DNA from: Ignavibacteria bacterium
GTDB taxonomy: Bacteria; Bacteroidota; Ignavibacteria; Tepidaquicellales; Tepidaquicellaceae
Length of the DNA stretch: 64,000 nt
Assembly: GCA_016929695.1 (NCBI GenBank)
Contig: JAFGII010000112.1
Coordinates: 1 to 64,000 of the forward strand
Reading direction: 5' to 3'
Position 1 is the stretch's first letter. Every line of letters starts with the position of its first letter. The notes below the pieces were generated by a model. It had not been told where the DNA came from and ran no database searches. It worked only from the letters and a program-made list of their open reading frames with translations. Shown one piece after another: positions 1 through 64,000 of the stretch. Both the position numbers and the translations under genes were made by a program.

Positions 1-208
1 CTGTGCAGATTGTCTTTGTCACTTATAACTGAATGACAAATTAGTTATGTCAGATTTTCACTGACTTGCACCTGAACGCTTCGTGACACACCTAAGTTCA
101 CGAAAATTTACACGGAGTTCACGGAAATATAAAAGAAAAAGTTTGTTCATGATTTTGGGAGTATTTCGATAAATGGCAATAAGAATACGAAAATGGAATA
201 TGTTTTTC
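1..208. other. Intergenic, no gene seen
   Basis: No credible coding frame or RNA gene. Near 105-135 there is a short run of CACGGA-type words (cacggagttcacggaaa) like those near 2045-2080 and, in inverse orientation, near 47845-47880. This looks like a dispersed intergenic microrepeat. The polysaccharide locus may continue beyond position 1, but this cannot be seen here. Confidence 0.5.
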
Positions 209-556
209 GAATCCCTGCGGGATTGCGACAGTCTGGAAGACTGTCCTACTAATCGGGTACGTAATTTTTACCTCCCCCTACCCCCTCTAAAGGGGGACAG
301 TATTACGTTAGTGATTGAAGTAATCCCTGCGGGACGAGACAGTCTGGAAGACTGTCCTACCAGGAATGTAATTTTTATGAATCCCTGCGGGATTGAGACA
401 GTCTGGAAGACTGTCCTACCAGGAATGTAATTTTTATGAATCCCTGCGGGATTGAGACAGTCTGGAAGACTGTCCTACCGGGTACGTAATTTTTACCTCC
501 CCCCTACCCCTCTCCCGATAAATCGGGATAAACTCCGGGGGACAGTATTACGTTAA
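209..556. repeat. Direct-repeat array 1, double-hairpin units (4 copies)
   Basis: Four head-to-tail copies start near 210, 322, 380 and 439, with spacing of 58-59 bp where adjacent. Each unit carries AATCCCTGCGGGAT (5-bp stem), then GACAGTCTGGAAGACTGTC (8-bp stem, 3-nt loop), then CCTACC and an AT-rich linker. A second module, CCTCCCCCTACCCCCT followed by AAAGGGGGACAG and TATTACGTTA, is interspersed at 271-310 and, carrying an extra CCCGATAAATCGGG hairpin, at 495-556. Frames open across the array encode only the repeat (DSLEDCPT words) and are not treated as genes. The function is unknown. Confidence 0.85.
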
Positions 557-589
557 TAAAAAGTATTGTACTTGCCGGAAGAATAAAGG

Positions 590-1813
590 TTATTTTTTAT
601 TTAATAAAAAATCAATTAAGTTTTGGTGGATAATGCCGTTTCTTTCTATTTTTTGGAATTTATCGAGAGACAGAACATATTTGGGATAGTTATCGGATAC
701 GGCTTCCAGCGGCTGAAATTCCCTCTCAATAGTTTTTTTGGAATTAAGCATATAAGAGACCTGAATATAAATTTTACCGTCCGAATTTTCAGCAATAAAG
801 TCAATTTCCGTACCGTCCAATTTACCGACGGCAACCTTGTAGCGGCGACTTTTAAGTTGGAGAAATACGATGTTTTCAAGAATTCCCGAGATATCTTTTT
901 CCCTGTAGCCGATTAATCCGTTTCTTAAACCTATATCACCCATATAATACTTTGCTAAATGTTCGAGATATTTTTTCCCCTTTATATCATAACGTTCTAC
1001 AGACATTATTAAGTTTGCTTCAACAAGATGGGAAACATGATTTAAAACCGTATCTGTTGATATTTTGATTTTTTGTGATTTGAAGAAATCAGAAATATTT
1101 TTTCCGCTGGTAATATTTCCGCAATTATCGAAAATATATTTTGTGATTGCAAATAAATTTGAAGTATCCCTGATTTTATTCCTTGATACAACATCTTTTA
1201 ATATTATCGTGTTAAAGATATTATAAAGATATTCATATATAATTTCATCTGTTAATTCAAAATTATGTATAGCGGGCAACCCTCCATATTTTAAGAACAG
1301 ATTAAATTCATTTTCAAAAACGGCAATGTCTTTTAACCCTGTTTTTTGCCTGAAGTCAAGAAATTCACTAAAAGTTAACGGAAATACTTCTATTGTGATG
1401 TACCTTCCCGTCAGGTGAGTTGCGAGTTCTTTTGAAAACATATATGCATTAGAACCTGTAATGTATATATCGGCAATATTTTCCGAAAGCAATGAATTAA
1501 CAGCTTTTTCCCATTTTTCAACCATCTGAATTTCATCAATAAAAAGGAATTTTTGCTTTGAAGAATTTCGGAATTTGTTTTTGACGTATTTATAAAGGTC
1601 ATTATAATTTTTTATGAAATCATATTCAAGCGATTCCATATTTATTGACAGGATTTCGGAATTTTTCTTCAAAGACTTAATCTGTTTTTGTATTAATTCC
1701 AGCAGTTTGCTTTTACCGACACGCCTCATACCGGTTATAATTTTTATAACAGGTTTGCCTATAAAAGGTTTTAGAATGTCTGTATATGAATTTCTTTCAA
1801 TTAAATTAATCAT
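590..1813 (-). CDS. AAA ATPase with DUF4143 domain
   Basis: This 407-aa protein belongs to the AAA_14/DUF4143 family of ATPases, which is widespread in Bacteroidota and archaea and has no established substrate. Visible motifs are Walker A GMRRVGKS at residues 28-35, Walker B FLFIDEI near 89-95 and a sensor-like stretch YITGSNAYM near 115-123. The C-terminal half (about 200-390) is the DUF4143 region and ends in a PD-(D/E)xK-like segment (EIDFIAENSDGKIYIQ) that may have lost nuclease residues. The length is normal for the family. The gene stands alone between two repeat arrays, and a perfect 16-bp palindrome lies 19 bases upstream of the ATG. Family assignment is confident; the biological role is not known. 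Confidence 0.9.
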   Translation of the reverse strand: MINLIERNSYTDILKPFIGKPVIKIITGMRRVGKSKLLELIQKQIKSLKKNSEILSINMESLEYDFIKNYNDLYKYVKNKFRNSSKQKFLFIDEIQMVEKWEKAVNSLLSENIADIYITGSNAYMFSKELATHLTGRYITIEVFPLTFSEFLDFRQKTGLKDIAVFENEFNLFLKYGGLPAIHNFELTDEIIYEYLYNIFNTIILKDVVSRNKIRDTSNLFAITKYIFDNCGNITSGKNISDFFKSQKIKISTDTVLNHVSHLVEANLIMSVERYDIKGKKYLEHLAKYYMGDIGLRNGLIGYREKDISGILENIVFLQLKSRRYKVAVGKLDGTEIDFIAENSDGKIYIQVSYMLNSKKTIEREFQPLEAVSDNYPKYVLSLDKFQKIERNGIIHQNLIDFLLNKK

Positions 1814-1831
1814 TTTTATATAATATTATAT

Positions 1832-1847
1832 TTCGACTATAGTCGAA
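1832..1847. promoter_or_regulatory. Perfect 16-bp palindrome, putative operator of the ATPase gene
   Basis: TTCGACTATAGTCGAA is identical to its reverse complement and lies 19 bases upstream of the ATPase start codon. A partial second copy (TTCGATTATA) follows about 38 bases further upstream. Position and symmetry suggest a dimeric-regulator site or a short hairpin in the leader. The regulator is unknown, so this is inference from symmetry and position only. Confidence 0.45.
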
Positions 1848-2324
1848 GATATTGTAATTTAATATATTATTTTCGATTATACAAGAAGAATATGAGAGTA
1901 TTTTATTAGTTTTTAAATTCTGCGCAAACCGGTAATGTTTTTATTAGACCGCGGAAAACGTCCCGAGGAGTCGGGATAAACTCCATATGCGGAATCTCGC
2001 GGATACAAGTATTACGTATTAGAAACATCCCGATAAATCGGGATAAACTCCCGGACACGGATTAGACGGAATAACACGGAGAAAAAGCTATTAACCGCAA
2101 CGACGCTAAGTACGCAAAGGACAAAATAAAGGAATATATTTAATTATTCCATTAGTCCTCAAATTCTGTGTAAAATGGCAAAGAATTTTGGCAAAGTTGT
2201 TATGTTCCGAGAGTCCCCTCGTTCGCAAGGGCGAACTCGGGAGACTCTCCGGAACGGAAAAAATGTTAATTTAGAATATTTTGATTCAAGCATTATGCAG
2301 ATTTTTATATTTATAAGCCAAGCC
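1848..2324. other. Intergenic with degenerate repeat fragments
   Basis: There is no credible gene. The stretch holds CCCGAGGAGTCGGGATAAACTCC (1957-1980) and CCCGATAAATCGGGATAAACTCC-like words near 2030, which also occur in array 1. It also has a CACGGA microrepeat near 2045-2080, the words CCGCAACGACGCTAAGTACG near 2096-2115, and a symmetric GAGAGTCCC / GGGAGACTC segment near 2210-2245. It appears to be repeat debris. Confidence 0.5.
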
Positions 2325-2655
2325 CTTCGGGATTTCGACAGTCTGGAAGACTGTCCTACCGGGAATGTAATTTTTATGAATCCCTGCGGGATTGAGACAG
2401 TCTGGAAGACTGTCCTACCAACCGGGTACGTAATTTTTACCTCCCCCTACCCCCTCCAAAGGGGGACAGTATTACGTTAATGATTGAAGTAATTCCTGCG
2501 GGATTGAGACAGTCTAGAAGACTGTCCTACTGGGAATGTAATTTTTATGAATCCCTGCGGGATTTCGACAGTCTGGAAGACTGTCCTACCAGGAATATAA
2601 TTTTTATGAATCCCTGCGGGATTTCGACAGTCTGGAAGAATGTCTACCGGGAATT
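2325..2655. repeat. Direct-repeat array 2, double-hairpin units (5 copies)
   Basis: Five units of the family seen at 209-556, in the same orientation, begin near 2325, 2379, 2490, 2548 and 2607. The CCTCCCCCTACC...GGGGGACAG...TATTACGTTA module sits between copies 2 and 3. Segment 2423-2500 differs by only a few bases from 254-331, so the ATPase gene is bracketed by long near-identical direct repeats. The last unit is decayed (GAAGAATGTC in place of GAAGACTGTC) and ends 8 bases before the stop codon of the aminotransferase gene. Frames across the array are repeat-encoded and not listed as genes. Confidence 0.85.
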
Positions 2656-2662
2656 TAATTTT

Positions 2663-3820
2663 TTAGCCGAGGAATTGTTTTATACTGTCAACAACGAAGG
2701 AGATTTGTTCGTTTGTCAGTTCGGGGTATATCGGCAGTGCGATAGAATTTTCCGAGGCATCGTTGGATACGGGATAATCACTGTCCTGACAGTTTAAATA
2801 TGTAAAGCATTCCTGTCTGTGAAAAGGAACGGGATAATATACTTCATTTCCGATTTCTTTCTCCTTAAGGAAATCACGCAGTTTATCCCTGTTTTTTACC
2901 CTGATTACATACTGATTGTAGATGTGATAGTTTTTGAGTTTGTCAGATTTGTAAACGGGTTTCGGCAGTAATACTTTTTCCGAATAATCAGTGAGTCCTT
3001 CTTTGGTCGCAAGTCCCGATTTTATAAATAATTCGGTGTATAGATTTGCATTCTGTCTTCTTTTTTCAGACCATTTATCGAGATGCGGGAATTTTACGTT
3101 AAGAACTGCCGCCTGTATTTCATCCAGACGGAAATTTCCGCCGATAATTTTGTGATAATATTTCGGTTTACTGCCGTGGACTCTTAATATTTTCAGTTTA
3201 TTGTATAATTCTTCATCGTTAGTCGTAACCATACCGCCATCACCGAAACAGCCGAGGTTCTTGCTCGGGAAGAATGAGAAACAGCCGATATGTCCCAGTG
3301 TTCCTGCACGCCTGCCGTCTTTGTAATCCACACCGATTGCCTGCGCTCCGTCTTCGATTACGAATAGGTTATGTTTTTTCGCTATTGCATTTATTTCATC
3401 CATCTCTGCCGACTGACCGTATAAATGAACGGGTATCAACGCCTTTGTTTTTTTCGTGATTTTCTTTTCGATATCGGAAGGAAGCATATTAAACGTTACG
3501 GGATCAACATCAGTAAAAACCGGTGTTGCATTCAGTCTTGCAACCACTCCAGCGGTAGAAAAGAAAGAATATGTCGGGATAATTACTTCATCACCGGGTT
3601 TTATATCCACAGCCATTAATGCAATCAACAGTGCATCGGTTCCCGATGACACTCCTACCGCGAATTTGCAGTTAATATATTCCGCGATTGTCTTTTCAAG
3701 TTCCTGCACTTCTTTTCCGAGAATGAAATACTGTGATTCTGCAACTGCAATTAACTTTTTGTCTATTTCTTCTTTAATTGTCCGGTACTGCGCCTTTAAA
3801 TCTAATAATGGTACTTTCAT
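2663..3820 (-). CDS. DegT/DnrJ/EryC1 PLP-dependent sugar aminotransferase (WbpE/FdtB-like)
   Basis: This 385-aa aminotransferase should convert a keto-sugar nucleotide to an amino sugar for the surface polysaccharide. The PLP-binding lysine is K187 in FSFFPSKNLGCFGDGG, and the aspartate facing the pyridine nitrogen is about D157 in FVIEDGAQ. The start MKVPLLDLKAQY is typical of the WbpE/WlbC/FdtB subgroup, which works on 3-keto sugars. It is the last gene of the leftward operon, 11 bases after the other DegT gene. A WbpE-like role would fit the UDP-HexNAc dehydrogenase upstream, but the oxidoreductase and acetyltransferase of that pathway are not in view, so the substrate is inference. Confidence 0.88.
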   Translation of the reverse strand: MKVPLLDLKAQYRTIKEEIDKKLIAVAESQYFILGKEVQELEKTIAEYINCKFAVGVSSGTDALLIALMAVDIKPGDEVIIPTYSFFSTAGVVARLNATPVFTDVDPVTFNMLPSDIEKKITKKTKALIPVHLYGQSAEMDEINAIAKKHNLFVIEDGAQAIGVDYKDGRRAGTLGHIGCFSFFPSKNLGCFGDGGMVTTNDEELYNKLKILRVHGSKPKYYHKIIGGNFRLDEIQAAVLNVKFPHLDKWSEKRRQNANLYTELFIKSGLATKEGLTDYSEKVLLPKPVYKSDKLKNYHIYNQYVIRVKNRDKLRDFLKEKEIGNEVYYPVPFHRQECFTYLNCQDSDYPVSNDASENSIALPIYPELTNEQISFVVDSIKQFLG

Positions 3821-3831
3821 AATTTATAATT

Positions 3832-4839
3832 TTAATTTATTATTGTTTTCAAATTTTCAAGAATATATTTTATTTCTTTTTCTTCCAAAGGATAATAAAC
3901 AGGAAGTAAAATAGAATTTTCCGACATATCTTCCGTATTGACAAGTTTTAAATTATTGAATTCACTGAACGAATCCTGTTTGTGTATTGCAGTAATCCCC
4001 TTCCTCAAAGATATTCCGTTATTGTTCATTTTTTCAATTAATCCGTTTATGTTAATTCCGGATTCAGGTTTTATATATACGCAGTATGACTGATAATTTG
4101 TATCAGAGAATTCTTTATTTTTTATTGTAATGAATCTGCTATCCTTTTCGAAAAAATCATCATACATTGAAGCAATCATTTTTCTGTTTTCAAGATATTT
4201 TTCCATTCTTGAAAGTTGAATTATTCCGATTGATGCCTGAATATCGGTCATCCTGTAATTATATCCGTTGTAAATAAATTTGTCTCCCGATATTCCGTGA
4301 TTTCTTAACGCCCGGATTCTTTCATAAGTTTCCCTATTATTTGTAGTAATCATTCCGCCTTCACCTGTTGTGACGATTTTTCTCGGATGAAATGAGAAGC
4401 AGGCAAGAGATGAATCACCACCGATTTTTCTGCCCTTATATCCGCTTCCGATTGCACAAGCAGCGTCTTCGATTAATTTCAGATTGTGTTTTTCCGCAAG
4501 TTTTTTAAATCCGTCAATATCGCAGGCAAATCCTATTTGATGAACGATAAGAATTGCTTTTGTTTTTCCGGTGATTAATTTTTCAGCATCGCCGGGATTG
4601 ATAATTACATTATGTTTTTCAACATCGCAAAATACGGGTTTTGCATTAACGAATTTAATGGAGTTTGCTGTTGCGATAAAACTTAAAGACGGGCAAATTA
4701 CTTCGTCATCTTCTTTTATTTCTTCAGATAAAAGAGCAAGGTGCAAAGCGGCTGTTCCGCTTGAGACCGCAACAGCATATTTCGAACCCTTATATTCACA
4801 GAACTTCCTTTCGAATTCTTCAACTTTTTCACCCTGCAT
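3832..4839 (-). CDS. DegT-family aminotransferase, perosamine-synthetase-like; true start probably upstream
   Basis: A second PLP sugar aminotransferase, with catalytic lysine about K154 (SFHPRKIVTTGEGGM) and AVSSGTAALHLAL near residues 24-36, resembling RfbE/Per. With gmd directly upstream, GDP-4-keto-6-deoxymannose to GDP-perosamine is a reasonable but unproven reaction. The coordinates use the first ATG, giving 335 aa. The same frame runs open upstream to about 4959 and encodes residues conserved at DegT N-termini (PISKPYITQEEE...VLRSGWIM). No ATG, GTG or TTG occurs there. Candidate starts are ATT at 4918-4920 or ATC at 4930-4932, the latter preceded by AGAGAGG and two bases after the gmd stop. 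Confidence 0.85.
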   Translation of the reverse strand: MQGEKVEEFERKFCEYKGSKYAVAVSSGTAALHLALLSEEIKEDDEVICPSLSFIATANSIKFVNAKPVFCDVEKHNVIINPGDAEKLITGKTKAILIVHQIGFACDIDGFKKLAEKHNLKLIEDAACAIGSGYKGRKIGGDSSLACFSFHPRKIVTTGEGGMITTNNRETYERIRALRNHGISGDKFIYNGYNYRMTDIQASIGIIQLSRMEKYLENRKMIASMYDDFFEKDSRFITIKNKEFSDTNYQSYCVYIKPESGININGLIEKMNNNGISLRKGITAIHKQDSFSEFNNLKLVNTEDMSENSILLPVYYPLEEKEIKYILENLKTIIN

Positions 4840-4934
4840 AATCCAGCCGGAACGCAGAACTTCAGCAACAGCATTTTCCTCTTCCTGAGTTATATACGGT
4901 TTTGATATAGGTGTTTTAATGCCGTCTTCGATTT

Positions 4935-6053
4935 TTAATATCCTCTCTGCAAAACTTTCTTAAAATCGGCTTCAATCATCAAATCAACAAGTTCCTTAAA
5001 TCTAACTTTCGGTTCCCAACCGAGTTCATCCTTTGCTTTCTTCGGATTGCCGATTAACAAATCAACTTCCGTGGGACGATAATAGTGAGGAGCAACTTCA
5101 ACGACGGTTGTACCTTTTTTAATTTTACCGTTAAGTTTCAGATTGAATATATTTTCAGACCAGTCAATTCTTTTTTCAAGCAATTCCCTGTCAATTTTTT
5201 CAACAATTCCTTTTTCATCTTTTCCTTTTCCGTCCCATTCAAGTTCAATTCCGAGCCATGAAAAGGTTTCCTTCACGAATTCGCGGACGGTGTGAGTTTC
5301 GCCGGTAGCCAGAACGAAATCTTCCGGCTCATCCTGCTGCAGAATTCTCCACATACCTTCGCAGTATTCGGGGGCATAACCCCAGTCTCTCTTAGCATTA
5401 AGATTTCCAAGCGAAAGATTATTCTGAAGTCCGAGCAATATCCTTGCTGCTGCTCGTGTAATTTTTCTGGTAACAAATGTTTCTCCGCGTCTCGGCGATT
5501 CGTGATTGAATAATATTCCGTTGCAAGCAAAAAGATTATACGCTTCCCTGTAATTGACCACTATCCAGTAACCGTATATTTTAGCGACGCCGTAGGGACT
5601 TCTCGGGTAGAACGGAGTTTTTTCGTCCTGCGGAATCTGCTGAACTTTCCCGTAAAGTTCGCTTGTTGATGCCTGATAAAATTTAGTTTTTATTTCGGTT
5701 TCTCGTATAGCATCCAGAAATCTCAATGTCCCGACTCCGTCAACTTCCGCAGTATATTCGGGAATTTCAAACGATACCTTGACGTGGCTTTGAGCGGCAA
5801 GGTTATAGATTTCAGACGGATGAGTTTTTTCCAGCAGGCGGTTCAGGTTGCTTGTATCGGTAAGGTCGCCGTAATGCAGGAATAATTTTTTATTTAATAT
5901 TTCAGGATTGTTATACAGATGGTCTATCCTTCCCGTATTAAACGAACTGCTGCGTCGAATGAGACCATGAACGGTATATCCTTTATTCAGCAGTATTTCC
6001 GTTAAATAACTCCCGTCCTGCCCCGTTATACCTGTTATTAATGCTGTTTTCAA
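4935..6053 (-). CDS. gmd: GDP-mannose 4,6-dehydratase
   Basis: A short-chain dehydrogenase-type enzyme of 372 aa that converts GDP-D-mannose to GDP-4-keto-6-deoxy-D-mannose, the precursor of fucose, rhamnose or perosamine. The NAD(P)-binding [12 protein letters not shown] is at residues 6-17. [23 protein letters not shown] and the catalytic YxxxK in [11 protein letters not shown] match family signatures, as does [16 protein letters not shown]. The length is standard. It lies 3 bases after the UDP-sugar dehydrogenase gene and feeds the downstream DegT genes. No fucose synthase (wcaG) follows, which favours an amino-sugar fate. Confidence 0.96.
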
Positions 6054-6056
6054 TTT

Positions 6057-7364
6057 CTATGCTTTATAGATTTTTCTGTTTTTTACATTTTTAAATGCAT
6101 TCCTCGTATCGACAATAATCTTTGCATGCTTTGCTATAAATTGTGTATCGTAATATGAGTGGTCAGTTGAAAGCAACACCAAATCATATTTCTTTAAATT
6201 TTCTGCCGTTAATTTAACCGATTTCTTATTGAATTTATATTTTCTCAATTTAGGAATTTCTTTTGTGTAATCGTCATTGTAATCAACAACTGCTCCGTTA
6301 TCCTGCAGTATTTCGATTAATTTCAGAGACGGGGATTCGCGCAAATCATCTATGTCCTTTTTATAAGACAATCCGAGCAATAATATTTTTGAACCTTTCA
6401 GGCAAATTTTATTTTCGTTCATTACGTGCATTACCCTCTCGACCACATAATACGGCATATAGGTATTTATTTCACCTGCGAGTTCAATAAATTTAGTTGA
6501 TATTTCATATTCACGTGCTTTCCACGTCAGATAGAACGGGTCAATCGGAATGCAGTGCCCTCCGAGACCGGGACCCGGATAAAAGGGCGTAAATCCGAAC
6601 GGCTTTGTTGCCGCGGCATCTATCACTTCCCATACGTCTATATCCATTTTATCAAATACCATTTTCATTTCATTCACGAGAGCAATATTGATTGACCTGT
6701 AAATATTTTCAAGAAGTTTTGTTGCTTCGGCAACACGTGCAGTTGAAACGGGAACAACCTGATGAATAACTTTTTCATAAACCATTACAGCAAGTTCCGT
6801 GCATTCTTTCGTGATTCCGCCGACAACTTTTGGAATCGTGGCAGTATTGAATTTCGGATTATTCGGGTCTTCGCGTTCTGGCGAGAATGCAAGATAATAA
6901 TCCTTACCGACTTTCAATCCTGATGCATCCAGAATTTTCACGAGGTCTTCGTCCGTAGTGCCCGGATAGGTTGTACTTTCAAGAGTAACAAGTTGTCCTT
7001 TTCTTAAATGCTTTGCAATTTCCCTTGCCGAATTAAACACAAAACTTAAATCAGGTTCCCTGTTAATATTCAGGGGTGTCGGGACGCAAATAATAAGTAT
7101 ATCGGGTTTATTAAGGTTTTTAAAATCGGATGTCGCTTTCAGGTATCCCGATTCAACACATTTCTTAATCCTACCTGAAGGAATGTGTTTGATGTAAGAT
7201 GCTTTTTTCTCATTAATTGAAACCGATTTTTTTACATCGAGGTCGAAACCAAGTACGGAAATTTTTCCTTCGGCAAACTCGAGAGCGAGCGGCAAACCCA
7301 CATAACCCAGTCCCACGATACCGACCGAAAACTTGTTTTTTTTGATTTTTTCCTTGAGATTCAT
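6057..7364 (-). CDS. Nucleotide-sugar dehydrogenase (UDP-HexNAc 6-dehydrogenase, WbpA/WecC type)
   Basis: A 435-aa UDP-glucose/GDP-mannose dehydrogenase family enzyme that oxidises a UDP-N-acetylhexosamine C6 alcohol to the uronic acid in two NAD+-dependent steps. The N-terminal Rossmann motif GIVGLGYVGLPLALEF is at residues 15-30. The catalytic cysteine is C271 in GPGLGGHCIPIDPFY. The C-terminal UDP-binding domain includes GLSYKKDIDDLRESPS. The sequence is closer to WbpA/TviB-type enzymes than to UDP-glucose dehydrogenase. The gene sits 5 bases after the antiterminator gene in the same operon. Exact substrate (GlcNAc or ManNAc) is not decidable by eye. Confidence 0.9.
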   Translation of the reverse strand: MNLKEKIKKNKFSVGIVGLGYVGLPLALEFAEGKISVLGFDLDVKKSVSINEKKASYIKHIPSGRIKKCVESGYLKATSDFKNLNKPDILIICVPTPLNINREPDLSFVFNSAREIAKHLRKGQLVTLESTTYPGTTDEDLVKILDASGLKVGKDYYLAFSPEREDPNNPKFNTATIPKVVGGITKECTELAVMVYEKVIHQVVPVSTARVAEATKLLENIYRSINIALVNEMKMVFDKMDIDVWEVIDAAATKPFGFTPFYPGPGLGGHCIPIDPFYLTWKAREYEISTKFIELAGEINTYMPYYVVERVMHVMNENKICLKGSKILLLGLSYKKDIDDLRESPSLKLIEILQDNGAVVDYNDDYTKEIPKLRKYKFNKKSVKLTAENLKKYDLVLLSTDHSYYDTQFIAKHAKIIVDTRNAFKNVKNRKIYKA

Positions 7365-7369
7365 AATTT

Positions 7370-7900
7370 TTATTTTGATTTTTTTAATAACTTAACTTCA
7401 GAAGCATTTAATTCGATATTAAGTGAAGCACTTAATTCGGTAATATTGACAACTAATTTATAACTGCCTCTTATTTCTATAATTATTCCCGTCAGCCCTG
7501 TAAAAGGACCATAAGTAATCTCCACTAAATCCCCTTCCGTTATCTGAATTTTATCAACTTTTATTCTTTCAGGTTCAATCAAAGAAATTTTTATGCTTTC
7601 AATTTCCTTTTCCGTCACTATAGCCGGTCGCTTTCTGTACATCAGGTATCCCATTGCTCCCGTAGTATTTGATATGGCTCTTAGTCTTTCAGCATTGTTC
7701 CCGTAAATAAATACATAACTCGGAAACAGGGGTACAAATATTTTCTTTTTCCTATCAGACCATATTCTGAGTTTTTCAACTTTCGGTAGATAGACTTCGA
7801 TTTCTCTCTTTATTATCTGGTCGTGAACTTTAAATTCATTCCGTGGTTTTGTCCGCAATACGAACCACGATTTCAAACCTGCCGTATAACTTTTACCCAA
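7370..7900 (-). CDS. NusG/RfaH-like transcription antiterminator (UpxY type)
   Basis: A 176-aa NusG paralogue. An NGN domain spans about residues 9-105 (SWFVLRTKPRNEFKVHDQI ... FPSYVFIYG) and a KOW motif follows at about 120-150 (EGDLVEITYGPFTGLTGII). Specialised NusG proteins of this type in Bacteroidota capsule loci (UpxY) promote read-through of the long polysaccharide operon in which they lie. Here it is the third gene after wzc and overlaps the zinc-ribbon gene by 8 bases. It is not the housekeeping NusG, which normally sits with ribosomal protein genes. The name is family-based; the operon-specific role is inference. Confidence 0.9.
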   Translation of the reverse strand: MGKSYTAGLKSWFVLRTKPRNEFKVHDQIIKREIEVYLPKVEKLRIWSDRKKKIFVPLFPSYVFIYGNNAERLRAISNTTGAMGYLMYRKRPAIVTEKEIESIKISLIEPERIKVDKIQITEGDLVEITYGPFTGLTGIIIEIRGSYKLVVNITELSASLNIELNASEVKLLKKSK

Positions 7901-8174
7901 AATAACTCTTCAAAAATGATTTTACCAAATAGACAGCAATAATAAATAAAAGAGAGTATAAAAGAATTAACGGAAAAAAGTTCTTGGAAAGTTTATAAGC
8001 AAATATTTTTCCCCGCCAGCCGCAATTTCTGCAAATATACGGTGTGAAAGACAATTTCTTAAGAATCTTCTCCAGAATATTTCTTGACCTGCTCCTTCTT
8101 AATGTAGCAATTTCATTGCATTTCGGACAACGGTTTATCTGAACGCTTCGTTTTATTAATAATTTTGTATTCAA
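7893..8174 (-). CDS. Small membrane-anchored zinc-ribbon protein
   Basis: A 93-aa protein that I do not recognise as a named family. Residues 16-51 form a four-cysteine zinc ribbon (CPKC ... CRNCGWRG) with a basic RRSRSR stretch between the knuckles. Residues about 66-88 form one hydrophobic membrane segment (FFPLILLYSLLFIIAVYLV), leaving the ribbon probably cytosolic. It starts directly after the wzc stop and overlaps the antiterminator gene by 8 bases, so translation of the three is likely coupled. Position suggests a role in capsule assembly or its regulation; no function can be assigned. Confidence 0.8.
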   Translation of the reverse strand: MNTKLLIKRSVQINRCPKCNEIATLRRSRSRNILEKILKKLSFTPYICRNCGWRGKIFAYKLSKNFFPLILLYSLLFIIAVYLVKSFLKSYFG

Positions 8175-10472
8175 TTATTTGTCTGATGTCTTAACTTTTC
8201 CTTTAACTTTCAGGTCTTTTATTTTCGATGATTCGGGACGCGAATAATAATAATAATAGTTATAATAATAGCCGTAAATGCTCTTGAAGTTGAAGTTATT
8301 CAAAACCGCTCCGAGGAATTTATTTGAATCTTTCGCCATTATTCTGTCGAAAGTCCTGCTGAATGCATCCATCGGAGTTTTACTTGCCTGTATTACTACA
8401 ATAGTACCATCACACAGCCGTGAGAGTATTTCCGAATCCGTTACCGATATAAAGGGCGGTGAATCAATAATTATATAATCGTATTTGCTCTTTAATTCTT
8501 CCAAAAATTCTTTCATCTGCTTGGAACCGAGCATTTCGGACGGATTCGGCGGTATTGTTCCGCTCGTTACAAATGAAAGATTTTCAAGTTTTGTTTCACG
8601 TGTAATGTCTTCAAGTGAGACGTTACCAAACAGATGGTCACTTAATCCCGGGAACCGCTGCGCTTCAAATATTGAATGTATTCTTGGTTTCCTCAGGTCA
8701 GCATCAAGCAGTAATACTCTTTTGTCAGCCTGTGAGAAACTTCCTGCAAGGTTAAGTGCTACCGTTGTTTTACCTTCCGCAGGAATTGAACTCGTGACCA
8801 GTATTGTTTTTAACTGTTCCTGTTCAAGTTTTGAAAATGAGACTCTGGTTCGCAATGCTTTGAATGATTCCGAAGCAGATGCATTGGGTTTATTTGCAAC
8901 TATAAACTCTACCTGAGATGAGCCTAAATCGCTTAACTCTTCAACTGAAGGTATCCACGCGAGTACGGGAACACCTTTATTTTCAAGTTCTTCAGGTGTT
9001 TTAATTGACCTATCAAGATAATTCCTGAGGAAAGCAAATCCGATCCCGAGTGCAAGTCCGAGTCCGCATCCAGCAATAATAATTAACTGCCTGTTGGGCT
9101 TCGAAGGTGAAGACGGCATCATCGCTTCATCAACGATATTGACATTTCCTAACTGAGACCTTTCATTAATGATTGCTTCCTGATACTTTTCTTCAAGTGT
9201 CAGATATAATTTTTCTGTTCCCTGTTTAGTCCTTTGGAGTCTTGCCAGTTCAATACTTTGCGTGGGTAATTTTGAAAATTCATTTTCGTATTTCCCTATC
9301 ATTTTGGAGAGTGACCTCATTTTTACCCTTGTTGACTGTATCTCGACTCCAAGATCAAGCAATCTACCCGATAAATTTTTCTGTTCTTCAGGAGTACTGG
9401 CATATATACCGGTTTTGAATGTTTTTGTTTTATCATCAAGTGATGATTTTAATGGCTCCAGTTTTTTCTCATAATCATCATAAATCTTTTTCTTATATAC
9501 TTCTTCTTTCGGTATAGATGCATCGAGTTCCCTCTGTATTTCAAGTTCGGCAACTTTCTTCTGCAGTTCGTTGAAATAAGGTTCGTTTATTCGACCTTCA
9601 ATATAATTAGGAAGGGATGCGTCAACTTTTGCAAGTTCATTTTTTATTTCGTCATAAGCACGCTGTCTCGTATTGAGTTCCACTTCCGAAGCGTTCTTTT
9701 CTGCTTCAAAAGTTGTTAACTGGTCAACAAGATTTTTTGCTTTGTCATCGAGATAAATAACTCCGCCTTTCTGCATATAGTCCTGAATTTCCACCTCGGA
9801 TTTTGCCAGATCATTTGCCCGTTTCGTCTTTTCTTCATCAAGGAATTTACGGATTGCAGTTACTTCTCTCCTGCTGTACGCTAAACTGTAACTGAGATAT
9901 GCCTCCGCGAAAGTATCAGCGATTAATTTTGATTCATATCTTGAAGGGCTTTCGGCGGATATTTCTATTATATCAAGACCTCTTTTCTGATTTATTGATA
10001 TAATACCCCCTAAAGTACCGGAAAGCGATTTAACACCTACTATTTCATCGGGAACATCAGGATTACGATTAACAATATAAAAATAATCGGATTTACTCGG
10101 ATTTTTTTTAAAAGTATCTATTAATGCATTCGCAACTACTTCTCTTATTTTATAACTTTTTAAAATTTCGATTTCGTTTGATATATACCTGTCATTCTGA
10201 AAGTCCTGAAATTCGGGTAAAATTGTTCCGCTCAATATACTGCCCTGCGGTTTGTTAATTTTTACTGTCGTAACCGCTTTATATATATCCCTGGCACTCA
10301 TCACATATATTAAAGTTGACAACACCGCCGCTAAGAATATTACTATAACCAGAAACAGGTTGCTTCTTATAATATTTATATAATCTTTGATGTTATCAGA
10401 CGGGTGTGCCACAGTAATTTTCTTCATCGGCTGCTGTGACATATCTATGTTAGGATTTCCGTTATTACTCAT
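8175..10472 (-). CDS. Polysaccharide co-polymerase / BY-type tyrosine autokinase (Wzc-like)
   Basis: An inner-membrane protein of 765 aa controlling chain length and export of a Wzy-dependent polysaccharide. The Wzz domain starts near residue 25, with membrane segment 1 at about 38-58. A long coiled-coil periplasmic region follows (about 190-450), then membrane segment 2 near 465-485. The cytosolic BY-kinase has Walker A SSIPAEGKTT near 557-566, Walker A' LLLDADLRKPR near 590 and Walker B IIIDSPP near 667. The C-terminus carries a tyrosine cluster (YGYYYNYYYYY) that is the usual autophosphorylation tail. It is the first gene of the leftward operon. The partner outer-membrane Wza, polymerase and flippase are not in the window. 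Confidence 0.95.
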   Translation of the reverse strand: MSNNGNPNIDMSQQPMKKITVAHPSDNIKDYINIIRSNLFLVIVIFLAAVLSTLIYVMSARDIYKAVTTVKINKPQGSILSGTILPEFQDFQNDRYISNEIEILKSYKIREVVANALIDTFKKNPSKSDYFYIVNRNPDVPDEIVGVKSLSGTLGGIISINQKRGLDIIEISAESPSRYESKLIADTFAEAYLSYSLAYSRREVTAIRKFLDEEKTKRANDLAKSEVEIQDYMQKGGVIYLDDKAKNLVDQLTTFEAEKNASEVELNTRQRAYDEIKNELAKVDASLPNYIEGRINEPYFNELQKKVAELEIQRELDASIPKEEVYKKKIYDDYEKKLEPLKSSLDDKTKTFKTGIYASTPEEQKNLSGRLLDLGVEIQSTRVKMRSLSKMIGKYENEFSKLPTQSIELARLQRTKQGTEKLYLTLEEKYQEAIINERSQLGNVNIVDEAMMPSSPSKPNRQLIIIAGCGLGLALGIGFAFLRNYLDRSIKTPEELENKGVPVLAWIPSVEELSDLGSSQVEFIVANKPNASASESFKALRTRVSFSKLEQEQLKTILVTSSIPAEGKTTVALNLAGSFSQADKRVLLLDADLRKPRIHSIFEAQRFPGLSDHLFGNVSLEDITRETKLENLSFVTSGTIPPNPSEMLGSKQMKEFLEELKSKYDYIIIDSPPFISVTDSEILSRLCDGTIVVIQASKTPMDAFSRTFDRIMAKDSNKFLGAVLNNFNFKSIYGYYYNYYYYYSRPESSKIKDLKVKGKVKTSDK

Positions 10473-10544
10473 TTTTAAATTTTATTTAATTATCCCATTA
10501 TGTAGAACATAATTGTTAAAAAAAACAATATAATATATTACTTA

Positions 10545-10573
10545 TTAATACCAAATAAAATGAAATTTTGCAA
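10545..10573 (-). promoter_or_regulatory. Possible sigma70-like promoter of the polysaccharide operon
   Basis: On the minus strand TTGCAA (10568-10573) and TATTAA (10545-10550) are separated by exactly 17 bases, about 70 bases upstream of the wzc start. The surroundings are very AT-rich, so a chance match is possible, and Bacteroidota promoters often differ from this consensus. Confidence 0.3.
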
Positions 10574-10667
10574 TATTTTTTTAGCCAATAAGTTACATTA
10601 CAAACTAAAACAAACACACTTATCGGATTTTCTGCATAAATAATGAAAATTTGTTTCTGATATTTCT

Positions 10668-12635
10668 TTATTTCAGATATACTAACTTCTTCGTGTCATT
10701 AAAGTTTCCTGAAATCAGGCGGTAAAAATACACCCCTGACGAAAGGTCTTGCGGAATAAATACAATTTTATAAAATCCGGGTCTCTGCTTTTCATTAACG
10801 AGAACGGTAACTTCACGACCCCTTATATCGTAAATACTTAATTTAACATTATCATATTTGTAAATTTCATATTCAATTGTTGTTTTTGGATTAAAAGGAT
10901 TCGGATAATTCTGATAAAGCAGATATGATATTTTTTCATAAATATCATCTCCGGTTTTTTCCTTAAGGATTTTATCGTCCGGGTCGAATTTTAATGATTC
11001 GGGTTTTCCTTTTACCGAAAAATTATAATTCTGAATAAGCGAATCGTTAAATATTCTCACCACTGTATCGCATATATCCGTTTTAACCTGTATCTCAACC
11101 GGCATTGTGAAGAATGACGGATTTGTATTTGCCTTTTGAATTATTTTAACTTTTATATCGTAAAAAGTTTCATTTCCTTTTTCATAGGACCATTCAATTA
11201 TATATTTCGGAAAATTCTCTCCGTATATCCACTGATTAAAAAAATAATCAAGTTCCATTTCTGATTCCGTTTCGCAAATTCTCTGAAAATCTTCCGTAGA
11301 GGCAACTCCGTATGATAAAGCCGTATCGTTTACATAACTTCTAAGTATTTTAAAAAATGTCGAATCCCCGACTACTCCTCTCAGCATATGCAGAACAATT
11401 GAACCTTTTGAATAACTTCTGTAACCGTTAAATATCTCAGATATTAAATCTATATTCTGTACATAAAGAGTGCCTTGTGCCTGTTTTGAATCAGACATTT
11501 TCATTCTTACAAATTCATTATAACTCTGTTTTCCCAACATACTTTCTATATATATTCCTTCAGAATATGTTGCAAATCCTTCGTTCAACCAGATGTGATG
11601 CCAGTCGCGGCAGGTAATTTTGTCTCCGAACCACTGATGGGCAAGTTCGTGGGCGATCACACCATCCGTAAAAACTCCTATAGTAGTTATTGTTTGATGT
11701 TCCATTGCTCCCGATATATTCGCCTGTGCGTGTCCGTATTTTTCTCTTATAAACGGATATTCACCGAATTTTTCTGTAAATATATCTATCATTCCGGGAG
11801 TTTTATCCAGCTGTCCTTTTAATCCTGCAAACATTTCAGGATAAACATAATGAACAATTTCAAGTGAATCGTTCTGTGAATATTTATAATAATTTTTATA
11901 TTCATAATAATCCGAAACCGCAACCGAAATGAGATAAACGGAAATCGGATAAGAATTTTTCCAGATATATTTTTTAGTTCCGTTCTGATTATTTATTGTA
12001 TTAATCAAAATACCGTTTGAAACACCGGTTAAATTTTCACTGCAGGTTATACTAACCTGTGATGAATCCGCTTTATCGTATATGGAATTTTTGCAGGGGA
12101 ACCAGTCCTGCGAGCCGTACGGCTGGCTTAACGACCAGATTACAGGCGAGGATAAATGACTGCCGAATACAAAGCTTCCGAATCCTGTCGGAACAGGTAA
12201 TCCGCCGTATATTATTTTTATTTTATATACGGAATCCGGAATTAAATTATTCCATCCTAAAACAGTGAGTTTATCATTCTGATGAATATAATTAACCGTT
12301 ATTTCATTTATTTTAACAGAATCAATAAAGAGAAGACTGCTCAGGTTAAGAAAAAATATATTTTCGGGAAAAGTCTTTTTCCTTATATATAACTCCGCAG
12401 TTCCGCTGATTAAATCCGGTTTAGACTGAATGTCCAGTCTTAAATCATAATAACTTACAATAATGGTCGAATCACTTTCAGGATAAGGAAGCAACTGCGG
12501 ATTTCCGTAATAAAAAGCGGCTTTTGAACAGGTTTTAAAATCACTCTCAATAAACTGCGGGAAGGAAGAGCAGGGATACAGAAAAAAAATCAGGAGAGTA
12601 TAAGAACAAAAAATAAAATTTTTATTAAAAATCAT
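10668..12635 (-). CDS. M1-family metallopeptidase with T9SS sorting domain
   Basis: A secreted zinc aminopeptidase-like protein of 655 aa. It has an N-terminal signal segment (FIFCSYTLLIFFLYPCSSF), an M1 N-terminal domain, and the zinc site HELAHQWFG near residues 328-336 with the third ligand in NEGFATY 18 residues later. The upstream substrate motif reads GAMEH rather than the textbook GAMEN. The last 85 residues form a T9SS type A domain (YQNYPNPFNPKTTIEYEI ... SGVYFYRL), so the protein should be exported by type IX secretion and surface-attached or released. The gene overlaps the HAD gene upstream by 4 bases. Function is known at family level only. Confidence 0.93.
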   Translation of the reverse strand: MIFNKNFIFCSYTLLIFFLYPCSSFPQFIESDFKTCSKAAFYYGNPQLLPYPESDSTIIVSYYDLRLDIQSKPDLISGTAELYIRKKTFPENIFFLNLSSLLFIDSVKINEITVNYIHQNDKLTVLGWNNLIPDSVYKIKIIYGGLPVPTGFGSFVFGSHLSSPVIWSLSQPYGSQDWFPCKNSIYDKADSSQVSITCSENLTGVSNGILINTINNQNGTKKYIWKNSYPISVYLISVAVSDYYEYKNYYKYSQNDSLEIVHYVYPEMFAGLKGQLDKTPGMIDIFTEKFGEYPFIREKYGHAQANISGAMEHQTITTIGVFTDGVIAHELAHQWFGDKITCRDWHHIWLNEGFATYSEGIYIESMLGKQSYNEFVRMKMSDSKQAQGTLYVQNIDLISEIFNGYRSYSKGSIVLHMLRGVVGDSTFFKILRSYVNDTALSYGVASTEDFQRICETESEMELDYFFNQWIYGENFPKYIIEWSYEKGNETFYDIKVKIIQKANTNPSFFTMPVEIQVKTDICDTVVRIFNDSLIQNYNFSVKGKPESLKFDPDDKILKEKTGDDIYEKISYLLYQNYPNPFNPKTTIEYEIYKYDNVKLSIYDIRGREVTVLVNEKQRPGFYKIVFIPQDLSSGVYFYRLISGNFNDTKKLVYLK

Positions 12636-13252
12636 TTTCGGGCAATTCTTGTAAATTCAGATAAAAATTTCTTATGCGTTGTATATTTTATCCCGTGCAG
12701 TCCGTATTTCACGGCAACTTTTATATTTACCGGCAAATCATCTATAAGAACGGTTTCGTTCTTATTGAGGTTATATTTTTTTACAATGTATTCAAAGATT
12801 TTCTTCTGCGGTTTGAGAAGTCCGACTTTATATGACAGGACTTTATTTTTAATAATTTTAATAAACGGAAAATTTTTATTTACGAAATTCATATGAACAG
12901 GGTCGGTGTTTGAAAGCAGAAACACTTTAAACCTTTTAATATTTACAATCTTTTCAAGAAAATTTTTCATCCGAGTGTTCACCCAGAATATATCCGAATA
13001 TAAATAAATAAAATCGTCATAACCGATTTTCAAATCAAATTTCCTCTTGAGAATTCTGAAGAAATCTTTCGGCTGTAGAGTACCTTTGCAAAGTTTGTTT
13101 CCTAAATTTTTTTCTTTTATGAAACTTTTTAGTTTACCGGTATTCAATTTTTTTTCCAGCCTCGATACGCCTTCGTAGAAATATTCATAGTCGTAATATA
13201 TCAGTGTATTGCCGAGGTCAAAGATAATATTTTTAACGCATACTTTTTTCAT
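12632..13252 (-). CDS. HAD-superfamily hydrolase
   Basis: A 206-aa HAD phosphatase-like protein. Motif I is FDLGNT near residues 11-16, where the second aspartate of DxD is replaced as in the YihX/sEH subgroup. Motif II is LLSNTD near 116, motif III the lysine of VGLLKP near 142, and motif IV VLIDDLPVNI near 168. This favours a phosphatase of a small phosphorylated metabolite. Overlaps of 4 bases downstream and 1 base upstream place it in one operon with the phosphoglycerate mutase and M1 genes. Substrate unknown. Confidence 0.87.
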   Translation of the reverse strand: MKKVCVKNIIFDLGNTLIYYDYEYFYEGVSRLEKKLNTGKLKSFIKEKNLGNKLCKGTLQPKDFFRILKRKFDLKIGYDDFIYLYSDIFWVNTRMKNFLEKIVNIKRFKVFLLSNTDPVHMNFVNKNFPFIKIIKNKVLSYKVGLLKPQKKIFEYIVKKYNLNKNETVLIDDLPVNIKVAVKYGLHGIKYTTHKKFLSEFTRIARK

Positions 13253-13857
13253 TAAATATATTTTTGCGATAAAATATTTAAATCATTATCAAGTTCATAC
13301 ACTTTAGGTATTCCCGTGGGGATTTCCGTTTCGAGTATTTGCTCTTTAGTTAATTTCTCAAGATACATCACAAGTGCCCTTAATGAATTGCCGTGAGCGG
13401 AAATTAAAATATTCATTCCGGATTTGAGGTCAGGAATAATTTTTTCCTCAAAATACGGAATTACTCTTGCAGCGGTGTCTTTTAGACTTTCACCGTTCGG
13501 CGGCTGTACGTCATAACTTCTTCTCCATAGTCTTACCTGCTCATCTCCGTATTGTTTCCTCATATCATCTTTGTTCAAACCCTGAAGGTCACCGTACATT
13601 CTTTCGTTCAGTGCCTTGTCTTTTTCAACCGGCAAGTCTTTTAAACCGATTATATCAAGAATTATATCGAGTGTTCTCTGAGCTCTTATTAATACCGAAG
13701 TATAGGCTTTATCGAATTTATATCCTATAAGTTTCTCCCCGGCACTTTTTGCTTCTTCTATTCCTTTCGGAGACAAATCTATATCTATCCAGCCGGTGAA
13801 TCTATTCTCAAGATTCCATTGCGACTGTCCGTGTCTTACAGTAACTAATTGTGGCAT
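13252..13857 (-). CDS. gpmA: 2,3-bisphosphoglycerate-dependent phosphoglycerate mutase
   Basis: A 201-aa histidine-phosphatase-fold enzyme interconverting 3- and 2-phosphoglycerate in glycolysis. The phosphohistidine motif VRHGQSQWN lies at residues 7-15 and is followed by NRFTGWIDIDLSPKG. NERMYGDLQGLNKDD and the second histidine in SAHGNSLRAL are also present. It is the short dPGM form lacking the C-terminal extension of E. coli GpmA, as is common in this group. The gene lies 14 bases downstream of the thioredoxin-like gene. Confidence 0.95.
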   Translation of the reverse strand: MPQLVTVRHGQSQWNLENRFTGWIDIDLSPKGIEEAKSAGEKLIGYKFDKAYTSVLIRAQRTLDIILDIIGLKDLPVEKDKALNERMYGDLQGLNKDDMRKQYGDEQVRLWRRSYDVQPPNGESLKDTAARVIPYFEEKIIPDLKSGMNILISAHGNSLRALVMYLEKLTKEQILETEIPTGIPKVYELDNDLNILSQKYI

Positions 13858-13871
13858 ATTTTATTTTTGAT

Positions 13872-14420
13872 TTATAATTTCCATTTTATTGAACAACCCA
13901 TAGAAGGATTCTGAATCCTGTCAGGTTCTTTTCCTTCCATTAATCTTTTAATCGCATCCGACAGTTCACGCTTCGTCACTTTATTCTCGTCTTTCCAGTT
14001 ATCGTCTATTCTGCCTCTGTATTTCAGTTTTCTTTCGCTGTCATATACATATATATCCGGCGTGCATACTGCTTCATAAAGTTTTGCAATCTCCTGTGTA
14101 TCATCCCGTAAATAAGGGAAATTCATTTTCCGTTCTTTGTAAAAGTTTTTCATATTTTCAGGTGAATCCTCGGGATATGTTTCTTCATCATTGGAATTTA
14201 TTCCGATGAACTGAACTCCTTTTTCTGTAAATTCATCCTGCAGCCTGATTAATCTGTCAATTACTGCCTTTACGTAAGGGCAGTGATTGCACATAAATAC
14301 TATCACAAGAATTTTCTTATCCTCAAAATCCGTTAATGAATATATTTTTTCATCTGTCCCTTTCAGATGAAAGTTGATTATTCCGGAATTTATTATCGGC
14401 TTATTGCTCTCAAGCAGCAT
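13872..14420 (-). CDS. Thioredoxin-fold redoxin (AhpC/TSA type)
   Basis: This 182-aa cytosolic protein has a thioredoxin-like fold of the PRX-like/resA group. The redox region VFMCNHCPYVKAVIDRL (about residues 41-57) has the CxxC-like pair C-N-H-C, and a conserved cis-proline region lies at AVCTPDIYVYD. No signal peptide is visible. Homologues of this family are annotated thioredoxin family protein or redoxin domain protein; the physiological target is unknown. It precedes the phosphoglycerate mutase gene in the leftward run. Confidence 0.88.
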   Translation of the reverse strand: MLLESNKPIINSGIINFHLKGTDEKIYSLTDFEDKKILVIVFMCNHCPYVKAVIDRLIRLQDEFTEKGVQFIGINSNDEETYPEDSPENMKNFYKERKMNFPYLRDDTQEIAKLYEAVCTPDIYVYDSERKLKYRGRIDDNWKDENKVTKRELSDAIKRLMEGKEPDRIQNPSMGCSIKWKL

Positions 14421-14432
14421 AATCCTGTTCTT

Positions 14433-14930
14433 TTAATCTTCGCCCTCATCCAGATCCGCATCAGGATGAAAGTCTTCGTAAATAAAGTTAATGTGCAGTT
14501 GTGTATCGGATATATCTTCCACAACCTGATTTAATATTTCATTTATGATGAAATTATATTTTTTAATTAAAGAATATTCGTTTTTAAAATGAACCAGCAC
14601 TTTCCTGGAATCAAGTAATCCGAACAATTTCACAAGTTCGTTTTTTATATCTTCGTTTGACAGGTTATCAGGTTTTTTTATCCCGGGTTTTCCTATTAAA
14701 TCGTATATTTTAATTAATTTAGAATTTCTGTGTTTTTTTTCAAACTGCTCTATCTGATTAATGAAATCAGGGTCATCTTCCGGGTTAAAAATTTCTTCAT
14801 CCATACCGGCATTATAAATTTCTCCGTCCAGATAGTAAGGATTTTCTTCGGTTTCCTTTCTGTTATTCTTTCTGCTGTTTTTTTCCTTGTTGTTTTTGCT
14901 TCTACTATTGGATGATTTATGTTGCTTCAT
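14433..14930 (-). CDS. Hypothetical charged protein
   Basis: A 165-aa protein I do not recognise. Residues 1-35 are low complexity and rich in Lys/Asn/Ser/Arg, the middle is acidic (DEEIFNPEDDPDF), and the C-terminus is acidic (DADLDEGED). There is no signal peptide or membrane segment. The segment YDLIGKPGIKKPDNLSNEDI looks folded and might be the conserved core. It lies 12 bases upstream of the redoxin gene and downstream of cdsA in the same direction. Confidence 0.65.
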   Translation of the reverse strand: MKQHKSSNSRSKNNKEKNSRKNNRKETEENPYYLDGEIYNAGMDEEIFNPEDDPDFINQIEQFEKKHRNSKLIKIYDLIGKPGIKKPDNLSNEDIKNELVKLFGLLDSRKVLVHFKNEYSLIKKYNFIINEILNQVVEDISDTQLHINFIYEDFHPDADLDEGED

Positions 14931-14991
14931 CAGTAATTAATGTAATTCAATATAAAATTAATATAATTAATCAACAATTCAAGTTACTTTC

Positions 14992-15771
14992 TTATTTAAA
15001 AATATTAATATAAACATACATCAAAGGAGCGGAAAATATCAGACTGTCGAATCTGTCAAGGACGCCGCCGTGTCCGGGAATTATCGAAGATGAATCTTTA
15101 ACATTATTATATCTTTTCAACAATGACTCAAATATATCTCCTGCCTGCCCTGCTGTTGCCGTTAAAACACCCAACACAACTGCATCGCTTATATTAATTA
15201 AATCTCTGTTAAAAATAAAAAAAACAATTGAAATTAAAATTGTAAATATTATTCCCGCAACTGAGCCTTCCACTGTTTTATTCGGACTTATTGAAGTTAG
15301 TTTATGCCTTCCGAAATATTTTCCTGTAAAATAAGCCGCTATATCATTCATCCAAATCATCATCATCAGATAAATAACAAATCTGTATTCACTGTCAAGT
15401 TTGAATAATATCAGGAAAGGCACGGTTATATAAATAAATCCGGAGACATTAATAAAAACATTAACAGGATTTCTGCCTGCGGTTCTGAAAATTTCAGACG
15501 ATAAAATTATTAGCAGGAAAACCACCGAAACAAGAAGCGCGTGCGGATATTCAAAAAAAATCATAAAGAAAACCGCAACCGATAATATTACAGGAAAAAA
15601 TTTAAAAGGTTTGTATCCGCTTTTATCAAACAGAGAAAAAAATTCATATAAACACAAAGACTGAATGAGAATGCACAGTGCAAGAAAATAAAATCCACCG
15701 AGGTAAATCAATAAAATTAAAACGGGAATTGCTATTATGCTAACTAAAATTCGTTTAAGTAAATTGCTCAT
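14992..15771 (-). CDS. cdsA: Phosphatidate cytidylyltransferase
   Basis: A 259-aa integral membrane enzyme that makes CDP-diacylglycerol from phosphatidic acid and CTP, the branch point of phospholipid synthesis. Several hydrophobic helices fill the N-terminal two thirds. The family signature occupies about residues 155-245: SPNKTVEGSVAG, then GQAGDIFESLLKR, DSSSIIPGHGGVLDRFDSL. The reading frame overlaps the 3' end of the CPBP protease gene by 17 bases. Confidence 0.95.
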   Translation of the reverse strand: MSNLLKRILVSIIAIPVLILLIYLGGFYFLALCILIQSLCLYEFFSLFDKSGYKPFKFFPVILSVAVFFMIFFEYPHALLVSVVFLLIILSSEIFRTAGRNPVNVFINVSGFIYITVPFLILFKLDSEYRFVIYLMMMIWMNDIAAYFTGKYFGRHKLTSISPNKTVEGSVAGIIFTILISIVFFIFNRDLINISDAVVLGVLTATAGQAGDIFESLLKRYNNVKDSSSIIPGHGGVLDRFDSLIFSAPLMYVYINIFK

Positions 15772-16672
15772 TCTTTTTATTTATTTTGTATAATCTGACA
15801 GTTAAAATAATGCACCCCGTAAAAATTGCGAGTGTAAAAATTGAAAGCAATCCATACTGCATCAGTTCATGATTTGAAATTATTTCCCAGTCGGGATTTT
15901 CTTTCCCGAAAAAATAAATTGAAAAGACGGAAATCAGATTGTTTATGAAATGAATAATGACGGCTGTATAAACGCTGTTACTGAAGAATGCGGTAAAAGA
16001 GATATAAATTCCGAGTATTATCAGCGGAATTAAATTAAACGGATGGAAATGAAATACCGCGAAAATAATCCCTGTAAGCAAAACAGCAGAATAAGGTTTC
16101 AGCCCCGCAGACAAATTTTTCAATATCAGTCCTCTGAACATAAGTTCTTCGCAGACAGCAGGAGTTAATGCAATTACAACAATAACAGTTATTAACTCAG
16201 GAATGCTGTACGAAATTGCCAGATTCGTAACAGTTTCATCAAGATATTTTGAAAAACTTTTTATTGCTTCAAGTATTCCCGGGTCAAACGGCAGGGAAAA
16301 TATAATTTTATTCTGTATTATCAAAATTAACTGCAGCAGCGGCTGAATCGCAATTATCCCTATGACTGATAAGGCAACGATTCTCCAGTCAGGTTTATTC
16401 AGTAAAAATCCTTCTTTAAATTTATTTCCTCTCAGTATATTAATAATTATAACCGGAAACAGAAGAAATAGAAATTGTGATGCCGATACAACAATTCTTG
16501 TGGCATTAATGTTATCCGGGTCGAAAAGATTTTCACCTAATGTTATGTAAGCAAATAAAGAACCTATAATCTGATATATTATGAATACAGTAATCAATAT
16601 TAATAACACAAAAGGAACCGGCGGTATGTTTTTAAAAGGCGGTTGTTTTAATTCCTGCTTGTTGTCGTCCAT
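15755..16672 (-). CDS. CPBP-family intramembrane metalloprotease (CAAX/Abi)
   Basis: A multi-pass membrane protein of 305 aa with about eight hydrophobic segments. The Abi/CPBP motifs are EELMFRGLIL (EExxxR) near residues 177-186, FAVFHFHPFNLIP (FxxxH) near 212-224 and a histidine/asparagine motif FINNLISV near 247. Bacterial members are implicated in peptide processing or immunity to self-made peptides, but most have no known substrate. It is the first gene of the leftward cluster, divergent from the site-2 protease gene across 95 AT-rich bases. Confidence 0.88.
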   Translation of the reverse strand: MDDNKQELKQPPFKNIPPVPFVLLILITVFIIYQIIGSLFAYITLGENLFDPDNINATRIVVSASQFLFLLFPVIIINILRGNKFKEGFLLNKPDWRIVALSVIGIIAIQPLLQLILIIQNKIIFSLPFDPGILEAIKSFSKYLDETVTNLAISYSIPELITVIVVIALTPAVCEELMFRGLILKNLSAGLKPYSAVLLTGIIFAVFHFHPFNLIPLIILGIYISFTAFFSNSVYTAVIIHFINNLISVFSIYFFGKENPDWEIISNHELMQYGLLSIFTLAIFTGCIILTVRLYKINKKNEQFT

Positions 16673-16767
16673 ATATATTCAATATGTTCAAAATTGTTAA
16701 TTAATTAAATAGCAATATAAAGTATTTAAAATTGTTTTTAAAATTAATTAAAATTATTTTTACATAA

Positions 16768-17751
16768 ATGGATAATTATAATGACTATGACAGAAAGGAA
16801 ATATATACCGAGCAGAGGAAGAAATACGGTTATATATTGAACATAGTGCTTTTTATTTTCACCTTTTTTACAACGACACTTGCAGGGACTTTCTGGTTAA
16901 ATAAAGACCCTTATCAACTGGAAAATTTTCATTACGGTCTGGAATATTCTGCTCTTATACTTCTCGTCATAACATTTCACGAGTTCGGACATTACTTTGC
17001 GGCAAGGTACCATAAGGTTGATGTGACATTGCCATATTACATTCCGTTTCCATTTTTGTTTTTAAATCCTTTCGGAACAATGGGGGCAGTGATTAAAATG
17101 AAATCACCAACACATTCGAGAAAATCACTTTTCGACATCGGGGTTGCGGGACCCATTTCGGGATGGATAGTAACTGTTTTAATTCTGGTCTACGGATACC
17201 TGAACCTTCCGTCTGTAGAGTATCTTTATGATATTCATCCGGAATACAGGTTATCAGGGATATCGCTGTCAGGTCTTACCTTCGGACATAATCTTGTAAC
17301 ACTCTCGCTTGAAAAACTGGTTCATCTTGTAAATCCTGATGCTTTCATTCCGCCGATGAATGAAATATATCATTACCCGTTTCTTTGTGTAGGATGGTTC
17401 GGACTGCTCATTACGGCGCTGAATTTGATGCCGGTCGGGCAACTTGACGGCGGACACATATCATATTCCATGTTCGGCGAAAAACATAAATACCCGTCTT
17501 ATGTCGTAATATCATTATTAATTTTTTTCGGGCTCCTTGGTGTTCTGCAGTTTTACTACCCGAAACTTGAAATCGGCTCTCTCAACTGGTTTGTCTGGGC
17601 ATTGCTGATTATCTTCGTAATAAAAATCAAACATCCACCGATAATTCACAGTTTCGATGAACCGCTGGGAAAATTCAGAACATTTCTCGGCTGGTTTTCA
17701 TTTTTTATTTTTATTGTTTCTTTTTGTCCGATACCGATAAGTGAATTATAG
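16768..17751 (+). CDS. Site-2 protease family protein (M50)
   Basis: A 327-aa intramembrane zinc metalloprotease-like protein. The zinc motif HEFGHYFAARYH is near residues 71-82, and the third ligand lies in NLMPVGQLDGGH near 216-227. FPFLFLNPFGTMGAVI and a GVAGPISGW motif are typical of the short S2P group without a PDZ domain. There are six or more hydrophobic segments. It may cleave membrane-bound regulators, but no anti-sigma partner lies nearby. The stop overlaps the earliest possible start of the MFS gene. Confidence 0.92.
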   Translation: MDNYNDYDRKEIYTEQRKKYGYILNIVLFIFTFFTTTLAGTFWLNKDPYQLENFHYGLEYSALILLVITFHEFGHYFAARYHKVDVTLPYYIPFPFLFLNPFGTMGAVIKMKSPTHSRKSLFDIGVAGPISGWIVTVLILVYGYLNLPSVEYLYDIHPEYRLSGISLSGLTFGHNLVTLSLEKLVHLVNPDAFIPPMNEIYHYPFLCVGWFGLLITALNLMPVGQLDGGHISYSMFGEKHKYPSYVVISLLIFFGLLGVLQFYYPKLEIGSLNWFVWALLIIFVIKIKHPPIIHSFDEPLGKFRTFLGWFSFFIFIVSFCPIPISEL

Positions 17752-17759
17752 TCCGGGTA

Positions 17760-18988
17760 TGAAAAACAAATCTGCTTTATTAATTATATTTTTAACGATA
17801 TTTATTGACCTGCTGGGATTCGGAATAATTATTCCGATTCTGCCTGATTTTCTAAAAAATCAGTTTTTCATATCGGAATCCGCAATCGGTCTTACAATTG
17901 GTATTTTTTCTCTGATGCAGTTCATTTTCACTCCGATATGGGGCTCGCTTTCGGATGTTTACGGCAGAAAGCCGATTCTGGCAATCAGTCTCGCGGGAAA
18001 TATAATTTCTTACGCAGTTATGGCACTAGTTTTTACAGGAGTAATAAATTCATTCACTGTGCTTGTTATGTCACGGGCTTTCGCCGGTGTTTTCTCCGGT
18101 AATTTATCCGCTGCACAGTCTGTCATATCCGATGTAACAACCCCCGAGAACAGGTCAAAAGGTATGGGGCTTATGGGCGCTGCATTTTCACTCGGCTTTG
18201 TATTCGGTCCGTCTATGGGAGGTTTTCTTTCTTATAATTTCGGCTACGGGGTACCGATAATCGTTTCCAGCGTGTTTTCACTGATTGCCTTTCTCCTCTG
18301 TGTTACTATTTTAAAAGAAACACTTCCTGATGATGTCAGAAACTCCAATAAAAAAAATTTTTCCGGTGTAAAACTTGTAAATTTCAAAGCAATTCATGAT
18401 GTATTAAACAATAAAGTTGTGGGAATATTTGTTATTATCTTCTTCTTCATTACATTTGCTTATGCAAATATACACGCAACCTTTCTGCTTTTCGCCGAGA
18501 GACCTGCAGGATTAAATCTTAATCAGCAGGAAGTGGGGTTTCTTATGTCTTTCCTCGGCGTTGTTTCCGCAATTGTGCAGTTGACACTGATTAAATATTT
18601 TAAGAATTTACTAGGTGAAGAACTGTCTCTCATAATCGGAAATATTATCTCGGGTATCGGACTGTTTTTTATACCATTTTCTGTTTCCGTTCCGATGCTT
18701 CTCGTCGTTCTTGCAATTCTCTCATTCGGAAACGGTATTAATATTCCCATGACGCTTGGTTTGATTTCGAAAAATACGGGCAGGGAGGGACAAGGGTCTG
18801 TGCTCGGAATTAATCAGTCACTGGGTTCCCTCGCAAGATTTTTCGGTCCTGTTTGGGGCGGATTCGTATTTGAAAAAATCAGTTATCATGCACCTTTCAT
18901 AACCGGTGCGGTCTTTATGTTTTTAATAACTGCATTCACCTTGAAAATTCTTAAGAAAAATAATATAAGTAAATCACAGAAGTCGTGA
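17760..18988 (+). CDS. MFS transporter, TetA/DHA1-like
   Basis: A 12-helix major facilitator antiporter-like protein. The N-terminus TIFIDLLGFGIIIPILPDF and loop 2-3 motif WGSLSDVYGRKPIL match the DHA1/TetA group of drug:proton antiporters. FGPSMGGFLS in helix 5 is the antiporter motif C region. I chose the ATG at 17760 (MKNKSALLIIF, 409 aa). An upstream in-frame GTG at 17741 would overlap the site-2 protease gene and add six unconserved residues. Substrate cannot be read from sequence. Confidence 0.9.
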
Positions 18989-19010
18989 GCACATCACAGA
19001 CTGCAAAAAA

Positions 19011-19748
19011 TTATCCCCTTAACCCGATTAGACCAAGCATGCGTCCCGCTCTGTTTCCATCCCTCCGGTATGAATGAAATAATTTTTTTTCTTTAAAGGT
19101 ACAGTATTCCGAAACTTCGATATTAATTTCCTTAACTCCTGCTTTCACCAGTTGATTCTTATTTTCAAGTTTGTTGTCAAAGAAATATTTACCTTCACGG
19201 TTTCTGATAACATCCCTGTCGAATAATTCCGCTACTTCCCTACCAACTTCAAAATTTTCTGCCGATAATCCGGGTCCTATATAGGCAGTAAGTTCCGATG
19301 CATCAAAGGCAAAATGCTTACATATTTTTATAACGGTTTTATAAGCAATTTGCAGGTGACTGCCCCTCCAGCCGGAATGTATCGCGGCAATTATTCCGCC
19401 GGGATGGTATAAAAAAACCGGCAGACAGTCCGCAATTGTCAGACACAGGTAGAGATTTCTCTTATCAGTGTAGAGTGCATCATTATTTATAATAAATGCC
19501 GATTTTTCAGTATAAAAAGAATTACTGCCGTGTATCTGATTTTGAAAAACAAGTCGCGATTCATCAATTTTCAGATAATTGAAAAATATTTTTCTGTTCA
19601 TTCTAACATTTTCATTTGAATCACCGACCCTGTAACTTAAATTTAAATCATAGAACATTTCAGATACTCCTCCTATCCTTGTACTGACAGCACAAAACAC
19701 ATCTTTGTACTTACTAAATATTTCAGGTTTTATAACTTCAAGTCTCAT
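19011..19748 (-). CDS. pgeF: Peptidoglycan editing factor PgeF (YfiH/laccase-fold)
   Basis: This 245-aa protein is a YfiH-family enzyme, first called a polyphenol oxidase and now regarded as a cytosolic hydrolase that removes misincorporated L-Ser from UDP-MurNAc precursors. Family signatures are QNQIHGSNS, ADCLPVFLYHPGG and HSGWRGSHLQIA, which supply the metal-site histidines and cysteine, plus IGPGLSAENFEV. The first 11 bases overlap the end of arfB, so the two are probably co-translated. Confidence 0.92.
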   Translation of the reverse strand: MRLEVIKPEIFSKYKDVFCAVSTRIGGVSEMFYDLNLSYRVGDSNENVRMNRKIFFNYLKIDESRLVFQNQIHGSNSFYTEKSAFIINNDALYTDKRNLYLCLTIADCLPVFLYHPGGIIAAIHSGWRGSHLQIAYKTVIKICKHFAFDASELTAYIGPGLSAENFEVGREVAELFDRDVIRNREGKYFFDNKLENKNQLVKAGVKEINIEVSEYCTFKEKKLFHSYRRDGNRAGRMLGLIGLRG

Positions 19749-20151
19749 CTGTTTTAAATTTTCTCATCTTCTTTTTTTCCGAAATTATTTTTTTCCACTT
19801 CAATCTGTCTTCTTTGGAGATTTTTGTCGGTTTGGTCTTTAATCTCTTACGCGGAATTTTTACTGATTTTTTTATCAGCATCATTAATTTGTCTATTGCA
19901 TCTTCTTTATTTAAGTTCTGCGACCTGCTTATCTGTGATGTTATCCGGATACATCCTTTTTTATCAGTGATGTTTTTCTCCAGAATGATCCGTTTCTGCT
20001 CTTCAGTTAAAAGAAGTGAACTATTAACGTCGAAAATCAGTTCAATCTTACTTGATACCTTATTAACATTCTGTCCGCCTTTTCCGCTGCTGCGAACCGC
20101 TTTAATTTTAATTTCCTTCTCAAGTTTTGCTTTAAATGTTTCGTCTATCAT
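19738..20151 (-). CDS. arfB: Ribosome-rescue peptidyl-tRNA hydrolase ArfB
   Basis: A 137-aa class I release-factor-like protein that frees stalled ribosomes without a stop codon. The catalytic GGQ is in RSSGKGGQNVNKVSSKIEL near residues 20-38. The C-terminal tail is strongly basic (KKSVKIPRKRLKTKPTK ... KKKMRKFK), as needed to enter the empty mRNA channel. It lacks the codon-recognition domain of RF1/RF2 and has normal length. Overlaps pgeF by 11 bases. Confidence 0.94.
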   Translation of the reverse strand: MIDETFKAKLEKEIKIKAVRSSGKGGQNVNKVSSKIELIFDVNSSLLLTEEQKRIILEKNITDKKGCIRITSQISRSQNLNKEDAIDKLMMLIKKSVKIPRKRLKTKPTKISKEDRLKWKKIISEKKKMRKFKTDET

Positions 20152-20232
20152 ATAGTAAAATAATAGGATAATGAAATCACTTTTTTTAAAATTTAAGTTT
20201 TCTTATTATAGTAGAATTAATTTAAAAATGTA

Positions 20233-21240
20233 ATGATGAAAAAAATATTAATATTAATTTTATTGTTTATAATTATACCGAAAATTATGTTCGGTCAAGA
20301 CAAGAAATACATCGCGTACTCATCCGATAATACTTCAAGCGGGTATTTTCAGATTTTCATTATGGATGAAAACGGAAATGATAAGAGACAGTTAACAGAC
20401 AAGCCCACGCACTGTATTTATCCGAAGTGGTCAACCGACGGAACAAAAATTACTTTTTATACCGAAGATGATTATTCCGAGTCTTCAGTATATGTAATAT
20501 CGGATATTTTCACAAGCGGTGAACCCGAAGTAACATATATTACGGACGGAACCAATCCGATTTTCACTTATGAAGATGACGGCTTGCTTTTCAACTCCGA
20601 TATGGACGGATTACTTACAGTATATGTAATTTTATTCGGCGACCCAGAGATATATCTTATGGGTGTTACAGAATATGCAAATCAGCAGACACTTTCCAAT
20701 GACGGAAGATGGCTCGGCTTTTCGATGCTAACGGAAGAAGGTAAAGCCATAATGATGTATGATTTACAGGATACATCAGAAGACGCATTATATTCAGTCA
20801 GTAAAAACAAAAACGCAAATATGTTTCCTGATATTTCCTACGATGCGGGAAAAATTGTATATTCAAGTTTTGACAAGAATTTAAACGGTTCAATCTACGT
20901 ATACGAAGAAGGAGTTGAAACAAATCTTACAAAAGATTTAAAAAGCACCAACCAGCCGAAATTTTCTCCGAATGCCCAATATATCGGATTTGTCAGCATC
21001 GAAAATGAAAATGTAAAATTATATTATATGAAATACGACGGTACGGAAAAGACAGATTTAAAAATTTCCGGTTCGAATATAGGCACTTTTGTATGGCTTG
21101 ACAACGAGACTATCATATATGATGCAGAGAAATCAGGTAAATTTTATATCGGGAAAGTCAATATAAATACACTTGAAAATAAAGTACTCACAAGCAACGG
21201 CAACAACTTTAAACCCTCAGTAAAAACAATTTCCGAATAG
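20233..21240 (+). CDS. TolB/PD40-like beta-propeller exported protein
   Basis: A 335-aa exported protein. An N-terminal signal segment (KKILILILLFIIIPKIMFG, about residues 3-21) is followed by repeated PD40-type blades such as IFIMDENGNDKRQLT, WSTDGTKITFY, FSPNAQYIGFVS and YYMKYDGTEKT. These resemble TolB/DPP-IV propellers that bind proteins or peptides. No TolB N-terminal domain and no tol-pal genes are nearby. An alternative ATG lies 3 bases downstream. The gene ends 2 bases before metF, so it may be in one transcript with it. Role unknown. Confidence 0.8.
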   Translation: MMKKILILILLFIIIPKIMFGQDKKYIAYSSDNTSSGYFQIFIMDENGNDKRQLTDKPTHCIYPKWSTDGTKITFYTEDDYSESSVYVISDIFTSGEPEVTYITDGTNPIFTYEDDGLLFNSDMDGLLTVYVILFGDPEIYLMGVTEYANQQTLSNDGRWLGFSMLTEEGKAIMMYDLQDTSEDALYSVSKNKNANMFPDISYDAGKIVYSSFDKNLNGSIYVYEEGVETNLTKDLKSTNQPKFSPNAQYIGFVSIENENVKLYYMKYDGTEKTDLKISGSNIGTFVWLDNETIIYDAEKSGKFYIGKVNINTLENKVLTSNGNNFKPSVKTISE

Positions 21241-21242
21241 AA

Positions 21243-22193
21243 ATGAAAGTAACAGAACATCTTGATAAAGCGGCTTCACCGATAATTAGTTTTGAAATTA
21301 TTCCGCCCTTACGCGGCGGTGATATAAACGGATTATTTTCCGTGATTGACGAATTAATCAGTTACAATCCACCGTTTATTGATGTTACTTCTCACGCTGC
21401 TGAAGTTGATTATGAAGAAACTGCCGAGGGAATCAAAAAGAAAATAAAACGGAAAAGACCGGGAACAATCGGAATATGCGCGGCAATAAAAAACAGATAT
21501 AATATTGATACTGTCCCGCATCTTTTGTGCAGGGGATTTACAAAAGAAGAAACGGAAGATGCATTAATTGAACTGAATTATCTGGGAATAGAAAACATCC
21601 TTGCGGTAAGAGGAGACGATACCAATTATAAAAAGCCTGTTCCGCTCGGTAAATCAAGCAATAATTTTACCGTTGACCTTGTCAGACAAATTGTTAAAAT
21701 GAATTCAGGAAAATATCTTGAAGATGATTTACTTGATGCTGTTTCCACCGACTTCTGTATTGGGGTAGGCGGATATCCTGAAAAACATTTTGAATCACCG
21801 AATCTGAAAGTTGACATACAGTTTCTTAATAACAAAATAGAAACCGGTGCGGATTATATTGTGACACAAATGTTTTTTAAAAACGAAAATTATTTCAATT
21901 TTGTAAAACTCTGCAGGGAGTCCGGAATCAATGTCCCCGTAATTCCCGGCTTGAAGGTACTCACAAAGAAACATCAGCTTACAAGTTTACCAAAGGATTT
22001 CTTTATTGATATACCGGATGAACTTGCGGAAGAAATTATGAAAGCGGATGCCGCATTCACTCAGGAAATCGGAATAAACTGGACGGTTAAACAGGTAGAA
22101 GAACTTCTAAATAATAATGTACCTGCCATACATTTTTACATACTTCAGAACGTAAAACCTATGAAGCAAATATTTAAAAAATTATCCATCTAA
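21243..22193 (+). CDS. metF: 5,10-methylenetetrahydrofolate reductase
   Basis: A 316-aa flavoenzyme with a TIM barrel reducing 5,10-methylene-THF to 5-methyl-THF for methionine synthesis. Signatures are ISFEIIPPLRGGD at the start (with the catalytic Glu), DVTSHAAE, NILAVRGDD near residue 121, and GADYIVTQMFFKNENYF near 199-215 for FAD/folate contacts. FCIGVGGYPEKH is also conserved. Length is as in other bacterial MetF. A hairpin terminator lies about 120 bases downstream. Confidence 0.95.
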   Translation: MKVTEHLDKAASPIISFEIIPPLRGGDINGLFSVIDELISYNPPFIDVTSHAAEVDYEETAEGIKKKIKRKRPGTIGICAAIKNRYNIDTVPHLLCRGFTKEETEDALIELNYLGIENILAVRGDDTNYKKPVPLGKSSNNFTVDLVRQIVKMNSGKYLEDDLLDAVSTDFCIGVGGYPEKHFESPNLKVDIQFLNNKIETGADYIVTQMFFKNENYFNFVKLCRESGINVPVIPGLKVLTKKHQLTSLPKDFFIDIPDELAEEIMKADAAFTQEIGINWTVKQVEELLNNNVPAIHFYILQNVKPMKQIFKKLSI

Positions 22194-22215
22194 TAAAAAA
22201 TTATCTTGCATTTAT

Positions 22216-22265
22216 TTTAAATTCGAATTATATTATGATATGCTAAGTAGCAGTTCGAATTTAAA
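22216..22265. repeat. 12-bp perfect inverted repeat between metF and the Nif3-like gene
   Basis: TTTAAATTCGAA at 22216-22227 and its exact reverse complement TTCGAATTTAAA at 22254-22265 are separated by 26 bases. No T-tract follows, so it is not a simple terminator. It may be a regulatory hairpin or a protein-binding site. Significance is uncertain in AT-rich DNA. Confidence 0.5.
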
Positions 22266-22310
22266 TAGAAAAAGCATCAAACACTTATTGACTCAAAGGA
22301 ATTTTTAAAG

Positions 22311-22338
22311 TGTATCTCAAAAGGATACATTTTTTTTT
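22311..22338 (+). terminator. Rho-independent terminator after metF
   Basis: TGTATC-TCAAAAG-GATACA forms a 6-bp stem and is followed directly by nine Ts (22330-22338). The stem is weak but the U-tract is strong. It ends 9 bases before the first ATG of the next gene, so it either ends the metF transcript or acts as a leader attenuator. A TATAAT hexamer follows at 22340-22345. Confidence 0.65.
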
Positions 22339-22347
22339 GTATAATAT

Positions 22348-22986
22348 ATGATAAGCGCAGCAGATTTCAAACCATTAAGAATCCTTAAAAATTTTCAGAT
22401 TTCATCAGTTACACCTCTGAAATTTCACTTTGAAAGCAGGTTGAAAGTAGTCACTTATGTCCCGCTCGAATATGTTGACAAATTAACATTCGAACTCGGA
22501 AATGCCGGTGCAGGCAGAATCGGTAAATATGATTTGTGCTCATTCAGAACAAAAGGGCTCGGGACATACAGACCTTTATCCGGCTCAAAACCTTTCAAAG
22601 GTCAAACCGGAAAAATCACATTTGCTGAAGAAATCAAACTGGAAATGGAGTGTGAAATTAAATCTGTTAATAAAGTAATCAACGCTCTGCTTGAGCATCA
22701 TCCTTACGAAGAAGTCGCATACGAAGTCTACAAATTCGGCAGAAGAATGAAAGAACCGGCAGTAGTAAAAGTAAAATTTGCAAGAGCAGTAAAATTCAAC
22801 AAGTTGATTTCGGAAATAAGGAAAGAAACTGATATCGGCGAAACCTCATTCAATATGAATATTAAGGAAATAATACTTACGGACAAAATTGAAGCAGATA
22901 AAAATCTCGAATTGCTCGCAGAGAAAGCAAACTGCAGTCTTATCATTTCAGTTTTTAAAAATAAAATAATATTTAAAAAAATATAA
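22348..22986 (+). CDS. Orphan Nif3/YqfO PII-like (CutA-fold) domain protein
   Basis: The ORF gives 212 aa. About residues 32-135 closely match the PII/CutA-like domain inserted in YqfO-type Nif3 proteins: VVTYVPLEYVDKL, GNAGAGRIGKYDLCSF, GTYRPLSGSKPF and LLEHHPYEEVAYEVY. The flanking Nif3 halves with the two-metal His/Asp/Glu residues are absent. The C-terminal about 75 residues are not recognisable and end FKNKIIFKKI. The first ATG lies just after a terminator. An in-frame TTG at 22441, preceded by AGCAGG, would start the protein at the domain boundary and may be the true start. The next gene is the zinc-ribbon coiled coil that often accompanies nif3. The role is unknown. Confidence 0.75.
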   Translation: MISAADFKPLRILKNFQISSVTPLKFHFESRLKVVTYVPLEYVDKLTFELGNAGAGRIGKYDLCSFRTKGLGTYRPLSGSKPFKGQTGKITFAEEIKLEMECEIKSVNKVINALLEHHPYEEVAYEVYKFGRRMKEPAVVKVKFARAVKFNKLISEIRKETDIGETSFNMNIKEIILTDKIEADKNLELLAEKANCSLIISVFKNKIIFKKI

Positions 22987-22987
22987 A

Positions 22988-23827
22988 ATGGATAATTCAA
23001 TTAAAGAACAAAACATTGCGGATGAGACGAATGAAAAATCGGAACTGGAAAACGGGGGGTCGAGAATAATAGAGTATTATGATGACAATATAACCTCTGA
23101 CAGTGATTTATCATCAGTACTGAGACTTCTGTACGAACTAAAGAAAATAGACAAGGAACTCGCAGAAATAGAAGAAGAAAAAGGTGATTTGCCTGAAAGA
23201 ATAGAAGAACTGGACGAAAAAATTGAAGAACTGGAAGAAAGAATTTCAGAAGACAAATCCAATCTGGACATAATGAGAGCCGAAGAGAAGAAAATCATAA
23301 AAGACAACAAAACTATTGAAGACAAAGCGAATAAACTCGATGAGCAAAAATATAATGTACGAAACAACAGGGAATATGATGAAATATCAAAAATGATAGA
23401 CGAATGTTTTGAAATACTCGACAGAAATGAATCAAGATTAAAAGAAATTGAGACATTAACTGATGACCTTGAGAACGATATTGAAACAAATGAAGATAAA
23501 TTAAATGAATATGAAGAAAAGCGGGATGAAAGTCAGGAACAACTTGACGAACTGAATGAACAGTTCAAGGAAGAAGAAAGCGGATTAAACAGCGAGCGAA
23601 AGAAATTAATTTCAAAACTGGATTACGAAACAAAAACATTATATGAAAGAATAAACAGTTCATATAAAGGAGAAGCACTGGGAATAGTCCGCAAAGGTAA
23701 CTGCAGCGGTTGTTACAATTCGGTTCCGCCGCAAAGAGCAATCGAAATAAGGATGTCACAGAAGATGTACACCTGTCAGTCCTGCGGCAGAATACTCATA
23801 GACGAATCATTGATAAAAGATTTATAA
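22988..23827 (+). CDS. Coiled-coil protein with C4 zinc ribbon (CT398/zf-RING_7 family)
   Basis: A 279-aa protein, almost wholly charged coiled coil from about residue 40 to 215 (ELAEIEEEKGDLPERIEEL and similar heptads). It ends in a zinc ribbon with C-SGC ... C-QSC (GNCSGCYNSVPP, MYTCQSCGRIL) near 236-270. This architecture is the CT398-like family, which is found next to nif3 in many bacteria; its role is not firmly established. It follows the Nif3-like gene by one base, consistent with co-expression. The N-terminus is longer and more acidic than usual. Confidence 0.88.
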   Translation: MDNSIKEQNIADETNEKSELENGGSRIIEYYDDNITSDSDLSSVLRLLYELKKIDKELAEIEEEKGDLPERIEELDEKIEELEERISEDKSNLDIMRAEEKKIIKDNKTIEDKANKLDEQKYNVRNNREYDEISKMIDECFEILDRNESRLKEIETLTDDLENDIETNEDKLNEYEEKRDESQEQLDELNEQFKEEESGLNSERKKLISKLDYETKTLYERINSSYKGEALGIVRKGNCSGCYNSVPPQRAIEIRMSQKMYTCQSCGRILIDESLIKDL

Positions 23828-23849
23828 ACAAGTTCTTTAAATTTACTTT

Positions 23850-24238
23850 CAGACCTGTTATAGACGATCGCGCTATCCCCTGAGCGGGGAGGTGAGGAAA
23901 GTCCGGACTCCACAGGAGCAGGGACGCCGGGTGAAAAGCCCGGGGACCGGTTCTGAAACAGAGCCGGTTACGGAAAGTGTCACAGAAAAGCAAACTTTTC
24001 CGGTTACGTGCCGGAATAAAGGTGAAACGGCAGGTTAAGAGCCTACCATTCAGAAAGTAATTTCTGAGATTGAAAAACCCCGTCCGGAGCAAGGCTAAGT
24101 AAGAAGAGTTTAAGTGCTGCTCGCTTTTTACACTCTTCGGGTAAGCCGCAAAAAGATTTACGGTAACGTAAATCTAAGATAAATGGTCGTTATCCCTTTT
24201 GATGAGGGTCACAGAATCCGGCTTATTTAACAGGTCTG
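23850..24238 (+). ncRNA. rnpB: RNase P RNA, bacterial class A
   Basis: The RNA component of RNase P, the ribozyme that matures tRNA 5' ends. The universally conserved core GAGGAAAGTCCGGACTCC is at 23890-23907, followed by ACAGGAGCAGGG. The 3' conserved region ends GGGTCACAGAATCCGGCTTA. The ends pair as P1: CAGACCTGTTA (23850-23860) with TAACAGGTCTG (24228-24238). About 389 nt, a normal size. It lies between the zinc-ribbon gene and the convergent nadA gene. Confidence 0.97.
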
Positions 24239-24303
24239 AAAGTTTTTTAAATGAAGTTTCTTTCTCATTCCCCTGCTCCGTCTTTTGCAACGGTTTATAC
24301 ATC

Positions 24304-25257
24304 TCAACTCAAATCCAGCATTCTTTGTATCGGCAGCAGTGCATTTATTCTCAGCTCCTCGTCTATATTTATTTCCGGCTTTCCGTCTTTCATACATTTA
24401 TATAATTTTTCAAGAGTGTTCAGTCTCATATAAGGACATTCATTACAGGAACATCCCGTTTCAGGCGGTGCTTCAATAAATATTTTCCCGCTTGCTTTCT
24501 TTTTCATCTGATTGATTATACCCGGTTCAGTAGCTACTATAAATTTATTTGCAGAATTATTTACAACAAATTTTAATAAAGCGCTTGTAGAACCGATGAA
24601 ATCCGATTTATCAAGAATTGTTTCTTCGCATTCGGGATGTGCAATTAATAATGCATCCGGATTTTCAAGTTTTAATTTAATTATTTTTCTCTCACTGAAA
24701 GTCTCGTGTACGATACAGGAACCCTGCCACAATACCATATCACGCCCGGTCTTTTTAATTAAGTATTTGCCTAAATTTCTGTCCGGGGCAAAAATTATAC
24801 CGGTATCCGCGGGTAAACTCTTAACAATTTTTTCGGCATTGGATGATGTGCAGATATAATCAGAAATTGCTTTTACTTCAGCCGTACTGTTTATATACGT
24901 TACTACAACATATCCCGGATATTTTTCCTTGAATTTTTCAAGCAGGTGGGCAGGGCATCCTTCCGCAAGAGAACATCCTGCGTCTAAATCGGGCAGTAAT
25001 ACCTTTTTTGCAGGATTTAAAATCTTTGCCGTCTCCGCCATAAAATGTACCCCTGCGAATACAATAACTTCCGCATCTGTTTTTGCTGCCTCCTGAGATA
25101 ACTGCAAACTGTCTCCGATATAATCCGCTAAATCTTGAATTTCCGGTTCCTGATAGAAATGCACAAGAATTACCGCGTTCAGTTCCCGGCGCAGACGCTT
25201 GATTTCATTTTTAAAAAAATCGTTTGAATATTCTTTTTCTTTTTGTCTTGTAAGCAT
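24304..25257 (-). CDS. nadA: Quinolinate synthase A
   Basis: A 4Fe-4S enzyme that condenses iminoaspartate with dihydroxyacetone phosphate to quinolinate in NAD synthesis. Visible are [32 protein letters not shown] and [14 protein letters not shown]. The three cluster cysteines lie in DAGCSLA, the region of AHPECEE, and [12 protein letters not shown]. The start chosen is the ATG at 25257 ([10 protein letters not shown], 317 aa). A further in-frame ATG at 25284 adds nine hydrophobic residues with no family support. nadB and nadC are not adjacent. Confidence 0.94.
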
Positions 25258-25372
25258 AATATATAAATTACAACTTATAAACATATTTAAAAATTCAATT
25301 CTCTTTCGAAATTTAATACCTAAACTTATAACTTTCCTTCAGGATACAATATTTAAGTAATTAACTTAAATC

Positions 25373-25416
25373 AAAATATTAAATAGATTTTTTTTATTAA
25401 GTTCATTTAATATTTT
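25373..25416. repeat. 12-bp perfect inverted repeat abutting a start codon
   Basis: AAAATATTAAAT (25373-25384) and ATTTAATATTTT (25405-25416) are exact reverse complements around a 20-base loop. The right arm ends 5 bases before the nucleotidyltransferase ATG and takes the place of a ribosome binding site. It could be a translational control hairpin, but chance is possible in such AT-rich sequence. Confidence 0.4.
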
Positions 25417-25421
25417 GTAAT

Positions 25422-26087
25422 ATGAAAGGAATGATACTCGCAGCAGGTTTTGGTACTCGTCTCGGCAAATTAACCGAAGATATTCCGAAAGCACTTGTTG
25501 AATATAAGGGAAAACTGCTGATAGAATATCAGATTGAGAAACTTATGAAGTGCGGAGTAAACGAAATTGTTATTAATACACATCATCAGTCGGATAAGAT
25601 GTTCGGACATTTTGAAAAAAATGACTACGGAATCAGAATAACTCTGCTTAAGGAAGAAAAAATACTTGGGACGGGAGGCGGGATAATAAATGCCGGGAAT
25701 ATATTAAGACAAAATGAAAATTCAATAATATTAAATACAGACATTGAAACCGACTTCAACTTCAGAAAAATAATAGACTTTCACGAAAGAAGAAATAATT
25801 TTGTTACAATCCTTATTCAGCGAAGAAAAACATCGAGGTATTTGAGATTTAACAAGTTTATGAATCTGGTTTCAAGAAGCGAAACAGGGGCAGAATCAGA
25901 TTCAGATTTTGCTTTTAACGGCGTTCATATTATATCAGAAAAATTTTTCGGGATTGTCAGGGAAAAAGGTTTTATTGATATAATAGATGTGTATCTAAAT
26001 TTAATTAAAAGAGGATACATTATATCAGGATATGATGCGGGTAATTCTAAATTTAAAGATATCGGTAAACCTGAAAATTTCTCCTAA
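25422..26087 (+). CDS. Nucleotidyltransferase (sugar-1-phosphate NTP transferase, MurU-like)
   Basis: A 221-aa NTP_transferase family enzyme. The nucleotide-binding signature MILAAGFGTRLGKLTEDIPKAL is at residues 4-25. The loop LGTGGGIINAG and the metal-binding NTDIETDF follow, and FNGVHIISEKFF fits the sugar pocket. It lacks the left-handed helix of GlmU and is the size of MurNAc-1-phosphate uridylyltransferases. No substrate-defining partner (kinase) is adjacent. Its stop codon overlaps that of the convergent nfu-like gene (shared bases within CTAA). Confidence 0.87.
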   Translation: MKGMILAAGFGTRLGKLTEDIPKALVEYKGKLLIEYQIEKLMKCGVNEIVINTHHQSDKMFGHFEKNDYGIRITLLKEEKILGTGGGIINAGNILRQNENSIILNTDIETDFNFRKIIDFHERRNNFVTILIQRRKTSRYLRFNKFMNLVSRSETGAESDSDFAFNGVHIISEKFFGIVREKGFIDIIDVYLNLIKRGYIISGYDAGNSKFKDIGKPENFS

Positions 26088-26320
26088 TTTACCGATTCCA
26101 CTCTTTTAACATCAGGCAGCTCGAGCATTATAATTCTCTCGATTCCTGCCCGGAGTGTCATCATACTCATCGGACATCCTTTACAAGCACCAAGCAATCT
26201 CACTTCCACGATATTATCATCAGTTACATTAATTACTTCAACGTCACCGCCGTCCTGCTGCAAGTAAGGTCTTACTTTTTCGAGTACTTTTTTTACATCA
26301 TCTACTGTTACAGATTGCAT
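26084..26320 (-). CDS. NifU C-terminal (Nfu) domain Fe-S carrier
   Basis: A 78-aa protein consisting only of the Nfu domain, which binds a 4Fe-4S cluster at a dimer interface and hands it to target enzymes. It shows VLEKVRPYLQQDGGDVEVI near residues 12-30, and the cluster ligands C-K-G-C in LLGACKGCPMSMMTLRAGIE. It starts 2 bases after the Mrp gene stop, so the two form an Fe-S assembly operon. Confidence 0.93.
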   Translation of the reverse strand: MQSVTVDDVKKVLEKVRPYLQQDGGDVEVINVTDDNIVEVRLLGACKGCPMSMMTLRAGIERIIMLELPDVKRVESVN

Positions 26321-26322
26321 AA

Positions 26323-27411
26323 TTAACCTTCCTCTATAATTTCAAGATTTTGATTTTCGGGTCTGTTTAAATTTAATTTATTCAGTTCGAGAATAAGATT
26401 TTTTGAAATATTTCTGAATATTTTCGATTCATTTTCTTCAGGCATCGAATAGACAATAGGAGTTCCCATATCACCCTGCTCTCTGATTTTAGTATTTATT
26501 GGTATTTCGCCAAGAAGTGGAATACCCGTTTCGTCATGCATCTTTTTTCCGCCGCCCTGTCCGAAAATGTATTCTTTGGTACCGTCCGGTTTAAGAAAAT
26601 AACTCATATTTTCTATAACACCGACCGTAGAAACATTTACCTTTTCAAACATAGATTGACCTTTTCTTGCGTCCGCAAGTGATATTTCCTGCGGAGTAGT
26701 AACTATTATTGCACCTGTTAATGGTATTGTCTGACTTAAAGTTAATTGTATATCGCCTGTTCCGGGAGGCATATCAAAAAGTAAATAATCGAGTTCGCCC
26801 CAGTCGGTATCACTCATAAATTGTTTTAAAGCACTTGAAGCCATTGGTCCGCGCCACACGACAGCCGTATTTGAATCCACGAGTAACCCGATAGACATGA
26901 CTTTCAATCCGTATTTTTCAACAGGGACAAGCATATTTCTTCCGTTTATTTTTTCGACTTCGGGTCGCTTGCTTATATTTAACATCATCGGAATAGAAGG
27001 TCCGTAAATATCAGCATCAATCAATCCGACGGAAGCACCTTCCATAACAAGTGCCATGGCAAGATTAACTGCCACCGTCGACTTCCCTACTCCGCCCTTG
27101 CCGGAAGCAACGGCAATTGTATTCTTCACTCCGCTTATTATCATATCCTTCTGATGACTTTTATGGCTTAGAATTCCGAGAACGAATTCAATTTCTGTTT
27201 CTTTTATTTCTTTAATTTCTTTTTTGATTTCCGCTGAAATTAAATTTTTAATTTCTTTGTTTCTATCTTTATTTACATCCGTTATTCCGAGTTTCAGATA
27301 TAGTTTATCCCCGTTTAAACTGATTTTTTTCAGAAGTTCCTGATGATTAAATCCGGAATTTATATACGGTTCATTAATTTTTCCCAGTATTTCTTTAATT
27401 TTATCCTGCAT
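26323..27411 (-). CDS. Mrp/NBP35-type Fe-S carrier ATPase
   Basis: A 362-aa protein. An N-terminal MIP18/DUF59 domain (about residues 1-85) is fused to a ParA/MinD-type ATPase. The deviant Walker A VASGKGGVGKSTVAVNLA is near 101-118, DADIYGPSIPMML near 136, and DMPPGTGDIQLTL near 220. Mrp/ApbC proteins carry and transfer Fe-S clusters. It forms a two-gene leftward unit with nfu and is divergent from the membrane-protein gene across 263 bases. The usual CxxC near the C-terminus is not obvious. Confidence 0.94.
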   Translation of the reverse strand: MQDKIKEILGKINEPYINSGFNHQELLKKISLNGDKLYLKLGITDVNKDRNKEIKNLISAEIKKEIKEIKETEIEFVLGILSHKSHQKDMIISGVKNTIAVASGKGGVGKSTVAVNLAMALVMEGASVGLIDADIYGPSIPMMLNISKRPEVEKINGRNMLVPVEKYGLKVMSIGLLVDSNTAVVWRGPMASSALKQFMSDTDWGELDYLLFDMPPGTGDIQLTLSQTIPLTGAIIVTTPQEISLADARKGQSMFEKVNVSTVGVIENMSYFLKPDGTKEYIFGQGGGKKMHDETGIPLLGEIPINTKIREQGDMGTPIVYSMPEENESKIFRNISKNLILELNKLNLNRPENQNLEIIEEG

Positions 27412-27674
27412 TAGATTTAAGAATTTTATTTATTTAACAAGTTAATATTTTTATACAGATTATTAAATGTTAATATCCATATATATTTTAACACTTATGC
27501 ATTCTTTAGGGTTCATTTTGAATTTGATTTATGTCAATTTTTTAACATCACCCTTTATATTTAAACTGAACTTCCGATGTAAACTTTATTACTCCATAAA
27601 CTTTTAAATTTAATAAATTGATTTTCGTCAATTTTATGAATAATTTTATATTTAATTACTAATTAATCATACTG

Positions 27675-28265
27675 GTGAGTAAAGGTTCGAAATTCTGGCT
27701 GACTATTTTAATTTTTTCGGGTATAGCGTATCTGGGAGCAATAAATATCAGGTTTATTATAGGCAATGAACTGCTGAATTTTGACGAATTCAATTTCAAG
27801 TCTTTTTTATTGCCGGTGGAGTTAAGTTTAATTTTTAAATTTATTTCATATTCTTCGTTAGTAATAATCGTATCATATTTTATTGTATTCATATCGGCAA
27901 TTTTATTTTTAATTAACTACAAAGTAAATTACCGTGAGAATGTCTGGCTGCTGGTATCGGCAATTTTATTTTTTGTTTTCTCACCGGTCGAATTTTACAG
28001 TTGCTATCTCGATTTCAAATTTTATTTAATGTACCTTGAAGACCCTTATGAATACGAACAGAAACTTCTGGTCTTCGGCGAGCGGATTGGTTTGCTGAAA
28101 GGTGTTCCTTGGATTGCTATGCTTTGTTATTATACGATTATTGTAATTTCAATATTCAAACCTTTGAAAAAAACAAAAGCCGAACTTGAAGAAGCCGACA
28201 AGGAGAACAAAGACTATGCATACAAGTATATTATGCACGAAGAAGATGACATCATTAAAGAATAA
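27675..28265 (+). CDS. Hypothetical four-helix membrane protein
   Basis: A 196-aa protein of unknown family. It has four predicted membrane segments, about residues 8-28, 52-77, 90-107 and 151-168. The cytosolic tail is charged (KKTKAELEEADKENKDY) and very acidic at the end (HEEDDIIKE). The start is a GTG. It is followed 2 bases later by the next small gene and then the MBL hydrolase, suggesting one rightward operon. No function can be assigned. Confidence 0.72.
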   Translation: MSKGSKFWLTILIFSGIAYLGAINIRFIIGNELLNFDEFNFKSFLLPVELSLIFKFISYSSLVIIVSYFIVFISAILFLINYKVNYRENVWLLVSAILFFVFSPVEFYSCYLDFKFYLMYLEDPYEYEQKLLVFGERIGLLKGVPWIAMLCYYTIIVISIFKPLKKTKAELEEADKENKDYAYKYIMHEEDDIIKE

Positions 28266-28267
28266 AA

Positions 28268-28564
28268 TTGGCAAGAGTAATAAGAAAAATACAGTCTAAA
28301 ACGCCTGATGAAAAAAAGGAAACATTAATCAGGGAACTCATCGAAATTTACGGAAAAATAGGATTTAAGGTCAGAACTGAAAAAGGAAATTTCAAAGGCG
28401 GTTTCTGCCTTTTAAGAGAACAGAAAATACTTTTATTGAATAAAAATCTCAGTCAGGAAAAAAAAATTGGTTTCCTGCTGAAGAATCTTTCGGAACTGAA
28501 CACGGAAGAAATTTATATTAAACCCGCGATAAGGGAATTAATTGATAATCAGTCGTTTGTTTAA
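28268..28564 (+). CDS. Conserved-looking small hypothetical protein
   Basis: A 98-aa protein starting at TTG (MARVIRKIQSKTPDEKK). Its core GFKVRTEKGNFKGGFCLLRE, followed by KILLLNKNLSQEKKI and KPAIRELI, looks like a compact alpha/beta domain that I have seen annotated only as hypothetical in Chlorobi-related genomes. It has no signal or membrane segment. It lies between the membrane protein gene and the MBL hydrolase gene in a tight rightward run, so co-expression is likely. Confidence 0.65.
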   Translation: MARVIRKIQSKTPDEKKETLIRELIEIYGKIGFKVRTEKGNFKGGFCLLREQKILLLNKNLSQEKKIGFLLKNLSELNTEEIYIKPAIRELIDNQSFV

Positions 28565-28569
28565 AAATT

Positions 28570-29340
28570 ATGAAAATTACAGTTTTAGGTTCGGGCACTT
28601 CGCAGGGTGTCCCGGTTATCGGATGTAAATGTAAAACCTGCACATCGGAAAATATAAAAGATAAAAGACTGAGAGCATCGGTATATGTAGAGACGGGTGA
28701 TTCAAAAATATTAATTGACACTTCTATTGATTTCCGAAGGCAAATGCTTGACAATAACAAAACTGACGTTGATGCAGTTCTTTTCACACATCATCATGCA
28801 GACCATATTTTCGGAATGGATGACTTACGTCAGATAAATCAGAGACTTAATAAATATATTGACGTTTACGGAAGAAAAGATACGCTTGATGAAATACTGA
28901 AAACTTTCAGATATATAACCGATAAAGAACTTATAATGCACAAATGCGTTCCGCTCATAAACTTAAAAATTATTGAAAATAAAAAGTTCTATTTCCGTAA
29001 AACCGGAATAACTCCGGTTGAAGTCCTTCACGGCAGGATAAAAATATTCGGTTACAGAATCGGAAATTTTGCCTATCTAACGGATTGCAGTTTTATTCCT
29101 GAAGAGGAATACGTAAAATTCGATAATCTTGATTTACTTATTATAAACGCATTAAGGCTCAGACCTCATCCCACACATTTCAATCTTGAACAGGCAGTCG
29201 GAATTGCAGAGTTGTTTAAACCGAAGCAGACATATTTAACCCACATAACTCACGATTTGATGCACAATGAAATTAATTCAGAACTGCCGGAAAATATCCA
29301 ACTTGCTTATGACGGACTCGAAATTTCTCTTAAAGATTAA
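28570..29340 (+). CDS. MBL-fold metal-dependent hydrolase (PhnP/YycJ-like)
   Basis: A 256-aa metallo-beta-lactamase-fold protein. The N-terminal GSGTSQGVPVIGCKCKTC carries a two- or three-cysteine structural zinc knuckle typical of PhnP-like phosphodiesterases. The metal site is THHHADHIFGMDDLR near residues 74-88, with later ligands at VLHGRIK, LTDCSFI and THITHDLMHNE. It probably hydrolyses a phosphodiester; the natural substrate is unknown. It precedes the inositol monophosphatase gene by 9 bases. Confidence 0.9.
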   Translation: MKITVLGSGTSQGVPVIGCKCKTCTSENIKDKRLRASVYVETGDSKILIDTSIDFRRQMLDNNKTDVDAVLFTHHHADHIFGMDDLRQINQRLNKYIDVYGRKDTLDEILKTFRYITDKELIMHKCVPLINLKIIENKKFYFRKTGITPVEVLHGRIKIFGYRIGNFAYLTDCSFIPEEEYVKFDNLDLLIINALRLRPHPTHFNLEQAVGIAELFKPKQTYLTHITHDLMHNEINSELPENIQLAYDGLEISLKD

Positions 29341-29349
29341 AATACAAAT

Positions 29350-30144
29350 ATGCATAAATTAAAAGAAATATTATTTAAAGCGGCATTTGAATCGGGTAAA
29401 ATATTAAAATCATATTTCGAAAAGGAATTCGAAATTGAAAGTAAAGATATAATTTCAAATCTGGTTACGGAAGTTGATAAAAAATCCGAATCGAAAATTA
29501 TTGAGATTATTAAATCCGAATTCCCGGAACACAGTATTTTATCGGAAGAAATCGGAGCACTGAATTCCGGTGATAATGCGAAATGGATTATAGACCCGAT
29601 AGACGGGACTATAAATTACGCTCATTCAATCCCGCTGTGCTGCGTGTCAATTGGAGTGGAAATTAACAGGATTATCGAATTGGGACTTGTTTATAATCCT
29701 TTATCGGGCGAGAAATTTTTTGCAGAAAAAAACAAAGGAAGTTTTTTAAATGATAAACCGATAAAAGTTTCAAAGGAAAATAATTTACATAAATCTCTGC
29801 TTGTAACAGGTTTTCCTTACGATACAAGCGGAAATCCGAACAAACCTGTCGAAGTATTTGCCAAATTCGTAAACCAAGACATACCTATCAGGCGACTCGG
29901 TTCAGCGGCATTAGACCTTTGCTGGACAGCCTGCGGAAGGTTCGACGGATTCTGGGAATATAATTTAAACCCTTGGGATACGGCAGCGGGTTATCTGATT
30001 CTTAAAGAAGCAGGCGGGAAGATTACAAATTTTCAGGGAAATGAATATTCAGTTTACGAAAAGGAAATTCTCGGAACAAACGGTCTTATTCACAATGATA
30101 TGCTGAAAGTGATTTCGGATGTCAGGGATGAAATTCCATATTAA
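29350..30144 (+). CDS. Inositol monophosphatase family protein
   Basis: A 264-aa Mg2+-dependent sugar phosphatase of the SuhB family. Metal-site motifs are EEIGA near residues 66-70 and the signature WIIDPIDGTINYAHSIP near 78-94. The second half carries WDTAAGYLILKEAGG (W-D-x-A-A-G). The substrate could be myo-inositol phosphate, histidinol phosphate or another small phosphoester; context does not decide. It is the last gene of the rightward run that ends convergent to ribH. Confidence 0.93.
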   Translation: MHKLKEILFKAAFESGKILKSYFEKEFEIESKDIISNLVTEVDKKSESKIIEIIKSEFPEHSILSEEIGALNSGDNAKWIIDPIDGTINYAHSIPLCCVSIGVEINRIIELGLVYNPLSGEKFFAEKNKGSFLNDKPIKVSKENNLHKSLLVTGFPYDTSGNPNKPVEVFAKFVNQDIPIRRLGSAALDLCWTACGRFDGFWEYNLNPWDTAAGYLILKEAGGKITNFQGNEYSVYEKEILGTNGLIHNDMLKVISDVRDEIPY

Positions 30145-30239
30145 AAAACTTCTTACTTCTTCCAAGGTTCCTTCTTGGGACAGGGAAGAATGAGGTTAAC
30201 TCCCACAAGCCGAAGCTCGGAGAGAAGTGAATTATTCCA

Positions 30240-30722
30240 TCACAATTTTTCCATTAAATCCATCATTTCCAGCATAACAACTGCTGCTTCGTATCCCTTG
30301 TTGTTTTCTTTGTCGGGAGGATTATCCCCGCTTCTTTCAAATGCCTGCCGGGCATCATATACAGTTAACACTCCGAACCCGTGCGGCATTTTATATTCAG
30401 ATGAAAGCAGATTCAAATTATGCGCTACGGGTCCTGCAACGTATTCGAAATGGGCGGTATCTCCTTTTATCACGCAACCCAGTGTTATTATTCCCGAATA
30501 ATTTTTTACCGACAGACATAACGCCTTGAAGCATAAAGGAATTTCGTAAGCACCCGGAACATATATTAAATCTATCCTCGAATCATCGAATCCGCTTGCC
30601 TTTAAACCCTCAACTGCTCCCTTTATTAATCTTTCAACTATTTGCTTATTGAATTTACTTGCAATAATTGCAATCCTTTTATCTTTATTTACTGTAATGC
30701 TGTTACCTTCGACTTTTTTCAT
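30240..30722 (-). CDS. ribH: 6,7-dimethyl-8-ribityllumazine synthase
   Basis: A 160-aa riboflavin-pathway enzyme joining the pyrimidine precursor with dihydroxybutanone phosphate, usually as an icosahedral shell. Visible are ASKFNKQIVERLIKGA, VPGAYEIPLCFKAL, LGCVIKGDTAHFEYVAGPV with the active-site His, FGVLTVYDARQAFERSG and NKGYEAA. The usual GVLT(T/V) context is slightly divergent (PHGFGVLTV). The start overlaps the PHP gene stop by 4 bases. Other rib genes are not nearby. Confidence 0.94.
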   Translation of the reverse strand: MKKVEGNSITVNKDKRIAIIASKFNKQIVERLIKGAVEGLKASGFDDSRIDLIYVPGAYEIPLCFKALCLSVKNYSGIITLGCVIKGDTAHFEYVAGPVAHNLNLLSSEYKMPHGFGVLTVYDARQAFERSGDNPPDKENNKGYEAAVVMLEMMDLMEKL

Positions 30723-31564
30723 TCGTTTATATTATTTAAAAATTTTACTTTTTTAATATCAATAAAAATTTTTCCGATATTGCAGGTTTCATCTTCCGTT
30801 AATCCATGAAAGTCGGAACCGCCTGTCATAAAAAGATTATTTTCAATCGCAAATTTTTCAAATTTTCTTGCCTTATCGGATTTATGTGTCGGATGATATA
30901 TTTCGATTCCCTCCAGACCTGCCTTAAGCAATATATCCATCTTGCTCCATAAAAAATTTTTACCGGGATGTGCGAGAACTGAAATTCCGCCTGTTTCTCT
31001 TATTAATTTTAACATTTTCAGTGTATCCGGACTGTTCTTCTTATAAAAAGCAACTTTAAAATCACCTATGTATTTGTTAAACGCATCCTGATATGATTTA
31101 ACATATCCGAGTTTATGTATGTATTCAGCAACATGCGGTCTTCCGACTGCTCTAGTATTTTTAAAATACCTAAAGAAGTCATCGGGAAGAAATTTTAAAC
31201 CGAGATAATTGAGTTTATCAATAATTTTTAAAATACGGTCAATCCTGTTCTTACGGAATTTTATTACGTGTTCTTTAAAAATATAATTTTCATAGTCAAT
31301 ATTATAAGCCAGTATGTGAACCTCCCTGCCGTCATATTCAGTACTGAATTCTATCCCGGGGATGTATTTTATTTCATTGTCTTTTATTAATTTTTTCAGT
31401 TCATATATTCCGTCAATGGTATCGTGGTCTGTAATGCTAAATACTTTAATATTATTTTGCTTCAGTAACTTAATCAGTTCAGGAACTGAATATTTCCCGT
31501 CGGAATATTCAGTATGAAGATGAAGGTCCGCCTTTTCAATTACATCAGTTTGTTCTATTCTCAT
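30719..31564 (-). CDS. PHP-domain phosphoesterase (RNase AM/TrpH-like)
   Basis: A 281-aa PHP-fold metal hydrolase. Metal-ligand motifs are DLHLHTEYSDGKYSV near residues 14-28, FSITDHDTIDGI near 41-52, GIEFSTEYDGREVHIL, GRPHVAEYI, VLAHPGKN and TGGSDFHG near the C-terminus. This set matches the YciV/TrpH family, members of which are 3',5'-bisnucleotide phosphatases or 5'-3' exoribonucleases. It lies upstream of ribH with a 4-base overlap. Confidence 0.92.
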   Translation of the reverse strand: MRIEQTDVIEKADLHLHTEYSDGKYSVPELIKLLKQNNIKVFSITDHDTIDGIYELKKLIKDNEIKYIPGIEFSTEYDGREVHILAYNIDYENYIFKEHVIKFRKNRIDRILKIIDKLNYLGLKFLPDDFFRYFKNTRAVGRPHVAEYIHKLGYVKSYQDAFNKYIGDFKVAFYKKNSPDTLKMLKLIRETGGISVLAHPGKNFLWSKMDILLKAGLEGIEIYHPTHKSDKARKFEKFAIENNLFMTGGSDFHGLTEDETCNIGKIFIDIKKVKFLNNINE

Positions 31565-31681
31565 TGTACGGTTTTTTTATAAAAGAAAATGATTTTTCAA
31601 TAGTTTAACCAATAATGGATAAAAATAATTATTTTAAAAGAAATATGAAATAAGTATATTATTGTTTATATTTTTTTAAAA

Positions 31682-32728
31682 TTGAATATTGCATTAATAA
31701 CAGGCGGTATATCCGCGGAAAGAGAAGTATCGTTAAGTTCAGGAAGAAGTATTTTAAAAGCTCTTCGTGAAAACGGACATAGTGTCATTGTTGTTGACCC
31801 GGTGTACGGAGCAGAAAAAGTTCCCGAGGAAACAATTTTTAAAGATAATGTATCTCAGATTTATCCTGACGTTCATTCACTTCAGGATTTAAGGATAAAA
31901 TCCTATAAAAATATACTCTCCTGTTTTAATTCAGATATCTTTGATAATATTGATATTGCTTTCATAGGTTTGCACGGTAAATTCGGTGAGGACGGCAGGA
32001 TTCAGGCAATACTTGATTCACGCGGAATAAAATATACAGGTTCAGGTGTTGTCTCTTCCGTAATTGCAATTGACAAAGACTTTTCGAAAATCATTTTTAA
32101 ACAAAACGGCATCCTTACTCCCGACTGGTTCTCATTGAAAAAAAACGACGATATAAATACCGTATTGTTAACCGAAAAGATTAATGCGACTTTTGGTCTG
32201 CCTCTCGTCGTAAAGCCCTGTGATGAAGGCAGCACGGTTGGTCTGACTATTTTATACGATTTTAAAGGAAATTCGATGGAAGAAGCAATAAGACTTGCAT
32301 TCAAATATTCCGATAAAATTTTAATCGAGAAGTATATCAAAGGTAAAGAAATTACCGTTGCGGTTTTGGATAACCTTACATATCCTGTTATTGAGATACG
32401 TCCTAAAGACGGATATTACGATTATTATCATAAATATACTCCGGGTATGACGGAATATATATGTCCGGCAGAAATATCCTCTGAAACCGCAGATAATGTT
32501 AAAGGAACAGGGCTTAAAGCACACAGGGCACTTGATTGCGAAATATATTCAAGAGTTGATTTTATTCTGACAGATGATAATACGGCATACTGCCTTGAGG
32601 TCAATACACTTCCCGGAATGACATCCCTGTCCCTCGTTCCTAAATCCTTAAAAGCAGCAGGTATAGATTTCAATAAACTTATAGAACAAATAATAAATTT
32701 ATCATTAAATAAATACGCAAACAATTGA
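31682..32728 (+). CDS. ddl: D-alanine--D-alanine ligase
   Basis: A 348-aa ATP-grasp ligase making D-Ala-D-Ala for peptidoglycan. Signatures include GGISAEREVSLSSG at residues 8-21, LHGKFGEDG near 98, VVKPCDEGSTVG near 176 and LEVNTLPGMTSLSLVP near 302. It starts at TTG (MNIALITGG), the first of several TTG starts in this operon. It opens the rightward envelope-biogenesis run. The next ORF overlaps by 4 bases, which implies translational coupling. Confidence 0.96.
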   Translation: MNIALITGGISAEREVSLSSGRSILKALRENGHSVIVVDPVYGAEKVPEETIFKDNVSQIYPDVHSLQDLRIKSYKNILSCFNSDIFDNIDIAFIGLHGKFGEDGRIQAILDSRGIKYTGSGVVSSVIAIDKDFSKIIFKQNGILTPDWFSLKKNDDINTVLLTEKINATFGLPLVVKPCDEGSTVGLTILYDFKGNSMEEAIRLAFKYSDKILIEKYIKGKEITVAVLDNLTYPVIEIRPKDGYYDYYHKYTPGMTEYICPAEISSETADNVKGTGLKAHRALDCEIYSRVDFILTDDNTAYCLEVNTLPGMTSLSLVPKSLKAAGIDFNKLIEQIINLSLNKYANN

Positions 32729-33063
32729 ACAGCGGAGAGAAAAAGAATACAATATTAATCAAGATTCTTAGAATATTCAAATACAATAAATTTTTAATAA
32801 TCATATTCATATTATTCTGTATTTCACTTTACATGGCTTTTTTCGGAGATACCGGATTTTTTGAAATGAAAAAACTGGATAAAGAAAACAAAACAATTCA
32901 GAAATTGATTTATAATGATTCCCTTAAATCTGCAGAATACAAAACTGAAATTCAGGAATTACAAGAATCGGGTAAAAAGATTGAACAGGTCGCCCGCGAA
33001 AAATATAAAATGACAAAACCGGGCGAAAAAATTTTCAGAATTAAAACGGATACCATTAAATGA
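32725..33063 (+). CDS. Septum formation initiator family protein (DivIC/FtsB-like)
   Basis: A 112-aa single-pass membrane protein of the divisome. The membrane segment is at about residues 16-38 (FLIIIFILFCISLYMAFFG), followed by a periplasmic coiled coil (KKLDKENKTIQKLIYN ... ELQESGKK) and EQVAREKYKMTKPGEKIF, the characteristic DivIC/FtsB tail. The start is a TTG overlapping the ddl stop, and its stop overlaps trpS by 4 bases. Coupling of cell division and D-Ala ligase genes is plausible but inferred. Confidence 0.88.
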   Translation: MNSGEKKNTILIKILRIFKYNKFLIIIFILFCISLYMAFFGDTGFFEMKKLDKENKTIQKLIYNDSLKSAEYKTEIQELQESGKKIEQVAREKYKMTKPGEKIFRIKTDTIK

Positions 33064-34061
33064 CTGCAGGTAAAAAAGTAATATTATCCGGTATGAGACC
33101 AACGGGTAAACTTCACATAGGACATTATTCAGGTGCACTTGAAAACTGGGTCAGTCTGCAGAGAGATTACAAGAATTATCATCTTATCGCCGACTACCAC
33201 GCATTAACAACGAATCTTGATACTTCCGAAATTTTCGGTAATACAATAGAAATGATAATTGACTGGATTGCCTGCGGAATAAATCCCGAAGAATCACCGA
33301 TATTCCGTCAGTCGAAAATAAAAGAGCATACGGAATTGTTTTTGATTTTTTCAATGCTGATTACAAAAGCAAGACTTGAAAAGAATCCGTCCCTGAAAGA
33401 ACAAATCAGGGATTTGAATCTGAATAGCATTTCATACGGGCATCTCGGATATCCCGTATTACAGGCATCCGACATATTATTATACAAAGGCGAATTAGTC
33501 CCTGTAGGAGAAGACCAGTTACCTCATATAGAAATCACACGTCACATAGCGGGATTATTCAATCAGTATTATGAACTTGAAGAAGGCAGGAAAATATTTC
33601 CCATTCCCGCACCAAAGTTAACGGGATTTGCAAGACTTCCCGGGCTGGAAGGCGATGCAAAAATGAGCAAAACTCTCGGAAATACAATTTTAATTTCAGA
33701 TGATGCCGAAACAATAAAAAATAAAATCAAGAAAGCATACACCGACCCGCAGAAACTGCGGAAAGGCGACAAAGGACACCCGGAGATATGCAGAATATAC
33801 ACATATCACAAAAAATTCAATCCGGAAGAGACAGATGAAATCTATTTGGGCTGTACGAGCGGGAAATTAGGGTGCTCCGATTGCAAGATGAATATTTCTC
33901 AAAAAATTATTAATTTTTTCGCTCCTGTCCTGGAAAAGAGGAAAAAACTAGAAAAGGAAAAAGACCAAATACTCGAAATACTCATTGACGGTGAAAAGAA
34001 AGCGAGAAAAACGGCAGAATCTACAATGCAGGAAGTTCGCTCTGCAATGAAACTTGGATGA
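33060..34061 (+). CDS. trpS: Tryptophan--tRNA ligase
   Basis: A 333-aa class I aminoacyl-tRNA synthetase. The HIGH motif lies in GMRPTGKLHIGHYSGAL (residues 11-27). The KMSKS equivalent is DAKMSKTLGN near 203. The region PVGEDQLPHIEITRHIA is typical of bacterial TrpS. The length is normal. It starts inside the 4-base overlap with the septum gene, in the middle of an envelope operon, and precedes uppS by 18 bases. Confidence 0.96.
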   Translation: MTAGKKVILSGMRPTGKLHIGHYSGALENWVSLQRDYKNYHLIADYHALTTNLDTSEIFGNTIEMIIDWIACGINPEESPIFRQSKIKEHTELFLIFSMLITKARLEKNPSLKEQIRDLNLNSISYGHLGYPVLQASDILLYKGELVPVGEDQLPHIEITRHIAGLFNQYYELEEGRKIFPIPAPKLTGFARLPGLEGDAKMSKTLGNTILISDDAETIKNKIKKAYTDPQKLRKGDKGHPEICRIYTYHKKFNPEETDEIYLGCTSGKLGCSDCKMNISQKIINFFAPVLEKRKKLEKEKDQILEILIDGEKKARKTAESTMQEVRSAMKLG

Positions 34062-34079
34062 AATAAAACAGTATAAAAA

Positions 34080-34871
34080 TTGATAGAACCAAATAAAAAA
34101 GACAAACAGATTCAGGAAGAACTTAAAAAGTCAGGCGAAATACCGAAACACATTGCCATAATAATGGACGGCAACGGCAGATGGGCGCGTGCGAAGGGAT
34201 ATTCACGTGTTTTCGGACACAGACAGGGAGTTACATCCGTCCGTGATACCGTAGAAGCCTGCGGACAGCTTGGTGTGAAATTTCTCACTCTATATACATT
34301 TTCCACGGAAAACTGGAAAAGACCGAAATCTGAAGTCACGGTCCTGATGAAACTGCTTATAAAAGCTCTTAAGGATGAAACGGACAGGTTGCACGAAAAT
34401 AACGTCAAATTAATAACAACAGGAGACCTTAACACTTTACCGATAAAAGTAAAAAATGAATTACTCGAAGCGATACAGAAGACAGCCGATAATAAATTAA
34501 TGACATTGAATTTAGCACTGAATTACAGCGGCAGATGGGATATACTGAAAGCAGTAAAAAATATGTATGATGACCTGAAAACGGGCAAAATAAAATCCGG
34601 CGATATTACGGAAAAAACTTTTTCCGGTTACCTTGCGACGAAAGATATTCCCGACCCGGATTTAATGATAAGAACAGGAGGCGAATACAGAATCAGCAAT
34701 TTCCTTATATGGCAGCTTGCATATACTGAAATTTATATTGATAATATATTCTGGCCTGATTTCAGAAGGGAACACCTGTACAAAGCAATAAGTGAATACC
34801 AGAACCGCGAAAGAAGATTCGGAATGACGAGCGAACAGATTATTTCAAAAAAAACAAAAAGTAAAAAATGA
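34080..34871 (+). CDS. uppS: Isoprenyl transferase (undecaprenyl diphosphate synthase)
   Basis: A 263-aa cis-prenyltransferase that makes the C55 carrier used by peptidoglycan and polysaccharide assembly. It shows HIAIIMDGNGRWARAKG (residues 22-38, catalytic Asp), the FGHRQG motif, LYTFSTENWKRPKSEV, and DLMIRTGGEYRISNFLIWQ near 198. The start is TTG. It overlaps bamA by 4 bases. The same gene order uppS-bamA-skp-lpxD-lpxC is common in Bacteroidota. Confidence 0.96.
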   Translation: MIEPNKKDKQIQEELKKSGEIPKHIAIIMDGNGRWARAKGYSRVFGHRQGVTSVRDTVEACGQLGVKFLTLYTFSTENWKRPKSEVTVLMKLLIKALKDETDRLHENNVKLITTGDLNTLPIKVKNELLEAIQKTADNKLMTLNLALNYSGRWDILKAVKNMYDDLKTGKIKSGDITEKTFSGYLATKDIPDPDLMIRTGGEYRISNFLIWQLAYTEIYIDNIFWPDFRREHLYKAISEYQNRERRFGMTSEQIISKKTKSKK

Positions 34872-37216
34872 AATTTCAGTTAAAATTAATATTAATTATT
34901 TTTTTAACCGCTTTATCCTGCAGTATAGTTTTTGCCCAGCCGGTGATATATAAAATCCGTGACATAACCGTTTCCGGCAATAAAACTTACGACGCAAAAA
35001 CTATCGTGGCATATTCAGGTCTGAGAATCGGAATGGAAATCAGCATTCCCTCGGACGAAACAAGGGATGCCATTAATAAATTATGGGCTATGGGTTTATT
35101 CTCCGATATCAAAATTTATGTCGAAAAAAAAGTTGCAAGTGAAATTTTTCTGAAAATTGAAGTTGAAGAACTGCCGAGAATTGAAAGTATTGAAATCACG
35201 GGAAATGATGAATATTCAGATGAAGATCTCGAAGAAATGATAGGACTTGTTAAAGGCGAAGTTGTCAGCGAACAAAAACTGAAAGATATTGAATATAATC
35301 TGAAGAAATATTATGAATCCGAAGGATATTCAATGGCAGAAGTAACAGTTGATAAATTAATATCATCCAGCAATGAAGCGAAAATAAGAATTAAGATTAA
35401 AGAGGGGGCAGAAGTAACTGTACGGAACATAAAATTCAGCGGGAACAAATATATTTCATCCTCGAAGTTAAGAAAACAGATGGAAACCTCAGAGAAAGTG
35501 TGGTGGAAATTCTGGGACGGTGCCACACTGGACAAAAACGTTCTTGAAGAGGATAAAAAATTAATCGTGAACTATTATAAAGAAAACGGTTATAAAGATG
35601 CAGAAGTAACCGATATAAATTTGAAATTATCCGTTAATAAGGAAGATGTTGATATACTTGTAAAAGTAACCGAAGGTCCGCTGTATTATATAAATGAAAT
35701 AAAATTCTCGGGCAATAAACTCTATCCCGATTCCCTGCTCTATGAAAGACTCGATATTAAAAAGGGCGATAAATATAATTACACAAAATTAACTTATAAT
35801 CTTTACGGTAATGAAGACGAAACGGATATAAGTACATTATACTATGACAACGGCTATCTTGCATATAATGCAACTCTTGACGATAACGAAATTGTAAACG
35901 GCAACAAAGTCAATATACTCATTACAATAGAGGAAAACAGGCAGTTCAGACTCGGATTGATTTCATTTGAAGGGAATGATAAAACAAAAGATAAGGTAAT
36001 AAGACGTGAATTATACACCATACCGGGCGATTATTTCAACAGAAGCAATTTAAAAAGAAGTCTTCAGCAGTTAAATGCACTGAATTACTTTAATTCCGAA
36101 ACACTCGGGCAGGATATTTCCCTTGAAAACGATTCAACCGTTAATTTAAAATATTTAGTATCGGAACGTTCTTCAGACCAGTTCAATGCCTCCGTAGGAT
36201 ACAGCGCTTCTTACGGAATGACAGGAGCACTCGGTCTGACATTCAATAATTTTGAAATTACCGAACCTTTCAAAGGCGGAGGCGGGCAGATATTAAATTT
36301 CACATGGCAATTCGGAGAGGGCGGAACATACAGAACTTTCAATATAGGTTTTACAGAGCCGTGGCTGTTTGATACGCCGACATTACTCGGACTTAACTTG
36401 TATGATACGCGGCAGACCTATTATTACGATGTGAGAGAAACAGGTGTGATTCTGAATATCGGACGCAGGTTAAAATGGCCTGATGATTATTTCCGGGGCA
36501 GCTGGGCAGTAAAATACCAGAGCACTAATGTTATAGACGGCGGTGATTATTATCAGACGGGACTTAAAACTCAGGTTAGTCTGAGTCAGACTATAATGCG
36601 CTCATCGGTATTTGACCCATACTTCCCGCTTACCGGAACAAAAATATCCAATACAACGGAATTAGCCGGAGGTCCTTTCCTTCCGGGTAATATGAATTTC
36701 ATTAAGAACGAATTCAGCACCGAACTGTACACACCGCTCATAAGAAATACAAGACTTGTTTTATACAGTAATTTTAATTTTTACTTTGTAAATCCTTTCG
36801 GAACCGATAAATATCTTCCCCCGACTGAATTATTTTATATGGGCGGTAACGGTCTTACATATAATACAATTCCTTTAAGAGGTTATGACGACAGAAATAT
36901 CGGTCCGAAAAATGCTTTTCTGAATCCCGTAGGCGGGAAAGTTGCTCTGAAATATACCCTTGAGTTGAGATATCCGTTATCTCTTGACCCGATTCCAATT
37001 TTCGTTCTTGCATTCGCAGAAGCAGGGAACGTTTGGTCTAATATATCTAAAACCGACCCGTTTGATTTAAGAAGGTCAGTTGGATTCGGTGTAAGACTCC
37101 AATTGCCGGCAGTGGGACTGATAGGATTTGATTTCGGTTACGGATTCGACAGAAAACTTGAAGATTACGATGACCCGAAATGGCTCTTCCACTTCCAGTT
37201 CGGAAGAGGATTTTAA
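34868..37216 (+). CDS. bamA: Outer-membrane protein assembly factor BamA
   Basis: A 782-aa Omp85 protein inserting beta-barrels into the outer membrane. A signal peptide (residues 1-24, cut after VFAQ) precedes five POTRA domains to about residue 425 (recurring motifs such as ITVSGNKTYDAKTIV, IEITGNDEYSDEDLEE and IKFSGNKYI). A C-terminal 16-strand barrel begins near ASVGYSASYGMTG. The barrel ends in phenylalanine (FHFQFGRGF), as the family requires. Genes for the outer-membrane chaperones follow directly. ATGA overlap with uppS. Confidence 0.97.
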   Translation: MKFQLKLILIIFLTALSCSIVFAQPVIYKIRDITVSGNKTYDAKTIVAYSGLRIGMEISIPSDETRDAINKLWAMGLFSDIKIYVEKKVASEIFLKIEVEELPRIESIEITGNDEYSDEDLEEMIGLVKGEVVSEQKLKDIEYNLKKYYESEGYSMAEVTVDKLISSSNEAKIRIKIKEGAEVTVRNIKFSGNKYISSSKLRKQMETSEKVWWKFWDGATLDKNVLEEDKKLIVNYYKENGYKDAEVTDINLKLSVNKEDVDILVKVTEGPLYYINEIKFSGNKLYPDSLLYERLDIKKGDKYNYTKLTYNLYGNEDETDISTLYYDNGYLAYNATLDDNEIVNGNKVNILITIEENRQFRLGLISFEGNDKTKDKVIRRELYTIPGDYFNRSNLKRSLQQLNALNYFNSETLGQDISLENDSTVNLKYLVSERSSDQFNASVGYSASYGMTGALGLTFNNFEITEPFKGGGGQILNFTWQFGEGGTYRTFNIGFTEPWLFDTPTLLGLNLYDTRQTYYYDVRETGVILNIGRRLKWPDDYFRGSWAVKYQSTNVIDGGDYYQTGLKTQVSLSQTIMRSSVFDPYFPLTGTKISNTTELAGGPFLPGNMNFIKNEFSTELYTPLIRNTRLVLYSNFNFYFVNPFGTDKYLPPTELFYMGGNGLTYNTIPLRGYDDRNIGPKNAFLNPVGGKVALKYTLELRYPLSLDPIPIFVLAFAEAGNVWSNISKTDPFDLRRSVGFGVRLQLPAVGLIGFDFGYGFDRKLEDYDDPKWLFHFQFGRGF

Positions 37217-37258
37217 AATAAAAAATTATTAATAATAAAAAATAAAGGAGATTAAAAA

Positions 37259-37831
37259 TTGAAACTGAAATTTTGTGTTTTAACGACAATGCTTTTGACA
37301 TTTGTAATTCTTGCTGGAACTACATACTCACAGCAGACTCTTAAGATTGCTTACGTTGACAGTGAAGTAATAATTAAACAACTTCCGGAATACAAAAAAA
37401 TTATGGACGAACTTGAATCGATTCAGAAGTCGTATATGGATACAATTAACACCAAGGAAACCGAAATCAAATCAAAAGCAGAAGATTTCAAAACCAAATA
37501 TGAAGATGCACAACAGAAAGTCGAATCAGGAGTTATTAAATCCGACGAAGAATTGAAAGCATTAAATCAGGAAATCAACGATATGCAAAGAGAATTACAG
37601 AGTCTGGACGACAACCTTACGACTTACAAACAAACCATAAGGGAAGCATTATATTCAAAACAAAGTGAACTGTTCAAACCCGTTCAGGAGAAAGTGAAAA
37701 AGGCAATTGAAGACCTTGCGAAAGAAATGAAAATGAATCTGATATTTGACAAAACGGATTCTGTCGGTGCTTTATTGTACGGAGACAAGGAATTAGATTT
37801 AACTTTTAAAGTCCTTGATAAACTTAAATAG
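37259..37831 (+). CDS. Skp/OmpH periplasmic chaperone (copy 1)
   Basis: A 190-aa OmpH-family protein that holds unfolded outer-membrane proteins for BamA. A signal peptide at about residues 1-24 precedes LKIAYVDSEVIIKQLPEYK, the Skp core, and a long helical arm (about 45-130) made of charged repeats. It starts at a TTG preceded by AAGGAG. A second paralogue follows 12 bases later. Confidence 0.92.
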   Translation: MKLKFCVLTTMLLTFVILAGTTYSQQTLKIAYVDSEVIIKQLPEYKKIMDELESIQKSYMDTINTKETEIKSKAEDFKTKYEDAQQKVESGVIKSDEELKALNQEINDMQRELQSLDDNLTTYKQTIREALYSKQSELFKPVQEKVKKAIEDLAKEMKMNLIFDKTDSVGALLYGDKELDLTFKVLDKLK

Positions 37832-37843
37832 TAAATTCCAAAA

Positions 37844-38389
37844 ATGATATCAAAACAGGTAAGCATCACAAAAACGATATTATTGTTTATCTTTCTGACA
37901 ATTCTTTTGTTTCCCGCATATGCCGGTTCACAAACCAAAGTCGGTTACATAGATTCAAAGAAAATCATAGATAATATGCAGGAAGCAAGTGATGCAAAAA
38001 CAAGACTGGATAACCTTGTTTCCGACTGGGAAAAAGAAATAACCGTGTTGCAGGACAGCCTGAAATTCATAAAAGACGATTACGAAAAGAAAAATTTAAT
38101 ATTAACGGAAACTATGAAGGCAGAATATGAAAAGAGAATAAAAGATTTTGAGACATCAATAACAAATTTCAGACAGCAGAAATTCGGTGAAGGCGGTGAA
38201 TACTTCGTGAAACAGAATGAATTTATGAATCCTGTTTACGACAAGATATTTAAAGCAATTGAAGTCATTGCAAAAAGGGACGATTATGATTTTGTTTTCG
38301 ACAGAAGCAGCAGCATATTGCTCTTATTCGTTAACGAAAGACATGATTTGACTCTTAAAGTTCAAAGGATACTGGAAGGAAAAGATTAA
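37844..38389 (+). CDS. Skp/OmpH periplasmic chaperone (copy 2)
   Basis: A 181-aa paralogue of the preceding gene. A signal peptide (FLTILLFPAYAG, about residues 14-29) is followed by TKVGYIDSKKIIDNMQEA and a coiled-coil arm to about residue 130. The C-terminal core is YDFVFDRSSSILLL. It starts at ATG and ends one base before lpxD. The two copies differ strongly in sequence, so the duplication is old. Confidence 0.92.
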   Translation: MISKQVSITKTILLFIFLTILLFPAYAGSQTKVGYIDSKKIIDNMQEASDAKTRLDNLVSDWEKEITVLQDSLKFIKDDYEKKNLILTETMKAEYEKRIKDFETSITNFRQQKFGEGGEYFVKQNEFMNPVYDKIFKAIEVIAKRDDYDFVFDRSSSILLLFVNERHDLTLKVQRILEGKD

Positions 38390-38390
38390 A

Positions 38391-39407
38391 ATGAAGATTT
38401 CCGAAATCGTTAAAATAGTTGACGGTATTTTATGCGGTAATTCCGACCTTGAAATAAACGCTGTCGGGAAAATAGAGACCGCATCGGAAGGAGACATTAC
38501 TTTTATATCGAATCCCGCTTACGAAAAGTATTTTGAAACGACAAAAGCAGGCGCAGTACTTGTGAGTGAAAATTTCGTACCGAGAACTGAAAGAGAAGAC
38601 ATAACTGTTATTAAAGTTCGCGACCCATATCGTTCATTTCTTGATTTAATAGAAATATTTAATAAAGAAGAAGAAGATTTTTCCGGTATATCGGATTTTT
38701 GTTCTATAGGGGATGACCCTGAAATTGCGGATGATGTTCATATAGGAAATTATACAAGTATCGGGAAAATTGTCAAAATCGGCTCTAAGTCTAAAATATA
38801 TCCGAACTGCTCGATAGGGAATAATGTTGAAATTGGAAATAACTGTATTATTTACCCGAACGTCTCAATATATAATGGCTGTAAAATAGGAAACAATGTT
38901 ATAATTCATTCGGGAACAGTAATCGGCAGCGACGGATTCGGATTTGCGAAGCAGGAAGACGGGACATACAAGAAAATTCCCCAGCGGGGAATAGTATTAA
39001 TTGAAGATGACGTGGAAATAGGAAGTAACTGCACGATAGACCGTGCGACAATCGGCGAGACAAAAATATGCAAAGGGGTGAAACTCGATAATCAGATAAT
39101 GGTTGCTCACAACGTGGAAATCGGAGAGAACACTGTAATAGCCGCCCAGACGGGAATTGCGGGTTCGACAAAAATCGGGAAAAGATGTATGATAGGCGGC
39201 AAAGCAGGGATAGGCGGTCATCTACGGATATGTGATGACGTTACTCTTGGAGCTGCAATCGGGCTCGTAAAATCCATTACGAAACCCGGCATGTATATGG
39301 GCTACAGAGCAAAACCTATGAGGGAATTTCTTCATGAAGAGGCAAATATAAAGCGAATTCCCAGGATTGAAGAAGAAATTAAAGAAATAAAAAATAAACT
39401 GAAATAA
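38391..39407 (+). CDS. lpxD: UDP-3-O-(3-hydroxyacyl)glucosamine N-acyltransferase
   Basis: A 338-aa acyltransferase adding the N-linked 3-hydroxyacyl chain to UDP-3-O-acyl-glucosamine, the third step of lipid A synthesis. An N-terminal uridine-binding domain (about 1-100) contains ITFISNPAYEKYF. A left-handed beta-helix follows with hexapeptide repeats (VEIGNNCIIYPNVSIYNG, IGNNVIIHSGTVIGSDGFGF), the active-site histidine in MVAHNVEIGENT near residue 242, and a C-terminal helix. It lies between skp and lpxC-fabZ. Confidence 0.96.
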   Translation: MKISEIVKIVDGILCGNSDLEINAVGKIETASEGDITFISNPAYEKYFETTKAGAVLVSENFVPRTEREDITVIKVRDPYRSFLDLIEIFNKEEEDFSGISDFCSIGDDPEIADDVHIGNYTSIGKIVKIGSKSKIYPNCSIGNNVEIGNNCIIYPNVSIYNGCKIGNNVIIHSGTVIGSDGFGFAKQEDGTYKKIPQRGIVLIEDDVEIGSNCTIDRATIGETKICKGVKLDNQIMVAHNVEIGENTVIAAQTGIAGSTKIGKRCMIGGKAGIGGHLRICDDVTLGAAIGLVKSITKPGMYMGYRAKPMREFLHEEANIKRIPRIEEEIKEIKNKLK

Positions 39408-39408
39408 A

Positions 39409-40857
39409 ATGTTAGAAAAGCAAAGAACAATTTCAAAAGCCGCTTCATTATCAGGAATTGGTCTTCATACCGGCAACAAATCAACAATGACATTCAGACC
39501 TGCTCCTGAAAATTACGGTATTAAATTCAAAAGGATAGACCTTGATAATTCGCCTGAAATCCCCGCTGATATTGACCACGTAACGGATATATCGAGAGGG
39601 ACTACACTCGCCTTAAACGGAGTTGAAGTTCATACAGTTGAACACGTTCTCGCTGCGATTATGGGATGCGAAATTGACAATATCATTGTCGAACTGAATG
39701 CAAATGAACCACCTGTTATGGACGGCAGTGCAAAAGATTATGTCAGAACTTTAATCAGTGCCGGCATCGTGGAGCAGGAAGCAAAAAGAGATTATCTTGT
39801 AATCGAAGACACTGTGCATTACCACGACGAAAAAAACAATGTTGATATCGTTGCTTTGCCTTTGAAAAACAGTTTCAGAATTACATTATTAATTGATTTC
39901 AATAATCCTGCTCTCGGGGTACAGCATACAGGGTTATTTAACCTTCAGGAAGAATTTGAAACGGAATTTGCACCTGCAAGAACTTTTTGTTTTTTAAAAG
40001 AGGTGGAGCAACTAAAAGATGCGGGACTTATCAAGGGCGGAAACATTGAAAATTCAATCGTAATTGTTGACGAAGATTACAATCCGGAAAAATTCGAAGA
40101 GTTAAAAAAGAAACTTGGTCTTGATAATTCTATTCTGCTCGGCTCCTCGGGTGTACTCAATAATAAGAAATTGCGATATAAAAATGAACCGGCAAGACAT
40201 AAAGTCGTTGACTTAATAGGAGATATGGCATTAATAGGTGCACCGGTAAAAGGTCAGATACTGGCGGCAAGACCGGGGCACAAAGCAAATGTTGAGTTCA
40301 CCAAAATGCTGAGAAAATTGTATCTCCAGAATAAAGTTGTAAAGAAATATCAGATGACAAAGGAAGGTAATGTAGTATTTGACATAGATGCAATTTTGAA
40401 AATTATGCCGCACAGATATCCCTTCCTTCTGATTGACAGGATTATTGACATTGATATGGAGGCAAGAAAAATAGTGGGAATAAAGAATGTTACATTTAAT
40501 GAACCATTTTTTCAGGGGCATTTCCCGCATAAACCCGTAATGCCCGGTGTTTTGATAGTTGAATCTATGGTTCAGTGCGGTAGTATTCTATTATTAAATG
40601 TACTGGAACATCCTGAAAGGCAAATTGCATTTTTCGGCTCAATGGACAAGGTAAAATTCCGTAAACCTGTAGTACCGGGCGACCAGTTAGTCCATGAAAT
40701 TGAAATGCCCTACTTCAGAAAAAACTTCTGTAAACTCGTCGGGAAATGCTACAAAGACAATATCGGAGGCGACCTCGTCTGCGAAGGGGAATTCACGGCG
40801 GCGGTCATTGATAAGGAGTCAGAAGTCAGAAGTCAGGAGTCAGAAGCCAGGAGTTAG
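39409..40857 (+). CDS. Bifunctional LpxC-FabZ fusion (UDP-3-O-acyl-GlcNAc deacetylase / 3-hydroxyacyl-ACP dehydratase)
   Basis: A 482-aa fusion typical of Bacteroidota/Chlorobi. LpxC (about 1-315) carries the zinc ligands H in VHTVEHVLAAIMG and H/D in ARHKVVDLIGDMAL, and catalyses the committed step of lipid A synthesis. FabZ (about 325-465) has PHRYPFLLIDRI and the catalytic FFQGHFPHKPVMPGVLIVES (His and Glu). The last 12 residues (SEVRSQESEARS) are encoded by a 7-bp tandem repeat that has run into the gene end, so they are probably not functional. Confidence 0.95.
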   Translation: MLEKQRTISKAASLSGIGLHTGNKSTMTFRPAPENYGIKFKRIDLDNSPEIPADIDHVTDISRGTTLALNGVEVHTVEHVLAAIMGCEIDNIIVELNANEPPVMDGSAKDYVRTLISAGIVEQEAKRDYLVIEDTVHYHDEKNNVDIVALPLKNSFRITLLIDFNNPALGVQHTGLFNLQEEFETEFAPARTFCFLKEVEQLKDAGLIKGGNIENSIVIVDEDYNPEKFEELKKKLGLDNSILLGSSGVLNNKKLRYKNEPARHKVVDLIGDMALIGAPVKGQILAARPGHKANVEFTKMLRKLYLQNKVVKKYQMTKEGNVVFDIDAILKIMPHRYPFLLIDRIIDIDMEARKIVGIKNVTFNEPFFQGHFPHKPVMPGVLIVESMVQCGSILLLNVLEHPERQIAFFGSMDKVKFRKPVVPGDQLVHEIEMPYFRKNFCKLVGKCYKDNIGGDLVCEGEFTAAVIDKESEVRSQESEARS

Positions 40858-40872
40858 AATTCAGAAGTCAGG
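40817..40872. repeat. Heptamer tandem repeat (AGTCAGA)8, spanning the lpxC-fabZ stop
   Basis: Eight successive 7-mers: AGTCAGA, AGTCAGA, AGTCAGG, AGTCAGA, AGCCAGG, AGTTAGA, ATTCAGA, AGTCAGG. The TAG stop of lpxC-fabZ falls inside unit 6. Similar heptamers in inverse orientation lie at 41314-41333, beyond the four-helix protein gene. It resembles short tandemly repeated repetitive (STRR) sequences of other bacteria. Confidence 0.85.
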
Positions 40873-40930
40873 AACAGTTGAAAAAGAAACATATTAGGTA
40901 AAGATCTGAATTGAATTAATATATTATATT

Positions 40931-41299
40931 TTGGAAAAATCAAAAACCTTTAAAGATTTAATTGTATGGCAGAAAGCACATAAATTTGTACTTGACATTT
41001 ATCAATTAACCAAATCATTCCCCAAAGAGGAACTTTTTTGTTTAACAAATCAAATCAGAAGGTCCGCTATATCAATTGCTGCTAATATTGTTGAAGGATA
41101 CAGAAAAAGTTCAAAAGCAGAAAAAGCCAGATATTTTAATATTGCAGAAGGTTCTATTGAAGAAACAAAATATTTCCTAATACTTGCTAAAGATTTAGGC
41201 TATGCCGCAACAGATAAATTATTTGAATATTTGGTAGAAATAAGTAAATTACTGAGTTCTTACAAAAAAGCCATTATATCAAACCCAATTCAGAAATAA
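40931..41299 (+). CDS. Four-helix-bundle protein (23S rRNA intervening-sequence protein, S23 family)
   Basis: A 122-aa protein starting at TTG. Recognisable family words are FKDLIVWQKAHKFVLDIYQ, SFPKEELFCLTNQIRRSAIS, IAANIVEGYRKSS and FLILAKDLGYAA. Members occur inside 23S rRNA genes in some bacteria and as free-standing genes in many Bacteroidota; related Avd proteins work with diversity-generating retroelements. No rRNA or reverse transcriptase is in the window. The gene lies between two inverted groups of AGTCAGA heptamers, as though it were a small repeat-associated cassette. Molecular role unknown. Confidence 0.92.
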   Translation: MEKSKTFKDLIVWQKAHKFVLDIYQLTKSFPKEELFCLTNQIRRSAISIAANIVEGYRKSSKAEKARYFNIAEGSIEETKYFLILAKDLGYAATDKLFEYLVEISKLLSSYKKAIISNPIQK

Positions 41300-41313
41300 C
41301 ACCTATCTCATAA

Positions 41314-41333
41314 TTCCTGACTTCTGTCTCCTG
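41314..41333. repeat. Inverted heptamer repeat remnant
   Basis: TTCCTGACTTCTGTCTCCTG is the reverse-complement form of the AGTCAGA/AGTCAGG heptamers at 40817-40872 (about 2-3 units). It ends 2 bases before the pgk stop codon. Together the two tracts frame the four-helix protein gene as imperfect inverted repeats. Confidence 0.65.
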
Positions 41334-41335
41334 TA

Positions 41336-42553
41336 TCAGATATCCGTTAAAGCATTAACTCCGGGGAGCACTTTCCCTTCCAGGAGTTCGAGGGAGGCGC
41401 CACCGCCGGTAGAGACGTGGCTGACCTTCTTTTCGAGACCAGCTTTTGATATTGCGGATGCGGAATCACCGCCCCCTATAATTGTAATTGCTCCTTTTTC
41501 TGTTGCTTCTGCAAGGGCATTTGCAATTTCAAATGTACCGATTGCAAATTTATCTATTTCAAACACACCCATTGGTCCGTTCCAGACTATTGTTTTTCCT
41601 TTTGAAATCTCTTCCTTATATATCCTGATTGTCTCCAGTCCGATATCCATACCCATCCAGTCTTTTAAATTTTCGGGAAATTTATCATATACTATCATTT
41701 TCGTTGATGATTCAGAATCGAATTTATCGGCGATTATCATATCAACAGGAAGTAATAATTTTTTGTTCAGACTCTTTGCTTTATCCATTATGGTTTTCGC
41801 AAGTTCAATTTTATCTTCTTCGAGTATTGATTTTCCTATTTCAAGTCCCATTGCTTTATAAAATGTGAACATCATCCCGCCTCCGATTAATATGCTATCC
41901 GCTACATTCAGTAAATTTTCAAGCACGTCAATTTTTCCGGATATTTTCGAGCCGCCGAGAATGGCAATCAGCGGTTTTTCGGGATTGTCAATTGCCGAAT
42001 ATAAATATTTCAGTTCTTTCTCCATAAGGTATCCTGCTGCACTCGTATTTATAAATTTTGTAACTCCTTCAGTTGAAGTGTGCGCCCTGTGCGCGGTGCC
42101 AAAAGCATCGTTTACATATATATCCCCGTAAGATGCAAGTTTCACAGCAAATCCGGAATCGTTCTTTTCTTCCTCCTTGTAAAATCTGAGATTTTCAAGC
42201 AGCATTACATCACCTTCGTTCATCGAATTAATCAACTCAAGATTTCCTTCTCCTATACAATCGTCAGTAAATATTACATTTTTATCTAACAACTTTGCCA
42301 GATGTTCCGCAACAACTTTCAGAGAGTATTTCATATTCTTTTCACCTTTCGGTCTGCCAAGGTGGCTCATTAAAATACACTTTCCTCCATTTTTTATTAT
42401 TGCTTTTATTGTTCTGAGAGATTCCCTGATTCTCTTATCATCGGTAATGTTTCTGTTCCCGTCCAGCGGGACATTGAAATCAACCCTTACGAGAATTCTT
42501 TTACCTTTAATAAGGTTTTGACTGATTAACTGTTCTAATGTAATTTTTGCCAT
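41336..42553 (-). CDS. pgk: Phosphoglycerate kinase
   Basis: A 405-aa glycolytic kinase transferring phosphate between 1,3-bisphosphoglycerate and ADP. Motifs are RVDFNVPLDGNRNITDDKRI (residues 22-41), LMSHLGRPKG, LLENLRFYKEEEKND, NDAFGTAHRAH, AILGGSKISGKI, and the nucleotide site VWNGPMGVFE and GGGDSASA. The ATG overlaps the stop of the MNT-HEPN gene by one base (TAATG), implying translational coupling. gapA and tpiA are not adjacent. Confidence 0.97.
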   Translation of the reverse strand: MAKITLEQLISQNLIKGKRILVRVDFNVPLDGNRNITDDKRIRESLRTIKAIIKNGGKCILMSHLGRPKGEKNMKYSLKVVAEHLAKLLDKNVIFTDDCIGEGNLELINSMNEGDVMLLENLRFYKEEEKNDSGFAVKLASYGDIYVNDAFGTAHRAHTSTEGVTKFINTSAAGYLMEKELKYLYSAIDNPEKPLIAILGGSKISGKIDVLENLLNVADSILIGGGMMFTFYKAMGLEIGKSILEEDKIELAKTIMDKAKSLNKKLLLPVDMIIADKFDSESSTKMIVYDKFPENLKDWMGMDIGLETIRIYKEEISKGKTIVWNGPMGVFEIDKFAIGTFEIANALAEATEKGAITIIGGGDSASAISKAGLEKKVSHVSTGGGASLELLEGKVLPGVNALTDI

Positions 42554-43230
42554 TATATATTTTTTTTAAGATTATTAATTACTTTGAAAATATTTTTTGA
42601 GTGATTTTTTTTAATATTCCGGTATATATCGTATGAATCTTCTTCTGAATATAAATGACTCATTCTGTTCCTGTCGTCAAGCATATCAAGAAATGCTTCC
42701 TCATCTTCGATTAAACCGAATTTAAATGCTGATTTCAAACATTCTTTCGGAGATTTACAAATAATCCCTTCATCAAATAAAAATATTTTGATAGTTTTCC
42801 ATAATAGTTCAAATGTGTACTCAAATCTTTGTATAACACCATCTTTTTCTAAATCACTTTTTGCGGATTCAACCCCTTTTTTTAATATGGTATATGCTTT
42901 TTTAAGCAGACTAAAACTAAGCGTTAATTCTTCTTTCATAAATAATTTTACCCGTTTTTTTATTATCTCAGAAAATTTATTTCCCTTTTTGTCAATAAAA
43001 ATAATGTCCACGGTATATAATCCTGATTTTTCTTCAATTAAATCATTTAATTCCCGAATTTCTTTTTTACCGGGAATTTTATCGGATTCAACCGCAATAT
43101 CAAAATCAGAACTTTTATTATTTGTATTTTTAGCTCTTGAACCGAACAGTATGATTTTTTCGGGATTCAGTTTTTGTACAATTATATCCAGTGAATCTTT
43201 TAATATTTTATTTTCTCTTGCTAATAACAT
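42553..43230 (-). CDS. One-piece MNT-HEPN protein (minimal nucleotidyltransferase fused to HEPN domain)
   Basis: The N-terminal half is a minimal nucleotidyltransferase with LFGSRAKNTNNKSSDFDIAV (GSxA...DxD) and the third acidic residue in TVDIIFID. The C-terminal half is a HEPN domain of the HI0074 type, with LLKKAYTILKKGVESA and RNRMSHLYSE (R-N-x3-H-x-Y). These two normally form separate toxin-antitoxin genes in which the MNT modifies the HEPN toxin; here one 225-aa chain carries both. I chose the ATG at 43230 because the family homology starts there; an in-frame ATG at 43311 adds 27 residues encoded by microrepeats. Its stop overlaps pgk. Role inferred from family only. Confidence 0.85.
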   Translation of the reverse strand: MLLARENKILKDSLDIIVQKLNPEKIILFGSRAKNTNNKSSDFDIAVESDKIPGKKEIRELNDLIEEKSGLYTVDIIFIDKKGNKFSEIIKKRVKLFMKEELTLSFSLLKKAYTILKKGVESAKSDLEKDGVIQRFEYTFELLWKTIKIFLFDEGIICKSPKECLKSAFKFGLIEDEEAFLDMLDDRNRMSHLYSEEDSYDIYRNIKKNHSKNIFKVINNLKKNI

Positions 43231-43285
43231 ATAGTAATATAAAAAATAATCTTTTTCAAAAATAGGATATTTTACAAATATAAAA

Positions 43286-43341
43286 GTTGTAAAGTTTGTA
43301 AAATTTGTCAATCACTCAATCATATAATCAACCAATCATCC
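43286..43341. repeat. Degenerate microrepeats (TTTGTAAA and CAATCATCC types)
   Basis: GTTGTAAAGTTTGTAAAATT (43286-43305) is a run of 8-9-base direct repeats, followed by CAATCAC, TCAATCAT, ATAATCAA and CCAATCATCC words. The second type recurs near 54534-54552 upstream of the aminopeptidase P gene. No gene is seen in this spacer. Confidence 0.6.
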
Positions 43342-43377
43342 AAATCCTTCCATGACTAAATTCTATGACCATATTAT

Positions 43378-43408
43378 AAAAAAAACCCGGATACCAAAGC
43401 ATCCGGGC
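43378..43408 (-). terminator. Rho-independent terminator of the T9SS protein gene
   Basis: On the minus strand CCCGGAT-GCTTTGGT-ATCCGGG (7-bp GC-rich stem) is followed by eight Ts. It sits about 30 bases after the stop codon of the leftward 765-aa gene. Confidence 0.9.
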
Positions 43409-43437
43409 TGTATAAAATAACTTATTATTATCACTGA

Positions 43438-45735
43438 TTATTTGATAAGCATCATTCTCTTGACATCTGTGAATCCGTTTACATCCAGTTTATAGAAGTA
43501 AACACCGCTTGCGAAAGTGCTTGCATCGAAATCTACAATGTAGTTCCCTGCAGTCTTTACTTCATTGACTAAGTTTGCCACTTCTCTTCCGAGAACGTCA
43601 TAGACTTTCAGAGAGACAAGTCCCTGTTTCGGAATTGCAAAGTTAATCTTTGTTGTCGGGTTGAACGGGTTCGGATAGTTCTGTGACAATGCATAGGTTT
43701 CGGGAATACCGTTGCCGATTTGCCCGACTCCAAGTTGCGGTCCCGGATTAATGACTATACGAATATTTGGTAATTGCGTATAGGTACTACCCGGGGCAGT
43801 TATTTGTGTACATCCGTCACCTGATGAAAGGTCTGAATGCTGGTGTGCGTTTCTGCCTGATGCCGCTGCACCGTTCACCGTCGAATTTGAAGTGTATGAT
43901 GAATTGTTGAAGCAGACTTCAATCAACAGGTTTGAACCGCCTGTGTAATAGAACGGAGTCTGCAATGTTACTAACTGCCAGCCGGCGCCCGGTACGGCGT
44001 ATGTACCATCGTAAGCCGTTGTCCAGCCGGATGATGTAAATGATGAAATTGTTGTTACAGTAGTATTCTGCATCAATATTTTGAATCCGTTCATCACCTG
44101 AGATGCCGCTGATACAACATTAAATCCGATATGTGTAATGTAACCGCCCGTCGGAATATTAATTTCACTTCCGAGATAGAGCATATCTGTTCTGCTGTCC
44201 ATATAGAATGTGTAATATGGCCAGCCAATTGCCGTTGTACCTGTTCCGATTGTAATTGTTGCCTGATTGATAATCGTGAAGTTGTACTGTGCAGTTGAGT
44301 CCATATTATGCTGGTTAGATGCATCCCTTGCGACAACTCTGTAATAGATGACATCATTTACTGCAACCTGTGATGTATCTGAATTGAAGACGCCAGACCA
44401 GGCATTACCTGTTCCGTGAGCAAGGTTAAATCTGTTGAATGCACCGCTTGCACCTTTTCTCCAGGTAACCCATACGGAGTCAATTCCGAACGGGTCTGTT
44501 GCTGTACAGTTTACAGTTGCGGGCCAGTTTACTCTCGGAACATTTGCAAGCGGAGTGTGCGTAATTACAGGTTTGGTCGTATCCGAACTAACAGCAAGGA
44601 ACATATTTAAATTTGCCGGAGCACCACCCGGATGGACACCAACTTTGCCATTATTATCAATGGCTTTCAGATAATATCTGTATGTTGCTGCTAAGCCGTT
44701 ACCCGGAATATTTCCTGAATAGTTGTTACCGGTTCCCTGAGTCAAGTTCAATGAATCAGTTACTGTAGGATTGTTTCTTGACCAGAATAACTTTGCTGAA
44801 GAAATTGTGCTTCCGCTTGGGGGAGCAATTACGCAATTGACTACATACGGTCCGGTCAGATTCTGTGTATTCGGAAGCGGAGTATGTGTAATTTGCGGTC
44901 CGGCTGAGCCCGGAATTGCGAGTGCGTCAACTTCGCAGTTGAATGCACCGATTACCGTTGACATACCGGTTGTTGTATTGATTCTTCTTAATTCACCGAG
45001 TGTTGTATAAGAAGCCCAGTAGCAGGAGTCAACTGTTCTGTCCCAGTCCATACCCTGCGCATAGTTCGCGGCTGCACCTAATGAGCCTATCACTGTGCCT
45101 GCACCGGTAGTTTTGTTTATTGACCACAACATATCATCCGATATATTGACAGCATAAACCTGGCCGCTGTTGCTAATAGCCATATCAATCACGATACCCG
45201 TAACTGAACCGCCTAATTGTGTGAATACGCGGGTTGTTAAATTCAATGTACCAAGGAAACTATTTGTTGCATAGTTTACTGCATACATTGTATTGCTTGT
45301 CGGGTCCCAGCTCATACCTGTAACTGACGACACACCGGTAACTGTTCCTTGTGCAGTAATTGTTCCGGTTGTTGTATCAATTTTTACAAGTATATTATTT
45401 CCGTAACGTACACCCCACCAGTTATGCTGGTCGTCAAAGCAACCTGCCGATACGAAGTTTGCACTTAACGGGTCGGTTGACAATGAGGTTAGTGCTGCAG
45501 GATTGTTTAAGAAAAATTTAAACGGTCCGAGTGCTACAGCCGTACCGTAGGCATTGTATCCGAATGCCCTGCCGTTCCATACATATGGATTCGCAGGTGT
45601 CTGCACGAATACACCTGAATTTTTTCCGTCGGATTGAGGAGCTAATCCGTGGGAAGTCTGGTCCTGTGCCACTACCGGAAATACAAGTGCGAACACAATC
45701 ACCAGAGAAAACAAAGAAGTGAGTAGTTTTTTCAT
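43438..45735 (-). CDS. Large secreted protein with T9SS sorting domain
   Basis: A 765-aa exported protein. The signal peptide (SLVIVFALVFPVVAQ, about residues 9-23) is followed by a region of propeller-like blades to about residue 270 (repeats of INTTTG, VTGMSWDPTSN, MYAVNY). Two Ig-like domains begin at THTPLPN and THTPLAN (about 285-490). A jelly-roll-like segment precedes the C-terminal T9SS type A domain (SQNYPNPFNPTTKINFAIP ... ASGVYFYKLDVNG). A ribosome site GGAG lies 9 bases upstream. Its strong terminator suggests a well-expressed monocistronic gene. Likely a surface or released protein; function unknown. Confidence 0.88.
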   Translation of the reverse strand: MKKLLTSLFSLVIVFALVFPVVAQDQTSHGLAPQSDGKNSGVFVQTPANPYVWNGRAFGYNAYGTAVALGPFKFFLNNPAALTSLSTDPLSANFVSAGCFDDQHNWWGVRYGNNILVKIDTTTGTITAQGTVTGVSSVTGMSWDPTSNTMYAVNYATNSFLGTLNLTTRVFTQLGGSVTGIVIDMAISNSGQVYAVNISDDMLWSINKTTGAGTVIGSLGAAANYAQGMDWDRTVDSCYWASYTTLGELRRINTTTGMSTVIGAFNCEVDALAIPGSAGPQITHTPLPNTQNLTGPYVVNCVIAPPSGSTISSAKLFWSRNNPTVTDSLNLTQGTGNNYSGNIPGNGLAATYRYYLKAIDNNGKVGVHPGGAPANLNMFLAVSSDTTKPVITHTPLANVPRVNWPATVNCTATDPFGIDSVWVTWRKGASGAFNRFNLAHGTGNAWSGVFNSDTSQVAVNDVIYYRVVARDASNQHNMDSTAQYNFTIINQATITIGTGTTAIGWPYYTFYMDSRTDMLYLGSEINIPTGGYITHIGFNVVSAASQVMNGFKILMQNTTVTTISSFTSSGWTTAYDGTYAVPGAGWQLVTLQTPFYYTGGSNLLIEVCFNNSSYTSNSTVNGAAASGRNAHQHSDLSSGDGCTQITAPGSTYTQLPNIRIVINPGPQLGVGQIGNGIPETYALSQNYPNPFNPTTKINFAIPKQGLVSLKVYDVLGREVANLVNEVKTAGNYIVDFDASTFASGVYFYKLDVNGFTDVKRMMLIK

Positions 45736-45908
45736 TTTTTCTCCAAATTAATTTAGGAATTTAAATTTATAAATTTTCGAATTAAATAAATGTTTGATTT
45801 TAATCCCGTCCGGTTTAATATTTAAAATAATATTTTCCAATGTACTTATCATTGTTAATTTCATAAACTTTTATCAAATAATCAATACAATTTATTGGTT
45901 TATTAAAA

Positions 45909-47657
45909 TTAACCGTTAAATGCCTTTTCCAGAATGGAATTGTTTATTTTTACGCCGTATTTTACCTTCAAATTATCAAGAAATAACTTTTCTGCATCTT
46001 TAAACTTTGAATTTCTTAGAATATCCGTAATCTGATTTTTAACTTCACTTAAACCTTTTTCCTGTTCAATACCGTTGTTTTTTGTAATAAAATCCTTCTT
46101 ATTTTCATTGTAGAAGTTTTGAATTTCTTCGTCAGTTATTTTTATATCGGCTGTAATTACATATTTATCAACTGCTTCAGCAAGAAGGTAATTCTTGTAT
46201 TCTTTAAGCAAACCGGTATAATTTTCATTTTTTTCAAATCCTTCCGATATTGCTTCTTTTGACTGAAGTATTGCATCGGCAGATGCTCTGATTAATCCTA
46301 TCAGATTAAATAGATTCAGTTCCTTATTGGCTGCAGGTTTGTTCGTACTGACATAAACAATCAGGTCGTTTACGGTGATTTCCCCGCCGTCAAATTTTCC
46401 CGTAACAACTTTCCTGTCCTCATCAGAAAAAAGTTTATTCGGATTTATCACTATAAATGCCAGAGTCGTATCCTTGATTTTGCTAATCAAAAAATCAACA
46501 CCGGATTGTTCAACTGTTAAATTATATTTGTTTCTGATTTCAGTAACAAATTCTTCGTAATTCTTCCTGAAATACACGCTCATAGGATATTGCAGTGAAA
46601 GAGTATTTTTGATTTCATCAAAGGGCTTAATTTCAACTGCATCGGTCATTTTAATTATATGCCAGCCGTATTCCGTTCTTATGATGTCCGAAATCTGTCC
46701 GGGCTTCAGTGAAAAAATCGTACTGTCAAAAACAGCAGCATATTGACGGCGTCTCACGTAACCAAGGTCACCGCCTCTGGATTTGTTTATGGTATCATTC
46801 GAAAATTGAGACGCAAGTTCTTCAAACTCATCTCCGTCATTTAATTTTTCAAGGATTTCTTTAATTTTATTGTATGACGCCGTACTGTCCTTGATACCTG
46901 ATTCATTAACAGCGTCAGTTATTAATATATGTGATACTCTGACGGAATCGTACCTTTCTTTTTTATCGGTTAGTTTTATTATATGAAGTCCCAGATTTGT
47001 TCTGACGGGCTCTTTGGTAAACTCGCCCTTGTTTAAGTTATAAGCCGCAAACTCAAAATCCGAAACGGTCATCCCAGGAGAAAAATAATAAAGGTCGCCG
47101 CCATTATCCCGTGTTTCTATATCGGTCGAATATATTCTTGCCAGTGAATCAAAACTTTCGTTTGCCGATAATCTGTTTATGATTTCATATGCGAGAGAAT
47201 ATGTTTTAACGGAATCTTCAATTCCTGAATTTTCTTCCATAGGTAATAATATATGGGATGCTCTTAAATCATATTTAATTTTATCATAATAATTTTTTAA
47301 CCCGGGTTCAATTAATTTACTCTTTATATACACATCAGAAAGAATTTTCTTTTCACCTAACTTCAAATCATTTCTGAAACTTTCAGTTGTATCAAGTTTT
47401 TTTTCTAAACCGAGTCTCGCTTTCAGTTCCGTATTAATCATATCGTTCAGAAATGAAATTTTATCTTCAAGAGGTTTACTTTTTGCAATTTCGACATCAT
47501 AACCGTATTTTTTCAGGTATTTTTCTTCAAAATCGCTTAAAGTGATTTTATCTTCTCCAATTTCGGCAATAATTTTTTCCGATGAGCACCTGTAACCGAT
47601 TATCACAACAGTTACCGCTATAAAAAAAACTGAAATCCTGCTGATAATTTTGAGCAT
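45909..47657 (-). CDS. Peptidyl-prolyl isomerase with two parvulin domains (SurA/PrsA-like), probable lipoprotein
   Basis: A 582-aa export-folding factor. The N-terminus has a hydrophobic segment and a lipobox-like VVIIGYRCSS (Cys near residue 24). A SurA-like N-domain with EDKITLSDFEEKYLKKYG follows. Parvulin domain 1 begins at LRASHILLPM (about residue 128) and domain 2 at VRVSHILITDAV (about 240). Each shows GGDL.Y and GLHIIKLTD or GWHIIKMTD motifs. It would catalyse prolyl isomerisation of exported proteins in the periplasm. It is transcribed toward the T9SS cargo gene. Confidence 0.9.
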   Translation of the reverse strand: MLKIISRISVFFIAVTVVIIGYRCSSEKIIAEIGEDKITLSDFEEKYLKKYGYDVEIAKSKPLEDKISFLNDMINTELKARLGLEKKLDTTESFRNDLKLGEKKILSDVYIKSKLIEPGLKNYYDKIKYDLRASHILLPMEENSGIEDSVKTYSLAYEIINRLSANESFDSLARIYSTDIETRDNGGDLYYFSPGMTVSDFEFAAYNLNKGEFTKEPVRTNLGLHIIKLTDKKERYDSVRVSHILITDAVNESGIKDSTASYNKIKEILEKLNDGDEFEELASQFSNDTINKSRGGDLGYVRRRQYAAVFDSTIFSLKPGQISDIIRTEYGWHIIKMTDAVEIKPFDEIKNTLSLQYPMSVYFRKNYEEFVTEIRNKYNLTVEQSGVDFLISKIKDTTLAFIVINPNKLFSDEDRKVVTGKFDGGEITVNDLIVYVSTNKPAANKELNLFNLIGLIRASADAILQSKEAISEGFEKNENYTGLLKEYKNYLLAEAVDKYVITADIKITDEEIQNFYNENKKDFITKNNGIEQEKGLSEVKNQITDILRNSKFKDAEKLFLDNLKVKYGVKINNSILEKAFNG

Positions 47658-47985
47658 ATTTGTTATATTTTATTTTCTTATTAACCTTAAATTTACTGAA
47701 TTTAATCATAAATTGAAATTACTATTAAGTTACTCCGGAGCATCGGAAAAATCTCTGCGAAAAGGTATAAGAACAGACAGTAAAGCCATATAAGCCATAA
47801 CCAAGTCAATTTTGAAACAAAGTGTATTTATATTTAAAAAAATCTGTGTAATTCCGTGTCAGTAAGTGTATTCCGTGTTTTGATGTATTTTGTTTGTTAT
47901 ACAAAAGCAAAAAGATTTAAAAATTGAGAATTTTGTAGTTTGTTCCCGAAATAAAATTTTTAAACTTGTTGCTAAGGTCTTTGGA
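47658..47985. other. Intergenic, no gene seen
   Basis: AT-rich spacer between the parvulin gene and the tRNA gene. Around 47844-47880 it has CTGTGTAATTCCGTGTCAG-type words, the reverse-complement form of the CACGGA microrepeats near 105-135 and 2045-2080. No coding frame with protein-like composition was found. Confidence 0.5.
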
Positions 47986-48014
47986 TTGAAAATTATACCT
48001 AAAATTGATATTTT
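47986..48014 (+). promoter_or_regulatory. Likely promoter of the tRNA gene
   Basis: TTGAAA (47986-47991) and TATTTT (48009-48014) have a 17-base spacer and lie 10 bases upstream of the tRNA 5' end, the expected geometry. Given AT content this is tentative. Confidence 0.4.
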
Positions 48015-48023
48015 ATTCAACTC

Positions 48024-48097
48024 GCCGGAGTAGCTCAGGTGGTCAGAGCGTCGGAATCATAATCCGCAGGTCGTGGGTTCAAGTCCCTCCTCCGGTA
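48024..48097 (+). tRNA. tRNA-Met/Ile2 (anticodon CAT)
   Basis: The cloverleaf can be drawn by hand: acceptor GCCGGAG pairs with CTCCGGT (first pair G-U). The D-arm is GCTC...GAGC, the anticodon loop ATCATAA gives CAT, and the T-loop is TTCAAGT. The anticodon stem lacks the three G-C pairs of initiator tRNA, so it is elongator Met or the CAT-anticodon tRNA-Ile read after lysidine modification. The top anticodon-stem pair (T-C) and one T-stem pair (T-T) are mismatched. CCA is not encoded. A terminator follows 23 bases later. Confidence 0.9.
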
Positions 48098-48120
48098 CAA
48101 GAATAAATACACGTGTAAAG

Positions 48121-48149
48121 CCCTGTTAGGTTAACAGGGTTTGTTTTTT
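48121..48149 (+). terminator. Rho-independent terminator after the tRNA
   Basis: CCCTGTTA-GGT-TAACAGGG is a perfect 8-bp stem and is followed by TTTGTTTTTT. It ends the tRNA transcript before the T9SS gene that starts at 48191. Confidence 0.92.
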
Positions 48150-48190
48150 AAGAAAAGAAAAGTTTATTACATAAACCTAAATAAACCGTA

Positions 48191-49702
48191 ATGAAAAAAA
48201 TAATATTACTTATCAGTTTATTTATTATAACAAATGTATTACTCCCCCAGAGTATAGATTTCATCACTCTGATGGAAAACTCCGAGCGGAATCCAAATAT
48301 GGTTATCGAAGCGAGGAAACTTGCCGGATTGCAGAATCTGCCCGTTTTAATTTATGTAAAAGACAAAGCATTTATCGAGGCAAGAGGCATAGAAAACGAA
48401 AAAATTGTATATACTGTTATAAGAGACTTTTATCATCCGTTTAATAATGGTTCAACAGGTTTCATAGAAAATATTTCCCTTGAATATGACCTTACCAGAG
48501 CAAGATTAATATACAACAACGGAAATATAGTTGATAATTCGGGTGAAGAAATTGTATATAATATATCTCCACGCACATCAATCATTTCGATGCTGCTGGT
48601 AATGGATTCCTACAACAACAAAGTAATAGGACTCGACACCCAGACAGGGGATATCATTGACACTTCATTTATTCCGAGACAGGATACTATGCTTGCTACT
48701 CCGAAAGTTGCGATGCAGACACCCTTGGGAAAAATTTTTATTTCGGACCAGATTAAAGACGTTGTTTATGAATTTGATACGGCGGGAACATTCATACAGA
48801 TTTTTGCTCCGCAGGGCGGACAGAATAACAGTATTCTTGATAATATAAGAGGAATCGGTTTCAGACCTAATAATAATTTACTTGTTACCGTTGGCAGCGG
48901 AGCAAACACAAATACGCTTCAGCAGTTCAGTTCGTCCGGAAGTCACATCGGTACATTTATTTCGAATCCGAGTTTAACAAGTCCGTTCGACGTAATATAT
49001 GTTGATAATAAATATTACGTAACAAGTTCTACAACCTCCGCTTCTGCAGTAAAAATCGGAATATTCGATTCTACCGGTGCCTATATAGGTCCTTTCACAA
49101 CGAGGGACAGCACGAGATTCTGCCAGCAGATAATAAAACTTGATGACGGAAATTTCGCGGTAGCCGCATTCAGTATCCCGGGCGTAGGAATACAGATTTT
49201 TTCACCGAACGGTACATTCATAAAAGTATTAACAGGAGTATCAAACAACCGGGGAGTATATCAGCTCGGTAACGGAAATTTTGTTACCACGAATGCTACC
49301 GGATTATATGAAATAGACGATACAACCGGTGCGCTGGTAAGAACAATTATTTCGGGAGCAAGTGTATTTTCGGGACAATATATTACTAAATATGTTCCAG
49401 GACCCGTCACCGGTATAAGCGGGAATAATACTGCGATTGATGATTTTAAATTAATGCAGAATTATCCGAATCCTTTTAATCCCGTTACAAAAATATATTT
49501 TGAGATTCCGAAACAAAGCAAAGTGAAGTTGACTGTATTTGACGTTCTTGGAAGGGAAATAAAGACAATCGTCAACACAGATTTGACTGCGGGTTCTTAC
49601 AATTACGAATTCGATGCGGGCAATATTTCAAGCGGTGTTTATTTTTATAAACTTCAGGCAGGAGATTACACTGCTGTCAGGAAGATGATGCTGCTGAGAT
49701 AG
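48191..49702 (+). CDS. Secreted beta-propeller protein with T9SS sorting domain
   Basis: A 503-aa exported protein. The signal peptide covers about residues 1-20 (IILLISLFIITNVLLPQS). The body has NHL/6-bladed-propeller-like repeats (VVYEFDTAGTFIQIFAP, TLQQFSSSGSHIGTFI, VKIGIFDSTGAYIGPF, VGIQIFSPNGTFIKVL). It ends in a T9SS type A domain (MQNYPNPFNPVTKIYFEIP ... SSGVYFYKLQAGDY). It is likely to be surface-attached; the ligand is unknown. A REP hairpin cluster begins about 50 bases downstream. Confidence 0.87.
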   Translation: MKKIILLISLFIITNVLLPQSIDFITLMENSERNPNMVIEARKLAGLQNLPVLIYVKDKAFIEARGIENEKIVYTVIRDFYHPFNNGSTGFIENISLEYDLTRARLIYNNGNIVDNSGEEIVYNISPRTSIISMLLVMDSYNNKVIGLDTQTGDIIDTSFIPRQDTMLATPKVAMQTPLGKIFISDQIKDVVYEFDTAGTFIQIFAPQGGQNNSILDNIRGIGFRPNNNLLVTVGSGANTNTLQQFSSSGSHIGTFISNPSLTSPFDVIYVDNKYYVTSSTTSASAVKIGIFDSTGAYIGPFTTRDSTRFCQQIIKLDDGNFAVAAFSIPGVGIQIFSPNGTFIKVLTGVSNNRGVYQLGNGNFVTTNATGLYEIDDTTGALVRTIISGASVFSGQYITKYVPGPVTGISGNNTAIDDFKLMQNYPNPFNPVTKIYFEIPKQSKVKLTVFDVLGREIKTIVNTDLTAGSYNYEFDAGNISSGVYFYKLQAGDYTAVRKMMLLR

Positions 49703-49754
49703 TTACTAAGGTTACAACACAGAAGTCTTAAAACCGATATGCTGAACATGATAA

Positions 49755-49938
49755 ATTCTGTTTACTACGCAGGAGCGCAGTAAACAGAATTTAGAAAATA
49801 GTTATTGAGGTTACAATTCAGGAACCTTGTAAACAGAATTTAGAAAACAGTTATTAAAGTTACAACGCAGGAGCATTGTAACCAGAATAAATAAAAGAGT
49901 AATCAAAACAACTCGATACTACGCTCCAGCGTAGTATC
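49755..49938. repeat. REP-like hairpins, upstream cluster (4 copies)
   Basis: Four palindromic units lie in the transposase 5' flank. 49755-49790 pairs 15 of 16 bases around loop AGGA. 49809-49834 is degenerate. 49859-49882 is GTTACAACGC-AGGA-GCATTGTAAC. 49915-49938 is GATACTACGC-TCCA-GCGTAGTATC, with a perfect 10-bp stem. Three are followed by CAGAA, or carry it inside the arm. The central GCAGGAGC is kept while arms differ with compensating changes. Confidence 0.85.
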
Positions 49939-49953
49939 TAAGAAAACTTAAAT

Positions 49954-50487
49954 GTGAGAAGTAAATATAAAATATATAATCACGAAGGTTCGTTCTTCCT
50001 CACTTCATCAATTGTTAACTGAATAAATATATTCAATTCTGAAATATGTATAAGCATTTTAGCAGATGCTATTAAATATAATCAAGAAAAAAGAAATCTC
50101 GAAATTTTTGCTTATGTTTTTATGAAAAATCATTTCCATTTGTTGTGCAGAGCAGAAAAACTCTCAAATGTCATGTCTTCAATTAAAAGTTACTCTGCTA
50201 AAAAAATAATTGAATATTTAAAATTCAATAATCGTAACGATATTCTCAAAGTTTTCAGAGATAATAAATTATCTTTTAAACATGACAGGTCATACCAGAT
50301 ATGGCAGGAAGGTTTTCATCCGCAAGAAATTGCAGGAGATGAAATATATAATCAGAAGTTAAATTATATACACAATAATCCTGTTAATGCAGGTTACGTA
50401 GATAACGCTGTAGACTGGAAATACAGTTCTGCTAGATTTTATCATCTTGAGGAAGAAGGAGTCATCAAAATAAAAGTTTTTAATTGA
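49954..50487 (+). pseudogene. REP-associated tyrosine transposase (RAYT), interrupted by an in-frame TGA
   Basis: Read from GTG at 49954, the frame gives an N-terminus typical of the family (SKYKIYNHEGSFFLTSSIVN), then TGA at 50020-50022 where relatives have a tryptophan codon. It continues INIFNSEICISIL through 50487 with no other stop. The HUH motif is FMKNHFHLLCRAE, the catalytic tyrosine candidate lies in IKSYSAKKIIEYL, and IHNNPVNAGYVDNAVDWKYSSA is the conserved C-terminus. From the first ATG after the stop (50122) only 121 aa remain. The TGG-to-TGA change is one base; the element is probably inactive unless the stop is read through. It lies between REP-like hairpins. Confidence 0.85.
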
Positions 50488-50492
50488 ATATC

Positions 50493-50623
50493 GGTTGCTA
50501 CGCCAGAGTGTAGTAACCAGAAGAGGGAACATCTTGTTATTAGGTTTATACGCAGGAGCGTAGTAACCAGAAGAGGAAAAAAAAAATTTTGAATAGCGGT
50601 TACTACGCAGGAGCGTAGTAACC
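50493..50623. repeat. REP-like hairpins, downstream cluster (3 copies)
   Basis: 50493-50518 is GGTTGCTACGC-CAGA-GTGTAGTAACC. 50543-50568 is GGTTTATACGC-AGGA-GCGTAGTAACC. 50598-50623 is GGTTACTACGC-AGGA-GCGTAGTAACC with a perfect 11-bp stem. Each is followed by AGAAG. All three share one orientation and period of about 50-55 bases. Confidence 0.88.
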
Positions 50624-50648
50624 AGAAGAAAAATTTCTTTGACTAATC

Positions 50649-51407
50649 TTACCGTAGTAAAATCATGCTGCGTGTTTGTATGAATTCTCCTGCTTCGATG
50701 CGGTAATAATATATTCCGCTGGGAAAGCCGTTAGCATTCCATTCAACAGAATAATTTCCTGCAGGCAATGAAGCGTTAACTAAATCTGAGACTTCCCTGC
50801 CCTGAATATCATATATCCTGATGGTTACAAATTCATTTTGAGGAACGGAAAATCCAATTTTAGTAACGGGATTGAAAGGATTCGGATAATTTTGTTTTAA
50901 ACTGTAAGCGGTTACAATACCGTTTTCTTTTCTTATTCCGGTTGCTAATTTCACTGTAATGCGTTTACCCGGAATCCAGTTCCATCTCCCCAAATATCCT
51001 TTATCAACCGTAGCATATAAAGAATCAATACCGGGTACCAAAGGTGCAGTGTAGTCAAATGTTAATGAAGTAACAGTCAAACCGGTTATTTGTACAAGTT
51101 CACTGCTTAAAACTTTCAGGTAAGCCGAACTGTTCCCCGGGGCGAGAATACCTGTTTTTGCCGCTATGTCAACACCGTAAGTTCCTGTGTTCGTTCCTGT
51201 ATATGTTAACGTAAACTGAACCGTCTGCCCCGCAGTAACGGTGTCAGGTCCCGAAAATGAACCTGCCGTCGAAGTATTAAATGCGTGACAGGAACCGCAG
51301 CCTGCCGTCGATGTCTTTAATGTTCTAAGAGCAATTCCTTCCGGAAAAGGATATGCCTCTAAATTTAAAATAAAAAACAGAATGATAAAGATAATATATT
51401 TTTTCAT
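50649..51407 (-). CDS. Secreted protein with CxxCH motif and T9SS sorting domain
   Basis: The protein starts at the MKKYIIF methionine (252 aa; an upstream ATG adds MSG). It has a signal peptide (IIFIILFFILNLEAYPF), then GCGSCHAFN, a CxxCH haem-c-like motif near residues 38-46. An Ig-like domain follows (FTLTYTGTNTGTYGVDIA), and the T9SS type A domain begins at LKQNYPNPFNPVTKIGFSVP. The layout resembles choice-of-anchor-V/Reeler-type exported proteins in which CxxCH sits just after the signal. Whether haem is bound is unproven. Confidence 0.86.
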   Translation of the reverse strand: MKKYIIFIILFFILNLEAYPFPEGIALRTLKTSTAGCGSCHAFNTSTAGSFSGPDTVTAGQTVQFTLTYTGTNTGTYGVDIAAKTGILAPGNSSAYLKVLSSELVQITGLTVTSLTFDYTAPLVPGIDSLYATVDKGYLGRWNWIPGKRITVKLATGIRKENGIVTAYSLKQNYPNPFNPVTKIGFSVPQNEFVTIRIYDIQGREVSDLVNASLPAGNYSVEWNANGFPSGIYYYRIEAGEFIQTRSMILLR

Positions 51408-51448
51408 ACCGGACATAAAATTTAATGCAAAATATTAATCAAATAAAA

Positions 51449-53815
51449 TTAAAATGCAAGATTATTTACAAACAGGAGAATCTTAAAATTATTTCCGTCT
51501 TTGAAATTATTCAGCCGCCAGGCAAAATTCAGTCTGAAAACACTCAATATATTCCCCAGTCCGAATCCCGTTTCAAAATACCATTTATCAGTTTCACTGA
51601 AGTTCTTATAAGCCGCAATATTATAATTACTTTCCGATATTTCTGATTTACCCGCATTTAAGAATCCTATTAAATCAAGATTTTTAATAATGGAAATATC
51701 TTTCCACAACCACCTGCCGAAATTATTTTCCAGATTGACATAATATAATTTATTTCCGAGGAATTCGCCGTTATTCATACCGTAAAAATTAAGATAAAGC
51801 GAATTACTGAATCCTGCAACATTGAAGTATGCCAGATTTTGATAAGGGACCTCTCCTGTTTTTATTATTGTTCCCGCTTTATAAGATATATTTGCAAAAT
51901 GACTTATCTTATTACTCCCTGTTAAATCGGCGGAGAAAGTTCTGAATTCATAACCGCTGTTAATTCTTTTTCCGGAATAATCAAACCCGAAATTTAAAAC
52001 GGGAAAACCCGTGATTTTAAATCTGGATATTTCTCCGTCACCCCAGTCTATTGCTCTGAAATCATTCGGGTCAACAGTAAGTTTAGTACTTACGGCTGAC
52101 CTGAAATATTCGTTCACCGGAGGATTGGCATCAAAAGATTTCGCCTTATTGAAAAAAGAAAAATCTGTATTAACAACTGCACTGTTGCTCTTTTCCTGAA
52201 TATATTCTATGCTTAAATTCAACTGCGGAATTATTCTTTTGGAAACCGACAGTGCAAATCCGTTTGAGTAATAATAATCGTAAAAATCTTCCTTATAAAA
52301 AAGCGAACTCAATGTATTGGCAAAAAGATTTAAATCCGTTTGTATAAAAAATAGTGTATTCAATTTTCTGAAAACATCCGCCCTTAATGTCAGACTGTTG
52401 TCATAAAATAGCCTGATTCTGCCGGACAGTTCGTATTTCAGTTTTTTATCGGAAAATCCGTAATTATATTTCCCGTATGCATAAATCCTGTCAAAACTGT
52501 TTCCGTAAATCAGGTTGAGACCGAGATTATTTCCCTCCGTTTTATTGAATTTATATAAATCAAGTATGTCGGTTTTAAATTTTTCGCCGTAATTTATTGT
52601 GCTGATTCCAAATGAGATGCTCTTCTTTCTTTTTTTTGATTCTTCTTCAATTTTCCTGTAAGAATTAAGTTCTTCATCCGAATTTTTAATTAACTGATTG
52701 TTCACCCAGTAAGTACTGTCTTTCTTTGAATCAGGCATAACCTTTACAACAAATTCGTCAAATATTCCCGGCGGCGCCTTTTCATTCAAAAAGTAATTTG
52801 AGACAATAGTAAGCGCTTCACCCTGAATTTTGATAAGACCGAGTGCGGAACCTTCCGCATAGATCTGTATATCCGTCGGGAGATAGAACTCTTTGCCTGA
52901 CCTGTCTTTATAAGAATGAAATTTCTGAACGAAGTTCAGATTTTCAAATCCGCCTGTCATAGCCGATTCATTAGTCGTCAGGTCTGTTTTCTTTAATGCC
53001 CACAGACTGTCGAGTATATAAACAAATCCTCTGAACCTCGGTTTTATTTCCGATATGTTTATTACCTCAATTTTATAGATAGCAATTGAATCGATAGAAG
53101 TTGTTCCCCGCAATTTGTATTCGTAATAATCAAATGCGTCATCGGATACGGGACCGGGAATTTTCAAATCTCCTATTACGATTTCTTCATCGTAAAAATT
53201 CACTATTAACGGTATTGCAAATCCTTTTATAATGTTTTCGCTTTCGCGTTTTGCTTTTACAATCAACTTTTCTTCATCGGGAGCCCTGAAATATCCTTTC
53301 GTTTCCGATTCAAGTAAACCGAGTATCCCGAGTCTGCCTTTTCCCGTCAATGAATCTTTTTTTGCAATATTAGAACGGATTACAAATTTTGAATATGCAT
53401 CATAATCATATTCCTTTAAATCTTTTTTAAATGCTTTTTTGTATTCAATTGCCTTTCTGATTATTCCATAGGCGGGGTCTTCACCGTATACTTCTATTTC
53501 CTCCGTAAAGATAGACGAAGGCGTTAACAACACATTGAGAACTATGTCAGGATTATCAATGACTATTTCCATTACTTTCGTATTATAACCGATATGCGAA
53601 AATGCAATATTATATTTCCCGTTTCTCAGGTGCAATATATAGAAACCGTTTTTATCGGTTGATGTACCGTATGAACTGTCGGTAAGTTTCACTGTTGCAA
53701 AAGACAAAACCTCTCCCGAATTATCGTCTCTGACAACCCCGCTGAGTGTATTATTCTGTGCGATGCCTATTCCCGTTAACAGGAATACAATAAATATTGT
53801 TAAAACTTTTTTCAT
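51449..53815 (-). CDS. Outer-membrane protein with CarboxypepD_reg-like domain and DUF5686 barrel
   Basis: A 788-aa protein. A signal peptide (residues 1-19, FIVFLLTGIGIAQ) precedes a carboxypeptidase-regulatory-like domain (about 22-105, SGVVRDDNSGEVLSFATVKL ... NGFYILHLRNGKYNIAFSHI) and the DUF5686 region (EVYGEDPAYGIIRKAIEYKK onward). The second half is rich in amphipathic strands and ends in phenylalanine (LLFVNNLAF), as expected of an outer-membrane barrel. The family is Bacteroidota-specific and its function is unknown. It overlaps rsmG by 4 bases. Confidence 0.88.
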   Translation of the reverse strand: MKKVLTIFIVFLLTGIGIAQNNTLSGVVRDDNSGEVLSFATVKLTDSSYGTSTDKNGFYILHLRNGKYNIAFSHIGYNTKVMEIVIDNPDIVLNVLLTPSSIFTEEIEVYGEDPAYGIIRKAIEYKKAFKKDLKEYDYDAYSKFVIRSNIAKKDSLTGKGRLGILGLLESETKGYFRAPDEEKLIVKAKRESENIIKGFAIPLIVNFYDEEIVIGDLKIPGPVSDDAFDYYEYKLRGTTSIDSIAIYKIEVINISEIKPRFRGFVYILDSLWALKKTDLTTNESAMTGGFENLNFVQKFHSYKDRSGKEFYLPTDIQIYAEGSALGLIKIQGEALTIVSNYFLNEKAPPGIFDEFVVKVMPDSKKDSTYWVNNQLIKNSDEELNSYRKIEEESKKRKKSISFGISTINYGEKFKTDILDLYKFNKTEGNNLGLNLIYGNSFDRIYAYGKYNYGFSDKKLKYELSGRIRLFYDNSLTLRADVFRKLNTLFFIQTDLNLFANTLSSLFYKEDFYDYYYSNGFALSVSKRIIPQLNLSIEYIQEKSNSAVVNTDFSFFNKAKSFDANPPVNEYFRSAVSTKLTVDPNDFRAIDWGDGEISRFKITGFPVLNFGFDYSGKRINSGYEFRTFSADLTGSNKISHFANISYKAGTIIKTGEVPYQNLAYFNVAGFSNSLYLNFYGMNNGEFLGNKLYYVNLENNFGRWLWKDISIIKNLDLIGFLNAGKSEISESNYNIAAYKNFSETDKWYFETGFGLGNILSVFRLNFAWRLNNFKDGNNFKILLFVNNLAF

Positions 53816-54459
53816 ATTTTATTTCTTATAATTACGATTTTTTTATCCTGCAATATATCCCCGTAACCGTCAAAAGAATATTCCTTGATATTATAATCAA
53901 TTTTACTTTTATATCTGTTTAAATCTTCAATTTCCTCTGAAATATCACCGCCTTTAAGGCAAATCATATAACCGTTTTTTTTCAGGAAACCTCTGCACCA
54001 TTTATATATATTAACCAGAGATGATACTGCCAGAGTTGTAACGATATCGAATTTGCCCTTGTATTCGTTTTCTTTTGATTTCTCTTCCGCCCTTCCCCAG
54101 ATTGCAACACAGTCAGGCAAATCCATTTCACGAATTATATAATTTACGGCATTTATTTTCTTCTTCGTTGAATCAAGCAGTGTAAGTTTAATCCCGGGAT
54201 ATAATATTTTTAAGGGTATTCCCGGAAATCCTCCGCCCGTTCCGACATCAATAATATTTTCGTTTCCCCTTAAATTATATGCCGACAGAAAAAATACCGA
54301 ATCAAGAATATTTTTCACGGTGCTTTCCTGTTTCCTGGATATCAGATTTATTTTTTTATTCCATTCAAGAATTAAATCATTCAAAAATTCCAGATTAAAT
54401 ATTATGCCGCGGCTTTCAATCTTTAATTCTTTTTCGAGGAATTTTTTTATCTGTTCCAT
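53812..54459 (-). CDS. rsmG: 16S rRNA (guanine-527-N7)-methyltransferase
   Basis: A 215-aa SAM-dependent methyltransferase. Signatures are WNKKINLISRKQE near residue 33, the SAM loop DVGTGGGFPGIPLKI near 72-86, LLDSTKKKINAV and VTTLAVSSL. Loss of rsmG gives low-level streptomycin resistance in other bacteria. It is not beside gidA/mnmG here, but is the first gene of a two-gene leftward unit with the DUF5686 protein. Confidence 0.95.
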   Translation of the reverse strand: MEQIKKFLEKELKIESRGIIFNLEFLNDLILEWNKKINLISRKQESTVKNILDSVFFLSAYNLRGNENIIDVGTGGGFPGIPLKILYPGIKLTLLDSTKKKINAVNYIIREMDLPDCVAIWGRAEEKSKENEYKGKFDIVTTLAVSSLVNIYKWCRGFLKKNGYMICLKGGDISEEIEDLNRYKSKIDYNIKEYSFDGYGDILQDKKIVIIRNKI

Positions 54460-54626
54460 ATAATAATTGCAAATTAATTTTTTTAATATTTACTTAAAAG
54501 TTCATTATGCAGTTCACATACCCGGACAGATGTGCAATCATCCAATCATCCAAACCTTTATATTGCTTGAATTATCAAAGTAAAATCATTAAGTTTAAAA
54601 ATTATTTAACAATAAAAATTAAATTT

Positions 54627-55922
54627 ATGCGATACCAGAAACTTAACTCCGAGATGTTCATTATGAACAGAAAAAGATTAAGAAATAATTTAAAACCAAA
54701 TTCCGTTGTGATAATGCACGCAAATGACGTACTCCCGACAAATGCTGACGGTACTTTAAAATTCAAACAGAATACAGACTTATTTTACCTGACGGGAGTT
54801 GACCAGGAGGAAACTATTCTTCTTCTCTATCCTGATTCAAAAGACCCGAAAAACAAGGAAACATTGTTCGTGCGCGAGACCAATGATATGATAATGACAT
54901 GGGAAGGTAAAAAACTAAATAAGGAAGAAGCACGGGAACTGACCGGAATTGAAAATATTTACTGGCTTTCCGATTTTGAAAGAATTTTCAGAATTGTAAT
55001 GTGCGAATGCGAAAATGTATATCTGAATGCCAACGAACACAAAAGAGCCTCAGTTGAAGTTGAAACAAGAAATGCAAGATTTATAAAAAGATGCAAAGAT
55101 GAATTCCCGCTTCATAATTATTTACGTCTCGCACCTATTATGCATAAACTGCGGGCTGTCAAATCAGAATATGAAATAGAACTGCTTCAGAAAGCCTGTG
55201 ATATAACCGATATAGCATTCAGAAGGGTTCTTAAATTCCTGAAACCCGGAGTAATGGAATATGAAGTTGAAGCGGAATTTATGCACGAATTTATAAAAAA
55301 CGGTGCGCAGAATGCGGATTACACTCCTATCATCGCTTCGGGTGCGAGTGCCTGCGTTCTTCATTACATAGAGAACGATAAAATGTGCAAAGACGACGAT
55401 TTACTTCTGATAGACGTAGGATGCGGCTATGCAAATTATAATTCGGATATGTCAAGGACAATTCCCGTGAACGGAAGATTTACGAAAAGACAGAAAGATG
55501 TATATAACGCCGTTCTGAGAGTTATGAGAACACATATTAATGAAATGAAACCGGGCAAGACAGTTCAGGAACTTCAGAAATTCTGCGAGCAGAATATGGA
55601 AAGAGAACTTTTAGACCTCGGATTATTAAGTATGGATGATATAAAAAATCAGGACCCGAACTGGCCTGCACTCAAAAAATATTTCATGCATCAGGTATCG
55701 CATCATCTCGGACTCGACGTGCACGACGTTGGAGATATATACAGAAAACTTGAACCGGGGATGGTATTTTCCTGCGAGCCAGGAATTTATATAAAGGAAG
55801 AAGGAATCGGAGTGCGGCTCGAAAATGACATATTAATCACGAATAACGGGAACATTGACCTTATGAGAAATATCCCGCTCGACGCGGAAGAAATTGAAGA
55901 CATAATGAATTACAGTAAATAA
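54627..55922 (+). CDS. Aminopeptidase P family protein (Xaa-Pro aminopeptidase)
   Basis: A creatinase-fold metallopeptidase that removes N-terminal residues before proline. The N-terminal AMP_N domain has FKQNTDLFYLTGVDQEET. The two-metal site is D in LIDVGCGYAN and NSDMSRT, H in HHLGLDVHD, E in SCEPGIYI and E in VRLENDILI. I chose the ATG at 54627 (MRYQKLNSEMF, 431 aa), where the homology begins. An earlier in-frame ATG at 54507 would add 40 residues including a microrepeat-encoded stretch. Confidence 0.93.
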   Translation: MRYQKLNSEMFIMNRKRLRNNLKPNSVVIMHANDVLPTNADGTLKFKQNTDLFYLTGVDQEETILLLYPDSKDPKNKETLFVRETNDMIMTWEGKKLNKEEARELTGIENIYWLSDFERIFRIVMCECENVYLNANEHKRASVEVETRNARFIKRCKDEFPLHNYLRLAPIMHKLRAVKSEYEIELLQKACDITDIAFRRVLKFLKPGVMEYEVEAEFMHEFIKNGAQNADYTPIIASGASACVLHYIENDKMCKDDDLLLIDVGCGYANYNSDMSRTIPVNGRFTKRQKDVYNAVLRVMRTHINEMKPGKTVQELQKFCEQNMERELLDLGLLSMDDIKNQDPNWPALKKYFMHQVSHHLGLDVHDVGDIYRKLEPGMVFSCEPGIYIKEEGIGVRLENDILITNNGNIDLMRNIPLDAEEIEDIMNYSK

Positions 55923-55932
55923 TTTTTTCCCT

Positions 55933-55964
55933 CCTCATTGGATGAACAAGTTCATCCGACGAGG
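55933..55964. repeat. Inverted repeat, GATGAAC-AA-GTTCATC family (copy 1)
   Basis: Arms 55933-55947 and 55950-55964 pair over 15 positions with one mismatch and one G-T, around the centre GATGAACAAGTTCATC. The same centre is at 56503-56538. A further short hairpin (TATTATC...GATAATA) lies at about 55988-56007, just before the lipoprotein gene. Confidence 0.75.
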
Positions 55965-56020
55965 AAACTACGGAACCTGTATGAATTATTATCAGTTGAG
56001 ATAATAAACAGGTTCAAAAT

Positions 56021-56479
56021 ATGAAATATATATATTTATTATTAATTATTTTTTCGGGTACTCTGCTGATTGGCTGCGGTAATAATCCGGCAGAATCCCC
56101 TAATCAACAGGAATATAATTTTATTTTCCAAAAGCAGGGATTGCTTGACAGTATTGTCGGAACCTGCTCGTCATTCCTCGTGCGAACAATTCCTCTCGAT
56201 ACACTCGATTTTACAGCTTATTCAAAATTAAGAATCACTATGGAATCTTTTACTGACGGGGATTTGTCATCTGTCCAGATTTACAGATTAGTAAGTGATA
56301 CTATTGCAAATATTTATTATGCAGAAGGACTACTGGGAGTAAATACACAAGGACCTGTTATGATTAATTCTCCGAAGGACAGAAAAATGTATTTCGTCAG
56401 GATGAAATTATTTTCGAGCGTTTGTACAGGACAGTATTTCCACCTGAAGGTCAGAAATTTGAATATTTACGGATATTAA
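56021..56479 (+). CDS. Small lipoprotein of unknown function
   Basis: A 152-aa protein. The signal sequence has a clear lipobox LLIGCGNN with Cys at residue 19, so it should be a lipid-anchored envelope protein. The mature part looks all-beta (FTAYSKLRITMESFTDG, YFHLKVRNLNIYGY) and resembles a single carbohydrate-binding-like or discoidin-like sandwich. I do not recognise the family. It is a lone gene framed by two copies of the GATGAAC-AA-GTTCATC inverted repeat. Confidence 0.78.
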   Translation: MKYIYLLLIIFSGTLLIGCGNNPAESPNQQEYNFIFQKQGLLDSIVGTCSSFLVRTIPLDTLDFTAYSKLRITMESFTDGDLSSVQIYRLVSDTIANIYYAEGLLGVNTQGPVMINSPKDRKMYFVRMKLFSSVCTGQYFHLKVRNLNIYGY

Positions 56480-56502
56480 CTTACAGAAGTTAGTAACTGA
56501 AA

Positions 56503-56538
56503 TTTCTTATCCGATGAACAAGTTCATTGGATGAGAAA
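56503..56538. repeat. Inverted repeat, GATGAAC-AA-GTTCATC family (copy 2)
   Basis: Arms 56503-56519 and 56522-56538 pair over 17 positions with G-T pairs only, around CGATGAACAAGTTCATTG. Copy 1 is at 55933-55964, on the other side of the lipoprotein gene. Arms differ between the copies but remain paired. Confidence 0.75.
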
Positions 56539-56542
56539 AAAT

Positions 56543-56576
56543 AAAAAAAACGTTTCCGAGCAGGAGCCCGGGAACG
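56543..56576 (-). terminator. REP-type hairpin acting as terminator of hppA
   Basis: On the minus strand, C-GTTCCCGGGC-TCCT-GCTCGGAAAC-G (11-bp stem, one mismatch) is followed by eight Ts. The centre read on the plus strand is GCAGGAGC, the same core as the REP hairpins near the transposase. It sits about 40 bases after the hppA stop. Confidence 0.75.
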
Positions 56577-56618
56577 GGTTAGATTTTCCTTTTCTCTTTA
56601 ACTAAACAAACTTTTTAC

Positions 56619-58796
56619 TCAGATGAAGAGCGGAGCAAGTACCAGAGTCACGGTTGATAACAGTTTAATTAAAACGTGCAATGACGGTCCCGCAGTATCT
56701 TTAAACGGGTCGCCTACCGTATCGCCTACCACACCTGCTTTATGCCTTTCAGAACCTTTACCCATATTATTTGCAATATCAATCGGTTCAAGTTCAATAA
56801 ACTTCTTAGCATTATCCCAGGCACCGCCTGAATTATTAAGGAATAAAGCCATTAAAACACCGATAATAGTCCCGACTAAAAGCATTGATGCAACTACTTC
56901 TGCTCCCGTCGCAATAAATACTTCGGGATATGCATTATGCAGCCATTTGAAAATCAGACCGACCAGTACCGGCATAAGGACGACGAGCAAACCGGGTTTC
57001 ACCATTTCTCTCAGTGCTGATTTAGTAACAATATCAACGCATTCTCCGTAATTCGGTTTTGATGTTCCCGCTAAAATTCCGGAGTCTCTTTTAAATTGTT
57101 CACGCACATTTTGTATAATTGCCTGAGCCGACTTACCGACTGCCTTAATTGCCCATGCAGAGAACAGGAACACAAGCATAGCACCCATTAAAGCACCCAC
57201 GAACACGGGTGGTTGTGACACGTCAACACCGGTAAATACGAAGTCTTTACTGTATTCTTTAATTTCCACGATGAATGCCTGGAACAATAAGAATGCAGCA
57301 AGTGCCGCTGAACCGACGGCATATCCTTTTGTCAGTGCTTTTGTCGTATTTCCGACCGCATCAAGTCTGTCAGTTTTTCTTCTTATTTCTTCAGGTTGCT
57401 GAGACATTTCAACGATTCCGCCTGCATTGTCTGTTATCGGTCCGAAGGTATCCATTGCAAGCACGAATGCTGCAGGTCCGAGCATACCCATCGTTGCAAC
57501 TGCGGTTGCGAAGAATCCTCCGTCATTTAACCCGCTTGATACTCCGAGTGCGTAGGAAGAAACTATAGCCGAAGCAATTACAATTGCCGGATAAGCAACA
57601 CATTCAAATCCGACTGCAACACCTGCAATTATATTCGTCGCCGGTCCCGTCTTTGAAGCTTCTGCAATTGATTTAACGGGATTGTATCTGTATTCAGTAT
57701 AATATTGTGTAATCCACAAAAACAAGACAGAGGTAATTATTCCGATAATTCCGCATAACAGGAAATGCCACCAGGCATTCGGAGCAAATTTAGCAACGGT
57801 TTCGGTCCCGAAAGTCCAGTACGAAGCAACCGCAAAACCTACCATAGCAAGTGCCGCAGTGATATAATATCCTCTGTTAAGTGCATCCATCGGGTCTTTA
57901 TCTTCTTTTGTCCTGACGAACATAACACCGATTATGGAAGAAATTAATCCGAATGCCCTTGCTACCATCGGAAATAAAATAATTGCCAGAAGCAATTCGG
58001 GTTTATCTCCAAAAAACTGTGTATTTGCATTATAGAGCATCGCCGCGAGAATCATAGCACCGATATTTTCGGCTGCGGTAGATTCAAACAGGTCAGCACC
58101 TCTACCGGCACAGTCACCTACATTATCACCGACAAGGTCTGCTATTACAGCCGGATTGCGGGGGTCATCCTCAGGGATTCCCGCTTCGACTTTACCTACT
58201 AAATCGGCACCTACATCGGCGGCTTTAGTATAAATACCTCCTCCGAGCTGTGCAAATAATGCTACAAAACTCGCACCAAATCCGTATCCTGCTATGTAAA
58301 GCGGAATTCTGGAAGTATCAAGTCCTCCGAGATATTTTGCAATTGTAAATAATCCTACAACACCAAGCAGGGAAAGAGCAACTATAAATAAGCCCGACAC
58401 AGCTCCTGCCCTTAATGCAGTCTGTAAAGCACCGTTCAGCGATTTCATGGCTTCGGATGCTGTCCTTATGTTTGCACGAATGGAAATCCACATCCCGATA
58501 TAACCTGAAACAACGGATGAAATCGCTCCAAAGATAAATGATAATGATGCCCACGGAGCCAGATCGGGTTTTTGAATCATATAAAGAAGAAATACTAAAG
58601 CCGCAACGATTATTGCAAGATAAATTATCGTGCGGTTTTGCCTTCTGAGAAATGCCTCCGCTCCTTCTTTAATGGCACTCCATATTTCCTGCATCTTTTC
58701 CGTTCCCGTCGAGCGTTTCATTACATTTTTAATCAGATAGACAGCGAACAGAATTGCGAAAATACTGACGGAAAAAATTAGTATTAGTTCTGTCAT
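56619..58796 (-). CDS. hppA: Membrane-bound proton-translocating pyrophosphatase, K+-independent type
   Basis: A 725-aa pump of about 16 helices that couples PPi hydrolysis to ion export. The catalytic loop reads DVGADLVGKVEAGIPEDDPR, followed by NPAVIADLVGDNVGDCAGRG. The third site is KAGVVGDTVGDPFKDTAGPS near the end. The motif GNTTKALTKG has Lys where K+-dependent enzymes have Ala, which marks the K+-independent, H+-pumping class. It has its own hairpin terminator downstream. Confidence 0.96.
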   Translation of the reverse strand: MTELILIFSVSIFAILFAVYLIKNVMKRSTGTEKMQEIWSAIKEGAEAFLRRQNRTIIYLAIIVAALVFLLYMIQKPDLAPWASLSFIFGAISSVVSGYIGMWISIRANIRTASEAMKSLNGALQTALRAGAVSGLFIVALSLLGVVGLFTIAKYLGGLDTSRIPLYIAGYGFGASFVALFAQLGGGIYTKAADVGADLVGKVEAGIPEDDPRNPAVIADLVGDNVGDCAGRGADLFESTAAENIGAMILAAMLYNANTQFFGDKPELLLAIILFPMVARAFGLISSIIGVMFVRTKEDKDPMDALNRGYYITAALAMVGFAVASYWTFGTETVAKFAPNAWWHFLLCGIIGIITSVLFLWITQYYTEYRYNPVKSIAEASKTGPATNIIAGVAVGFECVAYPAIVIASAIVSSYALGVSSGLNDGGFFATAVATMGMLGPAAFVLAMDTFGPITDNAGGIVEMSQQPEEIRRKTDRLDAVGNTTKALTKGYAVGSAALAAFLLFQAFIVEIKEYSKDFVFTGVDVSQPPVFVGALMGAMLVFLFSAWAIKAVGKSAQAIIQNVREQFKRDSGILAGTSKPNYGECVDIVTKSALREMVKPGLLVVLMPVLVGLIFKWLHNAYPEVFIATGAEVVASMLLVGTIIGVLMALFLNNSGGAWDNAKKFIELEPIDIANNMGKGSERHKAGVVGDTVGDPFKDTAGPSLHVLIKLLSTVTLVLAPLFI

Positions 58797-58826
58797 TTTA
58801 CTTAATTTAGTTTATAATAAATAATA

Positions 58827-59441
58827 TTAGTTTTCTTCAGTATCAGTTTCTTCCGTTTCAGAAGGAGCAAGAAAATTTCTGTTATACCTGTTCATTGCAT
58901 TATAAATTCCTTCCGTTACAAAGGTTAAGATACAGTCTCGTAAGTATGGTTTTAGTATTTCTAATTTTTCAAGTTCGTCTGCTTGAAATTTCGAAAGAAC
59001 AAAATCAGTATAATTTTCGACTGTTACGGGATTTTCATTTCCTATACCGATTCTCATTCGTGGAAATTCCAGACTGTTCATTGAGTAAATAATACTTGAT
59101 ATGCCGTTGTGCCCCCCGTCACTGCCTTTCATTCTGACTCTGAGCATACCGAGCGGTAACTGAAAATCATCATATACAACTAAAATATCTTTTATGGGTA
59201 TGTTTCTTTCTTCGGAAAAATCAAGAACGGCGTCTCCGCTCCTGTTCATAAATGTGGTGGGTTTCATAAGATAAAATAATTCATCTTTGTATTCGGTTTC
59301 GGCTCCGTACCAGTTACCTTTACCCGGTTTGAGTGAAATATTCAGAAACTCAAGAACACTATCCACTGCAAAAAAACCGGCATTGTGCCGGGTTGTTTCA
59401 TAATTGATACCGGGATTACCGAGACCTACTATTAATTTCAA
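58827..59441 (-). CDS. pth: Peptidyl-tRNA hydrolase
   Basis: A 204-aa enzyme that recycles peptidyl-tRNA dropped from ribosomes. Signatures are LIVGLGNPGINYETTRHNAGF (residues 3-23, with the catalytic His), KPTTFMNRSGDAV and DDFQLPLGMLRVR, followed by SDGGHNGISSI. The C-terminal tail is acidic (SETEETDTEEN). It lies 19 bases downstream of rplY, a conserved bacterial arrangement. Confidence 0.96.
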   Translation of the reverse strand: MKLIVGLGNPGINYETTRHNAGFFAVDSVLEFLNISLKPGKGNWYGAETEYKDELFYLMKPTTFMNRSGDAVLDFSEERNIPIKDILVVYDDFQLPLGMLRVRMKGSDGGHNGISSIIYSMNSLEFPRMRIGIGNENPVTVENYTDFVLSKFQADELEKLEILKPYLRDCILTFVTEGIYNAMNRYNRNFLAPSETEETDTEEN

Positions 59442-59460
59442 TGAATTTATTTATAATAAA

Positions 59461-60141
59461 TTATTTTTCTTCTTCTTTTTTGCCTTTAGCGATTACTTCC
59501 GGTTCAGCCGCTTTTTCTCCTTCTCCTTCCGCTTCCGCTTCCGCTGCTGCTTCCGCTGCTGCTGCAGCCGCTGCTTCCGCTTCCTTATCTATCGTCGGAG
59601 GAACTACAGAAACTACCGACGCATTTGCATCATTTAGTATTTCAATTCCTTCAAGTTTTATATCGCCTGCTTTCACTGAATCGCCGATTGAAAGATTTGT
59701 TATATCAACCTCAATCTGAGGAGGAATATTCTGCGGCAGACACTCAATTTCAAGTTTATGAAGAGTATGTTGTAATACACCGCCGTCTTTTACGCCGATT
59801 GCACTGCCTTTCAAAATTACGTTAACTTCAAGATTAATTTTTTCCCCTTCGGTAAGTGCCAGTAAATCGAAGTGTATCGGGCGGTTTTTCAGCGGGTCAA
59901 ACTGTATATCTTTAATAATGCAACTGTAACTTGCATCTTCTCCTTCGATGCTGAGATTTATTACACGGGATTCTGAGGTGTAAATTAACGGTTTCATTGC
60001 TGTTTCACTTGCCAATATCGGTGTTGGTTCCACGCCGTGGCCGTAAAACACTCCGGGGATGAATCCTTTTTTCCTTATGTCTTTTGATAAAGATTTTTTA
60101 AATTCCGTTCTTTTCTGAACTTTTAAATTAACTTCTGCCAT
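59461..60141 (-). CDS. rplY: Ribosomal protein L25 (general stress protein Ctc type)
   Basis: A 226-aa 5S rRNA-binding protein of the long Ctc form. The L25 domain (about 1-95) has GFIPGVFYGHG and DIQFDPLKNRPIHFDLLAL. The TL5-like C-terminal domain (about 100-185) follows, with GVKDGGVLQHTLHKLEIECL. The end is an Ala/Glu-rich low-complexity tail (about 190-226, EAAAAAAAEAAAEAEAEGEG), which may vary in length. It is upstream of pth in one operon. Confidence 0.95.
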   Translation of the reverse strand: MAEVNLKVQKRTEFKKSLSKDIRKKGFIPGVFYGHGVEPTPILASETAMKPLIYTSESRVINLSIEGEDASYSCIIKDIQFDPLKNRPIHFDLLALTEGEKINLEVNVILKGSAIGVKDGGVLQHTLHKLEIECLPQNIPPQIEVDITNLSIGDSVKAGDIKLEGIEILNDANASVVSVVPPTIDKEAEAAAAAAAEAAAEAEAEGEGEKAAEPEVIAKGKKEEEK

Positions 60142-60587
60142 AATTTTCCTGTAAACTATTAAACGTGTAATATATTGTTTTTGTAAATTTTTATCAATAG
60201 AATTTTGAATATCTTTGTTTCGTTAGGTGAAAATTATAATAATCCTTAAAATAATCTTAAAGTGTCATTCGGAATTCTTAGATGAGTTTAATTTTTCCAT
60301 AACTCCTAAATTTCACCGTGAAATGGTAAGGTTTTTTTACTACGCCGGAGTATGGTAAACAGAAGGATTATCCGGTTAATGGATTATTATTCAAATACAA
60401 ATTTGAAATTTCGATTTTTCAATAGTTTTTTTATAAAATGAAAAATAAATATTCTGCTCCTTTAGATAATTCCCTTTTAAAAGTAATACCTGAGGTATAA
60501 CTTGGTCAGTCCGGAACCGATGGGACTATTCCACGGTCTGACGAAAAAGTTTAAGGTTTGTACATTATTTTAAACTATCAGATTAAT
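60142..60587. other. Intergenic with a REP-like hairpin and short palindromes
   Basis: No gene is seen. 60336-60359 is a decayed REP unit (TTTACTACGC-CGGA-GTATGGTAAA) followed by CAGAAGG, as at the transposase locus. 60486-60498 is the odd palindrome ATACCTGAGGTAT. From 60504 to 60542 GTCAG...CTGAC and AGTCC...GGGACT can pair, suggesting a small folded segment. The promoter of rplY-pth should lie just above 60141. Confidence 0.5.
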
Positions 60588-60617
60588 AAAAAAGCCGGGA
60601 CTTGATAAATCCCGGCT
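60588..60617 (-). terminator. Rho-independent terminator of the 625-aa T9SS gene
   Basis: On the minus strand GCCGGGA-TTTATCAAG-TCCCGGC (7-bp GC-rich stem) is followed by six Ts. It lies about 33 bases after the stop codon. Confidence 0.9.
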
Positions 60618-60649
60618 AAATGAAAAGAATAAAAAAATAAGGACTAAAA

Positions 60650-62527
60650 TTATTTCATAAGAATCATTTTTCTTATTTCAGTATAATCTCCTGAGGTAAT
60701 CCTGTAAAAATATATTCCGCTTGTAAGGTCTGTAGCATTGAAATCTACTCTGTACGAACCTGCAGTTTTGACTTCATTAATTATTGTTGCTACTTTCTTT
60801 CCAAGAACATCATATACTTCAAGATTAACAAATCCGTTTATCGGAATATCAAACTTAATACTCGTCACAGGGTTGAACGGATTCGGATAATTTTGATGCA
60901 GTGCATATTGAACGGGAACTCCCAATTCTTTAATATTAATAAGTGCACCTGAACATCCGGATGCAGCCCAGACATCATATGGACCGGTCGGACAATAAAT
61001 CGCAAAGCATGTGTCTGCACTGACGAACCTGAATCCGGGTTTTGAGCCAATAATTCCGGACATACTTGTAACTGAATTCATTCTTCCTGAAAGTCTTGTG
61101 TTACCATTTGCTATCCTGTAATATTGAAGTGAGTCAGTTGCTGCGATTGTATTAAATGTAAGGTAACTGGTAATGCTGCCTCTAACACCTACAATTTCAG
61201 GCTGGTAATTCTGGTTATATGCACTGCCTAAGGGACCTCCGTAGGTTGCTTCGTTGAAATTACCCCAGTTTGTTGTTCTTAAATAACTGATTCGCCAGGG
61301 ACTGTCATTTTGCCTGTAGGCACAGACAATTCTTCCGTTGTCATTGCTGTTTGAAGCAAGAACAGCATACTGTTTGTGGTGAGTTGGTTGATTTCCGCCG
61401 ATGAATGTTGCTGCTGAACGCCAGCTATTAAGAGCGGTATTAGTTTTCCAAAAAAATAATTTTGTACTGTCACGCATATTACTATATGACACAATCAAAG
61501 AATCCAATCCGTTTCTAAAAAATGCAATGTCGGAATGCAAATCTCTTAAATTATTGTCAGTAGTATTGGCATATGAACCAAAATCTCCACCTAAATATGA
61601 AAATGTAGGAGTAGTTGTGAAAGGGTCTGTACAACGAACTATTCTTTGTGAATTATGTTTACCCGTTGTAATGGAGGAGTCGAATGAAGCAATTATAAAT
61701 ACATAGGGGTTAGCAGGGTATAAATTATTATCGCTGGTTATTCTGGGACCGTAATATCTTTTGCTTGCATCATCTCCGGGCCACGACAGAGTAAAAAATG
61801 CGCCCGTAAATGTTGGTGTCCTGAATATAACACCGCCTGTTTTCCATCTGCCTGTACCCGCAGTTTCTCTGTATCCATAAACTATCCAGATATATTTTTC
61901 ACCGGTCGTATTTTCAATTATCTCCATATCCATCTGGTCATAATTTATTCTGTTTGTACCGCCAAGCCAACCCACTCCGTACCATACCCATTTTATTCCA
62001 TTATCGGTTGAATAATAAAGCCTGATAGTATCCTGCGCACTTGCGGTTCTCCAGGCAAGTGCTACCCAAATTCTTCCTGCAGTAGTTCCTCTTTGTTCCG
62101 TTGCCGTTGCAATTCCTGAAACAAGTTTCGTGCCGGTATTTCTGATTTCAGTGTTACCGATATTATCTTGTATGAACGGAGGATTCTGGTACTTTGCCTC
62201 CTCCACGCCGCTTCCCGTCGGAATTATCCCCGGGGCTCTTTCAATCTTAGTATTGAGTTCGTCAAGTCTTTTTTCCAGATCCGCACATTTTATTTTCTGA
62301 TTAGGATCGTTCAGGTTTCGGAGCCTCTGAATCTCGTTTAACAAGTCAATTTCTTCCTGTGTCGGAGTCCTCGCTTCCGGCATTTTTGACATATCACTCG
62401 GGTCCTGAGTATTGTTGCTTTTCCAGATTATGTTATTTTTGTAAACTGATTCCTGCTGTGAATATGATGCCCCGAATGAAATACAAATAAATATTACAAT
62501 AAGTAGAAAAATAAAAGTCGTTTTCAT
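60650..62527 (-). CDS. Large secreted protein with T9SS sorting domain
   Basis: A 625-aa exported protein. The signal peptide covers about residues 1-23 (FIFLLIVIFICISFGAS), followed by a polar region with a short coiled coil (QEEIDLLNEIQRLRN ... CADLEKRLDELNTKIER, about 57-92). The centre is a probable sialidase-like beta-propeller (RIWVALAWRTASAQDTIRLY, YSTDNGIKWVW, GRIVCAYRQND). The end is a T9SS type A domain (HQNYPNPFNPVTSIKFDIP ... TSGIYFYRITSGDY). A strong terminator suggests a monocistronic gene. Function unknown. Confidence 0.88.
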   Translation of the reverse strand: MKTTFIFLLIVIFICISFGASYSQQESVYKNNIIWKSNNTQDPSDMSKMPEARTPTQEEIDLLNEIQRLRNLNDPNQKIKCADLEKRLDELNTKIERAPGIIPTGSGVEEAKYQNPPFIQDNIGNTEIRNTGTKLVSGIATATEQRGTTAGRIWVALAWRTASAQDTIRLYYSTDNGIKWVWYGVGWLGGTNRINYDQMDMEIIENTTGEKYIWIVYGYRETAGTGRWKTGGVIFRTPTFTGAFFTLSWPGDDASKRYYGPRITSDNNLYPANPYVFIIASFDSSITTGKHNSQRIVRCTDPFTTTPTFSYLGGDFGSYANTTDNNLRDLHSDIAFFRNGLDSLIVSYSNMRDSTKLFFWKTNTALNSWRSAATFIGGNQPTHHKQYAVLASNSNDNGRIVCAYRQNDSPWRISYLRTTNWGNFNEATYGGPLGSAYNQNYQPEIVGVRGSITSYLTFNTIAATDSLQYYRIANGNTRLSGRMNSVTSMSGIIGSKPGFRFVSADTCFAIYCPTGPYDVWAASGCSGALINIKELGVPVQYALHQNYPNPFNPVTSIKFDIPINGFVNLEVYDVLGKKVATIINEVKTAGSYRVDFNATDLTSGIYFYRITSGDYTEIRKMILMK

Positions 62528-63164
62528 AATTTTTTACATTTAAATTTATAATTTTATTAATGTTATTACTTTTAAATTCATTTTGAACTAATCAGAACCA
62601 TCTATTAAACAGTTCTTTTTGTTTGTAAAATCTGTTTTTTTATCTTGAGTATCCTCCTTTCCTTTTTAAAAAGTTAACGCTATTCTAAAGTTTTATTTTA
62701 CATTTATTAAATATTAAATTAATATCTTTTAAACCTCCTTTCTTTGATATTAATTTAAATTAATAATGCTTTATAAATTTTTGCAGGAACCTGCCGGCGA
62801 TTATAAAATTTATTATTACTAAATCACAAGTCTCTGCCGTCATCAAAGGATGAAAATTATTAAATTACTTTTTGAATATTTAAAATATATTTTTAACATT
62901 CAACATAAAAATAAATTCATAAAAAACAAATTTTAAAATAACCGAATACAGGAAATGTAATAAATGAATAAATTAGAAAAATAAGATTCACTGAATTTTA
63001 CAGAGTCTTCTGAATAGGAATAATTATGAGAGCGGATTAAATGAATTACCATATCCGCAGGAATAATAATGAAAGCATGAATTATTAATCCTGCTTCAGC
63101 AAGAATAATAAAACCATTTTATAACCGTTTACCAAGCTGTTGCGTAGTAGTCTATAGTAACTTA
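62528..63164. other. Long AT-rich intergenic region with an inverted repeat
   Basis: This 637-base stretch has no credible gene. It contains a 13-bp perfect inverted repeat (listed separately) and, on the minus strand, two AAAGGAGG words (near 62657 and 62738) that resemble ribosome sites but are not followed by an open frame. It probably holds the promoter and leader of the leftward 625-aa gene. Near 63135 the words TTGCGTAGTAGT look like REP debris. Confidence 0.5.
62714..62758. repeat. 13-bp perfect inverted repeat in the leader of a T9SS gene
   Basis: TTAAATTAATATC (62714-62726) and GATATTAATTTAA (62746-62758) are exact reverse complements. On the minus strand the 19-base loop contains AAAGGAGGTTT. 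The hairpin lies about 190 bases upstream of the 625-aa gene and may sit in its leader. Confidence 0.45.
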
Positions 63165-64000
63165 CTAACTTTTATTTCTTTTAAATAATCTTCCTCCGTG
63201 ATGACTGACTTTCCGTTTTAAACTATCTGCAAGAGCATAAATGCTTGGTATAATAACCAGAGTTAAAAAGGTTGAAACGAACAGTCCGAAAATAATAGCG
63301 ACACCCATCGGACGCCAGAAAGCTGTATTTTGTCCGCCGATTATAAAACTGAAAGTACGCCAGTCAAAATCCACGCCTGTTGTCAGCGGAGTTATCCCCA
63401 GTATAGTGGATGCCGCTGTCAGGAATATAGGTCTCATCCTTATTAAACCCGCCTGAACAAGTGCTTCATCCCTCTCAAGACCTCTATTAACAAGTTCCTT
63501 CTGGAAATCAAGCAATACAATCGCATTACGGACAACAATACCCGCCAGTGCGATACAGCCGATTCCCGTCATCACTATACCAAAAGGCGTTCCCGTTATC
63601 ATTAATCCGATTAATACACCGATAAATGAAAGTAAAACTGAAATCATAATTATCATCGGAACTTTTACCGAATTAAATTCAATTACCATTAGGAAAAATA
63701 TAAGAAGCAATGCAATCAGCATTGCTCTTGCAAGAAATTCGGAAGTTTCCTTCTGGTCTTCCTGTTCACCCGTGTATTTTATGGCGTACCCTGCAGGTAA
63801 ACTGAAATTGTTTAACTTGTCCTGAACATCTTTCAGCACTTCATTCCCGAGTCTTCCGGAAGCATCACCTGAAATGGTTACAACTCTTTTCATTTCTATC
63901 CTGTTAATTGTTCCGATACCTCCTGAAAATTCAACATTTGCAACTGATGAAATTGGGATTTTCTTTCCGTCTTTATTAGATATGTATAAATTATTCACGT
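63165..64000 (-). CDS. RND efflux transporter permease, C-terminal part (cut by the window edge)
   Basis: About 277 residues from the end of an AcrB/MexB/CusA-like inner-membrane pump are visible; the gene continues past 64000. Recognisable are the porter-domain end (IPISSVANVEFSGGIGTINR) and the membrane helices beginning LARAMLIALLLIFFLMVIEFNS. GIGCIALAGIVVRNAIVLLDF (the helix 11 signature) and GLIRMRPIFLTAASTILGITPLTTG follow. The stop is followed by the 637-base spacer. Subclass (drug or metal) cannot be decided from this part. Confidence 0.93.
   Translation of the reverse strand, partial: VNNLYISNKDGKKIPISSVANVEFSGGIGTINRIEMKRVVTISGDASGRLGNEVLKDVQDKLNNFSLPAGYAIKYTGEQEDQKETSEFLARAMLIALLLIFFLMVIEFNSVKVPMIIMISVLLSFIGVLIGLMITGTPFGIVMTGIGCIALAGIVVRNAIVLLDFQKELVNRGLERDEALVQAGLIRMRPIFLTAASTILGITPLTTGVDFDWRTFSFIIGGQNTAFWRPMGVAIIFGLFVSTFLTLVIIPSIYALADSLKRKVSHHGGRLFKRNKS

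Follow-up and report, generated by a model that had tools for sequence, protein, structure and literature searches.

The usual definition of a REP rests on its GTAG foot, which guides cleavage. The TnpA_REP enzymes were described, in the accessible text of PMC8266576, to recognise the hairpin together with GTAG and to cut at CT, in one case also at CA. A departure from this scheme is subclass 2.6 of Quentin et al. (2018, PMC6006769), whose RAYTs have, in the available parts of that paper, atypical flanking hairpins without GT[AG]G and with copies elsewhere in the genome; for class 2 overall the same parts allow F in the HuH motif. CGTC-tagged REPs were reported also in Chlorobi and Bacteroidetes in the text available of Di Nocera et al. 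(2013, PMC3733652). According to the accessible portion of Nunvar 2013, high REP abundance depends on a cognate RAYT, exceptions being ascribed to mutated flanking REPs or RAYT loss.

Here we analysed a window of 64,000 nucleotides (bases 1-64000 of contig C26) of a 2.78-Mb genome (124 contigs, 99.55% complete), in which a RAYT gene is surrounded by hairpins. We read the locus, with a probability of about 0.8, as a REPtron, in which the RAYT, of the Quentin 2.6 / Bertels group 5 type, is surrounded by a cluster of non-GTAG REP hairpins that belong to it. The REP type here combines an 11-bp stem and an (N)GGA loop with an AG that immediately follows the stem on its 3' side and appears on the opposite strand as CT at the 5' foot.

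Judged by protein features, the window protein appears to fit subclass 2.6 (Bertels group 5) best. It shares with the subclass, as far as the available description extends, a length of about 177-180 aa (median 179), WQ, YIH[QN]NP and SS in the tail, and its gap from HUH to WQ is about 23 residues longer than in E. coli TnpA_REP, the alphaC:beta4 insertion given there for subclass 2.6 being 21. Flanking hairpins without GT[AG]G and genome copies are also common to both in that description, a likeness of arrangement. Unlike the NH[LIV]H given for subclass 2.6, the HuH motif here is NHFH, and while members of the subclass are described there as mostly Bacteroidetes, the best 80 of 562 RAYT relatives here span several phyla. 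The locus resembles the canonical GTAG REPs and REPINs of Pseudomonas, Stenotrophomonas and E. coli in its RAYT between inverted palindromes, dispersed copies, inverted doublets of fixed spacing and RAYT-specific stems, but the GT[AG]G foot is absent, the conserved foot being an AG past the 3' end of the stem (CT on the complementary strand), and tens of copies are found here compared to the hundreds typical of Pseudomonas REPs. Short stem-loops with a loop of 4-5 nt are shared with the CGTC-tagged REPs as the available text describes them (PMC3733652); in contrast to that text description, our consensus has no CGTC tag or CCA tail, and the hairpins flank RAYTs, which the CGTC repeats were reported there not to do.

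Hairpins around the RAYT gene

The earlier note on this DNA had claimed seven hairpins within about 870 bases around the RAYT, and all of them are present at 49752-50623. The features of the locus, together with one distant copy in the window, are as follows.

49710..49735, + strand: degenerate eighth REP unit, in which the outer four arm positions alone still pair; without AG tag
49752..49793, + strand: REP hairpin with 19-nt arms, centre GCAGGAGC
49809..49834, + strand: REP hairpin, weakened, centre TCAGGAAC
49858..49883, + strand: REP hairpin, centre GCAGGAGC
49915..49938, - strand: REP hairpin, reversed, 15 bp upstream of the GTG start
49954..50487, + strand: RAYT (TnpA_REP-like HUH/Y1 transposase) gene with GTG start, interrupted by TGA; NF047646 REP_Tyr_transpos
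50020..50022, + strand: in-frame TGA stop at codon 23
50493..50518, + strand: REP hairpin, centre GCCAGAGT
50543..50568, + strand: REP hairpin, centre GCAGGAGC, two internal mismatches
50598..50623, + strand: REP hairpin, perfect 11-bp stem, centre GCAGGAGC
60335..60360, + strand: isolated family copy with loop CGGA, weak (R1, E 6e-4)

Five units lie upstream of the RAYT, four forward (one of them degenerate) and one reverse, with their centres 49-56 bp apart; downstream, three forward units follow at spacings of 50 and 55 bp, the whole cluster being bordered by a 503-aa gene on one side and a 255-aa gene on the other. The reverse hairpin at 49915-49938 is the counterpart of one seen upstream of many RAYT relatives. 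When folded as single-stranded DNA, six of the seven hairpins far exceeded dinucleotide shuffles (z -4.8 to -10.1, none of 200 shuffles as good), and the hairpin at 49809-49834 was no better than them (z -1.07; 34/200 as good). A hairpin scan of the whole window yielded 16 strong hairpins, four of which belong to the RAYT cluster, as against 1, 5 and 2 in three shuffles.

The exact GCAGGAGC centre occurs in four of the seven hairpins, the remaining centres being TCAGGAAC, GCCAGAGT and, on the minus strand, GCTGGAGC. CAGAA(G), previously proposed as a conserved trailing element, is conserved in part: CAGAA is found at 6/7 cluster hairpins, and across relatives only the AG right after the stem is conserved, which is present in 7/7 here. 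The proposed covariation of the arms was borne out by a nine-sequence alignment, with 7 double-changed cells compared to 2.3 after shuffling; we ascribe it to selection acting on pairing. Stems centred on GCAGGAGC with other arms were also seen, one with GTTTCCGA/CCGGGAAC at 56551-56576 of the window and one of 16 bp at L036 (C68:64948).

Dispersed copies in the genome

The covariance model R1 was built from nine hairpins, seven in the window and two picked among GCAGGAGC sites, all of which match it by construction. Its search of the genome gave 80 matches at E<=10 and 51 at E<=0.03; removal of two reverse-strand echoes from the latter left 49 non-redundant hairpins, 35 of them at E<=0.001. 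Eight of the 49 lie in the window (seven beside the RAYT and the one at 60335-60360) and 41 outside it. This genome-wide model had been proposed in the earlier note, which named confinement of the hairpins to the RAYT locus, or arms varying elsewhere without compensation, as findings that would speak against its reading. Neither was observed: besides the 41 outside copies, an alignment of 43 genomic copies (41 distinct) holds 46 double changes compared to 13.5 in shuffles, and sliding the partner strand by 1-3 columns leaves 4-9. Standard pairs occupy 91.6% of the pair cells of these 43 copies, in an alignment that, having been fitted to the model, is biased in its favour.

The loop core is mostly AGGA at the RAYT locus, as had been noted from the sequence, and mostly CGGA or TGGA in the dispersed copies. 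Likewise, the GCAGGAGC centre regarded as fixed holds for the RAYT locus but not elsewhere, the dispersed copies being mostly GCYGGAGC, i.e. GCCGGAGC or GCTGGAGC. The genome contains 83 GCAGGAGC sites and 10 of the reversed pattern; as a measure of family size this count, also suggested earlier, is overstated, as only about 10 of the 83 sites have paired arms (by eye). A strict hairpin pattern was found 32 times in the genome, never in reversed form and in neither of two genomes of the same genus.

Among the 49 copies there are five inverted hairpin pairs, all at exactly 37-bp spacing, and most other copies are unpaired; a sixth pair of this kind, on C60, fell below the cut-off. The family thus consists of REPs in the broad sense, dispersed short palindromes in many copies, and the five 37-bp pairs correspond to REPINs, two inverted REPs at fixed spacing. 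Twelve of the 49 copies lie <=300 bp from a contig end, zones which make up ~3% of the genome, as expected because repeats break assemblies.

The interrupted RAYT gene and its relatives

From its GTG start the frame reads as in intact relatives (MRSxYKI...) up to the TGA at codon 23, a position occupied by tryptophan in 13/15 intact clade-A relatives (clade A comprises the window gene and 15 further loci of the order). The NF047646 REP_Tyr_transpos match covers 50023-50487, the part after the stop (95 bits), and the remaining ATG-started ORF at 50122-50487 is without the N-terminal part. Reading of TGA as tryptophan was ruled out, since 10 of the 49 listed window ORFs end in TGA and contain 128 TGG codons. 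The window therefore holds no intact RAYT ORF, whereas the 15 clade-A relatives are stop-free in the matched part, and the earlier reading of the locus as a complete REP-RAYT system is not supported. The catalytic motifs typical of RAYTs, HUH and a single tyrosine in a Y---NP context, are both intact, with NHFH at 50128-50139 and the tyrosine of YIHNNP at 50365-50367; an alignment of 15 sequences, among them that of the window, shows no variation at H60, H62 and Y138, and an HMM comparison matched E. coli TnpA_REP 4ER8 (E 6.6e-11) with the Y motif aligned. HFH is found in 14/16 clade-A sequences, window included, and HIH in L139 and L151, the preceding residue being N, D or E. As the RAYT carries a stop codon, the hairpins spread across the genome have probably been left without their enzyme or are in the course of losing it.

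Protein searches of 44 genomes of the order (E<=1e-15) identified 27 RAYT loci in 18 genomes, our own included. Nine GLRGRK-type proteins are set apart by the tree (support 99/99), 16 loci form clade A, in which L130, at 61% identity, is closest to the window gene, and L146 and L153 are more distant and belong to neither. A hairpin of the cluster's type was detected within 1 kb of 15/16 clade-A loci, 13 of these having fitting NGG loops and L139 and L151 TGA/TCA loops; the sixteenth, L149, has a weaker hairpin that fell short of our threshold, and none of the 11 other loci in the order had one that reached it. By eye, GTCAGG stems were seen in the stem-loops of 8/9 GLRGRK-type loci, and GTCAGATG at L155; the hairpins beside this sister clade (L140-L145, L152, L154 and L155) form a different family, with GTCAG stems.

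The stem tips of the clade-A hairpins are locus-specific (ACGC, AAGC, AAAC, AACG, AATC, AAAT). They are shared by 4/5 pairs of sister RAYTs, L149 left out, a proportion matched by 0.5% of shuffles. That the sister RAYTs L133/L134 differ in the apex counts against our reading. Five genomes have two clade-A RAYTs, and the tips clearly differ in three of them (G025, G030 and G031), are AAAT and AAAC in G016, and are unscored at one locus of G021. Hairpins per genome had a median of 34 in the 11 clade-A genomes (own included) compared to 4 in the 33 others (one-sided p 0.0003), with a pattern that was derived from hairpins of some of the same loci and favours them. Several results go against the REPtron reading: hairpin-rich genomes without a clade-A RAYT match (G023 with 44, G004 with 40, G020 with 36, G014 with 29), G039 and G016 with a RAYT and only 1 and 5 hairpins, and the detection by R1 of only 6/27 RAYT loci at E<=0.05. 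These mixed counts fit the exceptions given in the accessible portion of Nunvar 2013. At L077 (C123:170-1177), the repeated intergenic stretches CGCAAAGGCGCAACGGACGCAAAG and CACAGATAGCGCAGATAGGCGCAGATTT lie beside a hairpin.

Relatives in other phyla were taken from a scan of genome contigs as the best 80 of 562, several of them from Pseudomonas; L156 and L159, which appear to repeat the order loci L130 and L135, were kept. At 35-47% identity, these best 80 include Pseudomonas, Methylococcales, Cyanobacteria, Planctomycetes and others. AG-tagged hairpin positions reached 4.3/kb at <=150 bp from the RAYT and fell to 1.0 and 0.12/kb further out across the 80 loci, counted as positions, so that a single hairpin may enter in more than one register. 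The nearest tagged hairpins were in reverse orientation upstream (34/41) and forward downstream (40/48). Within 160 bp, tagged hairpins were present upstream at 39/76 and downstream at 47/77 evaluable loci; of the 73 loci evaluable on both sides, only 36 had them on both and 26 on neither, figures that again speak against the REPtron reading. The same apex was found at both ends in 37/39 loci (shuffled mean 10.0, maximum 20), an equality that could also arise from local duplication.

Hairpins picked by structure and position only, 20-100 bp from the RAYT, numbered 87 in 61 of these best 80 loci. Their consensus is (TG)CGTTCCCA[C/A]GC-(N)GGA-GC[G/T]TGGGAACG-AG. AG follows the stem in 58/87, with little conservation further out, and in the 5' flank of the 87 hairpins the canonical REP foot GT[AG]G was not conserved, only a weak preference for TG being seen. 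A literature search on pieces of the consensus and on the topic returned no title on such a hairpin class; sequences in figures and supplements lay outside its reach, and the consensus may be published.

In both genomes of the same genus, neither a hairpin nor a RAYT match (E<=1e-15) was found. In both, the counterpart of the 765-aa gene (43438-45735 here) lies no more than about 360-520 bp past the 788- and 255-aa genes, with a tRNA-Met gene in that interval (48024-48098 here). The tRNA-Met gene and the 255-aa gene are about 60 and 100 bp apart in these genomes, as against 2.55 kb in the window. At 48098-50648 of the window the 503-aa gene, the hairpins and the RAYT directly follow the tRNA-Met gene, which in the same-genus genomes adjoins the 255-aa gene at once. 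Gain here or loss in the same-genus genomes may each explain this difference.

Alternative explanations and a possible mechanism

That the REP hairpins belong to the RAYT, as had been suggested, is well supported by their genome copies, their covarying arms, the joint absence of both from the two same-genus genomes and the recurrence of the arrangement across phyla; at 15/16 clade-A loci of the order hairpins flank the RAYT, but a RAYT match is lacking in several other genomes that contain hairpins. The main competing explanation, which we consider unlikely, is that a larger mosaic intergenic repeat, copied by other means, carries the hairpins along as passengers, the RAYT being incidental. 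This repeat has a left module ending in AAATTCTGYGYAAAATGGCAAAGAAT and a right module CCGGCTTGACCGGGTTATGAATT; many of the hairpin copies here sit within it, so that something other than the hairpin may be the unit that moves, and no insertion event was observed. A doublet element of 135-181 bp is present in six copies (query included), 29 further matches consist of the 44-nt left module or a part of it only, and in L241-L260 a hairpin core lies <=60 nt from just 1/23 module copies. Against the passenger explanation, the hairpins beside the RAYT and several others are without the modules (by eye), and beside RAYTs of other genomes conservation is limited to the hairpin and its foot. The mosaic repeat was also observed at 2144-2187 of the window and at about 45 other places in the genome, with a left module (..CCATTAGTTTTCAAATTCTGYGYAAAATGGCAAAGAAT) followed by varied inner parts that are sometimes REP hairpins, several copies having the right module CCGGCTTGACCGGGTTATGAATT.

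An insertion sequence made up of the RAYT and the bracketing inverted hairpins as its ends seems improbable to us. It would account for the reverse hairpin upstream and the forward one downstream at similar distances in many loci, comparable to IS200/IS605 ends, and for the lack of the RAYT segment in two same-genus genomes, where it would lie between the tRNA-Met gene and the 255-aa gene; but the absent segment includes the 503-aa gene as well, hairpins far outnumber the genes, and genomes have one or two clade-A copies, the proteins being clearly different where there are two. Retention of the hairpins mainly as RNA elements (terminators or mRNA stabilisers) is very improbable: the stems are stable and the hairpin at 49915-49938 carries, on the minus strand, a T tract like that of a terminator, but it is the only one of the seven with such a call, no Rfam family matches the cluster hairpins at E<=1, and neither the RAYT-specific tips nor the absence from both same-genus genomes, which gave no RAYT match, would be explained. 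An origin by chance, or from a single palindrome by tandem duplication at this site only, has next to no probability, even though the upstream hairpins form a regular ~49 bp array in which two units match the first with 78% and 71% identity along all 49 nt; it is refuted by the 41 dispersed copies outside the window, and double substitutions and the same arrangement in other genomes also oppose it.

We therefore retain the REPtron reading, in which the locus is ordinary in kind and real, with non-GTAG REPs and a broken enzyme. By analogy with TnpA_REP of E. coli and Stenotrophomonas, the RAYT would have bound the hairpin in single-stranded DNA, cut next to its foot and joined the cut hairpin elsewhere, by which copies could have been seeded across the genome. 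The conserved AG foot, which reads as a CT preceding the hairpin on the complementary strand, may have been a cut or guide site. We tentatively propose, at somewhat less than even odds, that group-5-like RAYTs of many phyla share one non-GTAG REP superfamily with a CT foot on one strand, an (N)GGA loop and CGTTCCCA in the lower stem, and that the four base pairs at the stem tip would serve as an address for each RAYT, so that two RAYT/REP pairs can coexist in one genome. A widespread class with a different conserved foot would offer an independent system for the choice of cut site and for the joint change of enzyme and repeat. Moreover, a RAYT with a stop codon whose repeats persist bears on how long REP populations outlive their enzyme.

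The genome has a second PF01797 match, on C94, which is intact and distant; in the R1 search no match at E<=0.05 lay near this second RAYT. A second dispersed hairpin family, with centre ATGAACAAGTTCAT, is found in the window at 55932-55965 and 56503-56538 and has 34 exact copies in the genome; among the 43 further genomes of the order, 38 contain no copy and five a single one each. About 90 bp downstream of the C94 RAYT there is a hairpin whose outer arms are similar to those of the ATGAACAAGTTCAT family, and the C94 RAYT might be the enzyme of that family.
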